Positions 1-57,624 of a DNA stretch of 57,624 bases are shown piece by piece (within the stretch, counting starts at the first letter, position 1; each line of letters opens with the position of its first letter). The position numbers were made by a program, and so were the translations under genes. The notes beneath the pieces are model-generated. The model was not told where the DNA came from and made no database searches. It saw only the letters and a list, made by a program, of their open reading frames with translations. The stretch is from a virus, in the IMG/VR virus record IMGVR_UViG_3300010354_000104, positions 1-57,624 of that record; one strand, 5' to 3'.

Positions 1-1583
1 TCAACTACTTGGAGTCTTTCTTTTAATTCGGCAACGTCCGTTGCACAATTGTCTAATTCTATTTGAGCTAATGCAAACTCCTTGCTAAGAGCCTTACACT
101 CTGCCATAAGGGAGTCTACCTTGGGTTGGTTGTCGGACACGGAAGCTTTGGTCTTGGCAATATTGGCTTCTAGCTTCTGAGTCTCAGCTTCGAGAGATGA
201 TTTCGTGAAATTGTACACAGAGACAGAAATCTCGATGACTTTGATTTTTTCTTGAAATTGATTGAGTTGCTCTTGGGTTTGAGCTGCTGGCAGAGGTGCC
301 GGCCCTAGCTCGGTTGTTTCTGCCTGCAATTCTGTCAATTCTTTCTTAATGCTCCATAGCTCGTTTTGACTTTTATAAAGCTTGTCTAATAAGTCAGAAA
401 CCTTGTCTAGCTCCTGCATGACTTCCTTTAAAGACAAAATATGCGGAGTCTCTGTCTTAATGAGCTTGTTATTGGAAAGTAAGACTTGCTGCTCACAGTG
501 AGGGCAAGACAGGGCGTTTTGATTAATCTCTAATGTGTATTTTTGTTTTTTAAGTTCAGCCTCTTTGGTCTTCAACTCTTTAAGCTTGTCTGCAGTATCA
601 GAAAGAGACTTGTCAATCTGACCTGCATTTCCGTGCTTTTGCACGATATTTTGAATTTTTTGAAGCTTCTTGACGGCCTCCGCTGATTTCGCTAACCAGA
701 CAGTTTGTGCCTGAATTAGAGAATAGGCGGCTTTAATCTTTTCTGCGGTGTACTTTTCATCGGGAGGTTCTAACGAATTTAATTTGTCTTTTTGTTCAAT
801 CAGGTTTTTTGTATGTTCACTTAAAGCATTCTCAAGATTGTTAATAACATTCTGCAGGTCGCGAGTTGCATCTTTAGTATCTTCGAGCAATTTCTTCTTT
901 TCGTTAAAGTTTTTCTCAGCGTTTTTGTATTTTTGCCTAACAACGTCTGCGTCAGCAAATAAAAACAGACGCTCAGCCGCTGTATAGACGGGCTTTTTCT
1001 GCTCACTAAGGCGAGCCTCGGCAGCTTCTTGAGCAGACTTAGCTGTTTGAGCCATCTCAGCAAGCAAAGTCAACTCAGATGCCTGAGTTTTGATTGTCCC
1101 CTCAATTTCTTTAATCATGGCTGAAATTTTGGCTTTATGGATTTCTGGGTCGTCAGCTCCAAAGGCAATCTTCTGAACAAAGCGAAGCTGCTCTGCTGGA
1201 CTAAACGACAGCAGCGACCCCTTGAGTTTTTGTTTAATGTAAGAACAAGCCTGAAAAATATCTGCATTCATGCCCAGTGTAGTGTCAATAAAAGCCTGAG
1301 CAGCCTCATTCTCATACTGATTGGACTCGATAAGCAGCCTATTAGGCGAGTTCTGCCGCAAAACGGGCATGTCTTTGAATGTGATGTTTACAATAGGCTT
1401 CTTGCTGCCAGTCAAAGGTTTTACACCCTTGGCAACAGCTTCTCCGTATAGACCCCAAGAGATAGCATCAAGGAATGTAGACTTGCCAGCACCTGAGTCG
1501 CCGGCAATACGAACAAGGCCCGTATTAGGCAATTCAATCTCTTTGTCTTCAATAGACCGAAAGTTTTGAATCTTAATTTTCAT
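1..1583 (-). CDS. sbcC: SbcC / T4 gp46-like recombination nuclease ATPase subunit (partial)
   Basis: ATPase subunit of an Mre11-Rad50 type nuclease, which pairs with the SbcD-like protein encoded at 2214-3185 to process DNA ends in recombination-dependent phage replication. Read leftward from 1583, the protein opens with a Rad50-type N-terminus and a Walker A motif GDSGAGKST at about residues 28-36. Long charged coiled-coil sequence follows, with a CPHC zinc hook near residue 358 (about base 500) and then the returning coiled coil. The C-terminal Walker B and signature region lies beyond the left edge, so about 527 codons are visible. The ATG overlaps the TGA of the Mom-like gene (ATGA), implying translational coupling. 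The zinc hook plus Walker A makes the family secure; the exact subfamily is inferred. Confidence 0.9.
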   Translation of the reverse strand, partial: MKIKIQNFRSIEDKEIELPNTGLVRIAGDSGAGKSTFLDAISWGLYGEAVAKGVKPLTGSKKPIVNITFKDMPVLRQNSPNRLLIESNQYENEAAQAFIDTTLGMNADIFQACSYIKQKLKGSLLSFSPAEQLRFVQKIAFGADDPEIHKAKISAMIKEIEGTIKTQASELTLLAEMAQTAKSAQEAAEARLSEQKKPVYTAAERLFLFADADVVRQKYKNAEKNFNEKKKLLEDTKDATRDLQNVINNLENALSEHTKNLIEQKDKLNSLEPPDEKYTAEKIKAAYSLIQAQTVWLAKSAEAVKKLQKIQNIVQKHGNAGQIDKSLSDTADKLKELKTKEAELKKQKYTLEINQNALSCPHCEQQVLLSNNKLIKTETPHILSLKEVMQELDKVSDLLDKLYKSQNELWSIKKELTELQAETTELGPAPLPAAQTQEQLNQFQEKIKVIEISVSVYNFTKSSLEAETQKLEANIAKTKASVSDNQPKVDSLMAECKALSKEFALAQIELDNCATDVAELKERLQVV

Positions 1584-2206
1584 TGTTTTTTTTCTTTAAT
1601 ATAAGTTTCTAAAATAAATTGTTTTTTGCTGCTTTTATTACGAACTATAGGATATAGCCAAATAGTTTTTGGTAAACCTGTTTTTAAAACAGCCTCTCCT
1701 GTCTTAAGAGCATCTCTCATTTTGTAACTATAATCTCTATCAATTGTGATAGACCTTGGATGATAAGTTTTTCCATTCCATTCTACAAATTTTGTAGGCG
1801 TTGTCGTTCCTATTTTTTTAAAATTAGCTGCTTTATAAATTGTTCCGCTGTGTCCTACGGTCGCATCGCTGTACGATAGTACATTTTCATAATCTGAATT
1901 AAATTTAACCCACTGAATAATTTGACCTAAAAACCAACTTTCACTATTAACAGGGGCGCTATCTAAACAAGCCATTCTACGAATGTCTATACAATTTTTG
2001 TATTTTTTTTCATGTCTGGGTTTTCCTAATACGCTACCGCCGACTAATTTATCATCTATAAACATAGCAAAACACACGCTAATTCCGCCGCCCATGTGAG
2101 CTTTTTTATAATGAAAATTTTGAAAAATTTCTCGGATATCAGCAAATCTGCAAATTTTTATTTTGCATCTTTTTTTATCTAATCTTTCCCTTGTATCGTT
2201 TGACAT
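1580..2206 (-). CDS. Mom-like DNA modification protein (GNAT-type fold)
   Basis: Probable relative of phage Mu Mom, the enzyme that modifies adenines in phage DNA and blocks restriction. The 208-residue protein shows the arrangement I associate with this family: an HYKK motif near residue 32, a central substrate-fold segment (FIDDKLVGGSVLG), RRMAC, then NSESWFLGQ and a GHSGTIYKAANFKKIG block resembling the Mom-family GHxGxIYqAxNW signature. An upstream TTG at 2221 is possible, but the ATG at 2206 has GAGG five bases ahead and is preferred. The gene sits between the two subunits of the SbcCD-type nuclease and is visibly more AT-rich than both, suggesting later insertion. A generic GNAT acetyltransferase is the alternative. 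Confidence 0.6.
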   Translation of the reverse strand: MSNDTRERLDKKRCKIKICRFADIREIFQNFHYKKAHMGGGISVCFAMFIDDKLVGGSVLGKPRHEKKYKNCIDIRRMACLDSAPVNSESWFLGQIIQWVKFNSDYENVLSYSDATVGHSGTIYKAANFKKIGTTTPTKFVEWNGKTYHPRSITIDRDYSYKMRDALKTGEAVLKTGLPKTIWLYPIVRNKSSKKQFILETYIKEKKQ

Positions 2207-2213
2207 GCTATCC

Positions 2214-3185
2214 TCAAGCAAGAGCTTCGTTAAAAATGCTCATCAACTCTGTATCGTCACTTCCTACCATTTCCTTTAGGAGTTCCAAATAGGTTTTTTT
2301 GACAATGGTCGCATTTAAGGAAAGTTCGTTTTCAGTTGGACATAATACAATTTTGACATTTTTTTGTGCGAGTTCTGAATATCCTTTTGTTTTTTTAAAT
2401 GCAGACAGGGCAGACGCCTCTCCTTCCAGCATAAGGCGCAGATGAGTATTTTCTGGAACTTTAAACTTTTTAACTTGGTCAAGAGTCAACTTAACAGTCA
2501 GCTTTTTGGGCATACCAAGGTCAATTCGGGTGTGCTTTACAGATTCACCGAATTCAAACAGACTCAGGCCCTTCTCATCAGTTTCGGCAAAGGTCGTCAT
2601 GTAGGGAGTGCCAACATAACAAATGTTCTTTTCTAGCCACTGATGCTCATGAATATGGCCACTAATGACTAGGGGGAAGTCTTCTGGCCATTTGTCGCCA
2701 TGTTCCATCTTGATGCCGTTTAGCTCAACTCCGTAAAAGTCTTGATGGCAAAAAATAGCCTTTGCGCTCTTCCAGCCTTCACACGTATCAAGTGCCTCTA
2801 CAAACCTTCCTGCAGGCACGTAGGGCATCAAAATTAAACCATAGTGGCTAACTACTCTATCTACAATCTTGACGCGGTCTAGGCCGCCAAATGCCTTTAA
2901 AAAATGGTTGTCTGACAAAAACTGAGAGTTGTTGATGTAGTCATGGTTTCCTACAAGAACATATACCGTACAGATTGAGCCAATTTCCTTTAAGAGTTTT
3001 AGGACTTGATTAAATGGTTGAACGTAGGTTGTTCCGTGATTGTGGAGCAAGTCTCCCATAAAAACGACAATATCGGGAGAGGACTCCCAAACTTTTTCTT
3101 TTAGCTTTTCGATTAGTAAGTCATTTTCTACAATAGATGAATGTCTAAAGTGAACATCCCCAACACATAAAATTCTTAAATCCAT
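2214..3185 (-). CDS. sbcD: SbcD / T4 gp47-like recombination nuclease subunit
   Basis: Metallophosphoesterase nuclease subunit, expected to form a complex with the SbcC-like ATPase encoded downstream. All calcineurin-like metal motifs are present in order: GDVHFRH near residue 9, GDLLHNH near 45, GNHDY near 80, HQDF near 148 and GHIHEHQW near 177. The length of 323 residues suits phage gp47 and SbcD proteins. The C-terminal third has the mixed capping-domain character of the family. In most phages the two subunit genes are adjacent; here the Mom-like gene separates them. Its stop overlaps the region just before the Mom-like start. Confidence 0.92.
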   Translation of the reverse strand: MDLRILCVGDVHFRHSSIVENDLLIEKLKEKVWESSPDIVVFMGDLLHNHGTTYVQPFNQVLKLLKEIGSICTVYVLVGNHDYINNSQFLSDNHFLKAFGGLDRVKIVDRVVSHYGLILMPYVPAGRFVEALDTCEGWKSAKAIFCHQDFYGVELNGIKMEHGDKWPEDFPLVISGHIHEHQWLEKNICYVGTPYMTTFAETDEKGLSLFEFGESVKHTRIDLGMPKKLTVKLTLDQVKKFKVPENTHLRLMLEGEASALSAFKKTKGYSELAQKNVKIVLCPTENELSLNATIVKKTYLELLKEMVGSDDTELMSIFNEALA

Positions 3186-3194
3186 AAATCCCCC

Positions 3195-4613
3195 TCATTT
3201 TGTCCACTTCCCATCAATAGAAATGACAATCTGAAATAATCCACCCTTATACAATAAAACACTTGCATTTAACCAGCTCGATGCGCCGCTGTTGTAAGAT
3301 AATCTCAACTTTGTTGATGTTCCTGCTACAACCCATCTATGTACAATCTCTGGTGTATGTGTATGGCCGCTGATTCCTTTACCGTATGTCTTTTCCAGTG
3401 CAGCAGGGCTACCTCGACTTCCATTAGATGCCCTATCTCCATGTACTGCCAAATTAAACCCTTCTACAACATAGTCGTCATTTCTGTCAAGCCAGTTGTA
3501 GTTCTTGTCTGGGTCGATAGCATCGCGCAAAATATTGTCAGAACCTTTAATCCTGAGATTCATCAGTTCGTGAGCAAGAGCATAGTTTACATGGTCTGTA
3601 AGATAGCGACCTTCATCTAGGTATCGTACAAGGTGGTCTGGAGCGTGGTTTGACGCTACGATGTTTAGCTCGCCATCGCTGGGCATCTTACCCTTAATTT
3701 CTGCAAGCTTTTTGCCGACAATCAAAAGTTCTTTTTCCAAGGTAGAGAGTTCATGAGGGCGATTAAGGCGGTCAATTGGCTTGTGCTCCAAGTGATGGCT
3801 AATAGACACGCCATCCATAATGTCGTGCAGAAATACTCTCTTTGGTTTGGTTGCGGCAAAGACTTCGTACCAAGCCTGCATCGTCTTATGGCAATCAAAG
3901 CCAGCATGTAAATCACCCATGACAAACGCTTCTGCTCTTTCTTCTGCAGCAGAACCATCTGGAAAGTGTCTTTTACCGTAAACAACCATCGAGCCATCAA
4001 CGTCTGCCTGTGCTTGAGTCAAATGAAACTGGCTCTTGTCGAGAGTGACAAACAATCCGCCTACAACATGGTCTTGAGTCGAAATGCGACCGAGACGGTT
4101 TTTTTGATAATCAGGAAGAGTAATGGCACCTGTTGAGTGCAGCATACGAGGATGCAATCCGTTGCCGCTGGGAAGAATCTTCATATGTTGTCTTGGAGAA
4201 GCAACGAGAACAGAATAACGCTTGTCTCCATCAACGCCATAACGAGTAAGACCAGTCAAAGGTAATACTTGTTGTGGGTTAACTTGAACATCCAGCGCTT
4301 TGAGATTACTGTTAAAAACATACTCAACGAACGCTTTGCCTTCTTTATGTAGCTTTTCTATTTCTGGTGCATAGATATGGTCTTGTGGCTCTAAGCTGCG
4401 TTTATGGCCGCGCATTAGAAGAACGATTAGTTTTGCTTTCTTTTGTTCACAAAACTTTTCGACTGTAGATAGAAACTTTTTATCTACGGGGGCGCCTGCA
4501 ACCGCTGCAGTAATAAAATATCGACCATATAAAGATTCATTGAATTTGCGAGATTTTTCGGCCTTCTCTCGCGTCAAACCCTCAACGGGTTTTTTCTTTT
4601 TAGACGTAGCCAT
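3195..4613 (-). CDS. Calcineurin-like metallophosphoesterase, possibly phage T5 A1-like
   Basis: Second metallophosphoesterase in tandem with the SbcD-like gene. The C-terminal half carries a variant motif set: GDLHAG, HDIMDG, SNHAPDH, VHGD and GHTHTP. The classic GNHD is replaced by SNHAPD, a degenerate form I associate with the phage T5 A1 protein, which is involved in host DNA breakdown (from memory). The N-terminal 200 residues are unrecognised, with a basic start (ATSKKKKP). Start choice: GTG at 4622 and ATG at 4619 lie too close to the GAGG; the ATG at 4613 has an eight-base spacing. The leftward operon places it with DNA-processing genes. A nuclease role is inference; a protein phosphatase is the alternative. 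Confidence 0.7.
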   Translation of the reverse strand: MATSKKKKPVEGLTREKAEKSRKFNESLYGRYFITAAVAGAPVDKKFLSTVEKFCEQKKAKLIVLLMRGHKRSLEPQDHIYAPEIEKLHKEGKAFVEYVFNSNLKALDVQVNPQQVLPLTGLTRYGVDGDKRYSVLVASPRQHMKILPSGNGLHPRMLHSTGAITLPDYQKNRLGRISTQDHVVGGLFVTLDKSQFHLTQAQADVDGSMVVYGKRHFPDGSAAEERAEAFVMGDLHAGFDCHKTMQAWYEVFAATKPKRVFLHDIMDGVSISHHLEHKPIDRLNRPHELSTLEKELLIVGKKLAEIKGKMPSDGELNIVASNHAPDHLVRYLDEGRYLTDHVNYALAHELMNLRIKGSDNILRDAIDPDKNYNWLDRNDDYVVEGFNLAVHGDRASNGSRGSPAALEKTYGKGISGHTHTPEIVHRWVVAGTSTKLRLSYNSGASSWLNASVLLYKGGLFQIVISIDGKWTK

Positions 4614-4640
4614 TAACATCACCTCAACATAATTTTAAAC

Positions 4641-4922
4641 TTAGAGCTTCTTAAGTCCGTCCTGAAATCTTTCAGCGGCTTTTTCTTTCTCTTTCCGCTT
4701 CATGTCTTCATTATTCCACTTAATCCTCTCCGGCATCGAGTCATAATACGTATGCCGATTTGAGTACAAATCCGTTGTACCTGCTGTATGGGCAGTATCT
4801 ACAGCCTTTTGTTCAAGTTCGCAAGAGTTTTCTTTGCAAGTAGAAGTAAAACCGTTGACTTCATCATCGAACAATTCTATTTCTTTTTTACATTTTTTAC
4901 AAATGTATAATCTTAACGGCAC
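4641..4922 (-). CDS. Small zinc-ribbon-like protein
   Basis: A 93-residue protein of unknown function. The N-terminus reads YICKKCKKEIELF and is followed about 20 residues later by a TCKENSC segment, so two CxxC-type pairs could bind one zinc ion, as in FmdB-like ribbons. The C-terminal half is highly charged (KRKEKEKAAERF) and likely helical. It starts with GTG only one base after the chaperonin stop codon and shares a GGAGA upstream, so it is probably translated with the chaperonin gene. No assigned role. Confidence 0.6.
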   Translation of the reverse strand: MPLRLYICKKCKKEIELFDDEVNGFTSTCKENSCELEQKAVDTAHTAGTTDLYSNRHTYYDSMPERIKWNNEDMKRKEKEKAAERFQDGLKKL

Positions 4923-4923
4923 T

Positions 4924-6537
4924 TTATCTTGTCTCCGTAATAAGAGACTTTAATTTACGCAGCTCATCCATCTTTTGCAAATCTGCAGTCAAACTAAAAC
5001 AAGCGGTTGTGCTACACATCGCAGCAAGCTCACAAGCATTGCGCAATACGCTCATGCAAGTTTCCGCCGCGTCGCAAACTTGTAAGTCCTTGTAGTGTCC
5101 TACCTTAACAGAGCCGTCTTCCTGTACAGCGTAAGTCTCGTTCTCTTTACGGGGCGGGACTTTGGCGCCAAGATTCTCGAACACTTTATCGGTGACAGCG
5201 GATAGGGCTTGAACAAGGTTTTCAGGCAATCCACAAGCTAAAGCAGCCTGCTGATACATTACGCCACACCCAGGTACAATGCCACCTCTTCTTGCCGCCT
5301 GAGCCGCTTTAATAGCATCATCGACTCGGTCAGCTCGCTCTTGTACTGCAGCAGCATGGCCAGCGCCAACGACGATAGTAACTAGCCCCTCAGTCAACTC
5401 AGCATTACGGGCAGCGATTACGTCCTTATCAAAAGCAGAACGAGCAGCTTCCATAGCGTTGATATTTTGTTGAGCACGCTTAGGGATAAAGTGATTCTTG
5501 TTGCGACCATGTAGAACTGTCTTATAAGGGTGAACAACTACATGATTGCAAGTACCCAAGTTTTCTACTTTAGCGCGGCTATAAGAAGCACCGTCAAAGA
5601 TTTCAGCGTCGGTGATAGCAGCGATATCCATGAGAATTTGCATACCGCTATTAAACTCGGCGGTCTGGCGTACCTTGGAAACAAAGATGCTAACTTTGCC
5701 AGCATACTTACGATTTACGGGGATCAACTCATTACAGACGCTTTCGGCCACGTCGTAAGCAAAAACTAAAAGAGTAAATCTATTATTTGTCTTGATGCCC
5801 AAATCAGTTACAGCCGCGTTGAGCTGCTCTAGTGAATGAATCTCGCCGTTATACAGAAAAATATAGGGTTTTTCCATTTGAAAAGGAAGATTTTCGCCTA
5901 CCTTGTCCGAACAACTCATAGCCAAGGTGGGATGATGATTGTAGCCACGGCCGGCATTGTACCCATCTTGTAGTTCAACTTTATAGCGCTCTTTAGCTGC
6001 CACATTCTTTTCAACGAGAATAGTGCCGTGAACGCTGGTCTTATTAAGAGCTTCCATAACGGAATTAACAATTTCCATATCGCCATTTGATGACGTTTTA
6101 GCTACCATGGCGACCGCTTCTGGGTCTTTAACTGCATTTTCTCGAATGTAGTCGATACAATCCTCAATGTAATGTTCAACCTGACGAGCATAAGCTTGCG
6201 GAGCGGCTGCATTTTTTTCTTTAATTGCTTTAGCCAAAGCCGCGCTAAGGACAAGGGTTGAAGTTGTGCCGTCCCCAGACTCCAAAACAGAATGATTAGC
6301 GGCCTGTTTAGCAAAGTAATGCACCGCGTGTTTGATTGGGTCTGTAAACTGCATCCAGCTGATGGTGGTTACCCCGTCTTTGGTGACGGTTGGTTGCATC
6401 TCACCCATTTGATTTGGCTTGTCAAATATAACCGGTAAACCCGCTGGCCCTAAAGTTGACCCGACAGCCTCTGCGATTTCCTGCAAAGCATCTACCGCCA
6501 TATCGCGGGCCTGTTTACCTACGACTAATTGTTTCAT
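4924..6537 (-). CDS. groL: GroEL-type chaperonin (phage-encoded, divergent)
   Basis: ATP-dependent protein-folding chaperonin of the Cpn60 family. Diagnostic motifs are VGSTLGPAG near residue 26, VTKDGVTT near 52, the nucleotide-binding SGDGTTSTLVL near 87, and a GGIVPGCGVMY segment matching the C-terminal equatorial GGVVAGGG motif of GroEL. Length is 537 residues against about 548 for GroEL, and the Gly-Gly-Met tail is absent (ends SLITETR). No GroES gene is seen in the window. Some large-phage chaperonins are known to work without a co-chaperonin, and the same may hold here (inference). Its start overlaps the stop of the preceding gene (ATGA). Confidence 0.93.
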   Translation of the reverse strand: MKQLVVGKQARDMAVDALQEIAEAVGSTLGPAGLPVIFDKPNQMGEMQPTVTKDGVTTISWMQFTDPIKHAVHYFAKQAANHSVLESGDGTTSTLVLSAALAKAIKEKNAAAPQAYARQVEHYIEDCIDYIRENAVKDPEAVAMVAKTSSNGDMEIVNSVMEALNKTSVHGTILVEKNVAAKERYKVELQDGYNAGRGYNHHPTLAMSCSDKVGENLPFQMEKPYIFLYNGEIHSLEQLNAAVTDLGIKTNNRFTLLVFAYDVAESVCNELIPVNRKYAGKVSIFVSKVRQTAEFNSGMQILMDIAAITDAEIFDGASYSRAKVENLGTCNHVVVHPYKTVLHGRNKNHFIPKRAQQNINAMEAARSAFDKDVIAARNAELTEGLVTIVVGAGHAAAVQERADRVDDAIKAAQAARRGGIVPGCGVMYQQAALACGLPENLVQALSAVTDKVFENLGAKVPPRKENETYAVQEDGSVKVGHYKDLQVCDAAETCMSVLRNACELAAMCSTTACFSLTADLQKMDELRKLKSLITETR

Positions 6538-7247
6538 GATAAGCTCTCCACTTTGTTATTTTTTTTATCTTCTTTATTGGAAATTTTTTCGTACGCAGTT
6601 AGAGCATCGTACGCATCAACGTCCGATGTTGTAACCAAATGCAAACGAATCTTCCATTCACTGGAAAATTGTAAAAGGTTTTCGTCCCATGGCAATGTCC
6701 AAACAATTCTTTTGTGCTGCAAGGGAGTTGCCAAAGTCATCAGGAGCAGTCCTAGTTCCCATGCAAACTTAGGAAAAATTGTCCTATCTCCTTTTTCTTT
6801 TAGTTTGTCGTCAGAAACGGAATAGACTCCCAAATCCCAATGATTACTCGCATTAAGCCCATTCATATCATTTCTAAACCAATTTGTATTTTCTACAACT
6901 GGCTGACTTCCTTTATAAAACAAAAAGCCAGACTCTCCCAAGTGGGTAAAGCTACCTGCACGCTTGGAAGATTTCTGGTAAGTAATGTGAACTTCGTCCA
7001 TGTAATCCAAGTGTTTAATTTTTGTAACATTTCCCAATGCCTTTAAATATTCGCCTTTTGAATGCCTAACCAAAACCAAGCACACATGGCGGTCAGTAGG
7101 TACGTTGTAAATCGCTTTAAAAAGTTTTTCTGACTCGCTTGGACTTTCCGGCACATTAACAACCGATACATCGCTTGCCGGAATAATTAAATCACTTTTA
7201 GTTTTACTTGCTTCAATTGTCAACAATCCATCTACACTTCTTAACAT
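6534..7247 (-). CDS. Unknown protein, possible catalytically dead DNA methyltransferase fold
   Basis: A 237-residue protein not confidently recognised. Its order of segments resembles beta-class DNA methyltransferases: a strand SDLIIPASDVSVVNVPES where these enzymes have DLIxxDPPY, a helical LFKAIYNVP, then CLVLVRH, ITYQKSSKRAGSFTHLGESGFLFYKG, and FPKFAWELGLLLMTLATP before KRIVWTLPW where VLDPFxGSG would stand. Both catalytic and cofactor motifs are missing, so if related it should be inactive or repurposed. Start chosen at 7247, where AAGGA precedes ATG by seven bases; a start at 7268 would overlap ssb. The assignment is weak; the position between ssb and the chaperonin gene is certain. Confidence 0.45.
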   Translation of the reverse strand: MLRSVDGLLTIEASKTKSDLIIPASDVSVVNVPESPSESEKLFKAIYNVPTDRHVCLVLVRHSKGEYLKALGNVTKIKHLDYMDEVHITYQKSSKRAGSFTHLGESGFLFYKGSQPVVENTNWFRNDMNGLNASNHWDLGVYSVSDDKLKEKGDRTIFPKFAWELGLLLMTLATPLQHKRIVWTLPWDENLLQFSSEWKIRLHLVTTSDVDAYDALTAYEKISNKEDKKNNKVESLS

Positions 7248-7251
7248 AAAA

Positions 7252-7584
7252 TCATCCTTGACTTTCATACTTTCCTGATTTTTGAGGCAAGAAGCAAAAT
7301 ACTTCTTTTGCGTCTACTTCAAAAGATAGTTTTGCGTCTCCATTGGCATCTTCCCATTTATCAATAATCAAATCACCATGCACCAAAGCAACGTGGTCTG
7401 GCTTGATATAGCCTTCAACAATAGCGACCAAGCTGCCCTTAACGGTGACTTTGTGCCATTGAATTGCTTTGTATTTATTAATAACGCCGACTTTGAATAT
7501 TAGAATTTTGCCGTTTGGATATGATTTGGTTTCGATGTCTTTTCCGATTTTGCCGACCAATTCAACTTTGCAGAACGAACTCAT
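7252..7584 (-). CDS. ssb: Single-stranded DNA-binding protein (short OB fold)
   Basis: A 110-residue protein with the SSB layout: KVELVGKIGKDIETKSYPNGK at the start (the LxGxIGxDPExRxxxxG pattern), IQWHKVTVKGSLVAIVEGYIKPDHVALVHG in the middle (WxxVxxFGxxAExxxxYxxKGxxVxVxG), and a final DAKEVFCFL strand. It lacks the acidic C-terminal tail typical of bacterial SSB (ends KSGKYESQG), so contacts with replication partners may differ. It is the first gene of the leftward operon, with a strong GGAGAGAG ahead of ATG. Confidence 0.75.
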   Translation of the reverse strand: MSSFCKVELVGKIGKDIETKSYPNGKILIFKVGVINKYKAIQWHKVTVKGSLVAIVEGYIKPDHVALVHGDLIIDKWEDANGDAKLSFEVDAKEVFCFLPQKSGKYESQG

Positions 7585-7666
7585 AACTCTCTCCTTGTTT
7601 AAAACGACTTAATCAATCAATAAGTAGTTTGACTTTCAAAATCAAATTAGATTAACTTAAAAAAAT

Positions 7667-7694
7667 TAAAGTTTTCTAAACCGAAGTCCGAAAA
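7667..7694 (+). promoter_or_regulatory. Weak sigma-28-like promoter candidate before the replication initiator
   Basis: TAAAGTTT at 7667-7674 is a perfect sigma-28 minus 35 box. TCCGAAAA at 7687-7694 follows after 12 bases and matches GCCGATAA at six of eight positions. The ATG lies 20 bases further, the same distance as in the stronger copies at 28091, 31659 and 36320. The rest of 7585-7713 is AT-rich and must also hold the leftward promoter; TTGATT-N17-TATTGA on the minus strand is a loose candidate. Confidence 0.4.
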
Positions 7695-7713
7695 GAGAAA
7701 AGCGGAGGTTTTT

Positions 7714-9168
7714 ATGTCAACGCGCTTAAAAAGTTCAGATATTTTGATTAATACTCTTTCCCACGATGGGTATTGGATGGTCAACAAGAAGATTGCCAGC
7801 TTACTTGGCAATGATGGGGCCATCATTCTCTCTGACTTGGTTTCAAAATACAAATACTTCAAAACTAAGAAAATGTTAGAAAATGATGGTTTTTACAATT
7901 TTTCTGAAAACTTAGAGAAAGACTGTAACGTCTCTCGTTATATTAGGAGAGAAATTTTTCAAAAATTACAAGACGTTGGGTTTTTGAAAATAGAGAAGCA
8001 GGGCTTCCCTCCAAGAAATTACTACTATATTCAACATGATAGCATTTTAGAGTTTTTACACTCCGAAGACGAACACGCTGAAAGTATTGAAGAATTAGAG
8101 AATTCCCATAGAGGTCAAAATTTACCTCTCCATAGAGGTCAAAATTTACCTCTCCATAGGGGTGAAAATTTACCTCTCCATAGGGGTGAAAATTTACCTC
8201 TCCATAAGGGTGAAAATTTACCCCAACAAGTATATAGTAATAAGAATAAAGAAATAACAATAAAGGAACAAGAACAAAGCACGCCGCCTGCGGCGGCACC
8301 CTCTCCCTCCCACTCTTCTGTTTTGGTAGTTTTAGGACAGAACGAACTGAGGGAATTTGCCCGAAGAGCAAAAAATGTTTTGATGCGTAAACTCCCCAAA
8401 GTAGCGGCCAACAATTCTCATAAGGTCGAAGACCAAGTCGTAGCGTTCACGGAAGTTATCTTTGGGGATTTACCTTACGAATGGTGGAAGTACGAAAATG
8501 GCAAAAGAAAGTCAGTCCCCGGTAAATTCCCCCCCGTTGCATACCCTTGGGACTTTGACACTGCTGAAAAATTTGACACACTGGTGGACTTGGCTAGTGA
8601 GTGGCTCAAAAAGCCTAAAGTCTTCTTCGAGAAAACCGAATGGACTCAAGAATCCTACACAAATGTCATTATAGAAAACTTAAGAGAATGTTTGTTCAAT
8701 AATGATAGCTATTTGCCCCCTAATGAACAAGCAGAGAAGAACCGCAAGGCCAAACAGGAAATCATTGAAGATAAGCAAAAGTCTCAGGAAATCAATCAAG
8801 CTATTCAGAAAATGATAAAAATTGAGCAAGCCAAGAAAGATGGTTTGCTTGATACGACCAAATGGACTGCCACTCCAGACGAACTCGCTGATGCTCATAA
8901 AGCAGGTATGGCATACTTCGTCATGAAGAAAACAGTACCATGTGTAGAAAGTTATGTTTATGATTTTATTGAAGATTTGGTTGATATTGGCAAGGCTGAA
9001 ATGCCAGATTCTTTCAGGTATCCTGAGTGGGTTGAGGGTTTTATGGTTGCCATTACCGATGCCGTTGGGTCAAGAACAGATTGGACATGGAAGAATCCTG
9101 AGTGTAAAACTGCTATGGAGGCTGTTCATGCTCTTGTGAGAAAATACAGTGCAGACGCAGAGGGTTGA
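7714..9168 (+). CDS. Winged-helix replication initiator-like protein with internal repeats
   Basis: A 484-residue protein. Residues 1-115 look like a DnaD/RepA-type winged helix: NKKIASLLGNDGAIILSDL, then an FYNFSENLEKDCNVS helix, then IFQKLQDVGFLKIEKQGFPPRNYYYI. Residues 132-171 are five copies of an octapeptide close to HRGENLPL, encoded by a 24-bp tandem DNA repeat. A low-complexity Pro/Ala/Ser linker follows, then an unrecognised C-terminal half rich in Lys/Glu helices. Phage replication initiators such as lambda O have origin repeats inside their own gene, so an initiator/origin role is attractive (inference). It is the first rightward gene after the divergent region and has a GGAGG site. 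A transcription regulator is the alternative. Confidence 0.6.
   Translation: MSTRLKSSDILINTLSHDGYWMVNKKIASLLGNDGAIILSDLVSKYKYFKTKKMLENDGFYNFSENLEKDCNVSRYIRREIFQKLQDVGFLKIEKQGFPPRNYYYIQHDSILEFLHSEDEHAESIEELENSHRGQNLPLHRGQNLPLHRGENLPLHRGENLPLHKGENLPQQVYSNKNKEITIKEQEQSTPPAAAPSPSHSSVLVVLGQNELREFARRAKNVLMRKLPKVAANNSHKVEDQVVAFTEVIFGDLPYEWWKYENGKRKSVPGKFPPVAYPWDFDTAEKFDTLVDLASEWLKKPKVFFEKTEWTQESYTNVIIENLRECLFNNDSYLPPNEQAEKNRKAKQEIIEDKQKSQEINQAIQKMIKIEQAKKDGLLDTTKWTATPDELADAHKAGMAYFVMKKTVPCVESYVYDFIEDLVDIGKAEMPDSFRYPEWVEGFMVAITDAVGSRTDWTWKNPECKTAMEAVHALVRKYSADAEG
8106..8225 (+). repeat. Five tandem 24-bp repeats inside the initiator gene (iteron-like)
   Basis: Units start at 8106, 8130, 8154, 8178 and 8202 with consensus CCATAGGGGTGAAAATTTACCTCT. 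Each unit contains a dyad, GAGGT or GGGGT facing ACCTC around an AAATTT core (for example 8111-8128). The first two units are near-identical; units 3 and 4 share a variant; unit 5 ends CCCC. Directly downstream, 8226-8280 is strikingly A-rich and nearly free of C, the usual arrangement for an origin unwinding element beside iterons. Confidence 0.9.
8226..8281 (+). other. A-rich segment next to the repeats, possible origin unwinding region
   Basis: About 55 bases consisting mostly of A with T and G, immediately after the 24-bp repeat array and still inside the coding frame (it encodes NKNKEITIKEQEQ). The layout of iterons followed by an easily melted tract within an initiator gene is that of the lambda-type origin. 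Function is inference from position and composition. Confidence 0.35.
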
Positions 9169-9171
9169 TGA

Positions 9172-10005
9172 ATGACGATTAATGACCGCAATAGTCGCAA
9201 AGGTTTGATTGGACTAGGGCCTATTCCCAAAAAGGCCCCTGTTGCTGCGTTCAATATGGACCAAATCCATGACCTGTTGCGTACCAAAGGGTTCTTGGCA
9301 TTTCATTGTCGTCATGCTTTAAACCCCAAGCGCAATACCCTAAACGCGGGCATGGACTTGTCAGAAAAGGGCGCAGAGCGTCCGTTCATTTTTTACGATA
9401 TTCGCCCTATTCTCATGGTGGGGCAGGACTTTTCTGTCCGAGATACTTTGACAGCTATGGGTTTGTACGGCACAGGAACGTCAATGTTTAGCGTTGCTGG
9501 CGAATACCTTGATGGCTCACAAGAGCGCGTTTTTATTAGAATTAATGATATTATCATTCTAAATCCAACAATGACTGAGCTTTTTGAGCAAAACTTTGAG
9601 TATAAGGGCGAAAAAGAAACATCGCTGATGTATCGTGCCCGTGCTGTTGACTACATGCTTACGGCTCGTGGAACTCGCTTGAGTGAAGGCTTGGACTTTC
9701 ACATTACATCTGAAGGTAAGATTCAGTGGGTTGAAAGTACAGACAAACCCAAGGTTGGAGAGATTGTCTCAATTGTTTATTACTATCAGCCAATCTTTAT
9801 TGTTCGAGCTTTGCCGCACAACATCAGGCTTTTACCATCAAATAATATTGGCAGTGGCGGTATGCCCCGTGACATCAAGTATGCTCCGCAGCTAGTGTTG
9901 TGTGACTATTCGACAGTGCGAGACGGGCCAGAAAACTCAATAGATTTCTTCAATTTACCAGAGTTGCAAAACTGGGAACAGTATTTGATTAAGCCAGCGA
10001 AATGA
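9172..10005 (+). CDS. Unknown phage protein, probably structural
   Basis: A 277-residue protein of no recognised family. The sequence alternates beta-strand segments (RVFIRINDIIILNP, GEIVSIVYYYQPIFIVRALP) and has no catalytic motif. The middle segment, from about residue 170, reads like a capsid- or neck-associated beta barrel. The next gene begins four bases before its stop, and three further probably structural genes follow in the same direction, so a neck or tail completion role is plausible but unproven. It starts three bases after the initiator gene. Confidence 0.55.
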   Translation: MTINDRNSRKGLIGLGPIPKKAPVAAFNMDQIHDLLRTKGFLAFHCRHALNPKRNTLNAGMDLSEKGAERPFIFYDIRPILMVGQDFSVRDTLTAMGLYGTGTSMFSVAGEYLDGSQERVFIRINDIIILNPTMTELFEQNFEYKGEKETSLMYRARAVDYMLTARGTRLSEGLDFHITSEGKIQWVESTDKPKVGEIVSIVYYYQPIFIVRALPHNIRLLPSNNIGSGGMPRDIKYAPQLVLCDYSTVRDGPENSIDFFNLPELQNWEQYLIKPAK

Positions 10006-10016
10006 AAGGAAAAGTT

Positions 10017-10832
10017 ATGAAAGACGTAGAGGCAGTACCACTTATGCAAGAAGAGCCAAAAGAAAATGCAGTCAAAGACACCAAAAAGCTTGTAGAGGCT
10101 TTTTCTGCTGTATTTCGCCATCAACATGGCCAAGACCCAACTCAAGAAGACATTACAAAATTCTTGGCTGGCCAAGCAGAGAAAGAAGAACAGCCAGAAG
10201 TGCAAGACAACAGTCCTGCAGTCTTGAAATACAAAGTCATTTCGGGCAAGTCAAACAAGCCCCTTTACTTCTGCGATGGCGACAAGTGGTTTGACTGCGA
10301 CGCTGAACAGTGGGTCGATAAGGCACCTGCAGTTGCCTCAGAACTCAACGAGCGTCCTATTACAACCGCTGACTTGTACTACGCAATCATGCACGGACTC
10401 GTTGACGATGCTGCGTATCAGCAACTCAATGAAAGAAAGTTAGTTCCTCAAGAGTCACAAAAACTCTATGAGAAACTACAAAAATTACACCAAACAGTAG
10501 AAGACTTGAAGATGAGCCAAGAGCAGCTAGAAAAAGCTATGCCAGATGAAGAATACGAGTCATACGAACTCGATGATGGAATGAAATCAGCTCTTCATGA
10601 CTCATTCAGTGAAGACGATATGGACTTTTCTCATTTCCCCACCGAAGAAATTGGCACAGACGTTGTTGCTGAAATTATGCGGTTGGCTATGGAAGAAGGT
10701 TTGGCTCCTGAACTAGAAGCAGCTATTCGCCGTATTGTACGCGAAGAACTGCAGGCTATGCAGCAGCCACAAGCTGCTCCTGCTCCAGAATTGCAACCGC
10801 TTAGTCCAGAGCAAGTTGACGAACTAGGATAA
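10017..10832 (+). CDS. Acidic unknown protein with coiled-coil segment
   Basis: A 271-residue acidic protein. After a charged N-terminus there is a segment KYKVISGKSNKPLYFCDGDKWFDCD, a helix-rich stretch around residues 145-180 (KLYEKLQKLHQTVEDLKMSQEQLEKAM) that should form a coiled coil, and a very acidic tail rich in Ala, Pro and Gln. An in-frame ATG at 10002 overlaps the previous stop, but the ATG at 10017 has AAAGGA seven bases ahead and is preferred. The composition would suit a scaffold or virion-assembly factor. No family recognised. Confidence 0.55.
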   Translation: MKDVEAVPLMQEEPKENAVKDTKKLVEAFSAVFRHQHGQDPTQEDITKFLAGQAEKEEQPEVQDNSPAVLKYKVISGKSNKPLYFCDGDKWFDCDAEQWVDKAPAVASELNERPITTADLYYAIMHGLVDDAAYQQLNERKLVPQESQKLYEKLQKLHQTVEDLKMSQEQLEKAMPDEEYESYELDDGMKSALHDSFSEDDMDFSHFPTEEIGTDVVAEIMRLAMEEGLAPELEAAIRRIVREELQAMQQPQAAPAPELQPLSPEQVDELG

Positions 10833-10835
10833 CAA

Positions 10836-11600
10836 ATGCCATCTAACTTAGGCGACATTGTCGAGTATTTTGAAGCTTATGTCAACGCGCTGGAAGATGC
10901 CGTTGACAAGGCTATTACAGCTACTCCCTTGTTGATTCGCCAAGAGTTTGCTACTCAGGCCAGAAAGAACTTAAAGACTTCTATGGAAGAATACATGGCT
11001 TCCTTAGATATTAAGTTAATAGATACCGTTGTGGTTGTTGATTTAGATAAAGCAAGTTGGCTGGCAAATGCAGTTGAAAATGGCGCCGATTCATGGGATA
11101 TGAAAACAACGCACCTTAATGGCCCTAACGTCAAGTATTCAAAAAATGGATTTAAGTATATTCGCGTTCCTTTGCCGGCCTACAAAGACAAAGGTTCAAC
11201 GGCAGGTACTGACAAAGCACAAGTATTGCAAGAAAAGATTAAGTCAGCCCTCAAAGACCCCGCGTTCAGCGCACCGCGCATGAGCAAAACCCGCGACGGC
11301 TCACTTATGGTTGTAGAAAGATTGTTAACAGCAGACCCTGCGCTCAAAGGCATGATTCGCACCTCTTCATTTGGTTCGCCGGATGACTTGGCCGCTGGAA
11401 AACGACCAAGAAACGTCCAGTATACTTTGTTCAGAACAATGTCTAATAATCCGACTTCGTTATCTCAGTGGATACACCCAGGCATCAAACCAAGAAAACT
11501 ATTCCCAAAGGTACAGGGATGGGCAGAAAGTACATTGACCGATTTGTTGGTTGATATTATTAAAACTGAAATGGAAGATTTTTTGCGAGGTAATAGATAA
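10836..11600 (+). CDS. Unknown protein, possibly a neck or tail completion protein
   Basis: A 254-residue protein. The N-terminal 60 residues are helical (VEYFEAYVNALEDAVDKAI). Near residue 215 the sequence LSQWIHPGIKPRKLFPKVQGWAES resembles the WxHPGxxxxxF signature of HK97 gp10-type tail completion proteins, followed by a C-terminal helix LTDLLVDIIKTEMEDFL, also as in that family. The protein is longer than usual for the family (about 130-180 residues). AGGA sits six bases before the ATG, and the stop overlaps the next ATG. The assignment is a suggestion from one motif plus context. Confidence 0.5.
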   Translation: MPSNLGDIVEYFEAYVNALEDAVDKAITATPLLIRQEFATQARKNLKTSMEEYMASLDIKLIDTVVVVDLDKASWLANAVENGADSWDMKTTHLNGPNVKYSKNGFKYIRVPLPAYKDKGSTAGTDKAQVLQEKIKSALKDPAFSAPRMSKTRDGSLMVVERLLTADPALKGMIRTSSFGSPDDLAAGKRPRNVQYTLFRTMSNNPTSLSQWIHPGIKPRKLFPKVQGWAESTLTDLLVDIIKTEMEDFLRGNR

Positions 11601-12589
11601 TGGCAATGTATCTCGCCGATTTGGCAGTCATGGCAACAATTCAATCTGGTCTTCAACACTTGAAGGAAAACCCAGACGAATTGGAATATATTTTGTCAAA
11701 TTATGTTGACTTGTGCATGATTAACAAGATGACGGGCGGCTATAAATACGTCCGTATGCTTATGGATGTAATGTTGGAAAAAACTGGTCAACAAATCATA
11801 GTTGATGAGTATTACACACAAAATACACAATCTAACTACGCCGTTTATGTTATTTCTTCGGGCGGCGAGTCTAATAAGTTTTTTTCCGATTACGGTCAAG
11901 AAGAACAACAACAAATTGAACCAAAAGTATATTTAATTGCCGACGCAATTAAAAACAAAGGAAAAAATAAACTAGTATTTTTAAAAAATACTGGAATTTT
12001 AGATGCAGTTTCTATTGGCATGAAAGCAGTTATTTCTACCCCTACGGGCAATTTTGAGGCTTTTGTAAAAGAAATTTTTCCAGATAAAAAAAGCTTACCA
12101 GATGCTCCAACAGCGGAAGGATTTAATAATTCTGATTCAGTTACAGTAATTCTTGACAAAGACATTCCTATTTTTGAAGGTAAGCCTTCTTTAAAGGGAT
12201 GGTCTTTTAAATCTAGACACAGTATTAGAACTGCAATTATTAACGCATCCGGCGATTCTGTTAATATTGGCGTACTTTTAAAGACAACCGGCGATATTCA
12301 ACTTCATAAATTGTTTACCTTGGTTATGCGTTATATTTTAAAAAAAGGTCGCATGACTCTAGAGTCTCAAGGATTGCAAGTTGCAACTATCACTCAATCT
12401 CCCCCTTCCGAGGAAGGCGGAACTCAAGACGTTGCTTTTACAACAACTTTTAGTATTAAGGCAACGGCATTTGATTTTTGGATTGACAAAAAGGTATCAT
12501 TACCAGATAAGATATGTTTGCACGTTGACGGAGTTTCTCAGGACGGCTCCTCAATTGTTCCCATTTATCCAGTAAAAGAGGAGAAATAG
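11600..12589 (+). CDS. Unknown protein, probably structural
   Basis: A 329-residue protein of no recognised family. The N-terminus is helical, and residues 70-330 are mainly beta-strand alternations with a SFKSRHSIRTAIINASGD segment and repeated hydrophobic strands typical of virion proteins. Start overlaps the previous stop by one base; the codon at 11606 (MYLADL) is an alternative. Base composition becomes AT-richer from about 11880 onward. Its place in a run of co-oriented overlapping genes (9172-13164) suggests a shared head-tail joining role. Confidence 0.5.
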   Translation: MAMYLADLAVMATIQSGLQHLKENPDELEYILSNYVDLCMINKMTGGYKYVRMLMDVMLEKTGQQIIVDEYYTQNTQSNYAVYVISSGGESNKFFSDYGQEEQQQIEPKVYLIADAIKNKGKNKLVFLKNTGILDAVSIGMKAVISTPTGNFEAFVKEIFPDKKSLPDAPTAEGFNNSDSVTVILDKDIPIFEGKPSLKGWSFKSRHSIRTAIINASGDSVNIGVLLKTTGDIQLHKLFTLVMRYILKKGRMTLESQGLQVATITQSPPSEEGGTQDVAFTTTFSIKATAFDFWIDKKVSLPDKICLHVDGVSQDGSSIVPIYPVKEEK

Positions 12590-12591
12590 TT

Positions 12592-13164
12592 GTGTCGAAA
12601 AAGAAAAAATTTTCATCACGTGTAACCGAATCTGTAGACCCAATGAGCGCATTCATTGATGAGTCCGAAGAACTTGCTGAGCCAGAAAAGGAATTGTTTG
12701 AAACTTTAAAAGATTCCCTTACAGAAGCTATTGAGTTTGAAAAGGGAAATACAGAACTTGCAGAAACTGCTCATAAAACTAAATCAGAAGCAGAAAAGCC
12801 CGTAGCGCCCCAACCCACTGAAGAGCTAAAACCATCAGTGGCACCTGCGACAGAATCAGATGTATTGACTATGCTTCATGGTGCAGAGATGACCCCGAAG
12901 GCTAGCGTTTTGGAAAAGAATGCACTTCCTGTTCAGCTTTTGAACAAAGAAGCCGAAAAGGAAAAAGTGGTTGTAATTGAAGCTCCAAATGTAGGTAAAT
13001 TGTATGATTTGCTTGAAGTGGCTCGTCAGCATGCGTCCGGCTATCAAGGAACATGGGACGCTTCAATTAAAGCTTATGCAAGACATATGGGTTTTCCATC
13101 TATGGCTTCATTGGAGGATTGTAAAACTTTTTTAGTTAAATGGGGAGCTAAACTAAAAGATTGA
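12592..13164 (+). CDS. Unknown protein with disordered charged N-terminal half
   Basis: A 190-residue protein starting at GTG with GAGGAG eight bases ahead. Residues 1-95 are low-complexity and rich in Glu, Lys, Ala and Pro, probably disordered. Residues 120-190 look folded (GKLYDLLEVARQHASGYQGTWDASIKAYARHMG and onward), with a compact helical domain ending LVKWGAKLKD. No catalytic motif and no known family. It closes the run of overlapping unknown genes that begins at 9172. Confidence 0.5.
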   Translation: MSKKKKFSSRVTESVDPMSAFIDESEELAEPEKELFETLKDSLTEAIEFEKGNTELAETAHKTKSEAEKPVAPQPTEELKPSVAPATESDVLTMLHGAEMTPKASVLEKNALPVQLLNKEAEKEKVVVIEAPNVGKLYDLLEVARQHASGYQGTWDASIKAYARHMGFPSMASLEDCKTFLVKWGAKLKD

Positions 13165-13185
13165 TTTTTTTTATAGGGGTAACTT

Positions 13186-13743
13186 ATGCAAGGTCTTAAA
13201 ATTGGATTTGGCTATAAGGCACGTTCGGGAAAAGATACATCGGCAGAATATCTTCAAAAATTGCATGGAGGGAAAATTTTTAAATTTGCCCAACCTCTTT
13301 ATGATATTATGGATGTTGTTCATAAAATTTCCAAAGTAGATTCCTTTAAAGATACTAAGTTATTAACATGGATTGGCACAGAGTGGGGTCGCTCTATTAA
13401 TGAAAATATTTGGGTAGATAATTGCTTAGCCAGAATTCACGAAGCGGAAAAACAAGGTTGCTATATGTCTGGCGAACCTTTTGTAAGTAATTTTTTTATT
13501 ACAGATGTTCGTTTTCCCAACGAAGCGCAAACTCTCAGAGAAAATGGTTTTTATTTAGTTAAAGTGGATAGAAATAATCGCCCTCAAGAAGAAAGAACAA
13601 GTCATGCGTCTGAAAACGCACTCAATGATTATAAAGATTGGGACTTCGTTATTGACAATAATGGCACCCTTGAAGACCTCTACGAGCAACTTCACGCGCT
13701 TATTCAAGTTATTAAAAATTCTAAAAAAAATAACATTAAATAA
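13186..13743 (+). CDS. Deoxynucleoside monophosphate kinase
   Basis: Phosphorylates dNMPs to dNDPs for phage DNA synthesis. The 185-residue protein starts with a P-loop variant GYKARSGKDTSAEYL near residue 9. ITDVRFPNEAQ near residue 104 is a hallmark of the phage dNMP kinase (T4 gp1 / T5 dnk type) family, followed by an acceptor-binding HASEN motif near 144 and a WDFVIDNNGTLEDLYEQ C-terminus typical of the fold. The start has AGGGG six bases ahead. It lies directly before the ribonucleotide reductase genes, consistent with one nucleotide-supply module. Confidence 0.88.
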   Translation: MQGLKIGFGYKARSGKDTSAEYLQKLHGGKIFKFAQPLYDIMDVVHKISKVDSFKDTKLLTWIGTEWGRSINENIWVDNCLARIHEAEKQGCYMSGEPFVSNFFITDVRFPNEAQTLRENGFYLVKVDRNNRPQEERTSHASENALNDYKDWDFVIDNNGTLEDLYEQLHALIQVIKNSKKNNIK

Positions 13744-13745
13744 CT

Positions 13746-13790
13746 CTTGGCTGATTGGTTAAAATACGATAGTTTCTAACGGCAGCCAAG
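13746..13790 (+). promoter_or_regulatory. Inverted repeat flanking the nrdB promoter element and touching its ribosome site
   Basis: CTTGGCTG (13746-13753) is repeated in inverted form as CAGCCAAG (13783-13790). The right arm contains the AAG of the AAGGAG ribosome site of nrdB, and the TAAAATA promoter-like element lies between the arms. In a readthrough transcript the stem could mask the ribosome site; as DNA it could be an operator around the promoter. Which of the two, if either, cannot be told from sequence. Confidence 0.4.
13760..13766 (+). promoter_or_regulatory. TAAAATA promoter-like element before nrdB
   Basis: TTAAAATACGATAG lies 36 bases before the nrdB ATG, with no convincing minus 35 box. 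It belongs to a recurring class in this window, mostly upstream of virion and highly expressed genes. Confidence 0.45.
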
Positions 13791-13801
13791 GAGTGTGCAA
13801 C

Positions 13802-14773
13802 ATGCTCGTAGAACCACGGCTATATTACAAACCATTTAAATATCCAGAAGCATATGATTTTTTTCTTAAACAACAGCAGGCTCACTGGCTTTGGACTGAA
13901 GTCAATATGGGGCCAGACATAAAAGACTATAATGAAAATTTGACAGAAGATGAAAAGAAAGTTGTCATCAGGATTTTGCGGCTTTTTACAACCATTGAGA
14001 TTGATGCGGAAGATTACTGGTCATCAAGTGTAGCCAAATGGTTTAAACATCCAGAGGTGCAACAGATGGCTGCTACCAACGGAGCTTTTGAAAGTATCCA
14101 TATTGCGGCTTATGATCATCTTTCAACTTCATTGGGGCTTCCTTTGTCTGAATATGAAGAGTTTTTGAAGAATCCCGCCATGAAGGCAAAGAAAGATAAG
14201 CTCGCCGCTGTTCTTGGCGACACAGAAACACTTGAAGGCAAAGCTCGTTCTTTGGCTATTTTCTCTGGGTTTACAGAAGGTGTTTCGCTTTTTAGTTCTT
14301 TTGCTGCGTTAATGAATTTTTCAAGGTTTAATAAACTTAAAGGTGTTGCAAATATTGTTAGCTGGTCCGTCCGGGACGAAGGGCTGCATTCCGATGCAGG
14401 CTGCTGGTTGTTTAGAACTTTGATGGCGGAACATCCAGAAATTTGGACGGACGAGTTTAAGAAGACCATCTATCAGGCAGCCAGAGACATCGTCGAGTTA
14501 GAAGATGATTATATTGATGCTGTGTTCGATGGAGCCGAAATTCAAGGAATTAATCCTAAACAACTTAAGGCGTACATCCGATATAGAGCTAATACTAAGT
14601 TGCAGGACTTGGGATTAAAGACTAATTGGAAAAATATCGACGTTGAGTCGGTAAAAACTATTACAAGTTGGTTTGATGTGTTAAGCTCCGGCAATGAGCA
14701 CTCTGACTTTTTTGCTTTAAAAAGTACAGCATATTCCAAGGGTCATGTTGATTGGTCTAAGATTAAGTTTTAA
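13802..14773 (+). CDS. nrdB: Class I ribonucleotide reductase, beta (radical) subunit
   Basis: Holds the di-iron (or di-metal) centre and tyrosyl radical that drives reduction by NrdA. Metal ligand motifs are visible: DAEDYW near residue 65, ESIH near 98 with a Tyr four residues after the His (the position of the radical tyrosine), FTEGVS near 157 and RDEGLH near 194. Length is 323 residues, close to compact phage NrdB proteins. The C-terminal tail ends VDWSKIKF, the usual docking region for the alpha subunit. A GTG at 13793 is possible, but AAGGAG is correctly spaced only from the ATG at 13802. Gene order nrdB-nrdA is the reverse of many bacteria. Confidence 0.95.
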   Translation: MLVEPRLYYKPFKYPEAYDFFLKQQQAHWLWTEVNMGPDIKDYNENLTEDEKKVVIRILRLFTTIEIDAEDYWSSSVAKWFKHPEVQQMAATNGAFESIHIAAYDHLSTSLGLPLSEYEEFLKNPAMKAKKDKLAAVLGDTETLEGKARSLAIFSGFTEGVSLFSSFAALMNFSRFNKLKGVANIVSWSVRDEGLHSDAGCWLFRTLMAEHPEIWTDEFKKTIYQAARDIVELEDDYIDAVFDGAEIQGINPKQLKAYIRYRANTKLQDLGLKTNWKNIDVESVKTITSWFDVLSSGNEHSDFFALKSTAYSKGHVDWSKIKF

Positions 14774-14785
14774 TGGAGTCTTTTC

Positions 14786-16471
14786 ATGGAACTAGAAAAA
14801 CTCAAGAAATACGGCGAAGCACCTGATTTTCTTACTGAGATTGGTTATAAAACATTGTTGGGTGGTTATCTCCTCCCTAATGAAACTCCTAAAGGCATGT
14901 GGAGCCGAGTTGCGCGCACAGCCGCTAATATTCTTAAAAAACCAGAACTTGAAGAAAAATTTTTTAATATGCTCTGGAGGGGATGGGTAGGACTTGCTAC
15001 TCCAGTGGCTAGCAATATGGGTACAAACAGAGGATTGCCTATAAGTTGTTATTCAATTTCTCCAATGGACTCAACTAGTTCTATTTTAGAAAAAGGCCAT
15101 GAGTTGGCAATGTTGACAAAAAATGGTGGCGGTGTCGGTGTTTATATGGGAGACTTACGGCCTGCGGGGTCTAAAATTAGAACAGGTGGAACATCCGAAG
15201 GTATGATTCCGTTTGCAAAGATTTACGATTCTATTACCGTAGGCATTAGTCAAGGAAATGTACGCCGTGGCGCTGCAGCTATTTATCTTCCCGTTGACCA
15301 TGGCGATATCAAAGCCTTTCTGCGCATGCGCCGCCCCGAAGGTGACCCTAATCGCCAATGCCTCAATCTTCATCACGCCGTTTGTATTCCAGATAGCTTT
15401 ATGCACAAAGTGCAGTCTGGAGATGAATCTTCTCAAGAGCTATTAAGGGAAATTTATAAGGCACGCCTTGAGACAGGTGAGCCGTATATTTTTTATTCAG
15501 ACAATGTAAATTCACAAAATCCAAAAGCATATACAAAAAATAACTTAAAGATTTCAACAAGTAATATCTGCAGTGAGATTGTTTTGTATACCGACCACGA
15601 CCATACTTTTGTTTGTTGTTTGTCTTCTCTTAATCTAGCTAAATGGCACGAATGGAAAGATACAGACACAGTCGAGTTGTCCGTTTACCTTCTTGATGCC
15701 GTACTGACTGAGTTTATTGAGAAGGCTCAAAAGCTACAAGGCTTTGAGTCTGCAGTTCGTTCTGCCATCAAGGGCAGAGCATTGGGCTTGGGCGTCATGG
15801 GTTGGCACACTTTGCTGCAGCAAGAGCGCGTAGGGATGGGGTCATTTAGAGCCAAAATTCTTAATAAAGCTATCTTTAAAAATATTAACGAAAATGCAAT
15901 CAAGGCATCTAAGAAACTCGCCGAAGAGTTTGGTGAGCCAGAATGGTGTAAAGGAACAGGACTACGGTCTAGCCACTTAATCGCTATTGCTCCTACAGCA
16001 TCCAACTCTCTTATTACAGGCAATATTTCTGCAGGTATTGAACCAATCAACGCTAATGCGTATGTCAAAAAGACAGCTAAAGGCACTTTTATTGAATTTA
16101 ATCCTCTACTTAAGAAAAGACTTCAAGAGCTAAGCAAAGATACCGAAGAGGTATGGAACGCTATCGTTAAAGATGAGGGGTCAGTTCGAGGACTAGACTT
16201 CTTGTCAGAAGAAGATAAAGATGTCTTTAAGACTGCTTTTGAGATTGACCAACTGACTCTTATTGACTTGGCGGCAGACAGACAGCCATTTATTTGTCAG
16301 GCACAGTCTTTAAATTTATTTTTCTCAAAAGATGTAGACCCTCAATATTTTCACGAAGTTCACTGGACAGCATGGCAGAAAAAAGTTAAGACCCTCTATT
16401 ATGTACGCAGCTCCTCTGTCTTGAGGGCTGACTTGTCTTCGAGAGGTGAATGTGTCGCGTGCGAAGGATGA
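14786..16471 (+). CDS. nrdA: Class I ribonucleotide reductase, alpha (catalytic) subunit
   Basis: Reduces ribonucleotides to deoxyribonucleotides. Motifs include ISCY (catalytic Cys, near residue 85), the KNGGGVGVYMGDLRPAGSKI loop, NICSEI (the NxCxE active-site signature), FVCCLSSLNL (second redox Cys), IAPTASNSLITG and a C-terminal CVACEG (CxxC redox shuttle). The N-terminal ATP-cone is absent: the protein begins almost directly with the ten-stranded barrel region, so dATP feedback inhibition through the cone should be missing (inference). At 561 residues it is short for the family. The following deaminase gene overlaps its 3' end by 20 bases. Confidence 0.96.
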   Translation: MELEKLKKYGEAPDFLTEIGYKTLLGGYLLPNETPKGMWSRVARTAANILKKPELEEKFFNMLWRGWVGLATPVASNMGTNRGLPISCYSISPMDSTSSILEKGHELAMLTKNGGGVGVYMGDLRPAGSKIRTGGTSEGMIPFAKIYDSITVGISQGNVRRGAAAIYLPVDHGDIKAFLRMRRPEGDPNRQCLNLHHAVCIPDSFMHKVQSGDESSQELLREIYKARLETGEPYIFYSDNVNSQNPKAYTKNNLKISTSNICSEIVLYTDHDHTFVCCLSSLNLAKWHEWKDTDTVELSVYLLDAVLTEFIEKAQKLQGFESAVRSAIKGRALGLGVMGWHTLLQQERVGMGSFRAKILNKAIFKNINENAIKASKKLAEEFGEPEWCKGTGLRSSHLIAIAPTASNSLITGNISAGIEPINANAYVKKTAKGTFIEFNPLLKKRLQELSKDTEEVWNAIVKDEGSVRGLDFLSEEDKDVFKTAFEIDQLTLIDLAADRQPFICQAQSLNLFFSKDVDPQYFHEVHWTAWQKKVKTLYYVRSSSVLRADLSSRGECVACEG

Positions 16472-16910
16472 AAAATTAATTAAAGAAGACGGGCATTTTA
16501 TTGCTTACGCCGTCATTGTAAGTAAATTTTCTCCCGATAAAAAAAGACAAGTCGGTGCAGTTGTGGTTAAGGACGGTCACAAACTATCGGATGGTCACAA
16601 CAAACCAGTTCCTAATAAAAAAATAGATAATTATTTTTGCCAATCAAAGCAACCGTTTATGATTCACGCTGAAATGGATGCTTTATTAAAACTTACTTTA
16701 AAACAAACTAAAAACTCCACTATTTATACTACCTTAGCTCCTTGCATAGAATGTTGCAAACTCATAGCTGCATGCGGAATTGATAGGGTGGTTTATAAAG
16801 AAGACCATAAAGATGCAAATGTTAATTATTTAAAAGAGTTAGGCATAACAGTCGATAAATATATTGACATTTTGAAATATTGTGATAAAATTGAATCATT
16901 GCAGGAATAA
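16452..16910 (+). CDS. dCMP deaminase-like zinc enzyme
   Basis: Zinc deaminase of the CMP/dCMP family, likely converting dCMP to dUMP for dTTP synthesis. Zinc motifs are HAEMDAL near residue 73 and APCIECCKLI near 97, with a KRQVGAVVVKDG strand ahead of them as usual. The C-terminus has IDRVVYKEDHKDANVNYLKELGI, typical of the fold. Length 152 residues. The start is embedded in the end of nrdA; GTG at 16452 has GAGG five bases ahead, while GTG at 16446 is also possible. A second, divergent deaminase is encoded at 30063. Confidence 0.85.
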   Translation: MSRAKDEKLIKEDGHFIAYAVIVSKFSPDKKRQVGAVVVKDGHKLSDGHNKPVPNKKIDNYFCQSKQPFMIHAEMDALLKLTLKQTKNSTIYTTLAPCIECCKLIAACGIDRVVYKEDHKDANVNYLKELGITVDKYIDILKYCDKIESLQE

Positions 16911-16923
16911 ACCTGTACAATCC

Positions 16924-16930
16924 TAAAATA
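16924..16930 (+). promoter_or_regulatory. TAAAATA promoter-like element
   Basis: TAAAATAGAATAG ends about 11 bases before the ATG at 16948 and overlaps the approach to its AGGGGA ribosome site. Same class as the elements before the capsid and tail genes. Confidence 0.45.
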
Positions 16931-16947
16931 GAATAGGGGATTTTTCC

Positions 16948-17442
16948 ATGGCGCACGCTCGTGAATTAAAACTTCTTCAGGGTCTTGTTGATACTCAGCT
17001 TAAATCATTCGGCTGGAAAGACCCCAAAGCTCTCTTTGTTGGACAGGACGGAGAAGGCTACGCTTCTCTTTTCGTCAACTTTACTGACGCTACTTACAGC
17101 ACAAACGACGTTGCTGTTCTAGTTCGTTTGATTCCGGCAGGCGACGGTCTTCCAGCTTCTATGTTCACCCTCAGCCACAGCGGCAACGCTCCAATCCATG
17201 GCTCAGTCCATGCTCTGGTTGCTTGCGAAGCTCCCTTGGCTCTCATGGGCGACCATGCTAAGTTTTTGCAGGATGTTGTTCACTGCCTTCGCGGCGTTCT
17301 TGGCTCACCAGTTGAGCTTAAGCTTACCGCTAACGGCGTTCTTCCTGAATTTAAAGGAATCAACGGTGCCGGCGCTGACAGCCTTCCAGCGGACAGCATG
17401 GCTCTTGCTCCTTCTCGCACAGCGGTTGTTGGCGGCGTTTAA
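16948..17442 (+). CDS. Unknown, probably abundant virion protein
   Basis: A 164-residue protein with no recognised family. It is rich in small residues and beta-prone, and its codons are strongly biased to GCT, CTT, GGC and GAC like those of the capsid gene, which suggests high expression. There is no signal peptide and no catalytic motif. It has its own promoter-like element and precedes the acidic protein at 17482 by 39 bases. A capsid decoration or internal head protein is a reasonable guess, not shown. Confidence 0.5.
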   Translation: MAHARELKLLQGLVDTQLKSFGWKDPKALFVGQDGEGYASLFVNFTDATYSTNDVAVLVRLIPAGDGLPASMFTLSHSGNAPIHGSVHALVACEAPLALMGDHAKFLQDVVHCLRGVLGSPVELKLTANGVLPEFKGINGAGADSLPADSMALAPSRTAVVGGV

Positions 17443-17481
17443 TCGCTGTCAGCTCCCTTTTAAACACAAGGAGAAGAAAAA

Positions 17482-18222
17482 ATGGACGATATTAAAAATC
17501 TATTAGAAGAAATCAACAGTTTGACGGCAGAAGTTGAAAAACTTGCTAAGTCAGATATGTATAAGGCAGAAGACGGTCCCGTTCCTCCTAAGTTTGACGA
17601 AGGCGATGAGGAAAAGGAAGAAGCGCCAGAAGCCCCTGAAATGGAAGGCGGAGAAGCTCCAGAAGCTCCAGAAGCTGAAGACAAGATTGAAGACCAAGCC
17701 GACGAACTCGAAGACGCTGCTGAAGAAGGCGGCGAGTCACTCGACGAAGTTGTCAAGGCCCTCGACGACGAAGACCTTCAAGAACTAATGGCCGCTGTTC
17801 AGGCTGAAATGGCCGCTCGTCAAGGCGGCGCTGAAGGCGCAGCTCCCGCTCCAGAAGCTCCCGCAGCTCCTGACATGGGCAAAGCCATTCCTCCAATGCA
17901 TAAAGCTATGGATGACATGAAGAAGACTATGGACGAAATGAAGAAGTCACTTGACAGCCTCCGCGCTGAAAATGCTTCTCTCAAGAAGTCAGCTCCTGTT
18001 AGCCGCCCTGCAGCTATGAACCGCGCTGAAGTTCAGACAATGGCTAAGTCAGACGCTGTTCCTGAGATGCTCAGCAAGTCAGAAGTCGTTGAGTATCTAC
18101 TCAACACCAAGGCTCCTGTATCTCTTGTTCAGGATGCTAACTGGGCTAGTTCACCCGCTGAACTCCGCGATGTTTATGCCAAGGCTGAACTCAAGGGTGT
18201 CAAAATCCCAACTAAGAAATAA
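17482..18222 (+). CDS. Acidic coiled-coil protein, scaffold-like
   Basis: A 246-residue protein. Residues 30-85 are extremely acidic with repeated EAPEAPE units; residues 85-110 are helical (LDEVVKALDDEDLQELMAAVQ); residues 135-165 form a Met/Lys-rich heptad coil (MHKAMDDMKKTMDEMKKSL). A folded C-terminus ends at KGVKIPTKK. The peptide (L/M)AKSD or LSKSE recurs at about residues 23, 187 and 198 and also occurs in the polyvalent proteins further right. Composition fits a capsid scaffold or internal head protein. It has a strong AAGGAG site, capsid-like codon use and a terminator directly after it. Function is inferred. Confidence 0.5.
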   Translation: MDDIKNLLEEINSLTAEVEKLAKSDMYKAEDGPVPPKFDEGDEEKEEAPEAPEMEGGEAPEAPEAEDKIEDQADELEDAAEEGGESLDEVVKALDDEDLQELMAAVQAEMAARQGGAEGAAPAPEAPAAPDMGKAIPPMHKAMDDMKKTMDEMKKSLDSLRAENASLKKSAPVSRPAAMNRAEVQTMAKSDAVPEMLSKSEVVEYLLNTKAPVSLVQDANWASSPAELRDVYAKAELKGVKIPTKK

Positions 18223-18243
18223 TTTCTTAGTTTTTAACTAAAG

Positions 18244-18287
18244 GCGGCTCTTTTGTATGAAAAACATGCACTTGAGCCGCTTTTTTT
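18244..18287 (+). terminator. Rho-independent terminator
   Basis: GCGGCTC at 18244-18250 pairs with GAGCCGC at 18274-18280, followed by seven T. The long 23-base loop contains a smaller possible hairpin (TGCA region). It follows the stop of the acidic protein by about 20 bases and ends the 16948-18222 unit. Confidence 0.8.
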
Positions 18288-18291
18288 GTTG

Positions 18292-18298
18292 TAAAATA
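18292..18298 (+). promoter_or_regulatory. TAAAATA promoter-like element
   Basis: TTGTAAAATAGAACTATG directly abuts the next start codon (18304). If it is a minus 10 box, transcription would begin at or inside that codon, implying leaderless translation or use of the internal ATG at 18352. Confidence 0.4.
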
Positions 18299-18303
18299 GA
18301 ACT

Positions 18304-18573
18304 ATGAAATTTATCTGGACAGACAGACGATTATTTGCAGGATTATTCGCCATGACGCTCCTTGCGTTGCTGGCATGGCGTTCATCGTCTTCTGTAACAG
18401 GTGATTTTATTTGGGCAATTGTAACTATAGTAGGTGTCATTGGTGGTTCTAATGCTTGGCAGGCAGCGCAGGTTGCTAAGCATGGTAAGAGTTTAGGGGT
18501 AAATGTTAATGTCAGAGAAGAAGAACAGCAGCAGCCGAAAACCTCAAAACGTGAGCAGCCCAAGAACCAGTAA
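18304..18573 (+). CDS. Small membrane protein, holin candidate
   Basis: An 89-residue protein with two hydrophobic segments: about residues 10-25 (LFAGLFAMTLLALLAW) and 33-53 (GDFIWAIVTIVGVIGGSNAW), and a charged hydrophilic tail rich in Gln and Lys. Two short membrane spans followed by a charged tail is a class II holin layout. There is no ribosome site before the first ATG; an in-frame ATG at 18352 has AGGA nine bases ahead, so two start sites are possible, as known for several holins. The next gene encodes an XhlA-like protein and overlaps its end. Assignment rests on topology and context only. Confidence 0.5.
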   Translation: MKFIWTDRRLFAGLFAMTLLALLAWRSSSSVTGDFIWAIVTIVGVIGGSNAWQAAQVAKHGKSLGVNVNVREEEQQQPKTSKREQPKNQ

Positions 18574-18958
18574 GATAGTCGTCCAACAAGCATCAGTATC
18601 TAACGATGTAATTGTCGAGAAACTATCTGAACTGTCTGACCACGTCAAAGATATTAAAAAGAACGTAGAAGCCGTTGAGGCTTTATCTGTTAATTCCGAC
18701 AAAACTCTAGCCGTTCAGGCTCAGCAACTTGCTGAACATATGCGCCGCACCGATGCCCTTGAAAGTCTAGTCAAACTCAATAAAGAAGAGCTAGAGCGCC
18801 AAGATACAAAAGTATTTACAGAACAAAAAGAACTTTTAGAAAAAGTTACAGAAGTCGGCACAGAAGTTAGCAAAATTAAAACTTTTGTTGTGTGGGGTGC
18901 CGGCGCTGTTGGCTTTATCATCACAGTTGTACAATTTATCTTGAAAGTGACTGGTTGA
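18509..18958 (+). CDS. XhlA-like coiled-coil protein with C-terminal membrane anchor
   Basis: A 149-residue protein: disordered basic N-terminus, long coiled coil from about residue 25 to 120, and a single C-terminal membrane span (FVVWGAGAVGFIITVVQFIL). This is the architecture of XhlA-type proteins that accompany holins in lysis. The ORF opens at 18503, but AGGGG is better placed for the ATG at 18509. It overlaps the holin candidate by 65 bases in another frame, which supports a joint lysis or membrane role. Other tail-anchored coiled coils would look the same. Confidence 0.5.
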   Translation: MSEKKNSSSRKPQNVSSPRTSKIVVQQASVSNDVIVEKLSELSDHVKDIKKNVEAVEALSVNSDKTLAVQAQQLAEHMRRTDALESLVKLNKEELERQDTKVFTEQKELLEKVTEVGTEVSKIKTFVVWGAGAVGFIITVVQFILKVTG

Positions 18959-18959
18959 T

Positions 18960-19670
18960 ATGGTAATTTACAAAATTACATGTCTAATTGATAATAAGAT
19001 ATATATAGGACAAACTAGAAAAAAACTGTCTGAAAGATGGGCGCAACATATTTGCCAAGTAAGATATGTAAAAGAAGATAACAATAGAAAAATATGCAGA
19101 TATTTGCATACTGCTATGAAAAAACATGGAATTGAAAATTTTAAAATAGAAATTATAGAAGAATGCAGCTCAATAGAAGAACTAAATAAAAGAGAATCTG
19201 AGTTAATTCAAGAACTTAATTCATTAACTCCAAATGGATATAATCTTCAGCTAGGAGGCGACTCTAGGGTCGCATCAGAAGAGACGAGAAAAAAACTATC
19301 AGAAAAGCTCTCTGGAAAAAACAACCCAATGTATGGAAGAGCTGGTTCTGAAAAACAAAAAGCATGGCTACGAGAATATAATAAAAAACCTAGAACCGAA
19401 AGCTGGAGAGAAAATTGCAAAAAAGCTCAACAGGAAAGAGCTGGTTTGGGATTAAATAAAGGTTTTACGAGAAAAAAAACTCCAGAAGAAATAGAAAAAA
19501 CTAGGTCTAAAAAGCTAAAAACTTATAAATTTTTATCACCATCGGGTGAAATTTATACTATACCCGATATGCATAAATTTGCAAAAGAATTTGGCTTTAA
19601 TGCTCGTAGCTTAAGAAAAGCATATCAGTTTAAGCGCAAATACAAAGAATGGACCCCTGTTTATGAGTAA
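18960..19670 (+). CDS. GIY-YIG homing endonuclease
   Basis: Free-standing mobile endonuclease. The N-terminus has the GIY-YIG core in variant form (VIYKITCLIDNKIYIGQTRK), then the catalytic-type Arg in LSERWAQHI and the Glu helix IEELNKRESELIQ with NGYNLQLGG. A NUMOD3-like stretch follows (SGKNNPMYGR), and a C-terminal NUMOD/helix-turn-helix (SPSGEIYTIPDMHKFAKEFGFNARSL) for DNA recognition. It is far more AT-rich than its neighbours, has no clear ribosome site and fits snugly between two genes, overlapping the next by eight bases: signs of recent insertion. Confidence 0.9.
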   Translation: MVIYKITCLIDNKIYIGQTRKKLSERWAQHICQVRYVKEDNNRKICRYLHTAMKKHGIENFKIEIIEECSSIEELNKRESELIQELNSLTPNGYNLQLGGDSRVASEETRKKLSEKLSGKNNPMYGRAGSEKQKAWLREYNKKPRTESWRENCKKAQQERAGLGLNKGFTRKKTPEEIEKTRSKKLKTYKFLSPSGEIYTIPDMHKFAKEFGFNARSLRKAYQFKRKYKEWTPVYE

Positions 19671-22194
19671 AAAATTTGTACTAAAAGCTAAGCACAAATC
19701 TAAGAAGGGGGGCTTGACTGCTGAGGGGAGGCGGGCGTATAACCGCGCTACCGGCAGTCATTTGAAAGCACCTCAGCCCGAAGGCGGCTCAAGAAAAAAG
19801 AGCTATTGTGCCAGAAGCAAGGGTCAAATGAAAGACCACAATATAGACTGCTCAAAGACTCCAGACAAAAGAATCTGTTTGGCTAGAAGACGTTGGAAAT
19901 GCCGCAAGTCACTTCAAAAGTCAGACATGCCACCTAAAGCAAAACTTGCTGCATTCTTGCGCGACCATATTGACAACAAACTTGCTCTAAAGGCAGCAGA
20001 ACCAAAAATTACAAAGTCAGGTGAACTAGAAAAAGCTATAAGTCCTGAACAACAAAAAGAAAATATTAGAAAACAAAGAGAACTGCAGAATAGGCAAGTT
20101 GTTTCCCAATTAAAGGGAAAACTTACACCTAGCACACAATCAAACAAACAAAAAAAATATATGATTGATTCTGGTTCGGTAGATTTATATGACGAATATT
20201 ATAATAAGACAGGCGAAGAAGAAGGTACTGCAGATACAGAAAGTTACGAATATCAAAAGTTTTTAAAAGACAATAAACATTCATTGCCTTATTTTGTTGA
20301 TTTTCACACGGAAGATGATGATTGGGCCGGAAGAATAGAGTTTGAACCTCATCAAAATGGCAAAAATATTCATATTACAAATTCTGAGTTTGAAAAAGAA
20401 CATCAAAATAAAGGATTAGAAGAGGCTGCTCAAAAAATAGCAGAAGAGCATTATGGTAAGCCTTTACTAACAAGCAAAAAAACACAACCAAAATCTGTTC
20501 CTTCTAAACCAGAACCAACTCCCGCTCCTGCTTCATCCAAGGCATCACACCTTAGAGTTGTTAAAAGCTTAAACGCAGACAAAACAGGCATGTCAGCCTT
20601 GATGAAGGCACTTAAACAATGTGCTTGTAAAAAGTCAGACAAGCTCGCCGGTGGTAAAGGCGACACTAAAGACATTTCAGATTTTGATGCAAAACAAGTT
20701 GAGATGGGCCTCAAAGTTGAAATGGAGCACACTAAAGACCGCGAAGTTGCTCAAGAGATTGTTGCAGACCATCTCTCCGAAGACCCTTCATACTATTCAA
20801 AGCTCAAAGGTTCTGGACTAGCTGATGAGTTGAAAAAAGCTATAAGTCCTGAACAACAAAAAGAAAATATTAGAAAACAAAGAGAACTACAGAATAGGCA
20901 AGTTGTTCAGACCCTTAAACCACAAAAAAGACTTGGAAACGCTATATGTCTTGTCTGCGATTCTCCTATGGACTCATCAGAAGGCATGGCTCATGCAGAT
21001 TGTTTCGATGAATTTGAAGATTATGATGAATTTGAAAACTTTATAAAACAAAAAAAACAACAAGAAGCCAAGAAGCCAACTTCTATTCCATCTAAAACAT
21101 CGCATTTACAAGTAGTAAAAAGCTTAGAAAAAGCAGACCGCTGTTGGGAAGGCTACGAACCGACTCCTGGCAAAAAGCCATATTCAAAAGGCTCATGCAG
21201 AAAGATTAAAAAGTCTATTACTGCCGAAGCAATTGAGGCGGGACAGTATCAAGGTGAACAATTAGACAGTCATCACCACAATCGTTTGGGCGTTGAGTAT
21301 AAAGGAATGGCTCAAAAAGCTCACAAAATGGGCGATAGGAAGAAAGCCCGTGAGTTTCACGACAAGGCTCTTCACCACTTCAAAATGGCCGATAAGATGG
21401 GCTTCCAAGCGGAAGAGCCCCTCGAAAAAAAAATAGGCGGTAAAGTTGCTGCAGGTTTGACGGCGTTGGCAGGAATGATGCCGACTCAGTTTGCCGCAGC
21501 TTCAGGTAACCCAACTCAAACTGAAATAACTGCCAAGCCAATTCCAAAAGAAAAATACCCAGACTTTAATGCTCACAACGCAATCTCCATGATTGAGTCG
21601 TCAGGTGGCAAAAATATTATTCATAAGTTTATTCCAAAACAAAACCAAAGAGCAGTATCCCGTTATGGTCTATTGCCAACAAGAGTCATGGAGCTATACG
21701 CTCGTAGCCCAGAGTTTAGAGAGTCGCCTCAAGGTAAGATGGTTGGCGAAATACTAGAGCCACACCTATCAAAGCATAAAACAAAAAACTTTTACGATAC
21801 GGCAGCATTTGTTCAAAAAACACCTAAAGATGTTCGCGGGCAGTTGTATCAGCAAATCAACAAGATTACAGAAAACCCAGAACACGACAAAGCTATTTTT
21901 GAAGCTTCAAGAAAACACAGCATGGAAAATCTTTTAAGTGTTACTTCTGACCCAGTAGAACTTGAAATTATGGCAACTCATGCCCATCATTGGCACTGGC
22001 CTAGAACAAAGAGGCTCTATCAAAAGGGTGGCCTTGATGCTGTTATCAATGATGAAAAGTCAAAAGAAGGCAACTACATTAAAAAGTTCCATAAACAGTT
22101 ACCTGAAGGCCACCCCGTTAAAGAGCGTATTGAAGAAGCTTTGCCTCAGCCCCAACCTCCTGTAAAGAAGAAAGCTCCCTTCCATGGAAGTTAA
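19663..22194 (+). CDS. Modular virion-type protein with a lytic transglycosylase-like C-terminus
   Basis: An 843-residue modular protein. Residues 12-80 (GGLTAEGRRAYNRATGSHLKAPQPEGG and a CLARRRWKC end) resemble a phage domain I know as DUF6321 (from memory). Near residues 123-150 and 390-415 stand two copies of a peptide beginning LEKAISPEQQKENIRKQREL, encoded by an 80-bp DNA repeat. Linkers SHLRVVKSL and SHLQVVKSL occur near residues 296 and 482. A CWEGYEPTPGKKPYSKGSC motif follows near 494. Residues 620-800 contain AISMIESSGGKN and RYGLLPTRVMEL, resembling the SLT lysozyme-like core. The gene probably encodes a capsid-borne or tail-delivered cargo; domain calls are moderate to weak. Confidence 0.6.
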   Translation: MSKKFVLKAKHKSKKGGLTAEGRRAYNRATGSHLKAPQPEGGSRKKSYCARSKGQMKDHNIDCSKTPDKRICLARRRWKCRKSLQKSDMPPKAKLAAFLRDHIDNKLALKAAEPKITKSGELEKAISPEQQKENIRKQRELQNRQVVSQLKGKLTPSTQSNKQKKYMIDSGSVDLYDEYYNKTGEEEGTADTESYEYQKFLKDNKHSLPYFVDFHTEDDDWAGRIEFEPHQNGKNIHITNSEFEKEHQNKGLEEAAQKIAEEHYGKPLLTSKKTQPKSVPSKPEPTPAPASSKASHLRVVKSLNADKTGMSALMKALKQCACKKSDKLAGGKGDTKDISDFDAKQVEMGLKVEMEHTKDREVAQEIVADHLSEDPSYYSKLKGSGLADELKKAISPEQQKENIRKQRELQNRQVVQTLKPQKRLGNAICLVCDSPMDSSEGMAHADCFDEFEDYDEFENFIKQKKQQEAKKPTSIPSKTSHLQVVKSLEKADRCWEGYEPTPGKKPYSKGSCRKIKKSITAEAIEAGQYQGEQLDSHHHNRLGVEYKGMAQKAHKMGDRKKAREFHDKALHHFKMADKMGFQAEEPLEKKIGGKVAAGLTALAGMMPTQFAAASGNPTQTEITAKPIPKEKYPDFNAHNAISMIESSGGKNIIHKFIPKQNQRAVSRYGLLPTRVMELYARSPEFRESPQGKMVGEILEPHLSKHKTKNFYDTAAFVQKTPKDVRGQLYQQINKITENPEHDKAIFEASRKHSMENLLSVTSDPVELEIMATHAHHWHWPRTKRLYQKGGLDAVINDEKSKEGNYIKKFHKQLPEGHPVKERIEEALPQPQPPVKKKAPFHGS
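20029..20105 (+). repeat. Long dispersed repeat, copy 1 of 3
   Basis: About 77 bases beginning GAAAAAGCTATAAGTCCTGA and encoding EKAISPEQQKENI and onward. It is nearly identical to copy 2 at 20832 and about 80 percent similar by eye to copy 3 at 22726. All copies are in the same reading frame and lie at domain junctions. Confidence 0.9.
20832..20909 (+). repeat. Long dispersed repeat, copy 2 of 3
   Basis: Differs from copy 1 at only a few positions across about 77 bases, 800 bases downstream in the same gene. Near-identity at the DNA level, including third codon positions, points to recent duplication or ongoing gene conversion. Confidence 0.9.
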
Positions 22195-23434
22195 AGACAA
22201 AAAACTCGAAAAAGTCTTAGTCTCTAGTGAACCATCAGAAGGCGTTCTTAAAATTGCCAAGTACGATGGCATGAGGCCAAATGAAACTCATGTCAGTACG
22301 ACTCGCGTCCCTCATGAGCGTTTTGGCAGTGTTTATGTTCATCACTTTGAGTCAGACGATGGGACAAATGCTCGCCATCTTGTCTCAATGCACCACGACC
22401 CCCATCAAGCAGGCGTGTCTACTTTGTTGGCGGCAAGACAAAATGAAAACGAGCCAATGACTGTTTATGCAGCAGCAACTCATCCAAACTTTCAAGGCAA
22501 TAGACTCAATTACGTTGCCCTAAGAGAAGCCGTCAAGTCCCATGGCACATTACACTCAGACGTAATGCAGTCGATGCCAGCCTTTAAGAATTGGAACAGA
22601 CTCAAACAAGAAGCTGGCTTTAAAGTTAACATCACAAAGCCATACAGAGAGTCTTCTACAGAAGATGCTTCTATGTTGCCCCATATTGCTCAGTACAGCA
22701 AGCAGGCTCAGAGGATGCAAGATATGGAAAAAGCTATAAGTCCTGAACAGCAAAAAGAAAATATTAAAAAACAAAGACAACTTAAAAACAAAGAAATTAT
22801 TGCTCAACTCAAGTCAAAAGTCGTAGACAAGGCTCCTAAACAAGAGGCGTCTATTCAGCCTAGACTCCTTATGTCTAAAGACGAGTCACCCGTTGGTATC
22901 CCACTTTATCTTAAAACACATCCAAGCCATGACAACCTAACAGGCGTTCATGTTCATGTCGATAGGCTACCAAGTCTAGAAAATTATGGCATCTTAGATG
23001 AGCCAAGAATTGACAGAGCTCTAGACTCGGCAGCATCAAAGGGACACAGCGCTATTTATATTAGCGCAGACCAAATAGACGAACCTAAAAAGCCAAAACT
23101 TCAATTAGTTAAGAGTAAGCTTGTCAAAGCTCTTTGGTTCGCCCCTAAAGTTACTAATGGCCAATATGCCAAGCCTTTCTCTATGGGCGGCACCAAAAAA
23201 GAGAAAAAGACTATTTATAGTCATTTCAGCCACCCAGAGCACGCCAAGTTTAACGCTCAGGAACACCTCGATGCTTATTGGCGTCACCAAGAAAAGATTA
23301 AGCAAAATCCCAAGATGGAGTCTTCTCTTGTCAACTTCCACAAGCAGCAGGCTCAACAGCACTGGGACAAAAGCAGAGACTTGGTAGACAAGGGTGACAC
23401 GACTCGTCGCATCGAAGAAAATAAACCGGGTTAA
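22184..23434 (+). CDS. Modular virion-type protein with GNAT-like N-terminal domain
   Basis: A 416-residue protein. Residues 45-150 look like a GNAT acetyltransferase: MTVYAAATHPNFQGNRLNYVALREAVKSHG resembles the VxPxyRGxGLgxxL motif A, followed by LHSDVMQSMPAFKNWNRL. Near residue 181 is the third copy of the EKAISPEQQ repeat peptide, and near 305 a KLQLVKSKLVKAL linker of the same type as in the preceding protein. The C-terminal part (HFSHPEHAKFNAQEHLDAYWRHQEK) is a charged helical region. The start overlaps the previous gene by 11 bases. It may be delivered with the virion; acetylation target unknown, and function inferred from the fold only. Confidence 0.5.
   Translation: MEVKDKKLEKVLVSSEPSEGVLKIAKYDGMRPNETHVSTTRVPHERFGSVYVHHFESDDGTNARHLVSMHHDPHQAGVSTLLAARQNENEPMTVYAAATHPNFQGNRLNYVALREAVKSHGTLHSDVMQSMPAFKNWNRLKQEAGFKVNITKPYRESSTEDASMLPHIAQYSKQAQRMQDMEKAISPEQQKENIKKQRQLKNKEIIAQLKSKVVDKAPKQEASIQPRLLMSKDESPVGIPLYLKTHPSHDNLTGVHVHVDRLPSLENYGILDEPRIDRALDSAASKGHSAIYISADQIDEPKKPKLQLVKSKLVKALWFAPKVTNGQYAKPFSMGGTKKEKKTIYSHFSHPEHAKFNAQEHLDAYWRHQEKIKQNPKMESSLVNFHKQQAQQHWDKSRDLVDKGDTTRRIEENKPG
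22726..22800 (+). repeat. Long dispersed repeat, copy 3 of 3 (diverged)
   Basis: GAAAAAGCTATAAGTCCTGA is conserved exactly, and later positions drift (KKQRQLKNKEII instead of RKQRELQNRQVV). It lies in a different gene from copies 1 and 2, so the unit has spread between genes. Confidence 0.85.
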
Positions 23435-23437
23435 TCA

Positions 23438-23698
23438 ATGTCTGATAACAAAGACGATGAACTTCCAGACAATGTCTATCCTTACAGTCACTTCAGACTC
23501 AGACAGTTTTCTGAAGAAGTTAAGAGGCAGTTGCCCAAAGAGCTTTGGGATAATCCCCCAGACGCCGACCGCAACGAAAAAATAAGAAAAGCACTAAACA
23601 AACAATCAAAGATTGTCGATAGGATAAAATGGGATAAAGCCATTACGGCTCAAAAGAGTAAGGCAAAACTTAGACTTGTGAAAGATGATGAAGAATGA
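23438..23698 (+). CDS. Small charged protein of the modular-protein block
   Basis: An 86-residue charged, helical protein with no recognised family. Its end, KAKLRLVKDDEE, repeats the L(R/Q)(V/L)VK linker peptide found in the two preceding genes, which places it in the same modular set. It starts four bases after the previous stop, and its own stop overlaps the next start (ATGA). It may once have been the N-terminal module of the following gene or a free-standing partner. Confidence 0.5.
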   Translation: MSDNKDDELPDNVYPYSHFRLRQFSEEVKRQLPKELWDNPPDADRNEKIRKALNKQSKIVDRIKWDKAITAQKSKAKLRLVKDDEE

Positions 23699-26600
23699 AA
23701 CCATTGTTTTCACAAAAATTTGCAATTCTAACAGCTGAAAACCCTCGTTATGAGTCAGCTGAAGGAGGCAACGCAGCTCTTGAGCAAGAAATGAAGACAA
23801 AAGGCCTTAAATTTACTCCCATGAAGGGCAAGTACGGCACTTCAGAAAACTCTTATTTAGTTGAAAATCCCAATCATCGAGATGTTCTATCTTGGGGAAA
23901 GAAATACGGCCAAGACTCAGTCATTGTGTCTGACGGTGGTCACCACAAGATGGTCTACACAAATGGCGCACATGAAGGACTGTGGCATGAAGGTCACTCC
24001 GTTTCTATTCATGACAAAGAACCTGAAGACTTCTATTCAACTATTAACTTGAATAATAAGCCAACTCATTTCACTATTGATTTTGATATGGATACTAAAC
24101 ACGGAGAGTCATTTAAAAAATCAAATTCTCCTAAGCACCTTATCCATTTCTCAACAACTCCCGGTCTTACTACCCTAGACCCAGAGTTCCAAGGAACTGC
24201 TGGCAGACATTCCCCTGAAACTAAACACGGCAAGCCTACTCACCCCCGCGTCTACTTTTATGAAGAAGGCACGCCAACAGAATCAGTTGTGACAGGTGGA
24301 GCTAAGTCAAAATACATAGTTAAGCACCCAGGACATGATAAAATCATTGATATTGCTAATGACCTTGAAAATCAACAGCAGGCTAAGCAACAATGGCTAC
24401 AAAAGCCCATTGGAAGTATGCAGGATGCTTACTTTAAGTTGTTGAAAGAAAAAGGATATTTAGGCTTTAAGAACTCGGCGAGCGGTCTTCCAAATGTAGT
24501 GGCGTTGTTTCATGCAACTCCAGTACACGCAGAAATACCAATGCCAAAAGATATGACCGCGAATAAAGATTGGACGGAGGCGAGCGTTCCCATGAGTTTG
24601 AAAAAATCAGATGTCAAAGAAGCTGTTGAGGCAATCAAGGGTCCCGCCAAAGTCAATGAAGTATTGTCCGAAGCTAAACCTGACATGCGTTCTAAGATTC
24701 TTGCCGCTCTCCGCAAAGAGAAACTAGCTAAAATGAACGGCACAGGAACCCCCGGCGCTGGCGGAGCAACTCCCCCAATGATGCGCCCACCTGTACCTGC
24801 AGCACCTGCATCTATGGCTATGTCTAAAGCAGACGAGTCTGAAAGTCGCATGGCTAAAAAAGACCTCAAAGACATCATGGAGTATGCTCAGGCACTCGAC
24901 AAGATGGTCGTTGAGTCCGAAGATCTTGAAGATTGGGTTGATTCAAAGATTACTGTTGCTAGACAGTATTTGTCCGATATCGCTCATTACTTGTCATATG
25001 AACACGGCCAACCAACTGAAGAGTTGGATAAAGGCGACGTTATTAGCATGAAAGACAAGAAAGTCATTTCCACTGATACAAAGGCAGCCCCTAAAGAGTT
25101 GGTTGCTCAACAACCAAAAGCAGCCAAGAACGAGCGTGCTTTGGCTCAAAGAGTTAAGAGTAACTGGGAAGGTCCACGTCCAGAACTAGCTAAGTCTGAT
25201 TCCAAGAAAGCTAAGTTTGAGCGTTGCGTACTCGCTGTTAAAAAGAAGTCAGGCGACAAAGTCAATCCATGGGCCGTTTGCCATGCTTCTGTTGATGGTG
25301 CTAAAAAGTCAGAAGACCTTGAAAAAGCCGACATGAAGGTCAAAGAGCAAGAAAAGCCCACCAAGGGAATGCCGCAGGCTAAACAGCTTAAGGCAGATGC
25401 TGACTTGGAGAAGATTAAAGAAGGCGCTGAAAACGTAGCCAAAGCCGCTGATAAAAAAAAAAGTGAACTAAACAAATCAGGTTATTTCAAAGAAGATAAG
25501 AAGACTCAACTTCCTAAGTGGCACGACCCTCTCAAAGAACAGAGAGAGTCCGCTGCTCAGGAAGAAAGAGAATTGCGCCCAGAAAGCAAAATACACATTT
25601 GGGCAATGCTTGAGCGTGAAAAGCAACAAGCAGACAAAGCCAAAACTCAAAAGCCAAAAGAAGAGTTAGAAAAAGGCAAGAATGTTCGTAAGCAGCGCGA
25701 AGCCGTGTTTGGAGGATGGAAAACATCAGCCGGCTCGCCACGCAGAGAAAAGCAAATTGCTGCTTTAACCGATATGATTAAAAGAAGGTTTGGACTAGAA
25801 GCCAAACGCGCTCCCGGTAAGGTAGCTGCATCTGGCAAAGTAATTGATAAGCCAAATTTTCATGACAATGTCGTTGAGCATATTGGCAATCCAGATTCCC
25901 TCGTTCATGAAGTTGGTCATCTATATCAATACGGCAAAGATATGGAGTCAATTGACCCTCGCAAAGAGTTTAAGGCTAAAGAGCAATCACTTTCTGATTG
26001 GCAAAAAGACATGGACACCCATTGGGGTGACATAAACGTCAAACACGGTTATAAGAAACAGGCGCAAACAGCAGAAGAGTATGAGCCAACTGCCTTAGAG
26101 AATTACTACAGACGCAGAGCTGGTTTGCCAACTCATCAAAAAACGGCATCTACCGAGGAAGAAAATAGAATAGAGTCTGAAAAAAGAGGAAAAAAATACA
26201 AAAAGCCAGAAATTCCAAGAACTCAAGCGGTTGACGACCCCTCTAAAGAAATTGTTCAAAAGGTCAAGGTCAAAGGTAAAGACGGCAAAGAAAAGGAAAT
26301 TTGGCTAACTGGTTCTATGAAGAACCTTACAAACAAGACAAGAGAACTTGTTGACCAAATTGACAGAGGCGAGCTTATGTTAGACCCTACTCGTGGGTTT
26401 GTAGAAGGCACCTCCGTTGATGCAAAAATTAACCGCCGTGCTCGTGCAGCATCTCAAGATAAGACCCGCAAGGATGCCGACACCCTTATGCGCTCAGACG
26501 AAGTCCTTGAAAAAAAACTAATCCTCGGAGAAGGTAAGCCCTCAAAGGCCACTAAGAAAGCAACCCCCGAAGAGCACAAAACAATTATGGATAAACTCAG

Positions 26601-26703
26601 TACGGCTCTTGATACTGTTAAGGTAGATACTTCTCCAGAAGCTACAAAAGAGCGTAAAATGCTACTTGAACATGTAAAACACAAGCTCAAAGGCCAAAAA
26701 TAA
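23695..26703 (+). CDS. Large polyvalent virion-type protein: DUF3293-like, ART-like and HExxH metalloprotease-like segments
   Basis: A 1002-residue protein with several modules. Residues 5-75 (FAILTAENPRYESAEGGN, ENSYLVENP) resemble DUF3293. Residues 140-290 (HLIHFSTTPGLTTLDPEFQGT, RVYFYEEG, YLGFKN and VVALFHATPV) resemble ADP-ribosyltransferase-like domains of polyvalent phage proteins. Near 400 is an EDLEDWVDSKITVARQYL helix and near 505 a FERCVLAVKKKSG block, both seen in other phage virion proteins (from memory). Near residue 738 a zinc-protease motif LVHEVGHLYQYG (HExxH) is followed by ALENYYRRRAGLP. KKSD, SKAD, AKSD and EKAD peptides recur between modules. The domain combination suggests cargo injected into the host; activities are inferred. 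Confidence 0.55.
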   Translation: MKPLFSQKFAILTAENPRYESAEGGNAALEQEMKTKGLKFTPMKGKYGTSENSYLVENPNHRDVLSWGKKYGQDSVIVSDGGHHKMVYTNGAHEGLWHEGHSVSIHDKEPEDFYSTINLNNKPTHFTIDFDMDTKHGESFKKSNSPKHLIHFSTTPGLTTLDPEFQGTAGRHSPETKHGKPTHPRVYFYEEGTPTESVVTGGAKSKYIVKHPGHDKIIDIANDLENQQQAKQQWLQKPIGSMQDAYFKLLKEKGYLGFKNSASGLPNVVALFHATPVHAEIPMPKDMTANKDWTEASVPMSLKKSDVKEAVEAIKGPAKVNEVLSEAKPDMRSKILAALRKEKLAKMNGTGTPGAGGATPPMMRPPVPAAPASMAMSKADESESRMAKKDLKDIMEYAQALDKMVVESEDLEDWVDSKITVARQYLSDIAHYLSYEHGQPTEELDKGDVISMKDKKVISTDTKAAPKELVAQQPKAAKNERALAQRVKSNWEGPRPELAKSDSKKAKFERCVLAVKKKSGDKVNPWAVCHASVDGAKKSEDLEKADMKVKEQEKPTKGMPQAKQLKADADLEKIKEGAENVAKAADKKKSELNKSGYFKEDKKTQLPKWHDPLKEQRESAAQEERELRPESKIHIWAMLEREKQQADKAKTQKPKEELEKGKNVRKQREAVFGGWKTSAGSPRREKQIAALTDMIKRRFGLEAKRAPGKVAASGKVIDKPNFHDNVVEHIGNPDSLVHEVGHLYQYGKDMESIDPRKEFKAKEQSLSDWQKDMDTHWGDINVKHGYKKQAQTAEEYEPTALENYYRRRAGLPTHQKTASTEEENRIESEKRGKKYKKPEIPRTQAVDDPSKEIVQKVKVKGKDGKEKEIWLTGSMKNLTNKTRELVDQIDRGELMLDPTRGFVEGTSVDAKINRRARAASQDKTRKDADTLMRSDEVLEKKLILGEGKPSKATKKATPEEHKTIMDKLSTALDTVKVDTSPEATKERKMLLEHVKHKLKGQK

Positions 26704-26704
26704 C

Positions 26705-27121
26705 ATGTATTACTTTCAAGTAAAACCCCTAGACCTTTTTGACGAACCCAACGATATTGCGCCACTAGAGTATTGGGAAGTAACTCAAGACTCTCCTGTA
26801 AGACTGTCGTTTCAAGTTCTTATTTCAGATGCGCTTCCCCTAAGACGTTTTATGGTGCCAACTGGCCAAGTCGTCAAGGCAAAGTTTCAACGAGCTAAAG
26901 TTGCTAAACTTGGACAAGCATCAGCATCTCAGACTTTTGAAGTTCAGGCTCTTCCTATGGCTATGGACAGAAGCATTTGGAGTATCAATTTAACTGCTGA
27001 GCAGGTAAATCTTCTCGTATCGGGAACCGTACAGTTTAATATCTATAACGGCACAACAATTGTTCAAACCATCAATAGTCCTTATATGATTAAGAAAATT
27101 CTAACAGGGGCGGGTTGCTAA
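26705..27121 (+). CDS. Small beta-rich structural protein candidate
   Basis: A 138-residue protein, predominantly beta (Ig-like by eye): SPVRLSFQVLISDALPLRRFMVPTGQVVKAKFQR, then SIWSINLTAEQVNLLVSGTVQFNIYNG. No family recognised. It starts one base after the preceding stop and is followed immediately by the gene at 27123, so it is probably co-expressed with it. A baseplate, neck or decoration role would fit; not shown. Confidence 0.5.
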   Translation: MYYFQVKPLDLFDEPNDIAPLEYWEVTQDSPVRLSFQVLISDALPLRRFMVPTGQVVKAKFQRAKVAKLGQASASQTFEVQALPMAMDRSIWSINLTAEQVNLLVSGTVQFNIYNGTTIVQTINSPYMIKKILTGAGC

Positions 27122-27122
27122 A

Positions 27123-28004
27123 ATGTCAGACCAATACCCACTTGGATATAACCCCGCAGGATTGCAGCCCTATAGAGGCGATTATAATACATATCCAATT
27201 CACTGTAAGTCAGACATGGAGACAATTGAGGGAGCATTCAAACGCTTTCTTCCGTTGCCAAATGTTCACGATGTTCGTAAGTTTGCATTGTTTGGGCTTA
27301 AGCGTCTTTTAGACCAAGACCAACTCGATGAACTTGATGACGCTTTCATTGGACAGTATTTAACTTCGGCTATCAACGAAATTGAAATGAGTATGGGGAT
27401 GTTTCTATCTCCATGTGAGCAAACTTTGGTATTCGACTATACTGAAGGTATGTTTGCTAGTAATTTTAGCGGATTAAAAGTAAAACAGTTTCCTGTCACT
27501 GACATTTTGTCAATGAAGCTTAAATTCTCTCATGCAATGAATGACCAGCCCATCAATGAGTTTACGTTGCCACCTTCTTGGATTTCTTACAGAAATAGAA
27601 GAATCAACGTATTGGCTGATTTGGGTACTATCAAGACAACTGCACGCGGCGGTGACGGAACCGTGTTCAGCTTCATGGCTGGCTATGTTCCGCAGGCTTT
27701 TCGCCCTAATATGATTTCTGTAGAAGTTTTGACAGGGTTCCCAGAAGGCAGAGTACCTGCAATCGTGGTAGACCTTGTTATTACAGTTGCTTCAATTCGC
27801 TTGCTTACAGACATTATCCCCGTGATGTTTCCATACAGCTCAGTCAACGTAAGCATCGACGGAGTTAGTCAAGCCGCTTCGTTGCCGGGGCCGAATTTCT
27901 TGTTGAATAGACTTAAGGGATTAGAGCAAAAAAGACTAGAGCAAGAGTCAGCTATCAAGGCTTCTATGGGCCAGCAGATTAAAGTCGGCTTTATTGGAGC
28001 TTGA
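27123..28004 (+). CDS. Unknown structural protein, possibly a head-tail adaptor
   Basis: A 293-residue protein. The middle part, TEGMFASNFSGLKVKQFPVTDILSMKLKFSHA, followed by a beta-rich segment with PPSWISYRNRRINVLADLG and a helical C-terminus (LLNRLKGLEQKRLEQESAIKASMG), has the layout of connector or adaptor proteins that sit between portal and tail. The N-terminal Tyr/Pro-rich stretch is unusual. It ends the polyvalent-protein unit: a strong terminator follows 49 bases later. Family not securely recognised. Confidence 0.5.
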   Translation: MSDQYPLGYNPAGLQPYRGDYNTYPIHCKSDMETIEGAFKRFLPLPNVHDVRKFALFGLKRLLDQDQLDELDDAFIGQYLTSAINEIEMSMGMFLSPCEQTLVFDYTEGMFASNFSGLKVKQFPVTDILSMKLKFSHAMNDQPINEFTLPPSWISYRNRRINVLADLGTIKTTARGGDGTVFSFMAGYVPQAFRPNMISVEVLTGFPEGRVPAIVVDLVITVASIRLLTDIIPVMFPYSSVNVSIDGVSQAASLPGPNFLLNRLKGLEQKRLEQESAIKASMGQQIKVGFIGA

Positions 28005-28052
28005 CAGTTTAATTTTGTTGAGGCATCTTATAGATGCTTCGGAGGCTTGAGG

Positions 28053-28086
28053 CTCACTCAATTTTTGTTGAGTGAGTTTTATTTTT
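28053..28086 (+). terminator. Rho-independent terminator
   Basis: CTCACTCAA (28053-28061) pairs perfectly with TTGAGTGAG (28068-28076) around a six-base loop and is followed by a T-rich tract. A small extra hairpin, GCATCT facing AGATGC, lies at 28023-28037. Together they fill the gap after the gene ending at 28004. Confidence 0.85.
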
Positions 28087-28090
28087 TCCC

Positions 28091-28117
28091 TAAAGTTATT
28101 CGCATCGGTGTCGATAA
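28091..28117 (+). promoter_or_regulatory. Sigma-28-like promoter A
   Basis: TAAAGTTA (28091-28098), 11 bases, GTCGATAA (28110-28117). The bacterial flagellar sigma-28 consensus is TAAAGTTT-N11-GCCGATAA; this copy matches 14 of 16. It lies between a terminator and the small gene at 28141. Confidence 0.7.
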
Positions 28118-28140
28118 GATTATCATGGGGGAAACAAATC

Positions 28141-28356
28141 ATGATTAAATTCAACGATAAAAAGATGACTCCAAAACAGTACGCTCAGGAAGTTTTGAAA
28201 GAGACTTTGTTGGTTTACATTGAAAACTGTATTTGCTCTGACGATAGAGGTGCTGAGCTGTCAGAGATGACAGACAAAGAAAGAGTAGAGACAATCAGAC
28301 AGATTGACCTACTTGTTTCCAGAGCAATGAAAGCAATTGGAAAGGGCAACGAATGA
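28141..28356 (+). CDS. Small unknown protein (accessory region)
   Basis: A 71-residue acidic and helical protein (MIKFNDKKMTPKQYAQEVLKE at its start). No family recognised. GGGGGA lies seven bases before the ATG. An upstream in-frame start at 28072 would run through the terminator and promoter and is rejected. Its stop overlaps the next start (ATGA). Its position right behind a promoter makes it a candidate early host-interaction gene. Confidence 0.55.
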   Translation: MIKFNDKKMTPKQYAQEVLKETLLVYIENCICSDDRGAELSEMTDKERVETIRQIDLLVSRAMKAIGKGNE

Positions 28357-28709
28357 AAGTCTTTGTTTACAAAAATCTTCATAGAGGTTGCTTCAGTGTC
28401 AAAGCCATGGAAGGCCCAATGAAGGGTCGAGTGATTGCCTACGTAGACAGCATCAAGCTGACTGATTGCCAGCTTAAAGTCAGCCAAGCAGGTCGCGCCA
28501 GAGTCTTGCGCGAGCGTCAAAAAAACGTCCATGCAGGCGTGCGCGGTCAGTGGAATCCAGAAGAATTTGTTGCAATCGCCGACAAGATGACTAAAGTGCG
28601 TTACAATCCTTATGAAGTCTCTACGTTTGTAGAGGCGGCAACGGGAAATCCTGTACTTACTGCAAAAGAAGTCTTTATTGACAAAAATGGTCTTTTTGCT
28701 ACTCTTTGA
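28353..28709 (+). CDS. Unknown conserved-looking protein
   Basis: A 118-residue basic protein. The layout (MKVFVYKNLHRGCFSVKAMEGPMKG, VSQAGRARVLRERQKNVHAG, KVRYNPYEVSTFVEA) is one I associate with a widespread but uncharacterised phage/plasmid family; no activity is known to me. Translationally coupled to the preceding small gene by an ATGA overlap. The next sigma-28-like promoter starts two bases after its stop. Confidence 0.55.
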   Translation: MKVFVYKNLHRGCFSVKAMEGPMKGRVIAYVDSIKLTDCQLKVSQAGRARVLRERQKNVHAGVRGQWNPEEFVAIADKMTKVRYNPYEVSTFVEAATGNPVLTAKEVFIDKNGLFATL

Positions 28710-28710
28710 C

Positions 28711-28737
28711 TAAAGTTTTTTTGTTGACTGTCGATAA
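28711..28737 (+). promoter_or_regulatory. Sigma-28-like promoter B
   Basis: TAAAGTTT (28711-28718), 11 bases, GTCGATAA (28730-28737): 15 of 16 matches to the flagellar sigma-28 consensus with exact spacing. It precedes the operon 28779-31380 (unknown, aminotransferase, deaminase, GmhA, HTH). A TTGAC just inside the spacer could also serve a sigma-70-type polymerase. Confidence 0.75.
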
Positions 28738-28778
28738 GAGTTATGTAAGCAGTGACCATTAACCATTAAGGGGGATTT

Positions 28779-29108
28779 ATGACAATCAATGATGAGTTCT
28801 TCAAGAAGACCCAAGAAAACCTTAAGAAAATCAAAGCACAAAACAACCAAAAAACCCTTAAGTCATACAACATTGATGGCAAGGCTGAAGAAGTAGAAGA
28901 ATTACCCTCAACTCAGCCTTCTCAGCCACAAGAAACTACAAATAATGTTGTGAGTTTGGCTGATTTTAGAAAAAACAAAAAAGATATAGCTATTAAATCA
29001 AATCTCTCCCTTGAAGAAAGACACAAAAGAATTTCAGAAACTGTAAAAAGAATTAATAGTTTGATGGATCAACTTCAAAAAAACAACAACAGGACTTCAA
29101 ATGATTGA
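28779..29108 (+). CDS. Small charged protein leading the aminotransferase operon
   Basis: A 109-residue hydrophilic protein, largely helical at both ends with a disordered Gln/Pro/Thr-rich centre ([11 protein letters not shown]). [13 protein letters not shown] motif near residue 65 resembles short linear peptides used for partner binding. AAGGGGGA precedes the ATG. Its end overlaps the aminotransferase start by eight bases. No family recognised. Confidence 0.5.
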
Positions 29109-30066
29109 CCTTAGAATTGGCAACCCAGACCTTCTTATAGAACTCTTCACCCAAAGACTTCCCCATGATAGAGTTGTCACCTCTATTATGGGAGGTATGC
29201 CTTATAACAAAGAAGGACCGCATCAAGAAGTCGTAGATGCCATTAAAGCTCTTCATAACAAATACCATCCTAATTTGATTACTCCTAACAGCAAAATCGT
29301 TGTTGGAAGCGGAGCGTCTCAACTTCTAAGTTGTTTTTTTCACTTACATAAAGAAGCGGGCGTGCCTTCGCCTTATTGGTTTAGAATTCCCATGCTATCT
29401 CAAATGCACAACTCAAAAGTTAAATTTTCTGCATTTAATAATGAATTTAACTTGCTAACATATCCTAGTAATCCAAGCGGCTCTCTTCCATTGTTGAGAT
29501 ATAATTCAAAAACTTGGTACGATTGCGTATATTTGTGGCCATGGTATTTTCATTCAGAAAAACTTTATCACGAAGCCGTTGCTGATTTAGTCGAAGAACC
29601 CAAAACAGCGACTATCTTTACGTTGTCTAAGATGACAGGCCACTGCGGAGTAAGATTTGGGTGGGCAATTGTAGAAGATGAAAAAGTAGCAAAAGATATC
29701 AGCGAATATATGGAATTTGAGTCTGGCGGAGTTGGGTACGATACCCAAGTCAAAGCAACAGAAATTATCAATACTCTTGTAGCCGATGAATCATGGTCGG
29801 AAGAATTGGCAAATATTCAAGGAATCTTGACCGAAAGAAAGGAAATGTTGCAGGATTTTTGTCATAAAAATGAATGGTCTTATCCCAAAGGGTTGGGGAT
29901 GTTTGCGTGGATTCAAATTCCCGATGGCAGCGCTGTCGATGCTTTTAGAGAGTTAGGGATTTTGGGCACTTGTGGAACTAAATGCGGTGGGTCTATTAAT
30001 CAAGTGAGATTGAATTTGGCCGTAGATACAAAAACTTGGGATGAGGTTCTAAAGGTTATTTCATGA
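29101..30066 (+). CDS. PLP-dependent aminotransferase, alliinase/TAA1-like
   Basis: Fold-type I PLP enzyme of 321 residues. The PLP-lysine motif [17 protein letters not shown] near residue 177 closely follows the FTxSKxTGHAGxRxGWA signature of the plant alliinase / tryptophan aminotransferase (TAA1) group. [10 protein letters not shown] near 65 binds the phosphate side, and TYPSNPSG near 120 is the PxNPxG element. The C-terminal domain ends in a normal RLNLAV strand. Substrate unknown. The genes after it (deaminase, GmhA) overlap it by four bases each, so the three form one translational unit and may serve one pathway, perhaps modification of a nucleotide or sugar. Such an enzyme is unusual in phages. 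Confidence 0.8.
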
Positions 30067-30455
30067 AAGAAAGAATTAAGCCAGCACAAAAAGCAGCAAA
30101 GAAGGCGGAGCATTACCGCTATTACCTCGGCGCTGCTTTGTTTTATAAAGACAAGCTGATTTCGACTGGCTGTAATTACCTTAGTAAAACGCACCCGCTA
30201 TGCAACGAGGAAACTTACGGCAGGCCCGTAACACTGCACGCCGAAGTTAATGCTTTAATTAAGGCCAGAGACTTTCTTAATAGTTTAACTAAGACTGAAA
30301 AAAAGAAACTCATGATGGTTACTTATAGAGAGACTAAAGATGGTTGTTGGGCAAACGCCCGCCCCTGTTCCGGTTGTATGGCTATTTTGAAACAAAACAA
30401 TATAAAAACAATAATGTATACGATTGAAAATGGCTTTACAGTGGAGGAACTATGA
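30063..30455 (+). CDS. Second zinc-dependent deaminase
   Basis: A 130-residue cytidine/deoxycytidylate-type deaminase with [10 protein letters not shown] near residue 59 and [10 protein letters not shown] near 100 as zinc motifs. It differs from the nrd-linked deaminase at 16452: the AHFYKDKL-type first strand, NARPC signature and [11 protein letters not shown] end resemble a phage deaminase group of unknown substrate rather than classical dCMP deaminase. Location between an aminotransferase and GmhA, with ATGA overlaps on both sides, hints at a dedicated pathway. Confidence 0.8.
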
Positions 30456-31054
30456 GTGAGCTAAACCAAATTCTTAAAGAAGAGGCTATGATGAAGGAAG
30501 CCTTTGATAGTCATGAAGCATTAACTCATCTTACTTATGAGCACTGCGGCTCTACTATTTTAAGGATTGCATCCTACATAACCGACGCTTTAGGGAATGG
30601 CCGTAAAGTTATCTTGATGGGGAATGGAGGAAGTGCTGCTGACGCTCAGCATTTGGCCGCTGAGTTGGTTGGTAGATTTACTCGTGAGAGAAAAGGACTG
30701 CCGGCAATTGCCTTGACGACTGACTCATCTATCTTGACGGCAATCGCTAATGATTATGGATATGATCAAGTCTTTTCAAGGCAAGTCGACGCCTTAGCTC
30801 AAAAAGGCGATGTTGTTATCGGTATTTCTACGTCTGGCAATAGTCCTAATATATTGAAGGCTATGGAGATTGCTGCCAATAAAGGATGCATTTTGATTGG
30901 TTTTTCTGGAGGCAGAGGAGGAAATTTATATAAAAATACGGATTTGTGCGTCATAGTGCCTTCTTTGGTTACAGCTAGAATACAAGAAATGCACATTTTG
31001 ATTGGACATGTACTATGCGATATCATTGAAAGTTATTTTTTAGAAAAGAGTTGA
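30452..31054 (+). CDS. gmhA: Phosphoheptose isomerase (sedoheptulose 7-phosphate isomerase)
   Basis: SIS-domain isomerase converting sedoheptulose 7-phosphate to glycero-manno-heptose 7-phosphate, the first step to ADP-heptose used in lipopolysaccharide cores and some glycoproteins. The 200-residue protein matches the family throughout: GNGGSAADAQHLAAELVGRF near residue 52, ALTTDSSILTAIANDYG near 86, GDVVIGISTSGNSPN near 113 and the C-terminal EMHILIGHVLCDIIE zinc-binding helix. Length equals bacterial GmhA. No other heptose pathway genes (HldE, GmhB) are in the window, so it must rely on the host or feed another product. Confidence 0.95.
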   Translation: MSELNQILKEEAMMKEAFDSHEALTHLTYEHCGSTILRIASYITDALGNGRKVILMGNGGSAADAQHLAAELVGRFTRERKGLPAIALTTDSSILTAIANDYGYDQVFSRQVDALAQKGDVVIGISTSGNSPNILKAMEIAANKGCILIGFSGGRGGNLYKNTDLCVIVPSLVTARIQEMHILIGHVLCDIIESYFLEKS

Positions 31055-31122
31055 TTATGAATGTTAAAGATGTTATTAAAAGTTTAATCGAGAATGCCCT
31101 CGGTTATTTTAAGGAGAAAGTT

Positions 31123-31380
31123 ATGCGTCGTAATTTGCCGTCCACTTACACAGAAGTTGCTATTGAAGTTCTTGCTGCGGCAGGCAGCCGCGAACTTACA
31201 GCAGCTCAGGTTTTTGAAAATGCACGTAAGCGCGGATTGCTCCGTCGTTTTACCGCTCAGGGCCGCACTCTTGAGAAAGTTCGCGTAGGGCTTTCGGCCA
31301 AACTTCGCCAGTCGTCGAGTTCAGGCAATAGCGGAATCGCTGTTCGCCAAAAGAATGGCGTCAACCTTTATTCAGTCTAA
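31123..31380 (+). CDS. Small winged-helix (HARE-HTH-like) protein
   Basis: An 85-residue basic protein. The order of segments, STYTEVAIEVLAAAGSRELTAAQVFENARKRGLL, then GRTLEKVRVGLSAKLRQ and a final RQKNGVNLYSV hairpin, matches the HARE-HTH winged helix known from RNA polymerase delta subunit and chromatin proteins. AAGGAG stands six bases before this ATG; the longer frame starting at 31051 lacks a site. A small basic winged helix could bind DNA or act on polymerase. Fold assignment is by eye. Confidence 0.55.
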   Translation: MRRNLPSTYTEVAIEVLAAAGSRELTAAQVFENARKRGLLRRFTAQGRTLEKVRVGLSAKLRQSSSSGNSGIAVRQKNGVNLYSV

Positions 31381-31390
31381 AATAAAAACT

Positions 31391-31657
31391 ATGTTTGAGA
31401 CTTTTATAGTAGCAGGCATAGTTTCTTATTTTGTAGGGCAGATTCGTCTGCCCTCTTGCATTATTGGTGCAGAAAACAAGAATTACTGTGTTTCTAGGCA
31501 ACATGCCAACATCAAGTCAGAGCGCATAGAAGTAGTAAAAAAGCTCAACACTAATCCCAAAGATGCCCGCGTAATAATTAAATTAAAAGAATATGGAACA
31601 ATTTCAGTTCCTTATGACACAAATAAACTTACCATTGATTATCACATTAATTTTTAA
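31391..31657 (+). CDS. Small membrane-anchored unknown protein
   Basis: An 88-residue protein with an N-terminal hydrophobic segment (FETFIVAGIVSYFVGQI) and a soluble basic part. It probably inserts once in the membrane. Neither the ATG at 31391 nor the in-frame one at 31355 has a clear ribosome site; 31391 avoids overlap with the previous gene and follows a TAAAATA element at 31379, so it is preferred. No family recognised. Confidence 0.4.
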   Translation: MFETFIVAGIVSYFVGQIRLPSCIIGAENKNYCVSRQHANIKSERIEVVKKLNTNPKDARVIIKLKEYGTISVPYDTNKLTIDYHINF

Positions 31658-31658
31658 T

Positions 31659-31685
31659 TAAAGTCTTTCCGTTGACCGCCGATAA
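31659..31685 (+). promoter_or_regulatory. Sigma-28-like promoter C (best minus 10 match)
   Basis: TAAAGTCT (31659-31666), 11 bases, GCCGATAA (31678-31685). The minus 10 box is a perfect sigma-28 match. The ATG of the next gene lies 21 bases further with GGAGG between. GTTGACC inside the spacer is a secondary sigma-70-like feature. Confidence 0.75.
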
Positions 31686-31706
31686 GACTTATATTGGAGG
31701 TAAAAC

Positions 31707-31970
31707 ATGGAAAATATCATGCAAGTTCTTAACAACTTTCCTAAAACAGTTACACGCCTTGATTGGTGTGAAGTTGACGGCGTTGTTTTTGAGTATGAGG
31801 TTGTAGAGATTGCCTACGAATACGACGATATGTGCAGAGTTTACCCTGACTGCGCAGCGGTAGTAAAGCTGCTGACTGTAAACAACCAACAGCCTACAAA
31901 AGAAGTTCAAGCAAAGTTTCAAGATTTGGTTGACACAAAACGTCTTATTATTGACATGGCACCATGGTGA
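31707..31970 (+). CDS. Small acidic unknown protein
   Basis: An 87-residue acidic protein with GGAGG ahead of its ATG. No known motif; a central hydrophobic strand region (GVVFEYEVVEIAYEYDD) suggests a small alpha/beta fold. First gene behind sigma-28-like promoter C. Confidence 0.55.
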   Translation: MENIMQVLNNFPKTVTRLDWCEVDGVVFEYEVVEIAYEYDDMCRVYPDCAAVVKLLTVNNQQPTKEVQAKFQDLVDTKRLIIDMAPW

Positions 31971-31981
31971 AGGAGGCGGTT

Positions 31982-32116
31982 ATGAAAAAGCAACGCCAAC
32001 AACAAGACCTAGAGCTTGAACTTCTCCAGCCAACACGCATGACACCTAAGCCGCCAAAACCATCTAAAAAAAAGATGAAAAAGTGGTTCAGAATCATGCA
32101 ATCTGTTAAATTCTAA
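31982..32116 (+). CDS. Very small basic protein (44 residues)
   Basis: Starts at an ATG preceded by AAGGAGG at a seven-base spacing, 11 bases after the previous stop, and ends at TAA 32114-32116. The 44-residue product is Gln/Leu-rich at first, then has a proline-lysine stretch (TPKPPKPSKKKMKKWF) and an amphipathic end. Strong ribosome site and position in an operon support it as a gene; function unknown. Confidence 0.55.
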   Translation: MKKQRQQQDLELELLQPTRMTPKPPKPSKKKMKKWFRIMQSVKF

Positions 32117-32143
32117 AAATATTTTTTCTTTAATCATTTCAGA

Positions 32144-32180
32144 GGGATAGTTAGGCAAAACAGCCAACTGTCCCTTTTGT
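32144..32180 (+). terminator. Rho-independent terminator before the capsid gene
   Basis: GGGATAGTTAGGC pairs with GCCAACTGTCCC (one bulged A, one G-T pair) around AAAACA and is followed by TTTT. It closes the sigma-28-like unit that starts at 31659. Confidence 0.8.
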
Positions 32181-32203
32181 TTATTCTTTTTCTAAAATTG
32201 TAG

Positions 32204-32238
32204 TAAAATTACCTCATACATCTTTTGATGTAGTTTTT
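32204..32238 (+). promoter_or_regulatory. Capsid gene promoter-like element and 5' hairpin
   Basis: TAGTAAAATTA at 32201-32211 belongs to the TAAAAT class. It is followed by a perfect hairpin TACATC-TTTT-GATGTA at 32217-32232 and a run of six T. The hairpin would sit at the 5' end of the capsid mRNA and may stabilise it or act as a weak attenuator. A similar TTTT-loop hairpin overlaps the capsid stop codon. Confidence 0.45.
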
Positions 32239-32269
32239 TGATTGGGAACTAACAGAGGAGACTTTTCCC

Positions 32270-33805
32270 ATGAGCACTGGTTATCAGTTTGTAGGCCAGC
32301 AAGACTTGGCCAAAATTAGAGAACGCCTTGAGCGCATGGCTAAGTCGTTCAACGCCATCGGTTATCAAGGTATGCAGAACGCTGGCCGTACAGGCATCAG
32401 CGCCCTTACTATTGACTCCGCTGACCCTGTAATGTACGCAATCTGCGCGCAGGAAAAGCAGCTCAAGTTGATGAAGAACGTCAAAACCCTTAAAGCTACC
32501 CAGCCTGTTTACTTCTATAAAGTACAGACTGCTATCGCTACTCAAGGTCTTGACCTTGCTGGCTTTGAAAACTTCATGCCACAAGAAGACCAAGCTCAGT
32601 ACGAACAAGTTGCTGAACCGCTCAAAATCTATGGTATTAAGAAGACTCTTGGTGACATGGTTCGCCTAACTAACGAAGCAGGCGGCTTCTTTGACGGTAT
32701 CGACATCGAAAAAGAAAATGAGCGCAACGCTGCTATGGCTCTTTCAACACAGTTTGAGCGCGACGGCTACGCTGGTGGTGACTACTATGTTGACGCTGCT
32801 GGTCAAATCGACGTTGAAACTCCATTGAAGTTCCTTGGCAACCGCCGCATTCCAGCTATTCGTCAGCTCCGTGGTATTCAAAACAATATCCGCGAAGGTG
32901 AGCGCGCTACTCGTGGTGTTACACCAGACTTCGTTGCTTATGGTAACAGCTTCTCAGTCGTTCAGGACCTCAAGGGCAAGGCTCTTGACCAAGAAGTTCT
33001 TGACGATACAACTACAGCAGTTGTCTCCAACGCGGGTGAAGTTTCAGAAGCTCACGCTACTCCAGCTCAAATTGCTGAGTTCCGTAAGACTTTCTTCGGC
33101 CTTCAGCGCGGCGACATCGCTCAGAACTTTGCAATCCGTGGACCAGACCTCAGCAACGCTGAAGAAGGTGGATTTGCAATTATGTCTGTTAGCGGTCTAG
33201 TTAAGTTCATTCCTGCTATCTATAAGCACTCTGTTCGTCAGAAGGCTCTCCCTGTTAGCGGAACTAACGGCAACCCTCCTGCAACTCCAGTTATCGCTGC
33301 AGCTAACCTTACAGTTGGTTCAGTTGGCTCAGAATTCAAAATCGGCGATAAAATCAAGTTTTTGGTTCAAGCTACCTCAATCTTCGGCATCAGCTCACCA
33401 GCTATGTCCGGCGAACTTACCGTTACCGTTGATGGACAGGGCGTTGACCTCTCTATCGCTGCTCAAGCCGATGCTGAAGCGTTTATGGTCTTCATGACCC
33501 CACGCGAAGCTGCTGGTAAGGCTGGTTCAGAAGGATTCGTTGGTAAGGTTGTTAAGGCTGCTTCCGGAGCAACTGCATTCAAGTATGTTGGCGCAGTAAT
33601 GCCAGGCTATGAAAGCGTACTCTTCATGCCTTCAAGCGAAGACCGCGTTAAGCTTGCAGTTCTTGGTAACCTCCTCAACAAGTCTGACCTTGGTCGTCAA
33701 GGTTTGGCTCTTGAGAGCGTATTCAGCTCGTACTTGGCTGTTGTACTCCATAAGCCACGTTCGTTCGCTCTTCTTGACAACGTCAAGCAACGTCGTCGCA
33801 TCTAA
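32270..33805 (+). CDS. Major capsid protein with inserted FN3/Ig-like domain
   Basis: A 511-residue shell protein. Evidence is length, position between terminators, very strong codon bias toward abundant-tRNA codons, and an HK97-like order: N-terminal helix (QDLAKIRERLERMAKSF), E-loop region near residues 100-120 (PQEDQAQYEQVAEPLKIYGIKKTL), P-domain helices and a C-terminal segment with DRVKLAVLGNLLNKSDLGR. Residues 335-435 form an insert with a fibronectin/Ig-type pattern (KIKFLVQATSIFGISSPAMSGELTVTV), likely displayed on the surface as in other myophage capsids. No maturation protease is visible nearby. GGAG precedes the ATG by nine bases. Confidence 0.8.
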   Translation: MSTGYQFVGQQDLAKIRERLERMAKSFNAIGYQGMQNAGRTGISALTIDSADPVMYAICAQEKQLKLMKNVKTLKATQPVYFYKVQTAIATQGLDLAGFENFMPQEDQAQYEQVAEPLKIYGIKKTLGDMVRLTNEAGGFFDGIDIEKENERNAAMALSTQFERDGYAGGDYYVDAAGQIDVETPLKFLGNRRIPAIRQLRGIQNNIREGERATRGVTPDFVAYGNSFSVVQDLKGKALDQEVLDDTTTAVVSNAGEVSEAHATPAQIAEFRKTFFGLQRGDIAQNFAIRGPDLSNAEEGGFAIMSVSGLVKFIPAIYKHSVRQKALPVSGTNGNPPATPVIAAANLTVGSVGSEFKIGDKIKFLVQATSIFGISSPAMSGELTVTVDGQGVDLSIAAQADAEAFMVFMTPREAAGKAGSEGFVGKVVKAASGATAFKYVGAVMPGYESVLFMPSSEDRVKLAVLGNLLNKSDLGRQGLALESVFSSYLAVVLHKPRSFALLDNVKQRRRI

Positions 33806-33818
33806 TCTTTTGATTAGA
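33801..33818 (+). other. Hairpin overlapping the capsid stop codon
   Basis: TCTAATC-TTTT-GATTAGA is a perfect seven-pair stem with a four-T loop; the TAA stop lies in the left arm. It precedes the true terminator by eight bases and may protect the capsid mRNA 3' end. Confidence 0.6.
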
Positions 33819-33825
33819 TTTACAG

Positions 33826-33854
33826 AAAACCACCCTTCGGGGTGGTTTTTTTTT
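33826..33854 (+). terminator. Rho-independent terminator of the capsid gene
   Basis: AAAACCACCC and GGGTGGTTTT form a ten-pair stem closed by a TTCG tetraloop and followed by T residues. The strongest terminator in the window, isolating the capsid gene as a single-gene unit. Confidence 0.92.
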
Positions 33855-33860
33855 AAATGC

Positions 33861-33867
33861 TAAAATC
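33861..33867 (+). promoter_or_regulatory. Extended minus 10 type element
   Basis: TGCTAAAATCTTATAT directly after the capsid terminator, 22 bases before the ATG at 33889. TGnTAAAAT is an extended minus 10 form of the TAAAAT class. Confidence 0.5.
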
Positions 33868-33888
33868 TTATATAAAAGGACAATGCCC

Positions 33889-34257
33889 ATGAATAAAAAG
33901 ATGTTAATACTAGAAAGATATTTGCAATTTTGCCTTAAGTATTCTTCAGAAATCAAAACCAACGTAATGAACGGAGCTGGTCCGCAAAACAAAGGACATC
34001 TCGTTAGAGATACATTGTTTTATAAATTTACCGTCACCGAAGCTGCAAATATTCATGATTTTCTTTATTCTCAGTATGCACCCTCTGAGGTTTCACGAAA
34101 AGAAGCCGATGAATTGTTTCTCAAAATGATGCTTGATAAGTTAAAAAAACAAAACAAGATGTCTCAATTACTCAACAAGCCACTAGTTTATGCGTATTAT
34201 ATAGCCGTAAGGGTGTTTGGCGGGTCTTTTTACACTAAACAAAAAATTGATTGGTAA
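33889..34257 (+). CDS. DUF1353-like small protein
   Basis: A 122-residue protein. The centre, GPQNKGHLVRDTLFYKFT, and AANIHDFLYSQYAPSEVSRKEADELFLKMML resemble DUF1353-type phage proteins, which have a conserved HDxLY followed by a SRxxAD helix. The role of that family is not known to me. The in-frame ATG at 33883 is too close to the AGGA; 33889 is preferred. It ends exactly where the convergent ClpX-like gene ends, with no bases between them. Confidence 0.5.
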   Translation: MNKKMLILERYLQFCLKYSSEIKTNVMNGAGPQNKGHLVRDTLFYKFTVTEAANIHDFLYSQYAPSEVSRKEADELFLKMMLDKLKKQNKMSQLLNKPLVYAYYIAVRVFGGSFYTKQKIDW

Positions 34258-35172
34258 TTAAAATCGCCACTCTACGTGGCCGGTTTCTACAACTGATTTA
34301 TTTAATATAAATTGTCTTGGTCTGGGAAACATATTTGGCGCATCAAACTGTGCCGACAAAAAAACATCGTCCAGCACATTTTGAAGTCCTCTGGCACCTA
34401 AGTTTTTTTGCATAGCATTTTCAATAATTGTATCAATCGCACTATCTTCGACCACTAGTTCAATTCCTTCGCTATCAAACCACTCTTTGTATGAGTTCAA
34501 TACGCTTTCTTGAGAGCTTAATAAAATGTTTTTTAGTTCGTTTGCCCCCAATGTTTCTAAAGAGGCTACAATACTAAAACGTCCTAAGAATTCCGGAATC
34601 ATACCGTACTTTATTAAAGCTTCTGTTTTATGCTCTTCTAGGCCAACAAAGGCGCCAGAACAGATAAACAAAATATTTTTTGTATGAAGCTTTCTTGGGT
34701 TGTGGTTAATCTCATATCCTATTTCACTGCCCTCTAAAAGCTTTAGTAAGCTTTGTTGAACTCCCACCCCATTTACGTCGGGAGAGCCATCGTGGCTTGA
34801 TTTGCGCCTAATTTTGTCAATTTCATCAATATAAACAATTGCTTTTGAAGCAACATCGTCGTTAAATTCACACATTGCGCATAATTCGCTAATAATTTCA
34901 GTAACATCTTTTCCAACATAACCAGCACTAGTGAATTGCGTTGCATCAACCGTCATAAACTTTGCATTTAAAAATTCTGCAAGTTTTTGAACGGTGTAAG
35001 TTTTTCCGCTCCCGCTAGGGCCAATCATTAGGACATTTGATTTTTTAATGTTTGCCCCATAAAAAGCCCTCTTGTAATGGTTATAAGCGGCAACAGACAA
35101 AGCTTTTTTTGCCCTTTCTTGTCCAATTACAAAAGCATCGAGATAACTTTTAATGTCCTGAGGAGTAAACAT
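34258..35172 (-). CDS. clpX: ClpX-like AAA+ unfoldase lacking zinc domain and ClpP-docking loop
   Basis: ATP-driven protein unfoldase of 304 residues. Motifs: GPSGSGKT (Walker A, near residue 50), TSAGYVGKDV (pore-1 GYVG), IVYIDEIDKI (Walker B, near 112), GVQQSLLKLLEG, IPEFLGRF and NLGARGL (sensor 2). It starts directly at the AAA+ region, so the N-terminal zinc-binding adaptor domain of bacterial ClpX is absent. After CSGAFVGLEEHKTEALIKYG there is no room for the roughly 40-residue stretch with the IGF loop that docks ClpP in E. coli ClpX (compared from memory). It should therefore remodel proteins rather than degrade them with ClpP (inference). The only leftward gene in this half; separate promoter needed. 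Confidence 0.92.
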   Translation of the reverse strand: MFTPQDIKSYLDAFVIGQERAKKALSVAAYNHYKRAFYGANIKKSNVLMIGPSGSGKTYTVQKLAEFLNAKFMTVDATQFTSAGYVGKDVTEIISELCAMCEFNDDVASKAIVYIDEIDKIRRKSSHDGSPDVNGVGVQQSLLKLLEGSEIGYEINHNPRKLHTKNILFICSGAFVGLEEHKTEALIKYGMIPEFLGRFSIVASLETLGANELKNILLSSQESVLNSYKEWFDSEGIELVVEDSAIDTIIENAMQKNLGARGLQNVLDDVFLSAQFDAPNMFPRPRQFILNKSVVETGHVEWRF

Positions 35173-35232
35173 TATGCTTTAGTCCTTGCTAATTGTTTAG
35201 TTTTGTTTTACAACATTTTTATCGAGGGGTCC

Positions 35233-35481
35233 ATGAAAGATAGACTAACGGAAAAAGAAAAACAAGAATTACGTAAACTTTTAGAAGACCAAGATAAACC
35301 AGCGGATAGCTCTTGGCTAATGCTCGACTTTTATGCAAAATTGTCTAAAAAACAAAATCCCTTTAATCTTAGTTGCTCATTGTGCATGAAAACGCATCTT
35401 GCAAAAGATTGTCCCAATAAAAATAAAAAAGAACCAAAATATACATATAGTTATTACAACTATGATGCCAACGGAGATTAA
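35233..35481 (+). CDS. Small zinc-knuckle-like protein
   Basis: An 82-residue protein. Near residue 49 the sequence CSLCMKTHLAKDCPN gives C-x2-C-x3-H-x4-C, one residue shorter than the classic CCHC zinc knuckle of retroviral nucleocapsid, but the HLAKDCPN end is typical. The rest is charged, with a Tyr/Asn-rich tail. GAGGGG lies before the ATG at 35233; the longer open frame upstream has no site. A nucleic-acid-binding role is suggested. It is divergent from clpX across 60 bases. Confidence 0.55.
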   Translation: MKDRLTEKEKQELRKLLEDQDKPADSSWLMLDFYAKLSKKQNPFNLSCSLCMKTHLAKDCPNKNKKEPKYTYSYYNYDANGD

Positions 35482-35483
35482 AA

Positions 35484-35786
35484 ATGCCACTTGTAGCAGC
35501 AAAACTTAAAAACAAACTAAAAGAAACAATTGAAAAAAACCTTAAAGAGCAATTTGCTAAAGAAGCAAAAGACAATGAAAAGGCTACAGAGATGTGGACA
35601 AAAATGGCAGAGGCTATATCTCATATAGCAACAGACATTGTTTCTGCAATTCAACAGGATGCCGAGGTCGCCCCAGGGATTCAGGTGCTTATAAACCCCG
35701 GCATTCCAACGGCGGGTAGCCCTGCGGCTCAAATAACTACCGCCCCTGGGAATGGCACAACAACCGCTACAGGAAAGATTCTCTGA
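35484..35786 (+). CDS. Small protein, phage structural-like
   Basis: A 100-residue protein: an N-terminal helix (AKLKNKLKETIEKNLKEQF), a helix KMAEAISHIATDIVSAI and a Gly/Thr/Pro-rich tail (NPGIPTAGSP). The layout is like short phage virion proteins of unknown role that end in a low-complexity tail. It starts two bases after the previous stop. Confidence 0.45.
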   Translation: MPLVAAKLKNKLKETIEKNLKEQFAKEAKDNEKATEMWTKMAEAISHIATDIVSAIQQDAEVAPGIQVLINPGIPTAGSPAAQITTAPGNGTTTATGKIL

Positions 35787-36039
35787 GATGCATCGGGTTG
35801 TTCAGAAAGCTTTTGAGGCCGTCTTGGTGGCTCAAAAAAAGCTAGCCGATGCGACAACAGACCAAGATGCGGAAGCTGCAGAAAAAGAGTTAAAAAAATC
35901 AACTGACAATCTAATTACCATAGAAGCTAGATTAGAGTTGCTAAACAAACTCGGTGCCGCTAACGGGCTTCCTACTATTCAAGATGCGCAACTGTCCGAA
36001 GAAGCTATAGAAAAATTTATAGAAATTTTATTGAAATAA
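35752..36039 (+). CDS. Small helical protein
   Basis: A 95-residue, almost entirely helical protein (VVQKAFEAVLVAQKKLADATTDQDAEAAEKELKK) with coiled-coil potential. The start is uncertain: the ATG at 35752 overlaps the preceding gene by 35 bases with a GGGA next to it, and the ATG at 35788, just after the preceding stop, would give 83 residues. No family recognised. Confidence 0.5.
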   Translation: MAQQPLQERFSEMHRVVQKAFEAVLVAQKKLADATTDQDAEAAEKELKKSTDNLITIEARLELLNKLGAANGLPTIQDAQLSEEAIEKFIEILLK

Positions 36040-36042
36040 ATA

Positions 36043-36069
36043 TAAAGTCTTTTAAGCAACCTCCGATAT
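36043..36069 (+). promoter_or_regulatory. Sigma-28-like promoter E
   Basis: TAAAGTCT (36043-36050), 11 bases, TCCGATAT (36062-36069). The final T matches the Bacillus sigma-D form GCCGATAT. It lies four bases after the stop of the preceding gene. Confidence 0.6.
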
Positions 36070-36115
36070 GTATGGTATGGAAGGCAATTCAGCCTCCCTC
36101 AACTCAGAGGTGATT

Positions 36116-36295
36116 ATGACGCTTAAGAAGATTTCAGATAAGATTAATGTTTATGTCACAGCAGAAGCTGATCTTGAGCTTCGCCTCAAGAGTAAAGGCG
36201 ACAAAGGATTGGCAGATTTATTGGAGTTTGTTAAGCAGGAACTGCGCAGCCTGCGTAAACTGCAAGCTTCCCTTGAAGAAGGAGCCGGCGAATAA
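36116..36295 (+). CDS. Small helical protein (59 residues)
   Basis: Starts at an ATG with GAGG five bases ahead; a longer frame from 36068 would begin inside the promoter. The product is helical and charged (LADLLEFVKQELRSLRKLQASLEE), with coiled-coil potential. Its stop codon lies inside the stem-loop of the terminator that follows. Function unknown. Confidence 0.5.
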   Translation: MTLKKISDKINVYVTAEADLELRLKSKGDKGLADLLEFVKQELRSLRKLQASLEEGAGE

Positions 36296-36309
36296 AGCTG
36301 GCTTTTTTT
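36283..36309 (+). terminator. Rho-independent terminator overlapping a stop codon
   Basis: AGCCGGC (36283-36289) pairs with GCTGGCT (one G-T pair) around GAATAAA-type loop bases, followed by seven T. The stop TAA of the preceding gene is in the loop. Confidence 0.75.
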
Positions 36310-36319
36310 ATTAAAAATC

Positions 36320-36346
36320 TAAAGTTATTATTTTTAGCTCCGATAA
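36320..36346 (+). promoter_or_regulatory. Sigma-28-like promoter D
   Basis: TAAAGTTA (36320-36327), 11 bases, TCCGATAA (36339-36346): 14 of 16 matches to the flagellar consensus. The ATG is 21 bases further, with GGAGG between. Confidence 0.7.
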
Positions 36347-36367
36347 GAATAATAATGGAGGTGAACT

Positions 36368-36868
36368 ATGAGAAACAATTGGGCACAAAGACTGGCTTCT
36401 GCATTCAAGCACCCTGTTCAAGATTATGTTTTTGTTGAACAGTCTGAAGGTGAGTCTTCATGTGCCTGTGGGCACCCCATCAAGAACATCTTCACTGTTG
36501 CCTGCAATGGCCACACTGTCCAATTGGGTAGTGAGTGCATTGAGAACTACACTGAGCTTGAAAGCATTCAGGTTCAAGTCAAGGCCGCTGAAAAGCGTCG
36601 CAAAGCAGAAGAGAAGGCTCATCAAGAGCATCTCCAGACCAAAGAACTTGAGTCACTCATTAATGAGTACAATGAGCTGCTCAAGCCATTTAAAGAACAA
36701 GTCGCCAAGAGACAGCGCATTGATTATATGGTTTGGATGTACTGCGCAGGCAAGAAAGGCTACTCTATTAAGAAGCTCAAGACCCTCAAGGGCAAGATTA
36801 AGGCAGTCCAAACTGCAATCAAAGAACTCAAACTGGCTATCAAACTTGCGCAGGAGGATGTGGCATGA
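36368..36868 (+). CDS. Zinc-binding and coiled-coil protein
   Basis: A 166-residue protein. Near residue 32, CACGHPIKN followed 20 residues later by LGSECIENY forms a probable zinc site (CxCGH...GxxCI) seen in an uncharacterised phage/plasmid family. Residues 65-100 are a long charged coil (VKAAEKRRKAEEKAHQEHLQ) and the end is another lysine-rich helix. First gene behind promoter D. The next start overlaps its stop (ATGA). Confidence 0.55.
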   Translation: MRNNWAQRLASAFKHPVQDYVFVEQSEGESSCACGHPIKNIFTVACNGHTVQLGSECIENYTELESIQVQVKAAEKRRKAEEKAHQEHLQTKELESLINEYNELLKPFKEQVAKRQRIDYMVWMYCAGKKGYSIKKLKTLKGKIKAVQTAIKELKLAIKLAQEDVA

Positions 36869-36999
36869 AGATAAATATAGCTATTGCTACGGCAATTGTG
36901 ATTGGAATGCTGATTCAATTGGCGGCTATAATTGCTTTGGCCGTTTATGCACCGATTTGGCTTTCCGTTCCTTTGATTGTATTAATGATTGCTTTTTAA
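36865..36999 (+). CDS. Very small membrane protein (44 residues)
   Basis: ATG overlaps the previous stop; GGAGG lies seven bases ahead. The product is almost wholly hydrophobic, with two likely membrane spans (about residues 4-26 and 29-44) separated by a Tyr-Ala-Pro turn. It could be a holin-type or regulatory membrane peptide; the lytic transglycosylase gene is 630 bases downstream in the same operon. Function not known. Confidence 0.6.
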   Translation: MKINIAIATAIVIGMLIQLAAIIALAVYAPIWLSVPLIVLMIAF

Positions 37000-37009
37000 G
37001 GAGATGCTT

Positions 37010-37294
37010 ATGCGCTTTACGTATACAACAGATATTATTGGCGGACAGCCAGTAACGACTATTCAAGAAACTGCCGGCGTGTTTTCTGGCTATACAGCGG
37101 AGCAAGTGGCGGTTGTCGCTGAAAACCTTTATCCAAACTATCAGTCTCGTAATATGTCTAATATCTTTTCTGATATTTATTTCAACTATTGCCTCAGAAA
37201 GACTCTCGAAGGTCAGCCCATTCCAAATGAATATCTGCCCAATAACATTAAACAAAATGTAAATGATAGCGATTTGCGCGAAGAAAATGATTGA
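37010..37294 (+). CDS. Small unknown protein
   Basis: A 94-residue protein with AAGGAG six bases before the ATG. Sequence is mixed (MRFTYTTDIIGGQPVTTIQ, then helices and an acidic tail LREEND). No family recognised. A sigma-70-like promoter begins at its 3' end. Confidence 0.5.
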   Translation: MRFTYTTDIIGGQPVTTIQETAGVFSGYTAEQVAVVAENLYPNYQSRNMSNIFSDIYFNYCLRKTLEGQPIPNEYLPNNIKQNVNDSDLREEND

Positions 37295-37319
37295 CAGTCG
37301 CGCCAATAGCAGATAACTT
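37291..37319 (+). promoter_or_regulatory. Sigma-70-like promoter before the lysis-type genes
   Basis: TTGACA (37291-37296), 17 bases, TAACTT (37314-37319). Perfect minus 35 with correct spacing and a moderate minus 10. AGGAGG and the ATG at 37342 follow. Confidence 0.55.
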
Positions 37320-37341
37320 AACACTTAGGAGGAATCTAATC

Positions 37342-37632
37342 ATGATTACAGGACTTTTTGCAGCAGGGCTTTTGGCGATGTTTGTGGGTCTTTCAAGCCG
37401 CACTCCAGAGGTAGATAACACCAATACCCAATACTGCGCAGCTGCTCCTACTCGTTCCAATCCAAAACAAGAGCGAACAGTCACTATAGATGAGCTAGTT
37501 GTTGACTCGCGCTGCCCACAAGGTGCTCAATGCATTCGTCAGGGCGAACTTAAAGTAGTTAAGAATTGTTCTAAAGGCACAATGACTACAGAGTCCACCA
37601 AGTCATCACTATCAGAACGGAAATCAAAATAA
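37342..37632 (+). CDS. Exported or membrane-anchored small protein
   Basis: A 96-residue protein with an N-terminal hydrophobic segment (ITGLFAAGLLAMFVGLSS), then a soluble part with Cys residues, including DSRCPQGAQCIRQGELKVVKNC, a pattern seen in small periplasmic or lipoprotein-like proteins (DSRCPxxxxCxxxG). AGGAGG is nine bases before the ATG; the longer frame from 37291 begins in the promoter. It overlaps the lytic transglycosylase start by one base, so it may take part in lysis or envelope passage. No lipobox Cys directly after the hydrophobic stretch was seen. Confidence 0.5.
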   Translation: MITGLFAAGLLAMFVGLSSRTPEVDNTNTQYCAAAPTRSNPKQERTVTIDELVVDSRCPQGAQCIRQGELKVVKNCSKGTMTTESTKSSLSERKSK

Positions 37633-38540
37633 TGCTAAAGTACATAGCTTTGGCGGCATCGGCTCTATCTCTGAGTGCTACAGCACAAGAGGCAATAGAG
37701 CTGACTCCGCCAGAATGCCTACAATCAAATATTAACTTTTGGCATGACGTTTACACAAAATACACAAAGCACGATATTATCGTTTACAATCAAAAGACAA
37801 TGCAAGTCTACAATGTCTATCCTCGTCCAAGGGGAAATAAAAAAGCAATTAAAAAATATAAAAAACACTTGTTGCATAAATATACAAAATTAATGCCCAA
37901 AGAGAAAAAGAATATTGCAGTCAAGGCGGGGGCAAGAGGCTTCTTTGAAAGAGGCTTTGAGAGAATGCACGAACATTACCCCAAGATAGCAGAAAAGCTA
38001 AAGCAACAAGGAATGCCACATCAAATCGCTTTCTTGCCATTTGTAGAGTCAGCTTACTCGTATAAAGCAACAAGCCCAGTAGGAGCAGTCGGAGCATGGC
38101 AAATCATGCCAGCAACCGGTAGGCTTTTTGGAATCAAAAAGAAAGTAAAACTTAGAGACAACAAGATAGCTACAGACGTGGCTATCAAGCTCCTTAAGTT
38201 TAATTACGAGATGTTGGGAGATTGGACTTTGGCTATCAATGCCTATCATTCCGGCACCGGACGACTCTTAAAAGCATCCAACATGGCAAATTCAAAAAAC
38301 ATTTGTGAAATACTCAACTATCTTGACGAAAATGACGTTACTATTAAGGGATACAAGTTCTATAGCAGAAACTATGTAGCTCAATTGTTTGCTATTGACA
38401 AGGCAGTGACGGAAAGGCTAAACCCTCACGTAGAGGACGAAGCCGAAGAAATAGAAGAGGGGGTTCAGAATGAGTTTGAAGAGGAAGCTGGAGATGCAAC
38501 TGGATTTGAGGAGTCCGACAGGGAAGACACTACACCTTGA
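37632..38540 (+). CDS. Exported lytic transglycosylase (MltD-like)
   Basis: Cleaves peptidoglycan glycan strands, probably the phage endolysin or an envelope-degrading enzyme. Residues 1-19 are a signal peptide (LKYIALAASALSLSATAQEA). The SLT core is clear: AFLPFVESAYSYKATSPVGAVGAWQIMPATGRLFG, with the catalytic Glu of FVESAYS near residue 136, then the NAYHSGTGRLLKA motif near 215. Length 302 residues. The C-terminal 40 residues are very acidic and encoded over the start of the next gene. A signal peptide implies export by the Sec system, so holin need may be indirect. Confidence 0.9.
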   Translation: MLKYIALAASALSLSATAQEAIELTPPECLQSNINFWHDVYTKYTKHDIIVYNQKTMQVYNVYPRPRGNKKAIKKYKKHLLHKYTKLMPKEKKNIAVKAGARGFFERGFERMHEHYPKIAEKLKQQGMPHQIAFLPFVESAYSYKATSPVGAVGAWQIMPATGRLFGIKKKVKLRDNKIATDVAIKLLKFNYEMLGDWTLAINAYHSGTGRLLKASNMANSKNICEILNYLDENDVTIKGYKFYSRNYVAQLFAIDKAVTERLNPHVEDEAEEIEEGVQNEFEEEAGDATGFEESDREDTTP

Positions 38541-38874
38541 AGATGTAAAAAGCCTTAGGTCTTTACGTATTCATGACGCAGGGGATGCAGACAATATCTT
38601 TTTGGTTGACGTAGTAGACTTGGGTGGCAACCTTCTTCAAAACTACACATGTGGTTTTGAGTGCGTTAGTCTTATTTGCGCTATGTTGTATTCAGAAGGT
38701 GACGCGGAAGACAAAACCCAAGTAACTGTTTCTTTTGAAGCCCTTGTTAATGCCTTGACTATGTCCCGTAATGCGGGTTATACAGATGCAAGCAAGGGTC
38801 TTCTCGAAGATGATACGGAAGAGGAAGCTTTGCAAGAGTATATGAACCGCGAAACTAATGTTACTTTGAACTGA
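38470..38874 (+). CDS. Unknown acidic protein overlapping the transglycosylase gene
   Basis: A 134-residue protein starting 71 bases inside the preceding gene in another frame, with GAGGGGG six bases before the ATG. Mixed alpha/beta sequence with an acidic C-terminus (LLEDDTEEEALQEY). No family recognised. The long overlap is real in that the upstream acidic tail and this N-terminus are both read. Confidence 0.55.
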   Translation: MSLKRKLEMQLDLRSPTGKTLHLEDVKSLRSLRIHDAGDADNIFLVDVVDLGGNLLQNYTCGFECVSLICAMLYSEGDAEDKTQVTVSFEALVNALTMSRNAGYTDASKGLLEDDTEEEALQEYMNRETNVTLN

Positions 38875-38881
38875 GGCTATT

Positions 38882-39442
38882 ATGAAAGTATCAGAAGAGG
38901 CGCTCAATCATCTGAAGTCATTACAAGTAGACCCTACCAAGTTGTCTGAAGAAGAATACTTCATGGCAACTCATATTCAGATGCCTAGACTTATCTACAG
39001 GGGCCCTAACGCCAATCCCCTGCCTGCATACCAAACAGAGCAGTCAAGTTGCTTTGACGTCTTAGCTGATGAGTATGTAACTATTCAGCCAAAGTCGTAT
39101 GTAGTAATCAGGACTGGCCTCTATCTGACTATGGAAGATGCCGCCCACTTCATCAATCTTAACCCCGCAGTCATGAATCTAGCTCTAGTCCTTAGAGAGC
39201 GTTCCGGCTTGGCGGCCAAAGGTATTGGTTTAGGTGCGGGTGAAATCGACAGAGATTATCTCATTGAAAATAACCCAGAGAACGAAATCAAAGTCATTCT
39301 TAGGAACTTTTCCGAAGTTCCACTCGAAGTCAAAGCTGGAGATAGAATCTGTCAGGCTAAGTGGGAGCTAGTTCTTAAAGACCCGTTTCTTGAAACTAAG
39401 AACCATAAGCGCATTGGCGGGCTAGGAAGCACAGGCACATGA
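38882..39442 (+). CDS. dut: dUTPase
   Basis: Hydrolyses dUTP to dUMP and pyrophosphate, keeping uracil out of DNA and supplying dUMP. All five trimeric dUTPase motifs appear in order: SSCFDVLAD (motif 1), RERSGLAAKG (2), GAGEIDRDY (3, with catalytic Asp and Tyr), GDRICQAKW (4) and RIGGLGSTGT (5, variant of RGxxGFGSTG). An extra 40 residues at the N-terminus and an insert between motifs 1 and 2 make it longer (186 residues) than usual. GAGG precedes the ATG. Complements the reductase and dCMP deaminase genes in nucleotide supply. Confidence 0.95.
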   Translation: MKVSEEALNHLKSLQVDPTKLSEEEYFMATHIQMPRLIYRGPNANPLPAYQTEQSSCFDVLADEYVTIQPKSYVVIRTGLYLTMEDAAHFINLNPAVMNLALVLRERSGLAAKGIGLGAGEIDRDYLIENNPENEIKVILRNFSEVPLEVKAGDRICQAKWELVLKDPFLETKNHKRIGGLGSTGT

Positions 39443-39831
39443 AGACTAAGAAAATTCCCAAAGACTCAGGACAGCCATTGTTTCAAGTCTCTCCGGAAGT
39501 GCGAGAGATAAACAATGTGCCCACTTCATGGAAGAAGCTAGTCTTGTATGTTTTTGAGGAAAAGTTGACTCATAAGTCGATTCCAACTCAATATATTATT
39601 GGATATGATGCTTTGGTAGATAATCCAATTCCTTCAAATCTTTATTATGACGGACTTTTTGAAACGACTTATGCAGGTCGTCGCAGAATTAAACCAGACG
39701 AAGAGTATCTATTTGTTTTAACTAAAGAAAATAAATTTCGTTCTATTCATTTTAGTCAAAAAACCCTTGAAAAATGGATACTTACAAAGACAATAATTGA
39801 AAAAGAAGAAATTCAATCAATTCTAGCTTGA
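39439..39831 (+). CDS. Unknown protein
   Basis: A 130-residue protein, ATGA-coupled to dut. Mixed strands and helices (KKLVLYVFEEKLTHKSIPTQYIIGYDAL), AT-rich toward the end. No family recognised. It closes this unit, followed by 113 bases without a gene holding an inverted repeat and a promoter-like element. Confidence 0.5.
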   Translation: MKTKKIPKDSGQPLFQVSPEVREINNVPTSWKKLVLYVFEEKLTHKSIPTQYIIGYDALVDNPIPSNLYYDGLFETTYAGRRRIKPDEEYLFVLTKENKFRSIHFSQKTLEKWILTKTIIEKEEIQSILA

Positions 39832-39847
39832 ATTAACTAGCATAACT

Positions 39848-39906
39848 TTAACAAAATTGTTAAGATTCAAGAATATTCAGGTTTTTGCAAAAAATCTGAT
39901 AAAATC
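39848..39906 (+). promoter_or_regulatory. Inverted repeat and TAAAAT promoter-like element before the sheath gene
   Basis: TTAACAA-AA-TTGTTAA at 39848-39863 is a perfect dyad typical of a repressor site. CTGATAAAATCTGTATG at 39897-39913 follows, an extended minus 10 form (TGnTAAAAT), 38 bases before the sheath ATG. The dyad lies about 36 bases upstream of the element. Confidence 0.5.
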
Positions 39907-39944
39907 TGTATGTAGCGTTTGGCCACAAAACTAGGAGCCATAAG

Positions 39945-42763
39945 ATGACAATAGCGTTTTCGGTAGGCGGGTCACGAGTTGTTACCCCCGGTGTTTATTC
40001 AGTATTTAAAGTGCAAGATTCATTGCTCAACGTAGTTGCTGCGGCAAGAAATGTTCTTCTTATTGGCGAAGCTTCCGAAGGCGTCCCTGGAAACTTGCTT
40101 GACCCAACAACTGCATTTTTTACTGACTACCCCACAATGCAGGCTTTTTTTACTTCGGGTCCAGTTGTAGACGCTGCTCGCCAACTCTTTACCGTGCAGC
40201 CTTCCGCTGTATTCACTGGTTCCGTTGGCCGCGTTTATGTTCAACAAACTAACCAAGCAACTCGCGCAGAAAAAGCAATTGCGTCTCCCTCTGCTTACGG
40301 CAAGGTGGTTGCAACTAAGTTTGGCGAGTCAGGAAATTTTGCTAAGTCACAAATTGTGGCTTCTGCAGAAGCTCTTCCTTCTGTTTCATTTCAAGTTCTT
40401 CCTCTTTCTGTAAATATGGAAGCTGCAGTTTCAGGCGTTCAGTCTGCGGGCACCGCTGCTATGACATTTGCAGGAGTTGAGAGCTTTGCAAGCAACCTTT
40501 CAACCCTTTTGGGCGCCAAGGCCACAGTGTCAGGCGGAACTCTTCAAGACGTAGTTCCAACTGGTGCTGACCTGACTCTTGCTGTTTCGGGTAATGATGT
40601 GGTCGTATCAAGCTCTATTGCTTGGAACAGCCTTCCTAAAACAGGCGAAGTTGCAATCATCCCCCATAGCTCTGGCCTTGTAGGAGCTACCGACAAAAAT
40701 ACTGGCACTTATGTTGTTAAGGCTGCCACCTCAACAACTGTAACTCTTGAAAAGGTCCGTCAAATGGACAACTCAGGAGCAAGTGCAGTTGCTTGGGCTG
40801 CTCCAGAAGCTGTTTCCACTCCTGTTACAGCAGGTGCGGCTCCATTCACATACGCAACCGGTGAAGTCATCTTTGTTAGCCCAGTTTCCGTTGAAGTTAC
40901 TGAGGCTGCTAAAGAGGGCGCAGGCGCTTCTCTTGAGTTGGCCGCTACTTCCGCTTCCCTCTTGGGAGTTGCTGCCGTTGCTCGTATGTCAGCTCGCTCA
41001 AATCTTCTCAACGCAGCCAATGCCTCATTTGGAACCATTTCGGCTGCTGCTTCCGCAGACCAACTCACCGTCTCTCTTGGAGCAGGCGCAGTTTGGATTG
41101 CAGCCCCAAAGCTAGGCGATGTTGTTTACGTTTCTCCTTCTTCTCCGGTTGCAGGAGCTTCTAAACAAAACGTCGGCCTTCATATTGTATTGTCAGCTTC
41201 TCCTTCTTCGGTTGTTTGCAAGAGACTTGACGGCGGTTCCGCTGCTTCCGTTTCTTCAACTGCCCTTGCTGGAAAAGAAGATGCTTTGCAGGCTCTTCCC
41301 GCATTGGTCAGCTCCTCAGTTGCTGCCAAGAAAGCTGTTTCTTCAAAAGAAGCTCAGGTGTCAATGAATAGCCTCAATACTGTCACTGGAGAGAGATTCC
41401 CTTCAGACAAAATCGGCGGAAAGGTTGTCCTTGAAGTTTCTTACTCAGGCACAGCAGCGGCTGCTAAAGTTTCAATCGACACAAGCCGTCGCGTTAAACT
41501 TGTTGCCGATACAGATGAGGTTGTACTCCCAACTCTCAAGTACCCAACACTTGCTGCTCTCGCTGAAAAGATTAGCTCACTCACAGGATGGGCTGCTCGC
41601 GTTGTTGATGCTGGAATGAGTTCAGCTTCTCCAGCTGTGTTGGATATGGTTGATGAAGTTGGTTGCTTGTCACTTACAAGCGAGCATGCTTTCTCAGGCC
41701 GCCTCAAGAATGACTACTCAGCTTGGACTTCATTCTTTGCTGGTACGGTTTCCATTCTTGACTTCGTCGCTGGTGCGCGTCCAGTTAAAGCTGGTCTACC
41801 TGCGGGCGAATCTTCACAGTCATTCTTGCTTGGTGGAGCTAAGGCGCTACTTCAAATGCAGATATTCAAGCTGCTCTTGACGCTGGCCTCAAAGTTCCAA
41901 CTGTTCAAGTTCTCCCACTCTTCTCACGCGACGCATATCTTGATGCTGCTGATGGCCTAACTGAGCCAGAGTCAACTTACTCTATCGACTCAGTCCACGC
42001 CGCTCTTAGAGCGCACGTTGCTACTGGATGGTCAAGCGCAGTTCGTCGTGAACGCTTTGGTCTAGCTTCATTCTTCGGCTCGTTCGAGGATTCAAAGGCT
42101 AAGGCTCAGGCTATGAACTATGAGAACGTCTCAATGACATTCCAGCTTGCTCGCGCTACGGGCGCAGACGGTAATGCTCAGTGGTTCCTCCCATGGATGC
42201 TTCAGTGCTGCATGGCTGCGGGACGTTCACAGGCAGTTCTCGGAACTCCTTTGCTTCGTAAGTCATTTAACGTCCTCGACGTTAAACACACTCCAGAGTC
42301 ATCCGTCTACTCTGACACGTTAACACGTGACTTTGACCCCGCAAGCAGAACGATGGTCGATGAAGCTATCGAAGCTGGCCTTTTGACCATGGGTGTAGTT
42401 GAAGGTGCAGGACTCCGCTTGGTGTCTCCAGACCTCTCAACCCGCAGCCGCGTCAATGACCCGAAAGCTTGGGTGTATGAGCGCAACAACGTATCGTTTA
42501 TCTTTATTGAAGTTATCCAAACTCTCAGAAGCGTTCTTGAGAACTACATCGGCGAGCGCACTACGGACGTTACCACGGCTGAAGTTGCTTCTACCGTAGT
42601 CAATGTTCTTTCATCGTTCGTTACTAGCGGCGCAATCGTTGCATTTAATCGCTCACCGCTCGTAACCAACCTTGGAAATGGCTATGCTGTGCAAGTGCAG
42701 GTTCGCCCTGCTGAAGCGCTTGAGTTTATTTCACTTGATGTAACTGCAACGAGAAATCTTTAA
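39945..42763 (+). CDS. Contractile tail sheath protein, frame broken once near 41840
   Basis: Sheath protein that contracts to drive the tube. N-terminus VGGSRVVTPGVYSVFKV carries the sheath PGVY motif. The frame from 39945 runs into an unrelated tail and stops at 41960. The true continuation is one base back: after LLGGAK (about 41843) the other frame reads GATSNADIQAALDAGL and continues to 42763 with a normal sheath C-terminus. Restored length is about 939 residues. Two similar inserted domains lie near residues 224-270 and 383-430 (W-x3-P-x-GxV...N-x-G-x-Y/H-V). AGGAG precedes the ATG. A missing G in AAGGCG, by sequencing error or mutation, is the likely cause. Confidence 0.85.
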
Positions 42764-42793
42764 TACATAGGGTTTAAAATACCCTATGTATTA
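42761..42793 (+). repeat. Perfect 13-bp inverted repeat around a TAAAATA element
   Basis: TAATACATAGGGT (42761-42773) and ACCCTATGTATTA (42781-42793) flank TTAAAAT. The left arm starts with the sheath stop codon, and the TAAAATA promoter-like motif (42775-42781) spans the loop. It could be an RNA processing hairpin, a weak terminator without a T run, or a DNA regulatory dyad. Confidence 0.85.
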
Positions 42794-42808
42794 ATAATGG
42801 AGTCTTAA

Positions 42809-43360
42809 ATGGCAAACAAATTACCATCATTTCTCGACGGAGCCAGACTCGTCATCAAGGTAGACGGTAAGCCGTTTGCTTTTTGCGAGGCCCTCAGCTT
42901 TTCTGATAATATGGCTTCTCAGTTGACTATGGCAATTGGTTCTTACAGCCCCCACACCAACGAGCCGTTAATTTATTCTGCTCAGGCATCAATGAGAGTA
43001 TTGCGCTATACGAAAGCCGCCCTCGGTGAAAGTAAAAGCATTGCTCCCATGAAAGGCAAAATAGACGCAGTTAAATCGTCCACGGGAATGACGGCAGATA
43101 GAGCTTCTGATGGTAACTCCATGATGATGCTCAATAGCTTTTCTCCTGTTAAGATGCTTCTTGAGTCTACTTTCGATGTAGAAGTCTTTACTCGCGTTGG
43201 AGAAAAAAATACGCTTTCAGACAAGCCCACTTACGTAATGAAAGATTGTCTTATTACAGACCTTTCGATTCGTTTCAATGTTGGCTCTCTTGTTTCGGAA
43301 GACGTTACTCTTCTTTGCCGTATGATTGAAGATAAAGACGAACGAATTACTAAAGCATAA
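42809..43360 (+). CDS. Tail tube-like protein 1
   Basis: A 183-residue protein. FLDGARLVIKVDGKPFAFCEALSFSDN near the start is a tube-type opening, and the C-terminal half has ESTFDVEVFTRVGEK and VMKDCLITDLSIRFNVGSLVSEDVTLL, the beta pattern of myophage tail tube proteins. Position directly after the sheath gene is the usual tube place. Two paralogues follow at 43373 and 44462. GGAG is six bases before the ATG. Confidence 0.7.
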   Translation: MANKLPSFLDGARLVIKVDGKPFAFCEALSFSDNMASQLTMAIGSYSPHTNEPLIYSAQASMRVLRYTKAALGESKSIAPMKGKIDAVKSSTGMTADRASDGNSMMMLNSFSPVKMLLESTFDVEVFTRVGEKNTLSDKPTYVMKDCLITDLSIRFNVGSLVSEDVTLLCRMIEDKDERITKA

Positions 43361-43372
43361 AGGTAACTAACG

Positions 43373-44053
43373 ATGGCAGCTCAAACTCCATTTTTCATGT
43401 CTGGCCCACGCCTCCTCCTGAAGATTGACGGAGTTAAGGTTGCCTACGCCGTTGGTCTAGACCTTCGAGTCAGCCGTAACGTACAAATTGTCAACACCCT
43501 CGGAAGCTTTGCTTCTGTAGCAATTCAGGCAACTATGTATAACGGTGTGTCCGGTAGTATGCAGATTGTCCGTCTACTTGATTCAGACTCTCGCACCAAG
43601 CTAGTAAGTGCGGCCACTGCATCAGGAAAGCAAAGCGCCGCTCCAGCTCTTTCGGCTGCTCCTGAATCAGCTCTTACAGGAATTAACAGTCCTGTAACAG
43701 ACAGTGATTCAGCTTCATCAAACTCCTTGGTTGCTGCAACTGAAAATCTTAAAAAACATCTTGACCCTGCTTCCGTCCTAGCATCCTCTACTTTTGATAT
43801 CGAAGTCTGGCAGATGTATCCCACCACTGAAACTGTGGCCGCCGGAAAAGACCCTAAATTAAATAATAAGGGTGTTCTTGTTAAACATTTTACTGTGCAA
43901 AATTGCAGACTTAACTCTCGCTCCTCCAGTATTTCTGCTGGCCAGCTTCTAACCGAATCCTTTAGTTTTACCGGCACTCTATTGGTGTCCGAGGACAGAC
44001 AAGGCGGCGCAAGGGATGAGGTTGATCCATCTGGATTTGGCTCCGGCGTTTAA
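43373..44053 (+). CDS. Tail tube-like protein 2
   Basis: A 226-residue paralogue of the preceding protein: FMSGPRLLLKIDGVKVAYAVGLDLRVSRN at the start, and STFDIEVWQMYP and FTVQNCRLNSRSSSISAGQLLTESFSFTG at the end align with the matching segments of protein 1. It carries an extra Ser/Ala-rich loop near residues 85-125. Which of the three paralogues forms the tube and which cap or terminate it cannot be told from sequence. Confidence 0.65.
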   Translation: MAAQTPFFMSGPRLLLKIDGVKVAYAVGLDLRVSRNVQIVNTLGSFASVAIQATMYNGVSGSMQIVRLLDSDSRTKLVSAATASGKQSAAPALSAAPESALTGINSPVTDSDSASSNSLVAATENLKKHLDPASVLASSTFDIEVWQMYPTTETVAAGKDPKLNNKGVLVKHFTVQNCRLNSRSSSISAGQLLTESFSFTGTLLVSEDRQGGARDEVDPSGFGSGV

Positions 44054-44083
44054 ACTAGCTTGACTCCTTAACCTAATATGCTA

Positions 44084-44119
44084 TAAAATGTCCTTAGATA
44101 GCCCCTAGGGGCATTTCTT
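44084..44119 (+). promoter_or_regulatory. TAAAAT element followed by a GC palindrome and T run
   Basis: TGCTATAAAATGTCC (TAAAATG at 44084-44090) is a good extended minus 10. The 12-base palindrome GCCCCTAGGGGC at 44101-44112 and a T-rich tract follow before the ATG at 44136. It resembles a short attenuator at the 5' end of the next transcript. Confidence 0.45.
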
Positions 44120-44135
44120 TTTTTGGAGTAATATC

Positions 44136-44462
44136 ATGAAGTTAGCGCAACTACCTAAAAATACTGATACTAAATATTCTTCATCAGATACGACTCTAAA
44201 AACATTTGTAGTTCATCTCAGCGATGGTTCTGAATTGCATGTACGCGCAGTCAGTTGGCTTGTCGGTGATTACGGCAAGATTTGTTTTTATATGCAGTCT
44301 CCAGAAGAAATCGCAAAAATGAGCATGAAGGCTCAAGAACCAATCGCTGTTTATGCAATTAAACGCGCCCTTGTTGAAAGCGTTGCCGAAGAGGGTGCAG
44401 TTACTGTTACGGTTAAAAAGCGCGCCACTCGCAAAACAACTAAACGAAAAGTTAAAAAATAA
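44136..44462 (+). CDS. Small protein with basic tail, tail region
   Basis: A 108-residue protein: a beta-rich body (FVVHLSDGSELHVRAVSWLVGDYGKICFYMQ) and a very basic C-terminus (KKRATRKTTKRKVKK). It lies between tube-like genes and is coupled to the next by a one-base overlap. No family recognised; a tail assembly role is inferred from place only. Confidence 0.5.
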   Translation: MKLAQLPKNTDTKYSSSDTTLKTFVVHLSDGSELHVRAVSWLVGDYGKICFYMQSPEEIAKMSMKAQEPIAVYAIKRALVESVAEEGAVTVTVKKRATRKTTKRKVKK

Positions 44463-45022
44463 TGGCAGTCATTCAAGGTACAAAAAACGCATGGAAAAAA
44501 TCCATGGAAGAGCTTGGCAAATCTTTTGAAGATGCCGCTGAGCGCGATAAAGCGTTGGGTCGCAATCCAGAAGTTACCCTGCCTCAGTATTTTTCAGGCG
44601 CTCGCGCTTATGTTGCGGTTTCAGGCGAATTAATAGCGGTTTGCCAAGATTTTAATTACACCATAGAGTTTACTCCAGAAGAAACACGAACAATTGACAC
44701 CCACGTTCCTTGGGATATTTCCGTAGGACAGGTTTCAATTAGAGCATCTTTAAGACAACTTGTAGACCCTTCCGAATCTCCAGAATCTCAGGGACTGTGG
44801 TCTAATATGGCCTCTATTATTCATCAACCGTTAATTGAATTAGAGGTATTTGATAAGCTTGGTCAAAAAATGTTTTATGCGCGGGGTATGTTTACTCGCA
44901 TTTCGGGAAGCGTAACAATAGGTTCTTTGTCAAACAGAAGCGTTGATTTTATTGGAACGGCGTATTCCCATAATGTTACGCAAAGTTTTGTGCCGTACAA
45001 AAAACAAAAAGAAGAAATCTAG
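44462..45022 (+). CDS. Tail tube-like protein 3
   Basis: A 186-residue protein with the same core as the two tube-like proteins: YFSGARAYVAVSGELIAVCQDFNYTIE, then LIELEVFDKLGQKMFYARGMFTRISGSVTIGSLSNRSVDFIGT. It carries an extra 40-residue charged N-terminus. A third member suggests division of labour between tube, tube initiator or tail terminator. Confidence 0.6.
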   Translation: MAVIQGTKNAWKKSMEELGKSFEDAAERDKALGRNPEVTLPQYFSGARAYVAVSGELIAVCQDFNYTIEFTPEETRTIDTHVPWDISVGQVSIRASLRQLVDPSESPESQGLWSNMASIIHQPLIELEVFDKLGQKMFYARGMFTRISGSVTIGSLSNRSVDFIGTAYSHNVTQSFVPYKKQKEEI

Positions 45023-45067
45023 ACACCACTGAAGGAGCAAATCTTTTTTAATTAGTAAGGAATTATT

Positions 45068-45451
45068 ATGGAACCGTATTTGGCCGAACGTATAGAGGCC
45101 GCTAAAAAAAAAGCCAAGCAGATTATTGAAGGCAAGATTGACGACGAAACCGACCTAAGGCTCGTTTTTCAATTTGTACTTTGCCAAAAATATAATATTC
45201 CTATATTTTCTCCCTACTTTGAAGAAAGAACCCTTGACGAACTTATGTTTGAGGTCTATCTTCATAAAGAAGCTACTATTAAGGCAGACCCAGAACTCGC
45301 TAAAGAAGAGGCAGCCGACTTTGTCAGAGAGGAAGCAGATAAAGACGAGTATTGGGAAGATTTAGACATGCAGACAGACGAAGAGTTTTTAGAGCAAGCT
45401 AAGAAAGATTTTGCAGCAAGAAAAGGAAATATCAATGAGCAGTCCACTTAA
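45068..45451 (+). CDS. Tail assembly chaperone candidate 1
   Basis: A 127-residue acidic protein placed between tube and tape measure genes, the usual position for tail assembly chaperones. Helical N-terminus, DLRLVFQFVLCQKYNIPIFSPYFEERTLDELMFEVYLH in the centre and an acidic tail. It overlaps the next gene by 17 bases, shifted by +1. Overlapping chaperone pairs often use frameshifting, but no good slippery site was seen and the second gene has its own ribosome site. Confidence 0.5.
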   Translation: MEPYLAERIEAAKKKAKQIIEGKIDDETDLRLVFQFVLCQKYNIPIFSPYFEERTLDELMFEVYLHKEATIKADPELAKEEAADFVREEADKDEYWEDLDMQTDEEFLEQAKKDFAARKGNINEQST

Positions 45452-45968
45452 TCCTGTTATCTTTGTTGAGTTGGATGTTGTAGGTACAACAACGGGTGAA
45501 AAGTACCAAGGGGTATTTGAACTCAAGAAATTTCTATCTCATAGAGACATGACTGAATCATCTCGCGTAGCAAATAGACTTTCAACCGGCTTGCGACGCC
45601 CCCCGTCCTATAGTGTCCCCTCTCTCTTGGCGGGAATTAAGGACGCTCTTCAGAACATCCACGATGAAGTAGCTAATGGCCTTGAAGATAAGGACAAGGT
45701 GGCTTTGGTGGCTAGCGACGAAGCAATTCGCCGTGTTATCGAGGGTATTTTGCCGGAACTTAAAGATATTGATCCACAATCTGAATTTATTCAAATGCTT
45801 GCGGTTCTTAATGCCCATATCGTCAAGGCTCCTGATTGGTGGAAACCTAAAAATGAAGAACTAGGCGGGTATCACCTTCTTGACTATACTCCTATCCTAG
45901 AGCTAAATCGCCAGTTGGCCGATGCTCAACGTCCTGCTTCCTCAGAAGAAAAGCCATCTGAGGCTTAA
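45435..45968 (+). CDS. Tail assembly protein candidate 2
   Basis: A 177-residue protein. FVELDVVGTTTGEKYQGVFELKKFLSHRDM at the start, and a later helical part ending in HIVKAPDWWKPKNEELGGYHLLDYTPILEL, resemble proteins placed before the tape measure gene in other myophages (from memory). AAGGA lies seven bases before the ATG at 45435. The start of the next TAAAATA element overlaps its stop codon. Confidence 0.5.
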   Translation: MSSPLNPVIFVELDVVGTTTGEKYQGVFELKKFLSHRDMTESSRVANRLSTGLRRPPSYSVPSLLAGIKDALQNIHDEVANGLEDKDKVALVASDEAIRRVIEGILPELKDIDPQSEFIQMLAVLNAHIVKAPDWWKPKNEELGGYHLLDYTPILELNRQLADAQRPASSEEKPSEA

Positions 45969-45972
45969 AATA
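45966..45972 (+). promoter_or_regulatory. TAAAATA promoter-like element before the tape measure gene
   Basis: TAAAATATTGCTAAG includes the stop codon of the preceding gene and lies 22 bases before the tape measure TTG start. Confidence 0.4.
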
Positions 45973-45994
45973 TTGCTAAGCATGAGGTGATGGC

Positions 45995-48900
45995 TTGGCA
46001 CGTATAGATATTAACTTAGACGAACTGTTAGCGCCCATAAGGCAGATGCGCGAAGAAATTCAGAAGATGAATGACGCGCTGCGCCAAACCGTGCAACTTC
46101 AAGCACAGATGGCTGCTCACCAAAGACAAGCAGCTAATTCTTATTCTCCAACAAGAGCAGGCGCTGCTCTTCAAATTCAAGACTTAGTTGCAGCTCGCGG
46201 TGGCCCTACCTCAAATGTTTATTCTATTGGTACAGGCGCACCAATTCCGCCATCTAATATTAATCCAACCGGAAGCCCATTGGGGTTTCCTATTCCTAGC
46301 GCCCCGTGGCAACTTGCTCGCGGCGGAGTTGGAATTGCTGCTGCATTTGCTGGGCAAGCGGGTTTTCAAAATGATTTAGTTGCCAAAAGAGAACGCGAAG
46401 AAGCCGTTAAGTTACTGTCTGGCAGCGCCAATACAACTGCCAAAATTTTATTAGACGTATCTAAAAAAATCGAACAAGAAAGAGCCGCTGCTTCTGAAAC
46501 TCTTAAAAGAGCAACCGAAGATTACGGCAGAGCGTCTGAAACCGGAGCAAAAGACTTAGCTAAATTTGCTAGAGAGCTAGACGAAGCGGCCAAAAAGTTT
46601 AATAAAGTAAACCAAAAAGCAGAACAATTTTCTACCACTTTGGACGATTTTATTAAAAAGGGCGGTGCCGGAGGCGGAGGCGGAGAGGGCGGAGGCCGTG
46701 GCGGGTTTGGCGGCTGGTGGGACAAGTACGGCGGAATCACTGGAAGAGCACTTTCTGGTGCAGCCGCTACAACGGCTTTGGGTTTTCAGTTAGCCGGCGG
46801 ATATGCAAATATTCAAGCCATGGGTTTTCAGCAAAGCCTTACAGCTATGCAGGCAATTCCGCAAAATATAGCAGCAGCTGAGTCTCTTAGATATCAAAAA
46901 TATATGGCAGTTGTGGCCCCAACAACGGGCGAGCAGATGCTAGAGGCTTATGGTAATTTACTAACCCCAGGCAAAAATAAATTTTCTTATTTAGGTGTTG
47001 GTAATAGAAAAGCTCGTGAGACAGAAGCTAATAAGATTTTTGAAGAAGAGTTTAAAGTATCAGAAGCTGAGCGCAAGGCTACCACTCGCAGTGCAATCGG
47101 CGGTGCAATAGGGCAAGCGGCTCTTTCAATTGGAGCGATTGTTGGAGGTATCGGGTTAACTGCGGGTACTGCAGGCTTGGGCGCAGTGCCTGGTTTGGCT
47201 TTAGCCGGCGCAGGAATCACTGGTTTGGTCGGCGCAGGGAAAGATTTATTTACCACCGTTACTGGGGCACAAACGGGACTTGCTGGCCAAAAAGAAGGCG
47301 GGATTTATGACATGCCGGGGGCCGGTTTGTTTTTTGACAATACAAAACAAAATGCCCAAGCTGTTAAGGCCATGTATCAGTCAGGCGCTATTCGCCGTCG
47401 AGAAGAAAATGAAAGAATGCTTCTCAATGCCGAAAAGGAAAGATTTGATGCTCGTCGCTTATCTATGGGCCTCGATGAAAACTTAGCTGCTATGAGAATG
47501 AGAACAGCGGCTACGGTTATGGCAGGTGGAGCCGCTGTAACAGGGTTTGAGGCATTTAGAGGTCTTTCTACAGAAAGAGCGGAGGCTTTAGCGACTAGGT
47601 ATGCCAAATTGGGATATTCAATTCCAGAAGTTGGCCAAATATATAATACATACGCTGGTATGATGGGAACTACTCGCGGAGCAGACAGACTTTTAGGTTT
47701 GAGCCGTGCGGGCGTTGGCTCCGTTGAGCAGATGGCTTCCAACGTATTGGGAATCTCCGCCGTATCAGGAAAACAAGGCGACACCAAACAACTAGAAAAT
47801 ATCTTTGCCAAAGCTTTTGAGGCAGGACTCAAGGGCGCTCCTGCTATTCAGCGATTCTCTCAAGCGGCAATGGAAATGTCTCAGGCACTTAAGCTTCAAT
47901 CGGCTACAGGCGCAGCGGGATTCTTGTCAACATTGACAGGGGCCATGGCAGGCAAGTCTGGTTCAGCCATGATGTATATGGAAGAGGCTAGGTCTGGTTT
48001 GATGGGACTCGCAGGCGCTACTGGCGCAACTACTGGGCTCATGGGAACCCTCAAGGTTCTGTCAGGCGCGGGCGCTGGGCTTGGTATGGGCACGGGCCTT
48101 GGAGCCGTTAGTCGCTCAAATGTTATTCAAGTTCAAGAGGCTTTGCAGCAATTATCTGCAGGCGGCGATTACACTAAGATGACTGGACTTGCTCGCCGTA
48201 TGGTAGGTGCTCAGATGGCTTCGGGCATGACGCAAACAGAAGCCATTGCTAAGGCACGCAGAGCACTTGAAGGACAGATGGCCACTCAGGTCGCTCCGTT
48301 TGGTGCTGAATATAAGAGAAGAACCGGCAAGGACTTTTCTGCAATTCAAGCCAGAGCAAGGGAAATGCTCAAAAAGGGAGACTCAGAAGGTCTTCGCAAC
48401 CTTATGTACCAATTTGAAGATGAAACAACAGGAATGGCTGGCCTAGAGGCCGAAGGTGCAGCCATGGCTTTATTGATGTCCGGCGCGCCGCCTGGAGACT
48501 TTAAAAAAGGCCAAAGAATGTTGGCCCAAGAAAAGGGCAAGGGCGCTGCAAAAGCTGCAGCAGATTTTGCTACGGTTAACTACAAAAGAGTTCTTAATAG
48601 CGCAGCAATTGATGCTGCTAAGGGAATTGATAGAACTGTAACAGACGAAGAGTTAAAGACCACAGCAGCCGGCATGGGAATTGATACAAGCAAAGCTAAC
48701 TGGAAACAAGAGCTTGGCAAGGCTGCCGGCATTGATGTTGCAAAAGGAGAAAAATTTACTTTTGCTAAATTGGCAACAGCAATGTCTGCTTATGCCGATA
48801 AAGATACCCAAAGAACTTCTCTTAGCATCATTGAGGCTTTTGGTCCAACGGCCGTTCAGCAGCTTGCCGATGCCGTTGGTGGAACTCCAGCCGGTGGCAC

Positions 48901-49006
48901 AATGCAAGCAACCCCTGGGCCAAATGCTCCAAAAACTCCACAACAGATACAACAAGAAAAAAATAGAGCTAGAACAAAGTCAGCAATTGGTAGTATGGCC
49001 CCATAA
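45995..49006 (+). CDS. Tape measure protein candidate
   Basis: A 1003-residue protein that would set tail length and pass through the tube. Evidence: size, place between the tail assembly and baseplate hub genes, N-terminal coiled coil (LDELLAPIRQMREEIQKMNDALRQ), Gly-rich linker near residues 225-245, and hydrophobic Ala/Gly-rich segments (about residues 365-415, IGQAALSIGAIVGGIGLTAG) of the kind that inserts in membranes. A long helical Ala/Met-rich remainder follows. It starts at TTG 45995 with GAGG seven bases ahead; no ATG in frame is better placed. Confidence 0.75.
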   Translation: MARIDINLDELLAPIRQMREEIQKMNDALRQTVQLQAQMAAHQRQAANSYSPTRAGAALQIQDLVAARGGPTSNVYSIGTGAPIPPSNINPTGSPLGFPIPSAPWQLARGGVGIAAAFAGQAGFQNDLVAKREREEAVKLLSGSANTTAKILLDVSKKIEQERAAASETLKRATEDYGRASETGAKDLAKFARELDEAAKKFNKVNQKAEQFSTTLDDFIKKGGAGGGGGEGGGRGGFGGWWDKYGGITGRALSGAAATTALGFQLAGGYANIQAMGFQQSLTAMQAIPQNIAAAESLRYQKYMAVVAPTTGEQMLEAYGNLLTPGKNKFSYLGVGNRKARETEANKIFEEEFKVSEAERKATTRSAIGGAIGQAALSIGAIVGGIGLTAGTAGLGAVPGLALAGAGITGLVGAGKDLFTTVTGAQTGLAGQKEGGIYDMPGAGLFFDNTKQNAQAVKAMYQSGAIRRREENERMLLNAEKERFDARRLSMGLDENLAAMRMRTAATVMAGGAAVTGFEAFRGLSTERAEALATRYAKLGYSIPEVGQIYNTYAGMMGTTRGADRLLGLSRAGVGSVEQMASNVLGISAVSGKQGDTKQLENIFAKAFEAGLKGAPAIQRFSQAAMEMSQALKLQSATGAAGFLSTLTGAMAGKSGSAMMYMEEARSGLMGLAGATGATTGLMGTLKVLSGAGAGLGMGTGLGAVSRSNVIQVQEALQQLSAGGDYTKMTGLARRMVGAQMASGMTQTEAIAKARRALEGQMATQVAPFGAEYKRRTGKDFSAIQARAREMLKKGDSEGLRNLMYQFEDETTGMAGLEAEGAAMALLMSGAPPGDFKKGQRMLAQEKGKGAAKAAADFATVNYKRVLNSAAIDAAKGIDRTVTDEELKTTAAGMGIDTSKANWKQELGKAAGIDVAKGEKFTFAKLATAMSAYADKDTQRTSLSIIEAFGPTAVQQLADAVGGTPAGGTMQATPGPNAPKTPQQIQQEKNRARTKSAIGSMAP

Positions 49007-49020
49007 AAGGATTTTTTATT

Positions 49021-50886
49021 ATGAAAGTTAAATATACAAATAATTCGACAAGATGGGATATCATACTATTTGATTATCTTGACGATATTCCTTCACCGGA
49101 GGAGTCTACAGTCGAAGTTCACAGCGGCAATAGAGGTGTAATATCAATCGGTATTTCTCGCTCAAAAGCATCCATTCAAAATACCGCAAGTATTGATGTG
49201 GTTGGCGACTTACACCCAGCATATTCTATTGGCAATTGGGTGATTATTAAGTCAAAAGTTGGAAAATTTATGGAAAAAGACACTACGTTTACAGAAGTGT
49301 CTCCACTTAAAGAGGGTTTAATTCGTTTTATTGGTCAGATTACAACTATTGAAAACAATTACTCTGTTCAGGGTTCTGGCCTCTTAACTAAAAGAGCAAC
49401 CGTTCATATTCGTGAATGGTCCAGCCTATTGAATATTCCTGTAAGAATTGACGCTAACTCAATATCTAGTTATTTCAATAAAACCCAAGAGGCTCTCGGA
49501 AGATTAAATTTTGTTAAAACCCCAGAAGTTAATATTGCAGAATTGGCTCAAAAACTGATAGACCCTTTTATGGGCGCCGGCATGGTTTTATCTATTATCG
49601 GTGGTTTAAATACAGATTCGCAAACGGGAGCAGACCTCGGCGCTGATTTGGGAGAGTATGAAAAGGTTGTAAGTCTTTCAAAACTTACATCTAGAATGCC
49701 TAATTTGCCACAACCTCTCCTTGATTATTTGGAGTTGCCAAAATCAACACAAGCAAACAATGCTTTTGCAACTGGGTTTACAAATACTCTCTTGGGGGTA
49801 ATGTATGCAAACTCAACATTTGAGGCGTCTAAACAGGGCGCTTTAGAAAATTACGGCAAGCAGGAACGCGATCCTAAATCATTTAATGGCTACTTTAAAA
49901 GTTACGAACAAGTTAAAACCATGTTCTCTAACTATCGAGATAGGCCAGTTAAATCAAACTTTTTGTCTTCACTGGGGCAGGGAGCGTCGGCTTGGAGCTT
50001 GATTCAAGAGCATATTGATACAACGATAAACGAAGCTTTTACTGATATTTGGTATTTCAAAACAGAATCTGGTGCAACTACGTCGCTGCCAATGATTGTT
50101 CTTCGGGATAAGCCGTTTGCCCTTAAGGCATTTTTAACTGACCCAGACAATCAAATTAAACATACAAAGTGGACAGCTTTTGACGACCTGCCCAGAGTAT
50201 TTGTTGATGATTCAACAATACAAAGCGTTTCTACAACCAACAGTTTTTTTACTTCTCCAAACTTTATTATGCCCCAACTGCAGACAGGCGAGGTTGGCTC
50301 ATCTAGGTCTGATGACCCAACAGCGGTTCTTACAACCGCCGTACATCGGATTATAGATGAGGGGGCTATTGATAGGTTTGGAACCATTGAGCACTATTGG
50401 AATACTGTTTATAGTGCTCCAACATCTCAATCAAGCGAAAAGGGCACTGTTTATATTCCTTGGTTTGAAGACGCTAAAAAGCTGATGTATTATTGGCACT
50501 CTCTTAGTTATCGTTTTGGTGATGCGCGCCTATTACTTAAGGATAACAACTTGCCAATTATGGTTGGTTGTAATATATCTTTTCCCATGGGCAAGAATGT
50601 TCTTTGCGGTCACGTCGAAGCCGTTAATTGGAGTTTTAGTATTGGTATGGATGGAACAGCATCAACATCGACAAATGTTCAGTTGTCATATCTGTGCAAG
50701 GTCAAAGAAGACGGCTCGCTAACGCTTATCGGCCCCGCTGGCTTTACGGACCTTTTTGACCCAGAGCTTGCTGATTCGGATATTAAAGAACTATTTAAGT
50801 TTCCTGAATTTAAAATAAAAGTTCCTAAATTGCAGGATTTGATACCAAAACTTAATTTACCTAAAATACCGAAAGTGCCATTCTGA
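49021..50886 (+). CDS. Baseplate hub protein candidate
   Basis: A 621-residue protein between tape measure and spike, the place of the hub (T4 gp27 / P2 gpD type). The N-terminal 100 residues form the expected beta domain (GVISIGISRSKASIQNTASIDVVGDLHPAYSIGNWVIIKSK). A C-terminal beta domain reads PIMVGCNISFPMGKNVLCGHVEAVNWSFSIG, and the protein ends in a proline-rich repeat (IKVPKLQDLIPKLNLPKIPKVPF). The large helical insert in the middle is unrecognised. Its stop overlaps the spike start. Confidence 0.65.
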   Translation: MKVKYTNNSTRWDIILFDYLDDIPSPEESTVEVHSGNRGVISIGISRSKASIQNTASIDVVGDLHPAYSIGNWVIIKSKVGKFMEKDTTFTEVSPLKEGLIRFIGQITTIENNYSVQGSGLLTKRATVHIREWSSLLNIPVRIDANSISSYFNKTQEALGRLNFVKTPEVNIAELAQKLIDPFMGAGMVLSIIGGLNTDSQTGADLGADLGEYEKVVSLSKLTSRMPNLPQPLLDYLELPKSTQANNAFATGFTNTLLGVMYANSTFEASKQGALENYGKQERDPKSFNGYFKSYEQVKTMFSNYRDRPVKSNFLSSLGQGASAWSLIQEHIDTTINEAFTDIWYFKTESGATTSLPMIVLRDKPFALKAFLTDPDNQIKHTKWTAFDDLPRVFVDDSTIQSVSTTNSFFTSPNFIMPQLQTGEVGSSRSDDPTAVLTTAVHRIIDEGAIDRFGTIEHYWNTVYSAPTSQSSEKGTVYIPWFEDAKKLMYYWHSLSYRFGDARLLLKDNNLPIMVGCNISFPMGKNVLCGHVEAVNWSFSIGMDGTASTSTNVQLSYLCKVKEDGSLTLIGPAGFTDLFDPELADSDIKELFKFPEFKIKVPKLQDLIPKLNLPKIPKVPF

Positions 50887-51758
50887 TGAGCAGAATACCC
50901 TACACCCCATCCATTTCTGTAGGTGAGATAGTCGCTATTCAAGAGCCGGCTTTTGATTCGGATACTGTATTGAAATATATTGTCAGAATAGAAACAGAAA
51001 ACGGCACAAGCACATTTGTCTCCAACGTAGTGTCTTCAACTATGGTTGGCGGTATCGCCGATGGTTTTAAGATTTACAGAAGACCAACTGTTATAAACGA
51101 CAAGACCTACACAATAGATGATAATACTCCCTTTGGAGTAGGCGAAAGAGTTATCGTTGCTTTTATTAACAATGATTTGCGTCGCGGCGTGATTATTGGT
51201 GGATACAATAGAATTATAGATTTAGTACAGCTTCCAGAGCCAGACGAAAAAAAGCCTCAAATGCGGTTTCAGTATCTTGGTATGATTTTTGATATTGATA
51301 CTAAAGGGCAACTTACGATTACTCACACCGGTGCTCCTAAGATTACCGACAGCCCTCAAGATGTCCCTGAAATCGACGAAAAAAAAGTTTCAACTTTAAT
51401 GTTTATGGATGATTCTAGTTTTGTATTCGTTGATGCTAGTAAGCAATCCGTCAAGGTTGACGCAACTAACAAAAAAATAGAACTCACTTCGGATAAAGAA
51501 AAAGTCTCTATTGACCAGACGGGTAGTATAAAAGTTGAGGCATCTAAGGACGTTACAATTAAGGCCCCCAAAATAGCTTTTGGTACTTCTTCTACAGAAC
51601 TTCTTGATTTAATTGATAAATTGTTAGAAGCTTTTCAGCAAGCGGTGCCTCAATTTGTTCAGACACCCGTTGGCCCTGGGGTCTTAGACCCTAATTTAGT
51701 GTCCACTATTGCCGAAACGAAAACAAAACTAGCTCAAATTAAGGGCAAAATAGAATGA
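50886..51758 (+). CDS. Baseplate spike protein (gpV / gp5 OB-fold type)
   Basis: A 290-residue puncturing-device protein. Residues 1-125 form an OB-like domain (VGERVIVAFINNDLRRGVIIGGY, the strand pair typical of gpV/gp5 N-termini). Residues 130-235 have short repeating strands (VKVDATNKKIELTSDKEKVSIDQTGSIKVEASKDVTIKA) that fit a triple-stranded beta-helix. The C-terminus is helical. The spike tip metal-binding HxH was not seen. ATG overlaps the hub stop by one base. Confidence 0.75.
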   Translation: MSRIPYTPSISVGEIVAIQEPAFDSDTVLKYIVRIETENGTSTFVSNVVSSTMVGGIADGFKIYRRPTVINDKTYTIDDNTPFGVGERVIVAFINNDLRRGVIIGGYNRIIDLVQLPEPDEKKPQMRFQYLGMIFDIDTKGQLTITHTGAPKITDSPQDVPEIDEKKVSTLMFMDDSSFVFVDASKQSVKVDATNKKIELTSDKEKVSIDQTGSIKVEASKDVTIKAPKIAFGTSSTELLDLIDKLLEAFQQAVPQFVQTPVGPGVLDPNLVSTIAETKTKLAQIKGKIE

Positions 51759-51769
51759 TGGTCGTCTCT

Positions 51770-51776
51770 TAAAATA
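51770..51776 (+). promoter_or_regulatory. TAAAATA promoter-like element
   Basis: TAAAATAGATATG starts 12 bases after the spike stop and 24 bases before the next ATG; GAGGGG follows it directly. Confidence 0.4.
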
Positions 51777-51793
51777 GATATGAGGGGATGACA

Positions 51794-52864
51794 ATGTTCA
51801 ATTTAAAAGCATTAGTCCAATTAGGTGCAAATAAGATAAAACAACAGAAAGACGGCGAAAAGCCTAATTCCGTTAGTGATTTGTTTTTAGAAGCGTTAGA
51901 TGCCCTAAATCTTAAAGATAGTCGAGGGCCGTTCTATACGGTTTCGGCTGAAGATTGGTATAAGACCTACCCCTATAGATTTAAGATTGTTACAAAAGAA
52001 AAAACAACATACTATTCACTACCCATTCCTCCAGAAGCATTAAGTTATCAGATGGTATCCGCGTCTCAACTTATTCCAACGCTTGGAGGCGTTGTTGAAG
52101 AAACTTCCCCAACCGTTTTTTGGCAAATTGCTTTATCTGGAACGACTGGTATTGGCATTAGCCGTAAGTATTCAAATAAAACATCGACAGATACTTTAGA
52201 CATGCCAGCCAGCGGCGAAAGTAACTTTAGAAGAGTTCTAAAGGGCGGCCTTTTGGCTAATACTTACAATAAAGCGGCTAATGTTTTTGAGGCGGTTACA
52301 GGCGCTCTTGACCAAGGAGCCGTAGGAGCCATGGGGTTATTGGAGGGATTGGCCTCTACTGCACAAAGATATAACTCCTCAGCCGTTAGAAATAACATAC
52401 CCGAAGAAAGCGCAACATCAAAGGTGGCAAATTTGGTGGGCTTAGACCTGTCTCGTTTTAGCAATGAGCAAAACGGCACAAACGGTTATGTGGAAATTCA
52501 CCTGCTTCATACTTTTTTAAATGCATATTCTCACTTAAAAGAAGCCAATCCAGAGGACGTAAAGCTTTATTTTGAGTCACAAAAAGATAACATGCAATGG
52601 CAGGTAATTGTTAAGAATTTTGCATTTCAAAAAAACGCTAATCAACCTTATTTGTACAAATACAATATAGTATTGCAGGGTTTTGATTTAAACGAGGTTG
52701 GAAAAGATAGTAGAAAGGTAGTAGACAGATTTGGGCCAAATGGCGACCTTGGTAGTGTTAGTTCCTTTACTTTAAGCGGAGCGTCCGAAAGAGCGCAGGC
52801 ACTAACAAGAAAAATATCAACAAACCCATTAGGATTAATTGCTTCTAAACCACCAATTATTTAA
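51794..52864 (+). CDS. Baseplate protein candidate
   Basis: A 356-residue protein. YYSLPIPPEALSYQMVSASQLIPTLGGVVEETSPTVFWQIALSGTTGI resembles the N-terminal LPxxPexxxxxxxxxxxxxTLGG pattern of LysM-linked baseplate adaptors in SPO1-like and related myophages (from memory). The rest includes a helical insert and a beta-rich end (WQVIVKNFAFQKNANQPYLYKYNIVLQGF). Start at 51794, since the ATG at 51788 directly abuts the GAGGGG. Follows the spike and precedes the gp25-like protein. Confidence 0.55.
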   Translation: MFNLKALVQLGANKIKQQKDGEKPNSVSDLFLEALDALNLKDSRGPFYTVSAEDWYKTYPYRFKIVTKEKTTYYSLPIPPEALSYQMVSASQLIPTLGGVVEETSPTVFWQIALSGTTGIGISRKYSNKTSTDTLDMPASGESNFRRVLKGGLLANTYNKAANVFEAVTGALDQGAVGAMGLLEGLASTAQRYNSSAVRNNIPEESATSKVANLVGLDLSRFSNEQNGTNGYVEIHLLHTFLNAYSHLKEANPEDVKLYFESQKDNMQWQVIVKNFAFQKNANQPYLYKYNIVLQGFDLNEVGKDSRKVVDRFGPNGDLGSVSSFTLSGASERAQALTRKISTNPLGLIASKPPII

Positions 52865-52872
52865 GGTTTTCA

Positions 52873-54429
52873 ATGTCTTACACGTATTTAGACCAAGTAA
52901 TGACTGACTATCTCGGATATGTTAAGGTATCCAAGAATACTCCGTTTACACTTGCTGACGTCCAATCTATCGCTATTAATAGATGGGATTGGTTTGTTCA
53001 AAATTGGGAACTTAAATTAAATACTGAATTTAAAAGAAAATTGCCAAAATCTGATTTTTTTATTGATCTTCTTAAAGATTTAAATAACGAAATTACAACG
53101 CAAAAACTTTTTCCAACGACTAGCACAAATCCTTTTATTAATTTAAGTAAATTCATTAAATACAAACCAATTTTGTCTTACATTTCTTTATCCGATGTGG
53201 CGCTTACTCCATCGGAAAGCCTTGTGCTAAAAGAAGAGCAAAAACGCTTGGCTAATCTTTCTGTTTTTGATTTTAAAAATATGACCTTTTTTCTTAGAAA
53301 TAGCGCGTCAACCGCCGCACAGATTGTCGGCCTTGGAGATAACGACGGCGCGCTTGTGCAGGGGTTTTCTATTACAACGGCTCAAAGAGGATATGCTGTA
53401 CAAGAATTAGAGCAAATAAATGATATTTTTGATTTAGCGGACGAAATAGACGGAATTATTTATTTTTTGCAGCAAAAAACAGTTCAACAGCCAAATTTGC
53501 TTGCAGTTGCCAATAGAAATACAGACCCAGATTCTCAAGTTGTATTCAATCAGTCTTATACCACCGCTATTTCCGTGCCATTTGCTGAATCGTTAGAAAA
53601 AATGGCAGAGATATATCTAGGCTCTAAGGATAGGTGGTTTGAGATAGCTTCTATTAATAACCTACACCCACCCTATGTGGATAAGACCGGCTCTAAAGAA
53701 TACCTGCTGGGGCCGGGAACGCTGGCTTCAATTAAGATATCAGCGAGCAGAGCCAATGAAATTAAAGTCGGCACCAAAGTAAAAATTGGTTCGTATACAG
53801 TAAGAGAAGAGACTCGCTCAATCTTAAAGATTGTTAAGTTTGAAGATGGAACAATGATTCTTTCTCTATCTGGCAATTCGGATTTGGCTAAGCTTAAATT
53901 ATCAGAAAAACCCTACGTTAAGATTTACAAACCACAAACGGCCAACGAAGATTCGCTGCTGCTTGTGCCTGTTACAGCCCAATCGCCTTTAATTCAAGGC
54001 AAACAGCCATCTTTAGATGTCCTTAAAAAACTTGATAGGGCTTTGTTGGATTTTGGCGTCGACGTTCGTAGAGACGAAAAGACCGGAGAAATTCAAATTG
54101 GTAAAAATGGTGATTTTGATATTGTATATGGAATGACCGCCGTCCGTCAGGCTATTCATTCACTAATGTCTACAAATATCAATGAGTTGCCATTTCATCC
54201 AAACTATGGCGTACCTTTTGCAAATTCAATCGGAGAAAGATTTTACGGTAGCATTGAGCTAGCGGCGGCCTTTTCCGAGGTTTTACAAGAAGTTATACTT
54301 TCTGATGGCAGATTTTCAAAAGTTTTTGTGCAAAACTTAACTGTTACAGAAACTTCTATTTCCATCAATGTTGTTGTAACAGTTGACGGTTCTAACGTAA
54401 TAATTCCATTAAGTTTCGTGTCGCAGTAA
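52873..54429 (+). CDS. Baseplate wedge protein with LysM-like and gp25-like domains
   Basis: A 518-residue protein. Near residues 236-290, SLEKMAEIYLGSKDRWFEIASINNLHPPYV and GPGTLASIKIS match the LysM pattern. Residues 395-518 match the gp25/GPW family: DFDIVYGMTAVRQAIHSLMSTNINELPFHPNYGVPF followed by the beta-strand tail. In T4 gp25 is a separate small wedge protein; here it is fused to a large N-terminal part of unknown fold. It lies between the adaptor-like gene and the baseplate J-like gene, the usual order. Confidence 0.8.
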   Translation: MSYTYLDQVMTDYLGYVKVSKNTPFTLADVQSIAINRWDWFVQNWELKLNTEFKRKLPKSDFFIDLLKDLNNEITTQKLFPTTSTNPFINLSKFIKYKPILSYISLSDVALTPSESLVLKEEQKRLANLSVFDFKNMTFFLRNSASTAAQIVGLGDNDGALVQGFSITTAQRGYAVQELEQINDIFDLADEIDGIIYFLQQKTVQQPNLLAVANRNTDPDSQVVFNQSYTTAISVPFAESLEKMAEIYLGSKDRWFEIASINNLHPPYVDKTGSKEYLLGPGTLASIKISASRANEIKVGTKVKIGSYTVREETRSILKIVKFEDGTMILSLSGNSDLAKLKLSEKPYVKIYKPQTANEDSLLLVPVTAQSPLIQGKQPSLDVLKKLDRALLDFGVDVRRDEKTGEIQIGKNGDFDIVYGMTAVRQAIHSLMSTNINELPFHPNYGVPFANSIGERFYGSIELAAAFSEVLQEVILSDGRFSKVFVQNLTVTETSISINVVVTVDGSNVIIPLSFVSQ

Positions 54430-54458
54430 TTTTGCTTGAAAAATAACACAACTCATCT

Positions 54459-54465
54459 TAAAATG
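54459..54465 (+). promoter_or_regulatory. TAAAAT promoter-like element
   Basis: CATCTTAAAATGAAGTGA lies 32 bases before the GTG start of the baseplate J-like gene, with GAGGAG between. Confidence 0.4.
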
Positions 54466-54496
54466 AAGTGACCTGAATCTTATTGAGGAGTTGGGC

Positions 54497-57400
54497 GTGA
54501 CAGTTACTATTAAATCAAAAGAACAGCTACTTGGCACTTGGGTCAGAAGAATCAAGAATAATACAGATATTACTGACTTTCAGGCAGGCGGCGCCCTAGT
54601 TACTCTGATGGAGGCGGTAGCCCAGCAAGTTTATCAGGCACAACTTTCAGTTCTTAAAGTCTTAGAAGTCACGGAAGTAGACAACCTTACAGATAAACGC
54701 CTTGATGACCTTGCAGAGTCTCTTAAAATCCCCAATGGGCAAGGTGGAATTGGCAGACAAGCGGCACTGCAAGCAACTGGCTCGGTAATAATTGGGTCTG
54801 CCTTTACAAAAATTTCTACACGCGCTTACGCAGGTAAACCCGCCCCCTACGCTGGCTCTACCGTTTTGTATGTTCAAGACGCTTCTGAAATGTTTGCTAA
54901 GACTCCGGTTAATGGCAAAATCTACATCGGTCGAAATACTGTTGACTCCTTTGAAGGTCCACTTTCATATTCTAGTATTTCTTCTACCGGCACCTATTGG
55001 ATTATTAATCTTATTGACCCCCTTACAAAAGACCATCCTTATACCGATGAGATTGTACTTGCTCAAGGCGGCGACAGAACGATTAACGCCTCAACAGTTG
55101 TTCAGGTGCCTGCATATTCAGATGCCCCTGCAATTCAATTTACAACGGATGCGTCAGTTGTTTTGGCGGACGGCGAAGATTTAGTCACCGTACCAGTTAC
55201 ATGTTCTCAATTTGGCGTTATTGGAAATGTTGCCTCTGGTGCTATTACTGAATTTTCCAATCCTCCATTTGCTGGAGCAACGGTTACAAATGATATACCA
55301 TTTGTAAATGGTTCTGATACAGAATCAGACGCTTCTTTAAGACTAAGAATCAAAGACTACCCCAACACCTTGGCTCGCGGTACGATTGGCGCAATCAACT
55401 CGGCACTTTTGTCGGTCGTTGATGCTGACACTAAAAAGAAAGTCGTATCGGCTTCCGTTATTCGTCCTCTTGAAAAAGGCGAGCCAACAACGGTTTATAT
55501 TGATGATGGGTCACTATTGGAGCCTGTTTTTGCTGGGCAAGATTATGAACTTTTGTTGGCCAGAGCGTCTGGTTTAGAGCAAGGCTTTAGAACCGCTCAG
55601 GCTCCTATTACTCCCGCAATTGTAACAGGAGCGCAATCTGCGCCGTATGTATTACAAGCTGGAATGTCAATTACTTTTTTGATTGATAATATTCCATACG
55701 TTTACACTATTGCCCCGTCAAACTACAAAGACCTCACGGCAGCTACAGCTTATGAAGTTGTTCGTGACCTTAACTCAGATGCAGAAGGTATCTTAGACTT
55801 TCGTGTAATTGGGAACGGAACGCAAATCGTTGCGATTGACAGAACCAATGCAGCAGAAGAGATTCGCGTTATTTCTGGAAGTTTGCAGAATGTGCTTGGT
55901 TTTCCAACGGTTTCTCAAAGACCAATCTATCTTTACAAGAACGGCGTCCTTCAGTCATTTAGAGGCAAAACCGCAACAATTTCTTCAAATCCATTTACTA
56001 GTTGGGAAATTACAGGTGCGCCATATACCGGACTTCAGGCAATAATTGACGGCGTTACGGTAAATATTGACGATATTACAAATGCTGACTTCTTGTCTCG
56101 TTTTGGCGTATCTATGACCGCCGCAACTGCAGACAACTGGAGAGAGGTGCTGCAGGCAAAAATCCCTGGAGTGACCATAATTTTTCAAGATAATAGATTT
56201 ATTATTACTTCTAATAAAGAAAACAGCTCTTCAAGCAAAGTTCAAATTACTGCAGGAAGTTGGATTGACTCCGCATCTATTTTTCCATTAAATGAAGACG
56301 ACCGTTTATCTGTAGGCGCTTCAAAAAATTACATATTCAATAGATATACAGGCGATATTCGTTTTGTTTCTCGTTTGCAAGCGGGAGATATCGTTGAAGT
56401 TGCGTCAGTTAATACACGCGCATTTGTTAAATCTACAACCATCTCATCCGGTTTGTATGATTTGTCAAATGACACCCCCGGCTTTGGACAAGCTAAATTT
56501 ATTGTTTCAGTTGATAGCGAAGTGCAAGTAAAAACCACCGGAAGTATTACCGGAGGTTTAATTAAAGTTACTGATGTGGATTCTGCAAACCTTACGGTAT
56601 CTTTAAAAGATAAGTTGGGTAACGGACTTTTTATCAACGCTGAAGTAGATGATTATATTTATCTTACGTCAATCAGTTCCGCCCCTTTAGGGTTTTCAAG
56701 TATTTCAGAAGAGGTTGCTGGATTCTATAGAATTAAAAAAATAATTCGCAGCACTTCTCCGGCAAATGAAGATACAATCGTAATTGAGGTGTCTAGTTAT
56801 CAAGCTAGCATGTTTATTTTAAATACAGAATATGACACAGCTTATCTAGGAACGCCTGTTTTTAAAATATTTTCTTCAACCGCAACTCCTCAGTTAATTA
56901 CACTTACCTCATCCGCTGCGGTAACCGTTGAGGATGTCGCCAATGAAATAAATTCACAAATAGTCGGTGCTACGGCGGAAAGAAGCACTGGACAGTATTT
57001 CTTTTTAAGAACAAACACTTACGTGGATGGTTCGCTTTCTATTCTTGCTGCTTTTGGAAAAGCTAACAATCTATTTGCTGTAGAAAGTGGGACAAGTCTA
57101 CAATCCCATGTTGGCTCATCTTCCTCCGCATTTTTAGATGGAGGATTTCCAGTAGTCACGGAAATCGTTGCCCCCTCGTCGCCCTCGGACGGCCATGGTT
57201 TTAGAGACTATTTAAAAGTCGCTCCTACTTACACACAAATTACGCAAACCTCTGTCAATCCAATAGCGGAAGCTGCTTCTTTTGTTTCATCATACCCGAT
57301 TGGATTTCAGGAAACATGGATTACAGGTAAGCTTGCTGGCTGGACAGGCCGTGTTTATAATACAGAAACTACAGCTCCATTTCAGGGTTTTGTGAGAACA

Positions 57401-57624
57401 GATAGCGCTATTAAGCCTATAGGCGCTATTAATGTTACAACTGAAACATTAAATAAATATGCAAACGTGTCCTTTAGACTCCAAGATTTGTCGGTCACCG
57501 TCGCTGATAAGTTTGTTGTTGAGATGGATTTGGATTCAACCAACAAAACTATTACTTTGCCAATGTACAAACGCGCCATCATTTCTGATGAGCAGTTAAT
57601 TGGTACCTCTGGTAAAGGTCAAAA
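54497..57624 (+). CDS. Baseplate J-like wedge protein (partial, very long)
   Basis: At least 1042 residues, continuing past the right edge. The opening is typical of baseplate J / T4 gp6 proteins: LLGTWVRRIKNNTDITDFQAGGALVTLMEAVAQQVYQAQLSVLKVLEVTEVDNLTDKRLDDLAESLKI. A beta region with VPVTCSQFGVIGNVASGAITEF and NGSDTESDASLRLRIKDYPNTLARGTIGAINSAL then matches the conserved J core. The following repeats of beta-domains make it much longer than usual (about 300-660 residues). GTG start with GAGGAG six bases ahead. Confidence 0.85.
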   Translation, partial: MTVTIKSKEQLLGTWVRRIKNNTDITDFQAGGALVTLMEAVAQQVYQAQLSVLKVLEVTEVDNLTDKRLDDLAESLKIPNGQGGIGRQAALQATGSVIIGSAFTKISTRAYAGKPAPYAGSTVLYVQDASEMFAKTPVNGKIYIGRNTVDSFEGPLSYSSISSTGTYWIINLIDPLTKDHPYTDEIVLAQGGDRTINASTVVQVPAYSDAPAIQFTTDASVVLADGEDLVTVPVTCSQFGVIGNVASGAITEFSNPPFAGATVTNDIPFVNGSDTESDASLRLRIKDYPNTLARGTIGAINSALLSVVDADTKKKVVSASVIRPLEKGEPTTVYIDDGSLLEPVFAGQDYELLLARASGLEQGFRTAQAPITPAIVTGAQSAPYVLQAGMSITFLIDNIPYVYTIAPSNYKDLTAATAYEVVRDLNSDAEGILDFRVIGNGTQIVAIDRTNAAEEIRVISGSLQNVLGFPTVSQRPIYLYKNGVLQSFRGKTATISSNPFTSWEITGAPYTGLQAIIDGVTVNIDDITNADFLSRFGVSMTAATADNWREVLQAKIPGVTIIFQDNRFIITSNKENSSSSKVQITAGSWIDSASIFPLNEDDRLSVGASKNYIFNRYTGDIRFVSRLQAGDIVEVASVNTRAFVKSTTISSGLYDLSNDTPGFGQAKFIVSVDSEVQVKTTGSITGGLIKVTDVDSANLTVSLKDKLGNGLFINAEVDDYIYLTSISSAPLGFSSISEEVAGFYRIKKIIRSTSPANEDTIVIEVSSYQASMFILNTEYDTAYLGTPVFKIFSSTATPQLITLTSSAAVTVEDVANEINSQIVGATAERSTGQYFFLRTNTYVDGSLSILAAFGKANNLFAVESGTSLQSHVGSSSSAFLDGGFPVVTEIVAPSSPSDGHGFRDYLKVAPTYTQITQTSVNPIAEAASFVSSYPIGFQETWITGKLAGWTGRVYNTETTAPFQGFVRTDSAIKPIGAINVTTETLNKYANVSFRLQDLSVTVADKFVVEMDLDSTNKTITLPMYKRAIISDEQLIGTSGKGQ

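Follow-up and report, generated by a model that had tools for sequence, protein, structure and literature searches.

A phage branch of the TAA1/alliinase aminotransferase clade, with some members encoded beside a deaminase and a GmhA-type isomerase

The phage aminotransferase and its plant relatives

The tryptophan-aminotransferase clade was described in a 2022 review as almost exclusively plant (PMC9309667); algal and choanoflagellate relatives, together with weak prokaryotic ones, have been discussed, and the ancestry of the clade's plant genes has been in dispute (PMC4754409). Two of its members provide the closest comparison for the locus analysed here: TAA1, the L-tryptophan aminotransferase of Arabidopsis (PDB 3bwn/3bwo), in which Thr101 is a phosphoswitch residue (PMC6997161), and garlic alliinase, an alliin lyase (PDB 1lk9/2hor). 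In alliinase, an EGF-like domain lies N-terminal to the Alliinase_C domain (PMC10015382). Our main result is a diverse phage branch within this clade, which has been regarded as nearly plant-specific. The locus belongs to IMG/VR virus record IMGVR_UViG_3300010354_000104, analysed over all of its 57,624 bases (the window). The phage is tailed, its major capsid protein being encoded at 32270-33805. A short ClpX-like AAA ATPase (304 aa; 34258-35172, minus strand) is encoded in the direction opposite to the structural genes.

The aminotransferase matches Pfam Alliinase_C at 2.5e-29 (102.8 bits against a curated cut-off of 22), and all 13 records searched exceed that cut-off, although a match to this family is not specific by itself, since it is also reached in some control genomes; Aminotran_1_2 also matches, at 6e-8. 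A PDB search with the single sequence returned only TAA1 and alliinase, and a phage profile of ten homologues placed TAA1 (2.2e-62) and alliinase (7e-50) ahead of the next protein (1.3e-13). With 21 phage sequences as input, AF2 gave a model (pLDDT 87.4, pTM 0.88; a poor model from 10 sequences, with pLDDT 57, was left unused) whose best fold match is TAA1 (TM 0.84, 3.1 Å) and whose second is garlic alliinase, with generic aminotransferases behind (TM ~0.72, rmsd ~5 Å). Among the viral proteins of BFVD no clade member was seen, the top hit, at 15% identity, being a diaminopimelate aminotransferase from a giant virus. Phage and plant proteins split from three generic bacterial class I enzymes in a tree with support of 100/100; the tree held only two plant sequences and does not settle the branching order of the phage lineages relative to that pair. 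By profile, predicted fold and tree, then, the enzyme is a true member of the TAA1/alliinase clade, and the assignment that a first-pass annotation had drawn from the SKxTGHxGxRxGWA motif is confirmed and strengthened.

Seven residues (Y35, N124, D141, Y144, K177, R185, and R303) do not vary among 21 phage proteins, and TAA1 and alliinase have the same letters at these positions. The PLP lysine, K177, falls within the SKxTGHxGxRxGWA motif, and the retained arginine R303 is the one that usually binds the α-carboxylate in this family. With these residues conserved, the protein has the intact catalytic site of a fold-type-I PLP enzyme. TAA1 has its clade, fold, and catalytic residues in common with the phage enzyme at ~24% identity; both carry YxWPxY as well as the lysine motif, and both lack an N-terminal EGF-like region. 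The phage proteins are shorter (~306-352 aa, compared with 391 for TAA1), and Ser73 occupies the position of the Thr101 phosphoswitch. Garlic alliinase shares Alliinase_C, the PLP lysine, and the flanking motif, but scores below TAA1 against the phage enzyme; its type of N-terminal EGF-like extension is absent from the phage protein, which starts, and aligns, at alliinase residue 59.

Layout of the operon

The aminotransferase gene lies in a run of overlapping genes on the plus strand (Table 1). The first-pass annotation had placed a trio of aminotransferase, deaminase, and phosphoheptose isomerase at 28779-31054; its genes and overlaps stand, including the two ATGA joints between aminotransferase and zinc deaminase (30063-30066) and between deaminase and GmhA (30452-30455), with both partner families matched. 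The start does not, as the first segment is a separate ORF of 109 aa that overlaps the aminotransferase gene by 8 nt (ATGATTGA). Outside the window, this ORF adjoins the aminotransferase gene only in the three relatives G001, G002, and G004, which also keep the position of the small fifth ORF; for the latter, ATG at 31057 is the likely start, while the ORF list gives TTG at 31051. Between the window and its near-identical relative G001, dN/dS is 0.11 for the aminotransferase, 0.07 for the deaminase, 0.18 for GmhA, and 0.26 for the 109-aa ORF. Over the tested operon genes, values from unsaturated comparisons span ~0.05-0.26, indicating purifying selection, and the ORFs are therefore real genes.

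Table 1. Features of the operon and its surroundings, with the Mom-family gene of the same window
Feature	Position	Strand	Evidence or remark
Mom-family DNA-modifying enzyme	1580-2221	-	PF25680, 1e-23; also in G001, G002, G004
Promoter-like motif TTGACTGTCGATAAGAGTTAT	28724-28744	+	2 exact copies in the window; putative function
109-aa protein without assigned function	28779-29108	+	Weak phrog_19033 match; dN/dS 0.26
Aminotransferase, 321 aa, PLP-dependent, TAA1/alliinase clade	29101-30066	+	Pfam, profile, predicted fold, tree
Zinc-dependent dCMP/cytidine-type deaminase, 130 aa	30063-30455	+	Pfam, PHROG, and PDB matches
GmhA-type phosphoheptose isomerase (SIS domain), 200 aa	30452-31054	+	PDB 2xbl, TIGR00441
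Small protein with weak HARE-HTH similarity	31057-31380	+	E 0.0036, below cut-off; same operon, downstream
Promoter-like motif, second copy, opening the next unit	31672-31692	+	Motif search

Just upstream of the operon lies a motif of the form TTGAC-N3-CGATAAGA-N-TTAT. With up to 3 mismatches allowed, chance would give ~0.14 matches; very similar copies occur in G001 at the two positions corresponding to those in Table 1. We infer that the motif is a phage promoter, and its spacing is consistent with a single transcription unit from ~28750 to 31660. The motif precedes further gene groups, with a plus-strand copy at 36333-36353, and it occurs in G004 as well as G001.

Neighbouring genes and their conservation

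Of the 28 contigs with the aminotransferase, only three (G001, G002, and G004) share the window's grouping of aminotransferase, deaminase, and GmhA, and across this clade the ATGA couplings are kept, even where a 71-aa ORF separates deaminase and GmhA. In two deeper relatives (G003 and G413), the deaminase lies 17-18 kb from the aminotransferase gene and GmhA is absent from the contigs; nine other aminotransferase records carry neither gene. Among viral contigs, recognisable members of the deaminase family are limited to the clade of the window phage and those two relatives. Of 49 viral contigs that carry a GmhA relative, G001, G002, and G004 have the aminotransferase within 6 kb, and the other 46 do not. 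On these gene orders, the trio is kept together in one phage clade only, as a local grouping and not a conserved pathway. We accordingly reject the idea, raised in the first-pass annotation and made there to depend on conservation in relatives, that the trio forms a single pathway: the neighbourhood is limited to one clade and broken in its nearest outside relatives.

Elsewhere the aminotransferase gene keeps different company, as far as neighbour names read by eye from translations indicate. It lies between zinc-ribbon and SMC-like genes, downstream of GroEL, in G006, G008, G009, G011, and G012; near an apparent ribonucleotide reductase and small replication-region genes in L073, L078, L079, L085, and L087; upstream of apparent terminase genes in L070, L071, L080, and L081; and without a recognisable partner in other contigs. 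No gene is common to all of these settings, and we therefore conclude that the aminotransferase works alone on host metabolites. A packed order of GroEL, zinc ribbon, TAA1-like aminotransferase, and SMC/gp46-like ATPase is seen in five contigs (L042:7238-12227, L044, L045, L047, and L048).

The deaminase is dCMP-deaminase-like by its matches to dCMP_cyt_deam_1 (PF00383, 4.5e-10), phrog_174 dCMP deaminase (5.5e-14), and a dCMP deaminase in the PDB (8.9e-5), with the zinc site HAE...PCSGC and a KTHP motif present. Phage dCMP deaminases of the same family (phrog_174; cyanophage ACG-2014f; Stenotrophomonas phages) have HAE...PCxxC and are ~35% identical to it. A role in nucleotide supply is the simplest reading, since the phage has a further dCMP deaminase of more canonical type (16446-16910, plus strand, after the ribonucleotide reductase genes) and also encodes ribonucleotide reductase and dNMP kinase.

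GmhA matches PDB 2xbl, a sedoheptulose-7-phosphate isomerase, at 3.8e-55 over residues 27-195, Pfam SIS_2 at 1e-27, and TIGR00441 gmhA at 2.7e-60, with 202.9 bits narrowly under the cut-off of 209.45. Unlike the usual setting of that enzyme, the phage lacks a heptose kinase and nucleotidyltransferase: neither PF00294 nor PF01467 was found in G000-G004, the rest of the ADP-heptose pathway is not encoded alongside GmhA there, and two family scans of G001 proteins, one of them covering the first 25 families listed, showed no heptose kinase. Any ADP-heptose would therefore need host enzymes. The three GmhA-bearing relatives G001, G002, and G004 all encode GlpX, of the class II fructose/sedoheptulose bisphosphatase type, and a GT9 glycosyltransferase with heptosyltransferases as its best NCBIfam matches, which makes a heptose phosphate the probable product of GmhA. 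A GlpX phosphatase can in principle yield sedoheptulose 7-phosphate, the GmhA substrate. Caulobacter phage Cr30 offers a precedent for a sugar role in that it also encodes GmhA; there, however, the gene sits with a heptose-7-phosphate kinase, a glycosyltransferase, and an epimerase, and no aminotransferase or deaminase is annotated beside it. The sugar role suggested in the first-pass annotation is thus plausible for GmhA by itself and does not extend to the trio. The GlpX of G001 (L025:299-1198; G001 38299-39201) is a phage class II fructose bisphosphatase (4.2e-93) kept in G002 and G004. On the other hand, G011 and G012 carry GT9 but no GmhA; the GT9 of G012 (L056:10441-11358) is 71% identical to the G001 protein, although aminotransferase identity between these two phages is just ~25%, which suggests exchange of the GT9 gene.

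In the DNA of phage Mu, adenine is the base that Mom modifies, and jumbo phages too have enzymes of the Mom family (PMC7824862). By its Mom-family gene, the window phage may likewise have DNA modified at adenine. Mom was above cut-off in no aminotransferase record searched other than those with the trio, many of the records being fragments. Since it is restricted to trio-bearing records, its co-occurrence with the trio could reflect shared descent as well as a functional link, and the lack of matches above cut-off in the other records leaves nothing to tie Mom to the aminotransferase. Modified DNA, which the first-pass annotation had envisaged through the trio, is thus possible by way of Mom, and DNA modification by the trio itself is unsupported.

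Functional readings and the origin of the phage branch

We consider it reasonably probable that the operon groups phage metabolic genes with no joint function, which share a transcript by happenstance, with transaminase, nucleotide deaminase, and GmhA acting separately. The aminotransferase, most likely a stand-alone α-amino-acid transaminase, would move an amino group between a host α-amino acid and a keto acid, using host metabolites only; by analogy with TAA1, the amino acid may be aromatic or hydrophobic. The deaminase would convert a cytosine nucleotide to the uracil form within the phage's nucleotide-supply set, and GmhA would convert sedoheptulose 7-phosphate to heptose 7-phosphate, the probable supply for a glycosyltransferase of host or phage. 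What the data show is clade membership, intact catalytic residues, purifying selection, and no conserved linkage; what each enzyme acts on, the shared transcript, and any gain for the phage are inferred. Against independent action, the ATGA couplings kept across the clade could mean shared regulation or function. Taken further, the tight overlap in all four trio-bearing records, the Mom-family enzyme of the phage, and GT9 in its relatives would favour a trio that jointly builds an amino- or heptose-modified nucleotide, or a sugar decorating DNA, virion, or host surface. We regard this as very unlikely: the trio is confined to one clade, each gene also occurs without the others, R303 and the fold point to α-amino-acid substrates, and no DNA-modification family besides Mom was present among the G001 proteins scanned (one scan covering the first 25 families listed). 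The sugar aminotransferases known so far fall into other PLP families.

A different chemistry for the PLP enzyme, as a lyase, is also conceivable, being either an alliinase-like cysteine S-conjugate β-lyase or a γ-eliminating enzyme with a sulfur amino acid or S-adenosylmethionine as its substrate. Alliinase, a C–S lyase, belongs to the same clade, ACC synthase, which acts on S-adenosylmethionine, to the same fold-type-I family, and the PLP-binding residues all suit either reaction; however, both the profile score and the E-value of the fold search place TAA1 nearer than alliinase, and the alliinase N-terminal extension is missing, so that we judge a lyase rather unlikely compared with the transaminase. 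It is barely credible that the gene is an ordinary bacterial class I aminotransferase, recently acquired from a host, in which the TGH motif arose by chance. Class I aminotransferases are abundant in bacteria and the Aminotran_1_2 match is compatible with such an origin, but three bacterial class I enzymes scored 25-47 bits against the phage profile, compared with 216 for TAA1, and phage members whose identity to the window protein falls to 23% still keep the PLP residues and YxW. Nor was a bacterial gene with the signature found: run against 84,980 genomes of bacteria and archaea, the TGHxGxRxGWA DNA pattern matched twice, both times outside an aminotransferase frame, and at 1e-12 the profile picked out no clade member in 398 Pseudomonadota genomes. 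The pattern is of modest sensitivity for such a search, recovering fewer than half of the phage members (12 viral contigs, compared with 28 IMG/VR contigs from several phage lineages in a broader search). These searches strongly suggest that the clade is rare in bacteria, and a bacterial origin of the aminotransferase was rejected with that sensitivity in mind.

Among 50,697 GenBank phage records, three divergent phage queries gave no aminotransferase match at E 1e-5, and none of the literature searched described the phage branch of the clade. An unexpected amino-acid enzyme is kept under selection in many uncultured phages, and the phage branch provides new outgroups for the question of where the plant genes came from, in a clade that makes auxin's precursor in plants. 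As a tentative and on balance doubtful extension, phages may form a large, old non-plant reservoir of the clade, with which they redirect aromatic or sulfur-containing amino acids in the cell they infect, and plant TAA1 and alliinase may have arisen from that shared prokaryote or virus gene pool. In its tail-fibre region, G001 also encodes a deoxyhypusine-synthase-like protein (L026:9939-10898; G001 66939-67901; PF01916, 2.8e-40), which may act on polyamines.
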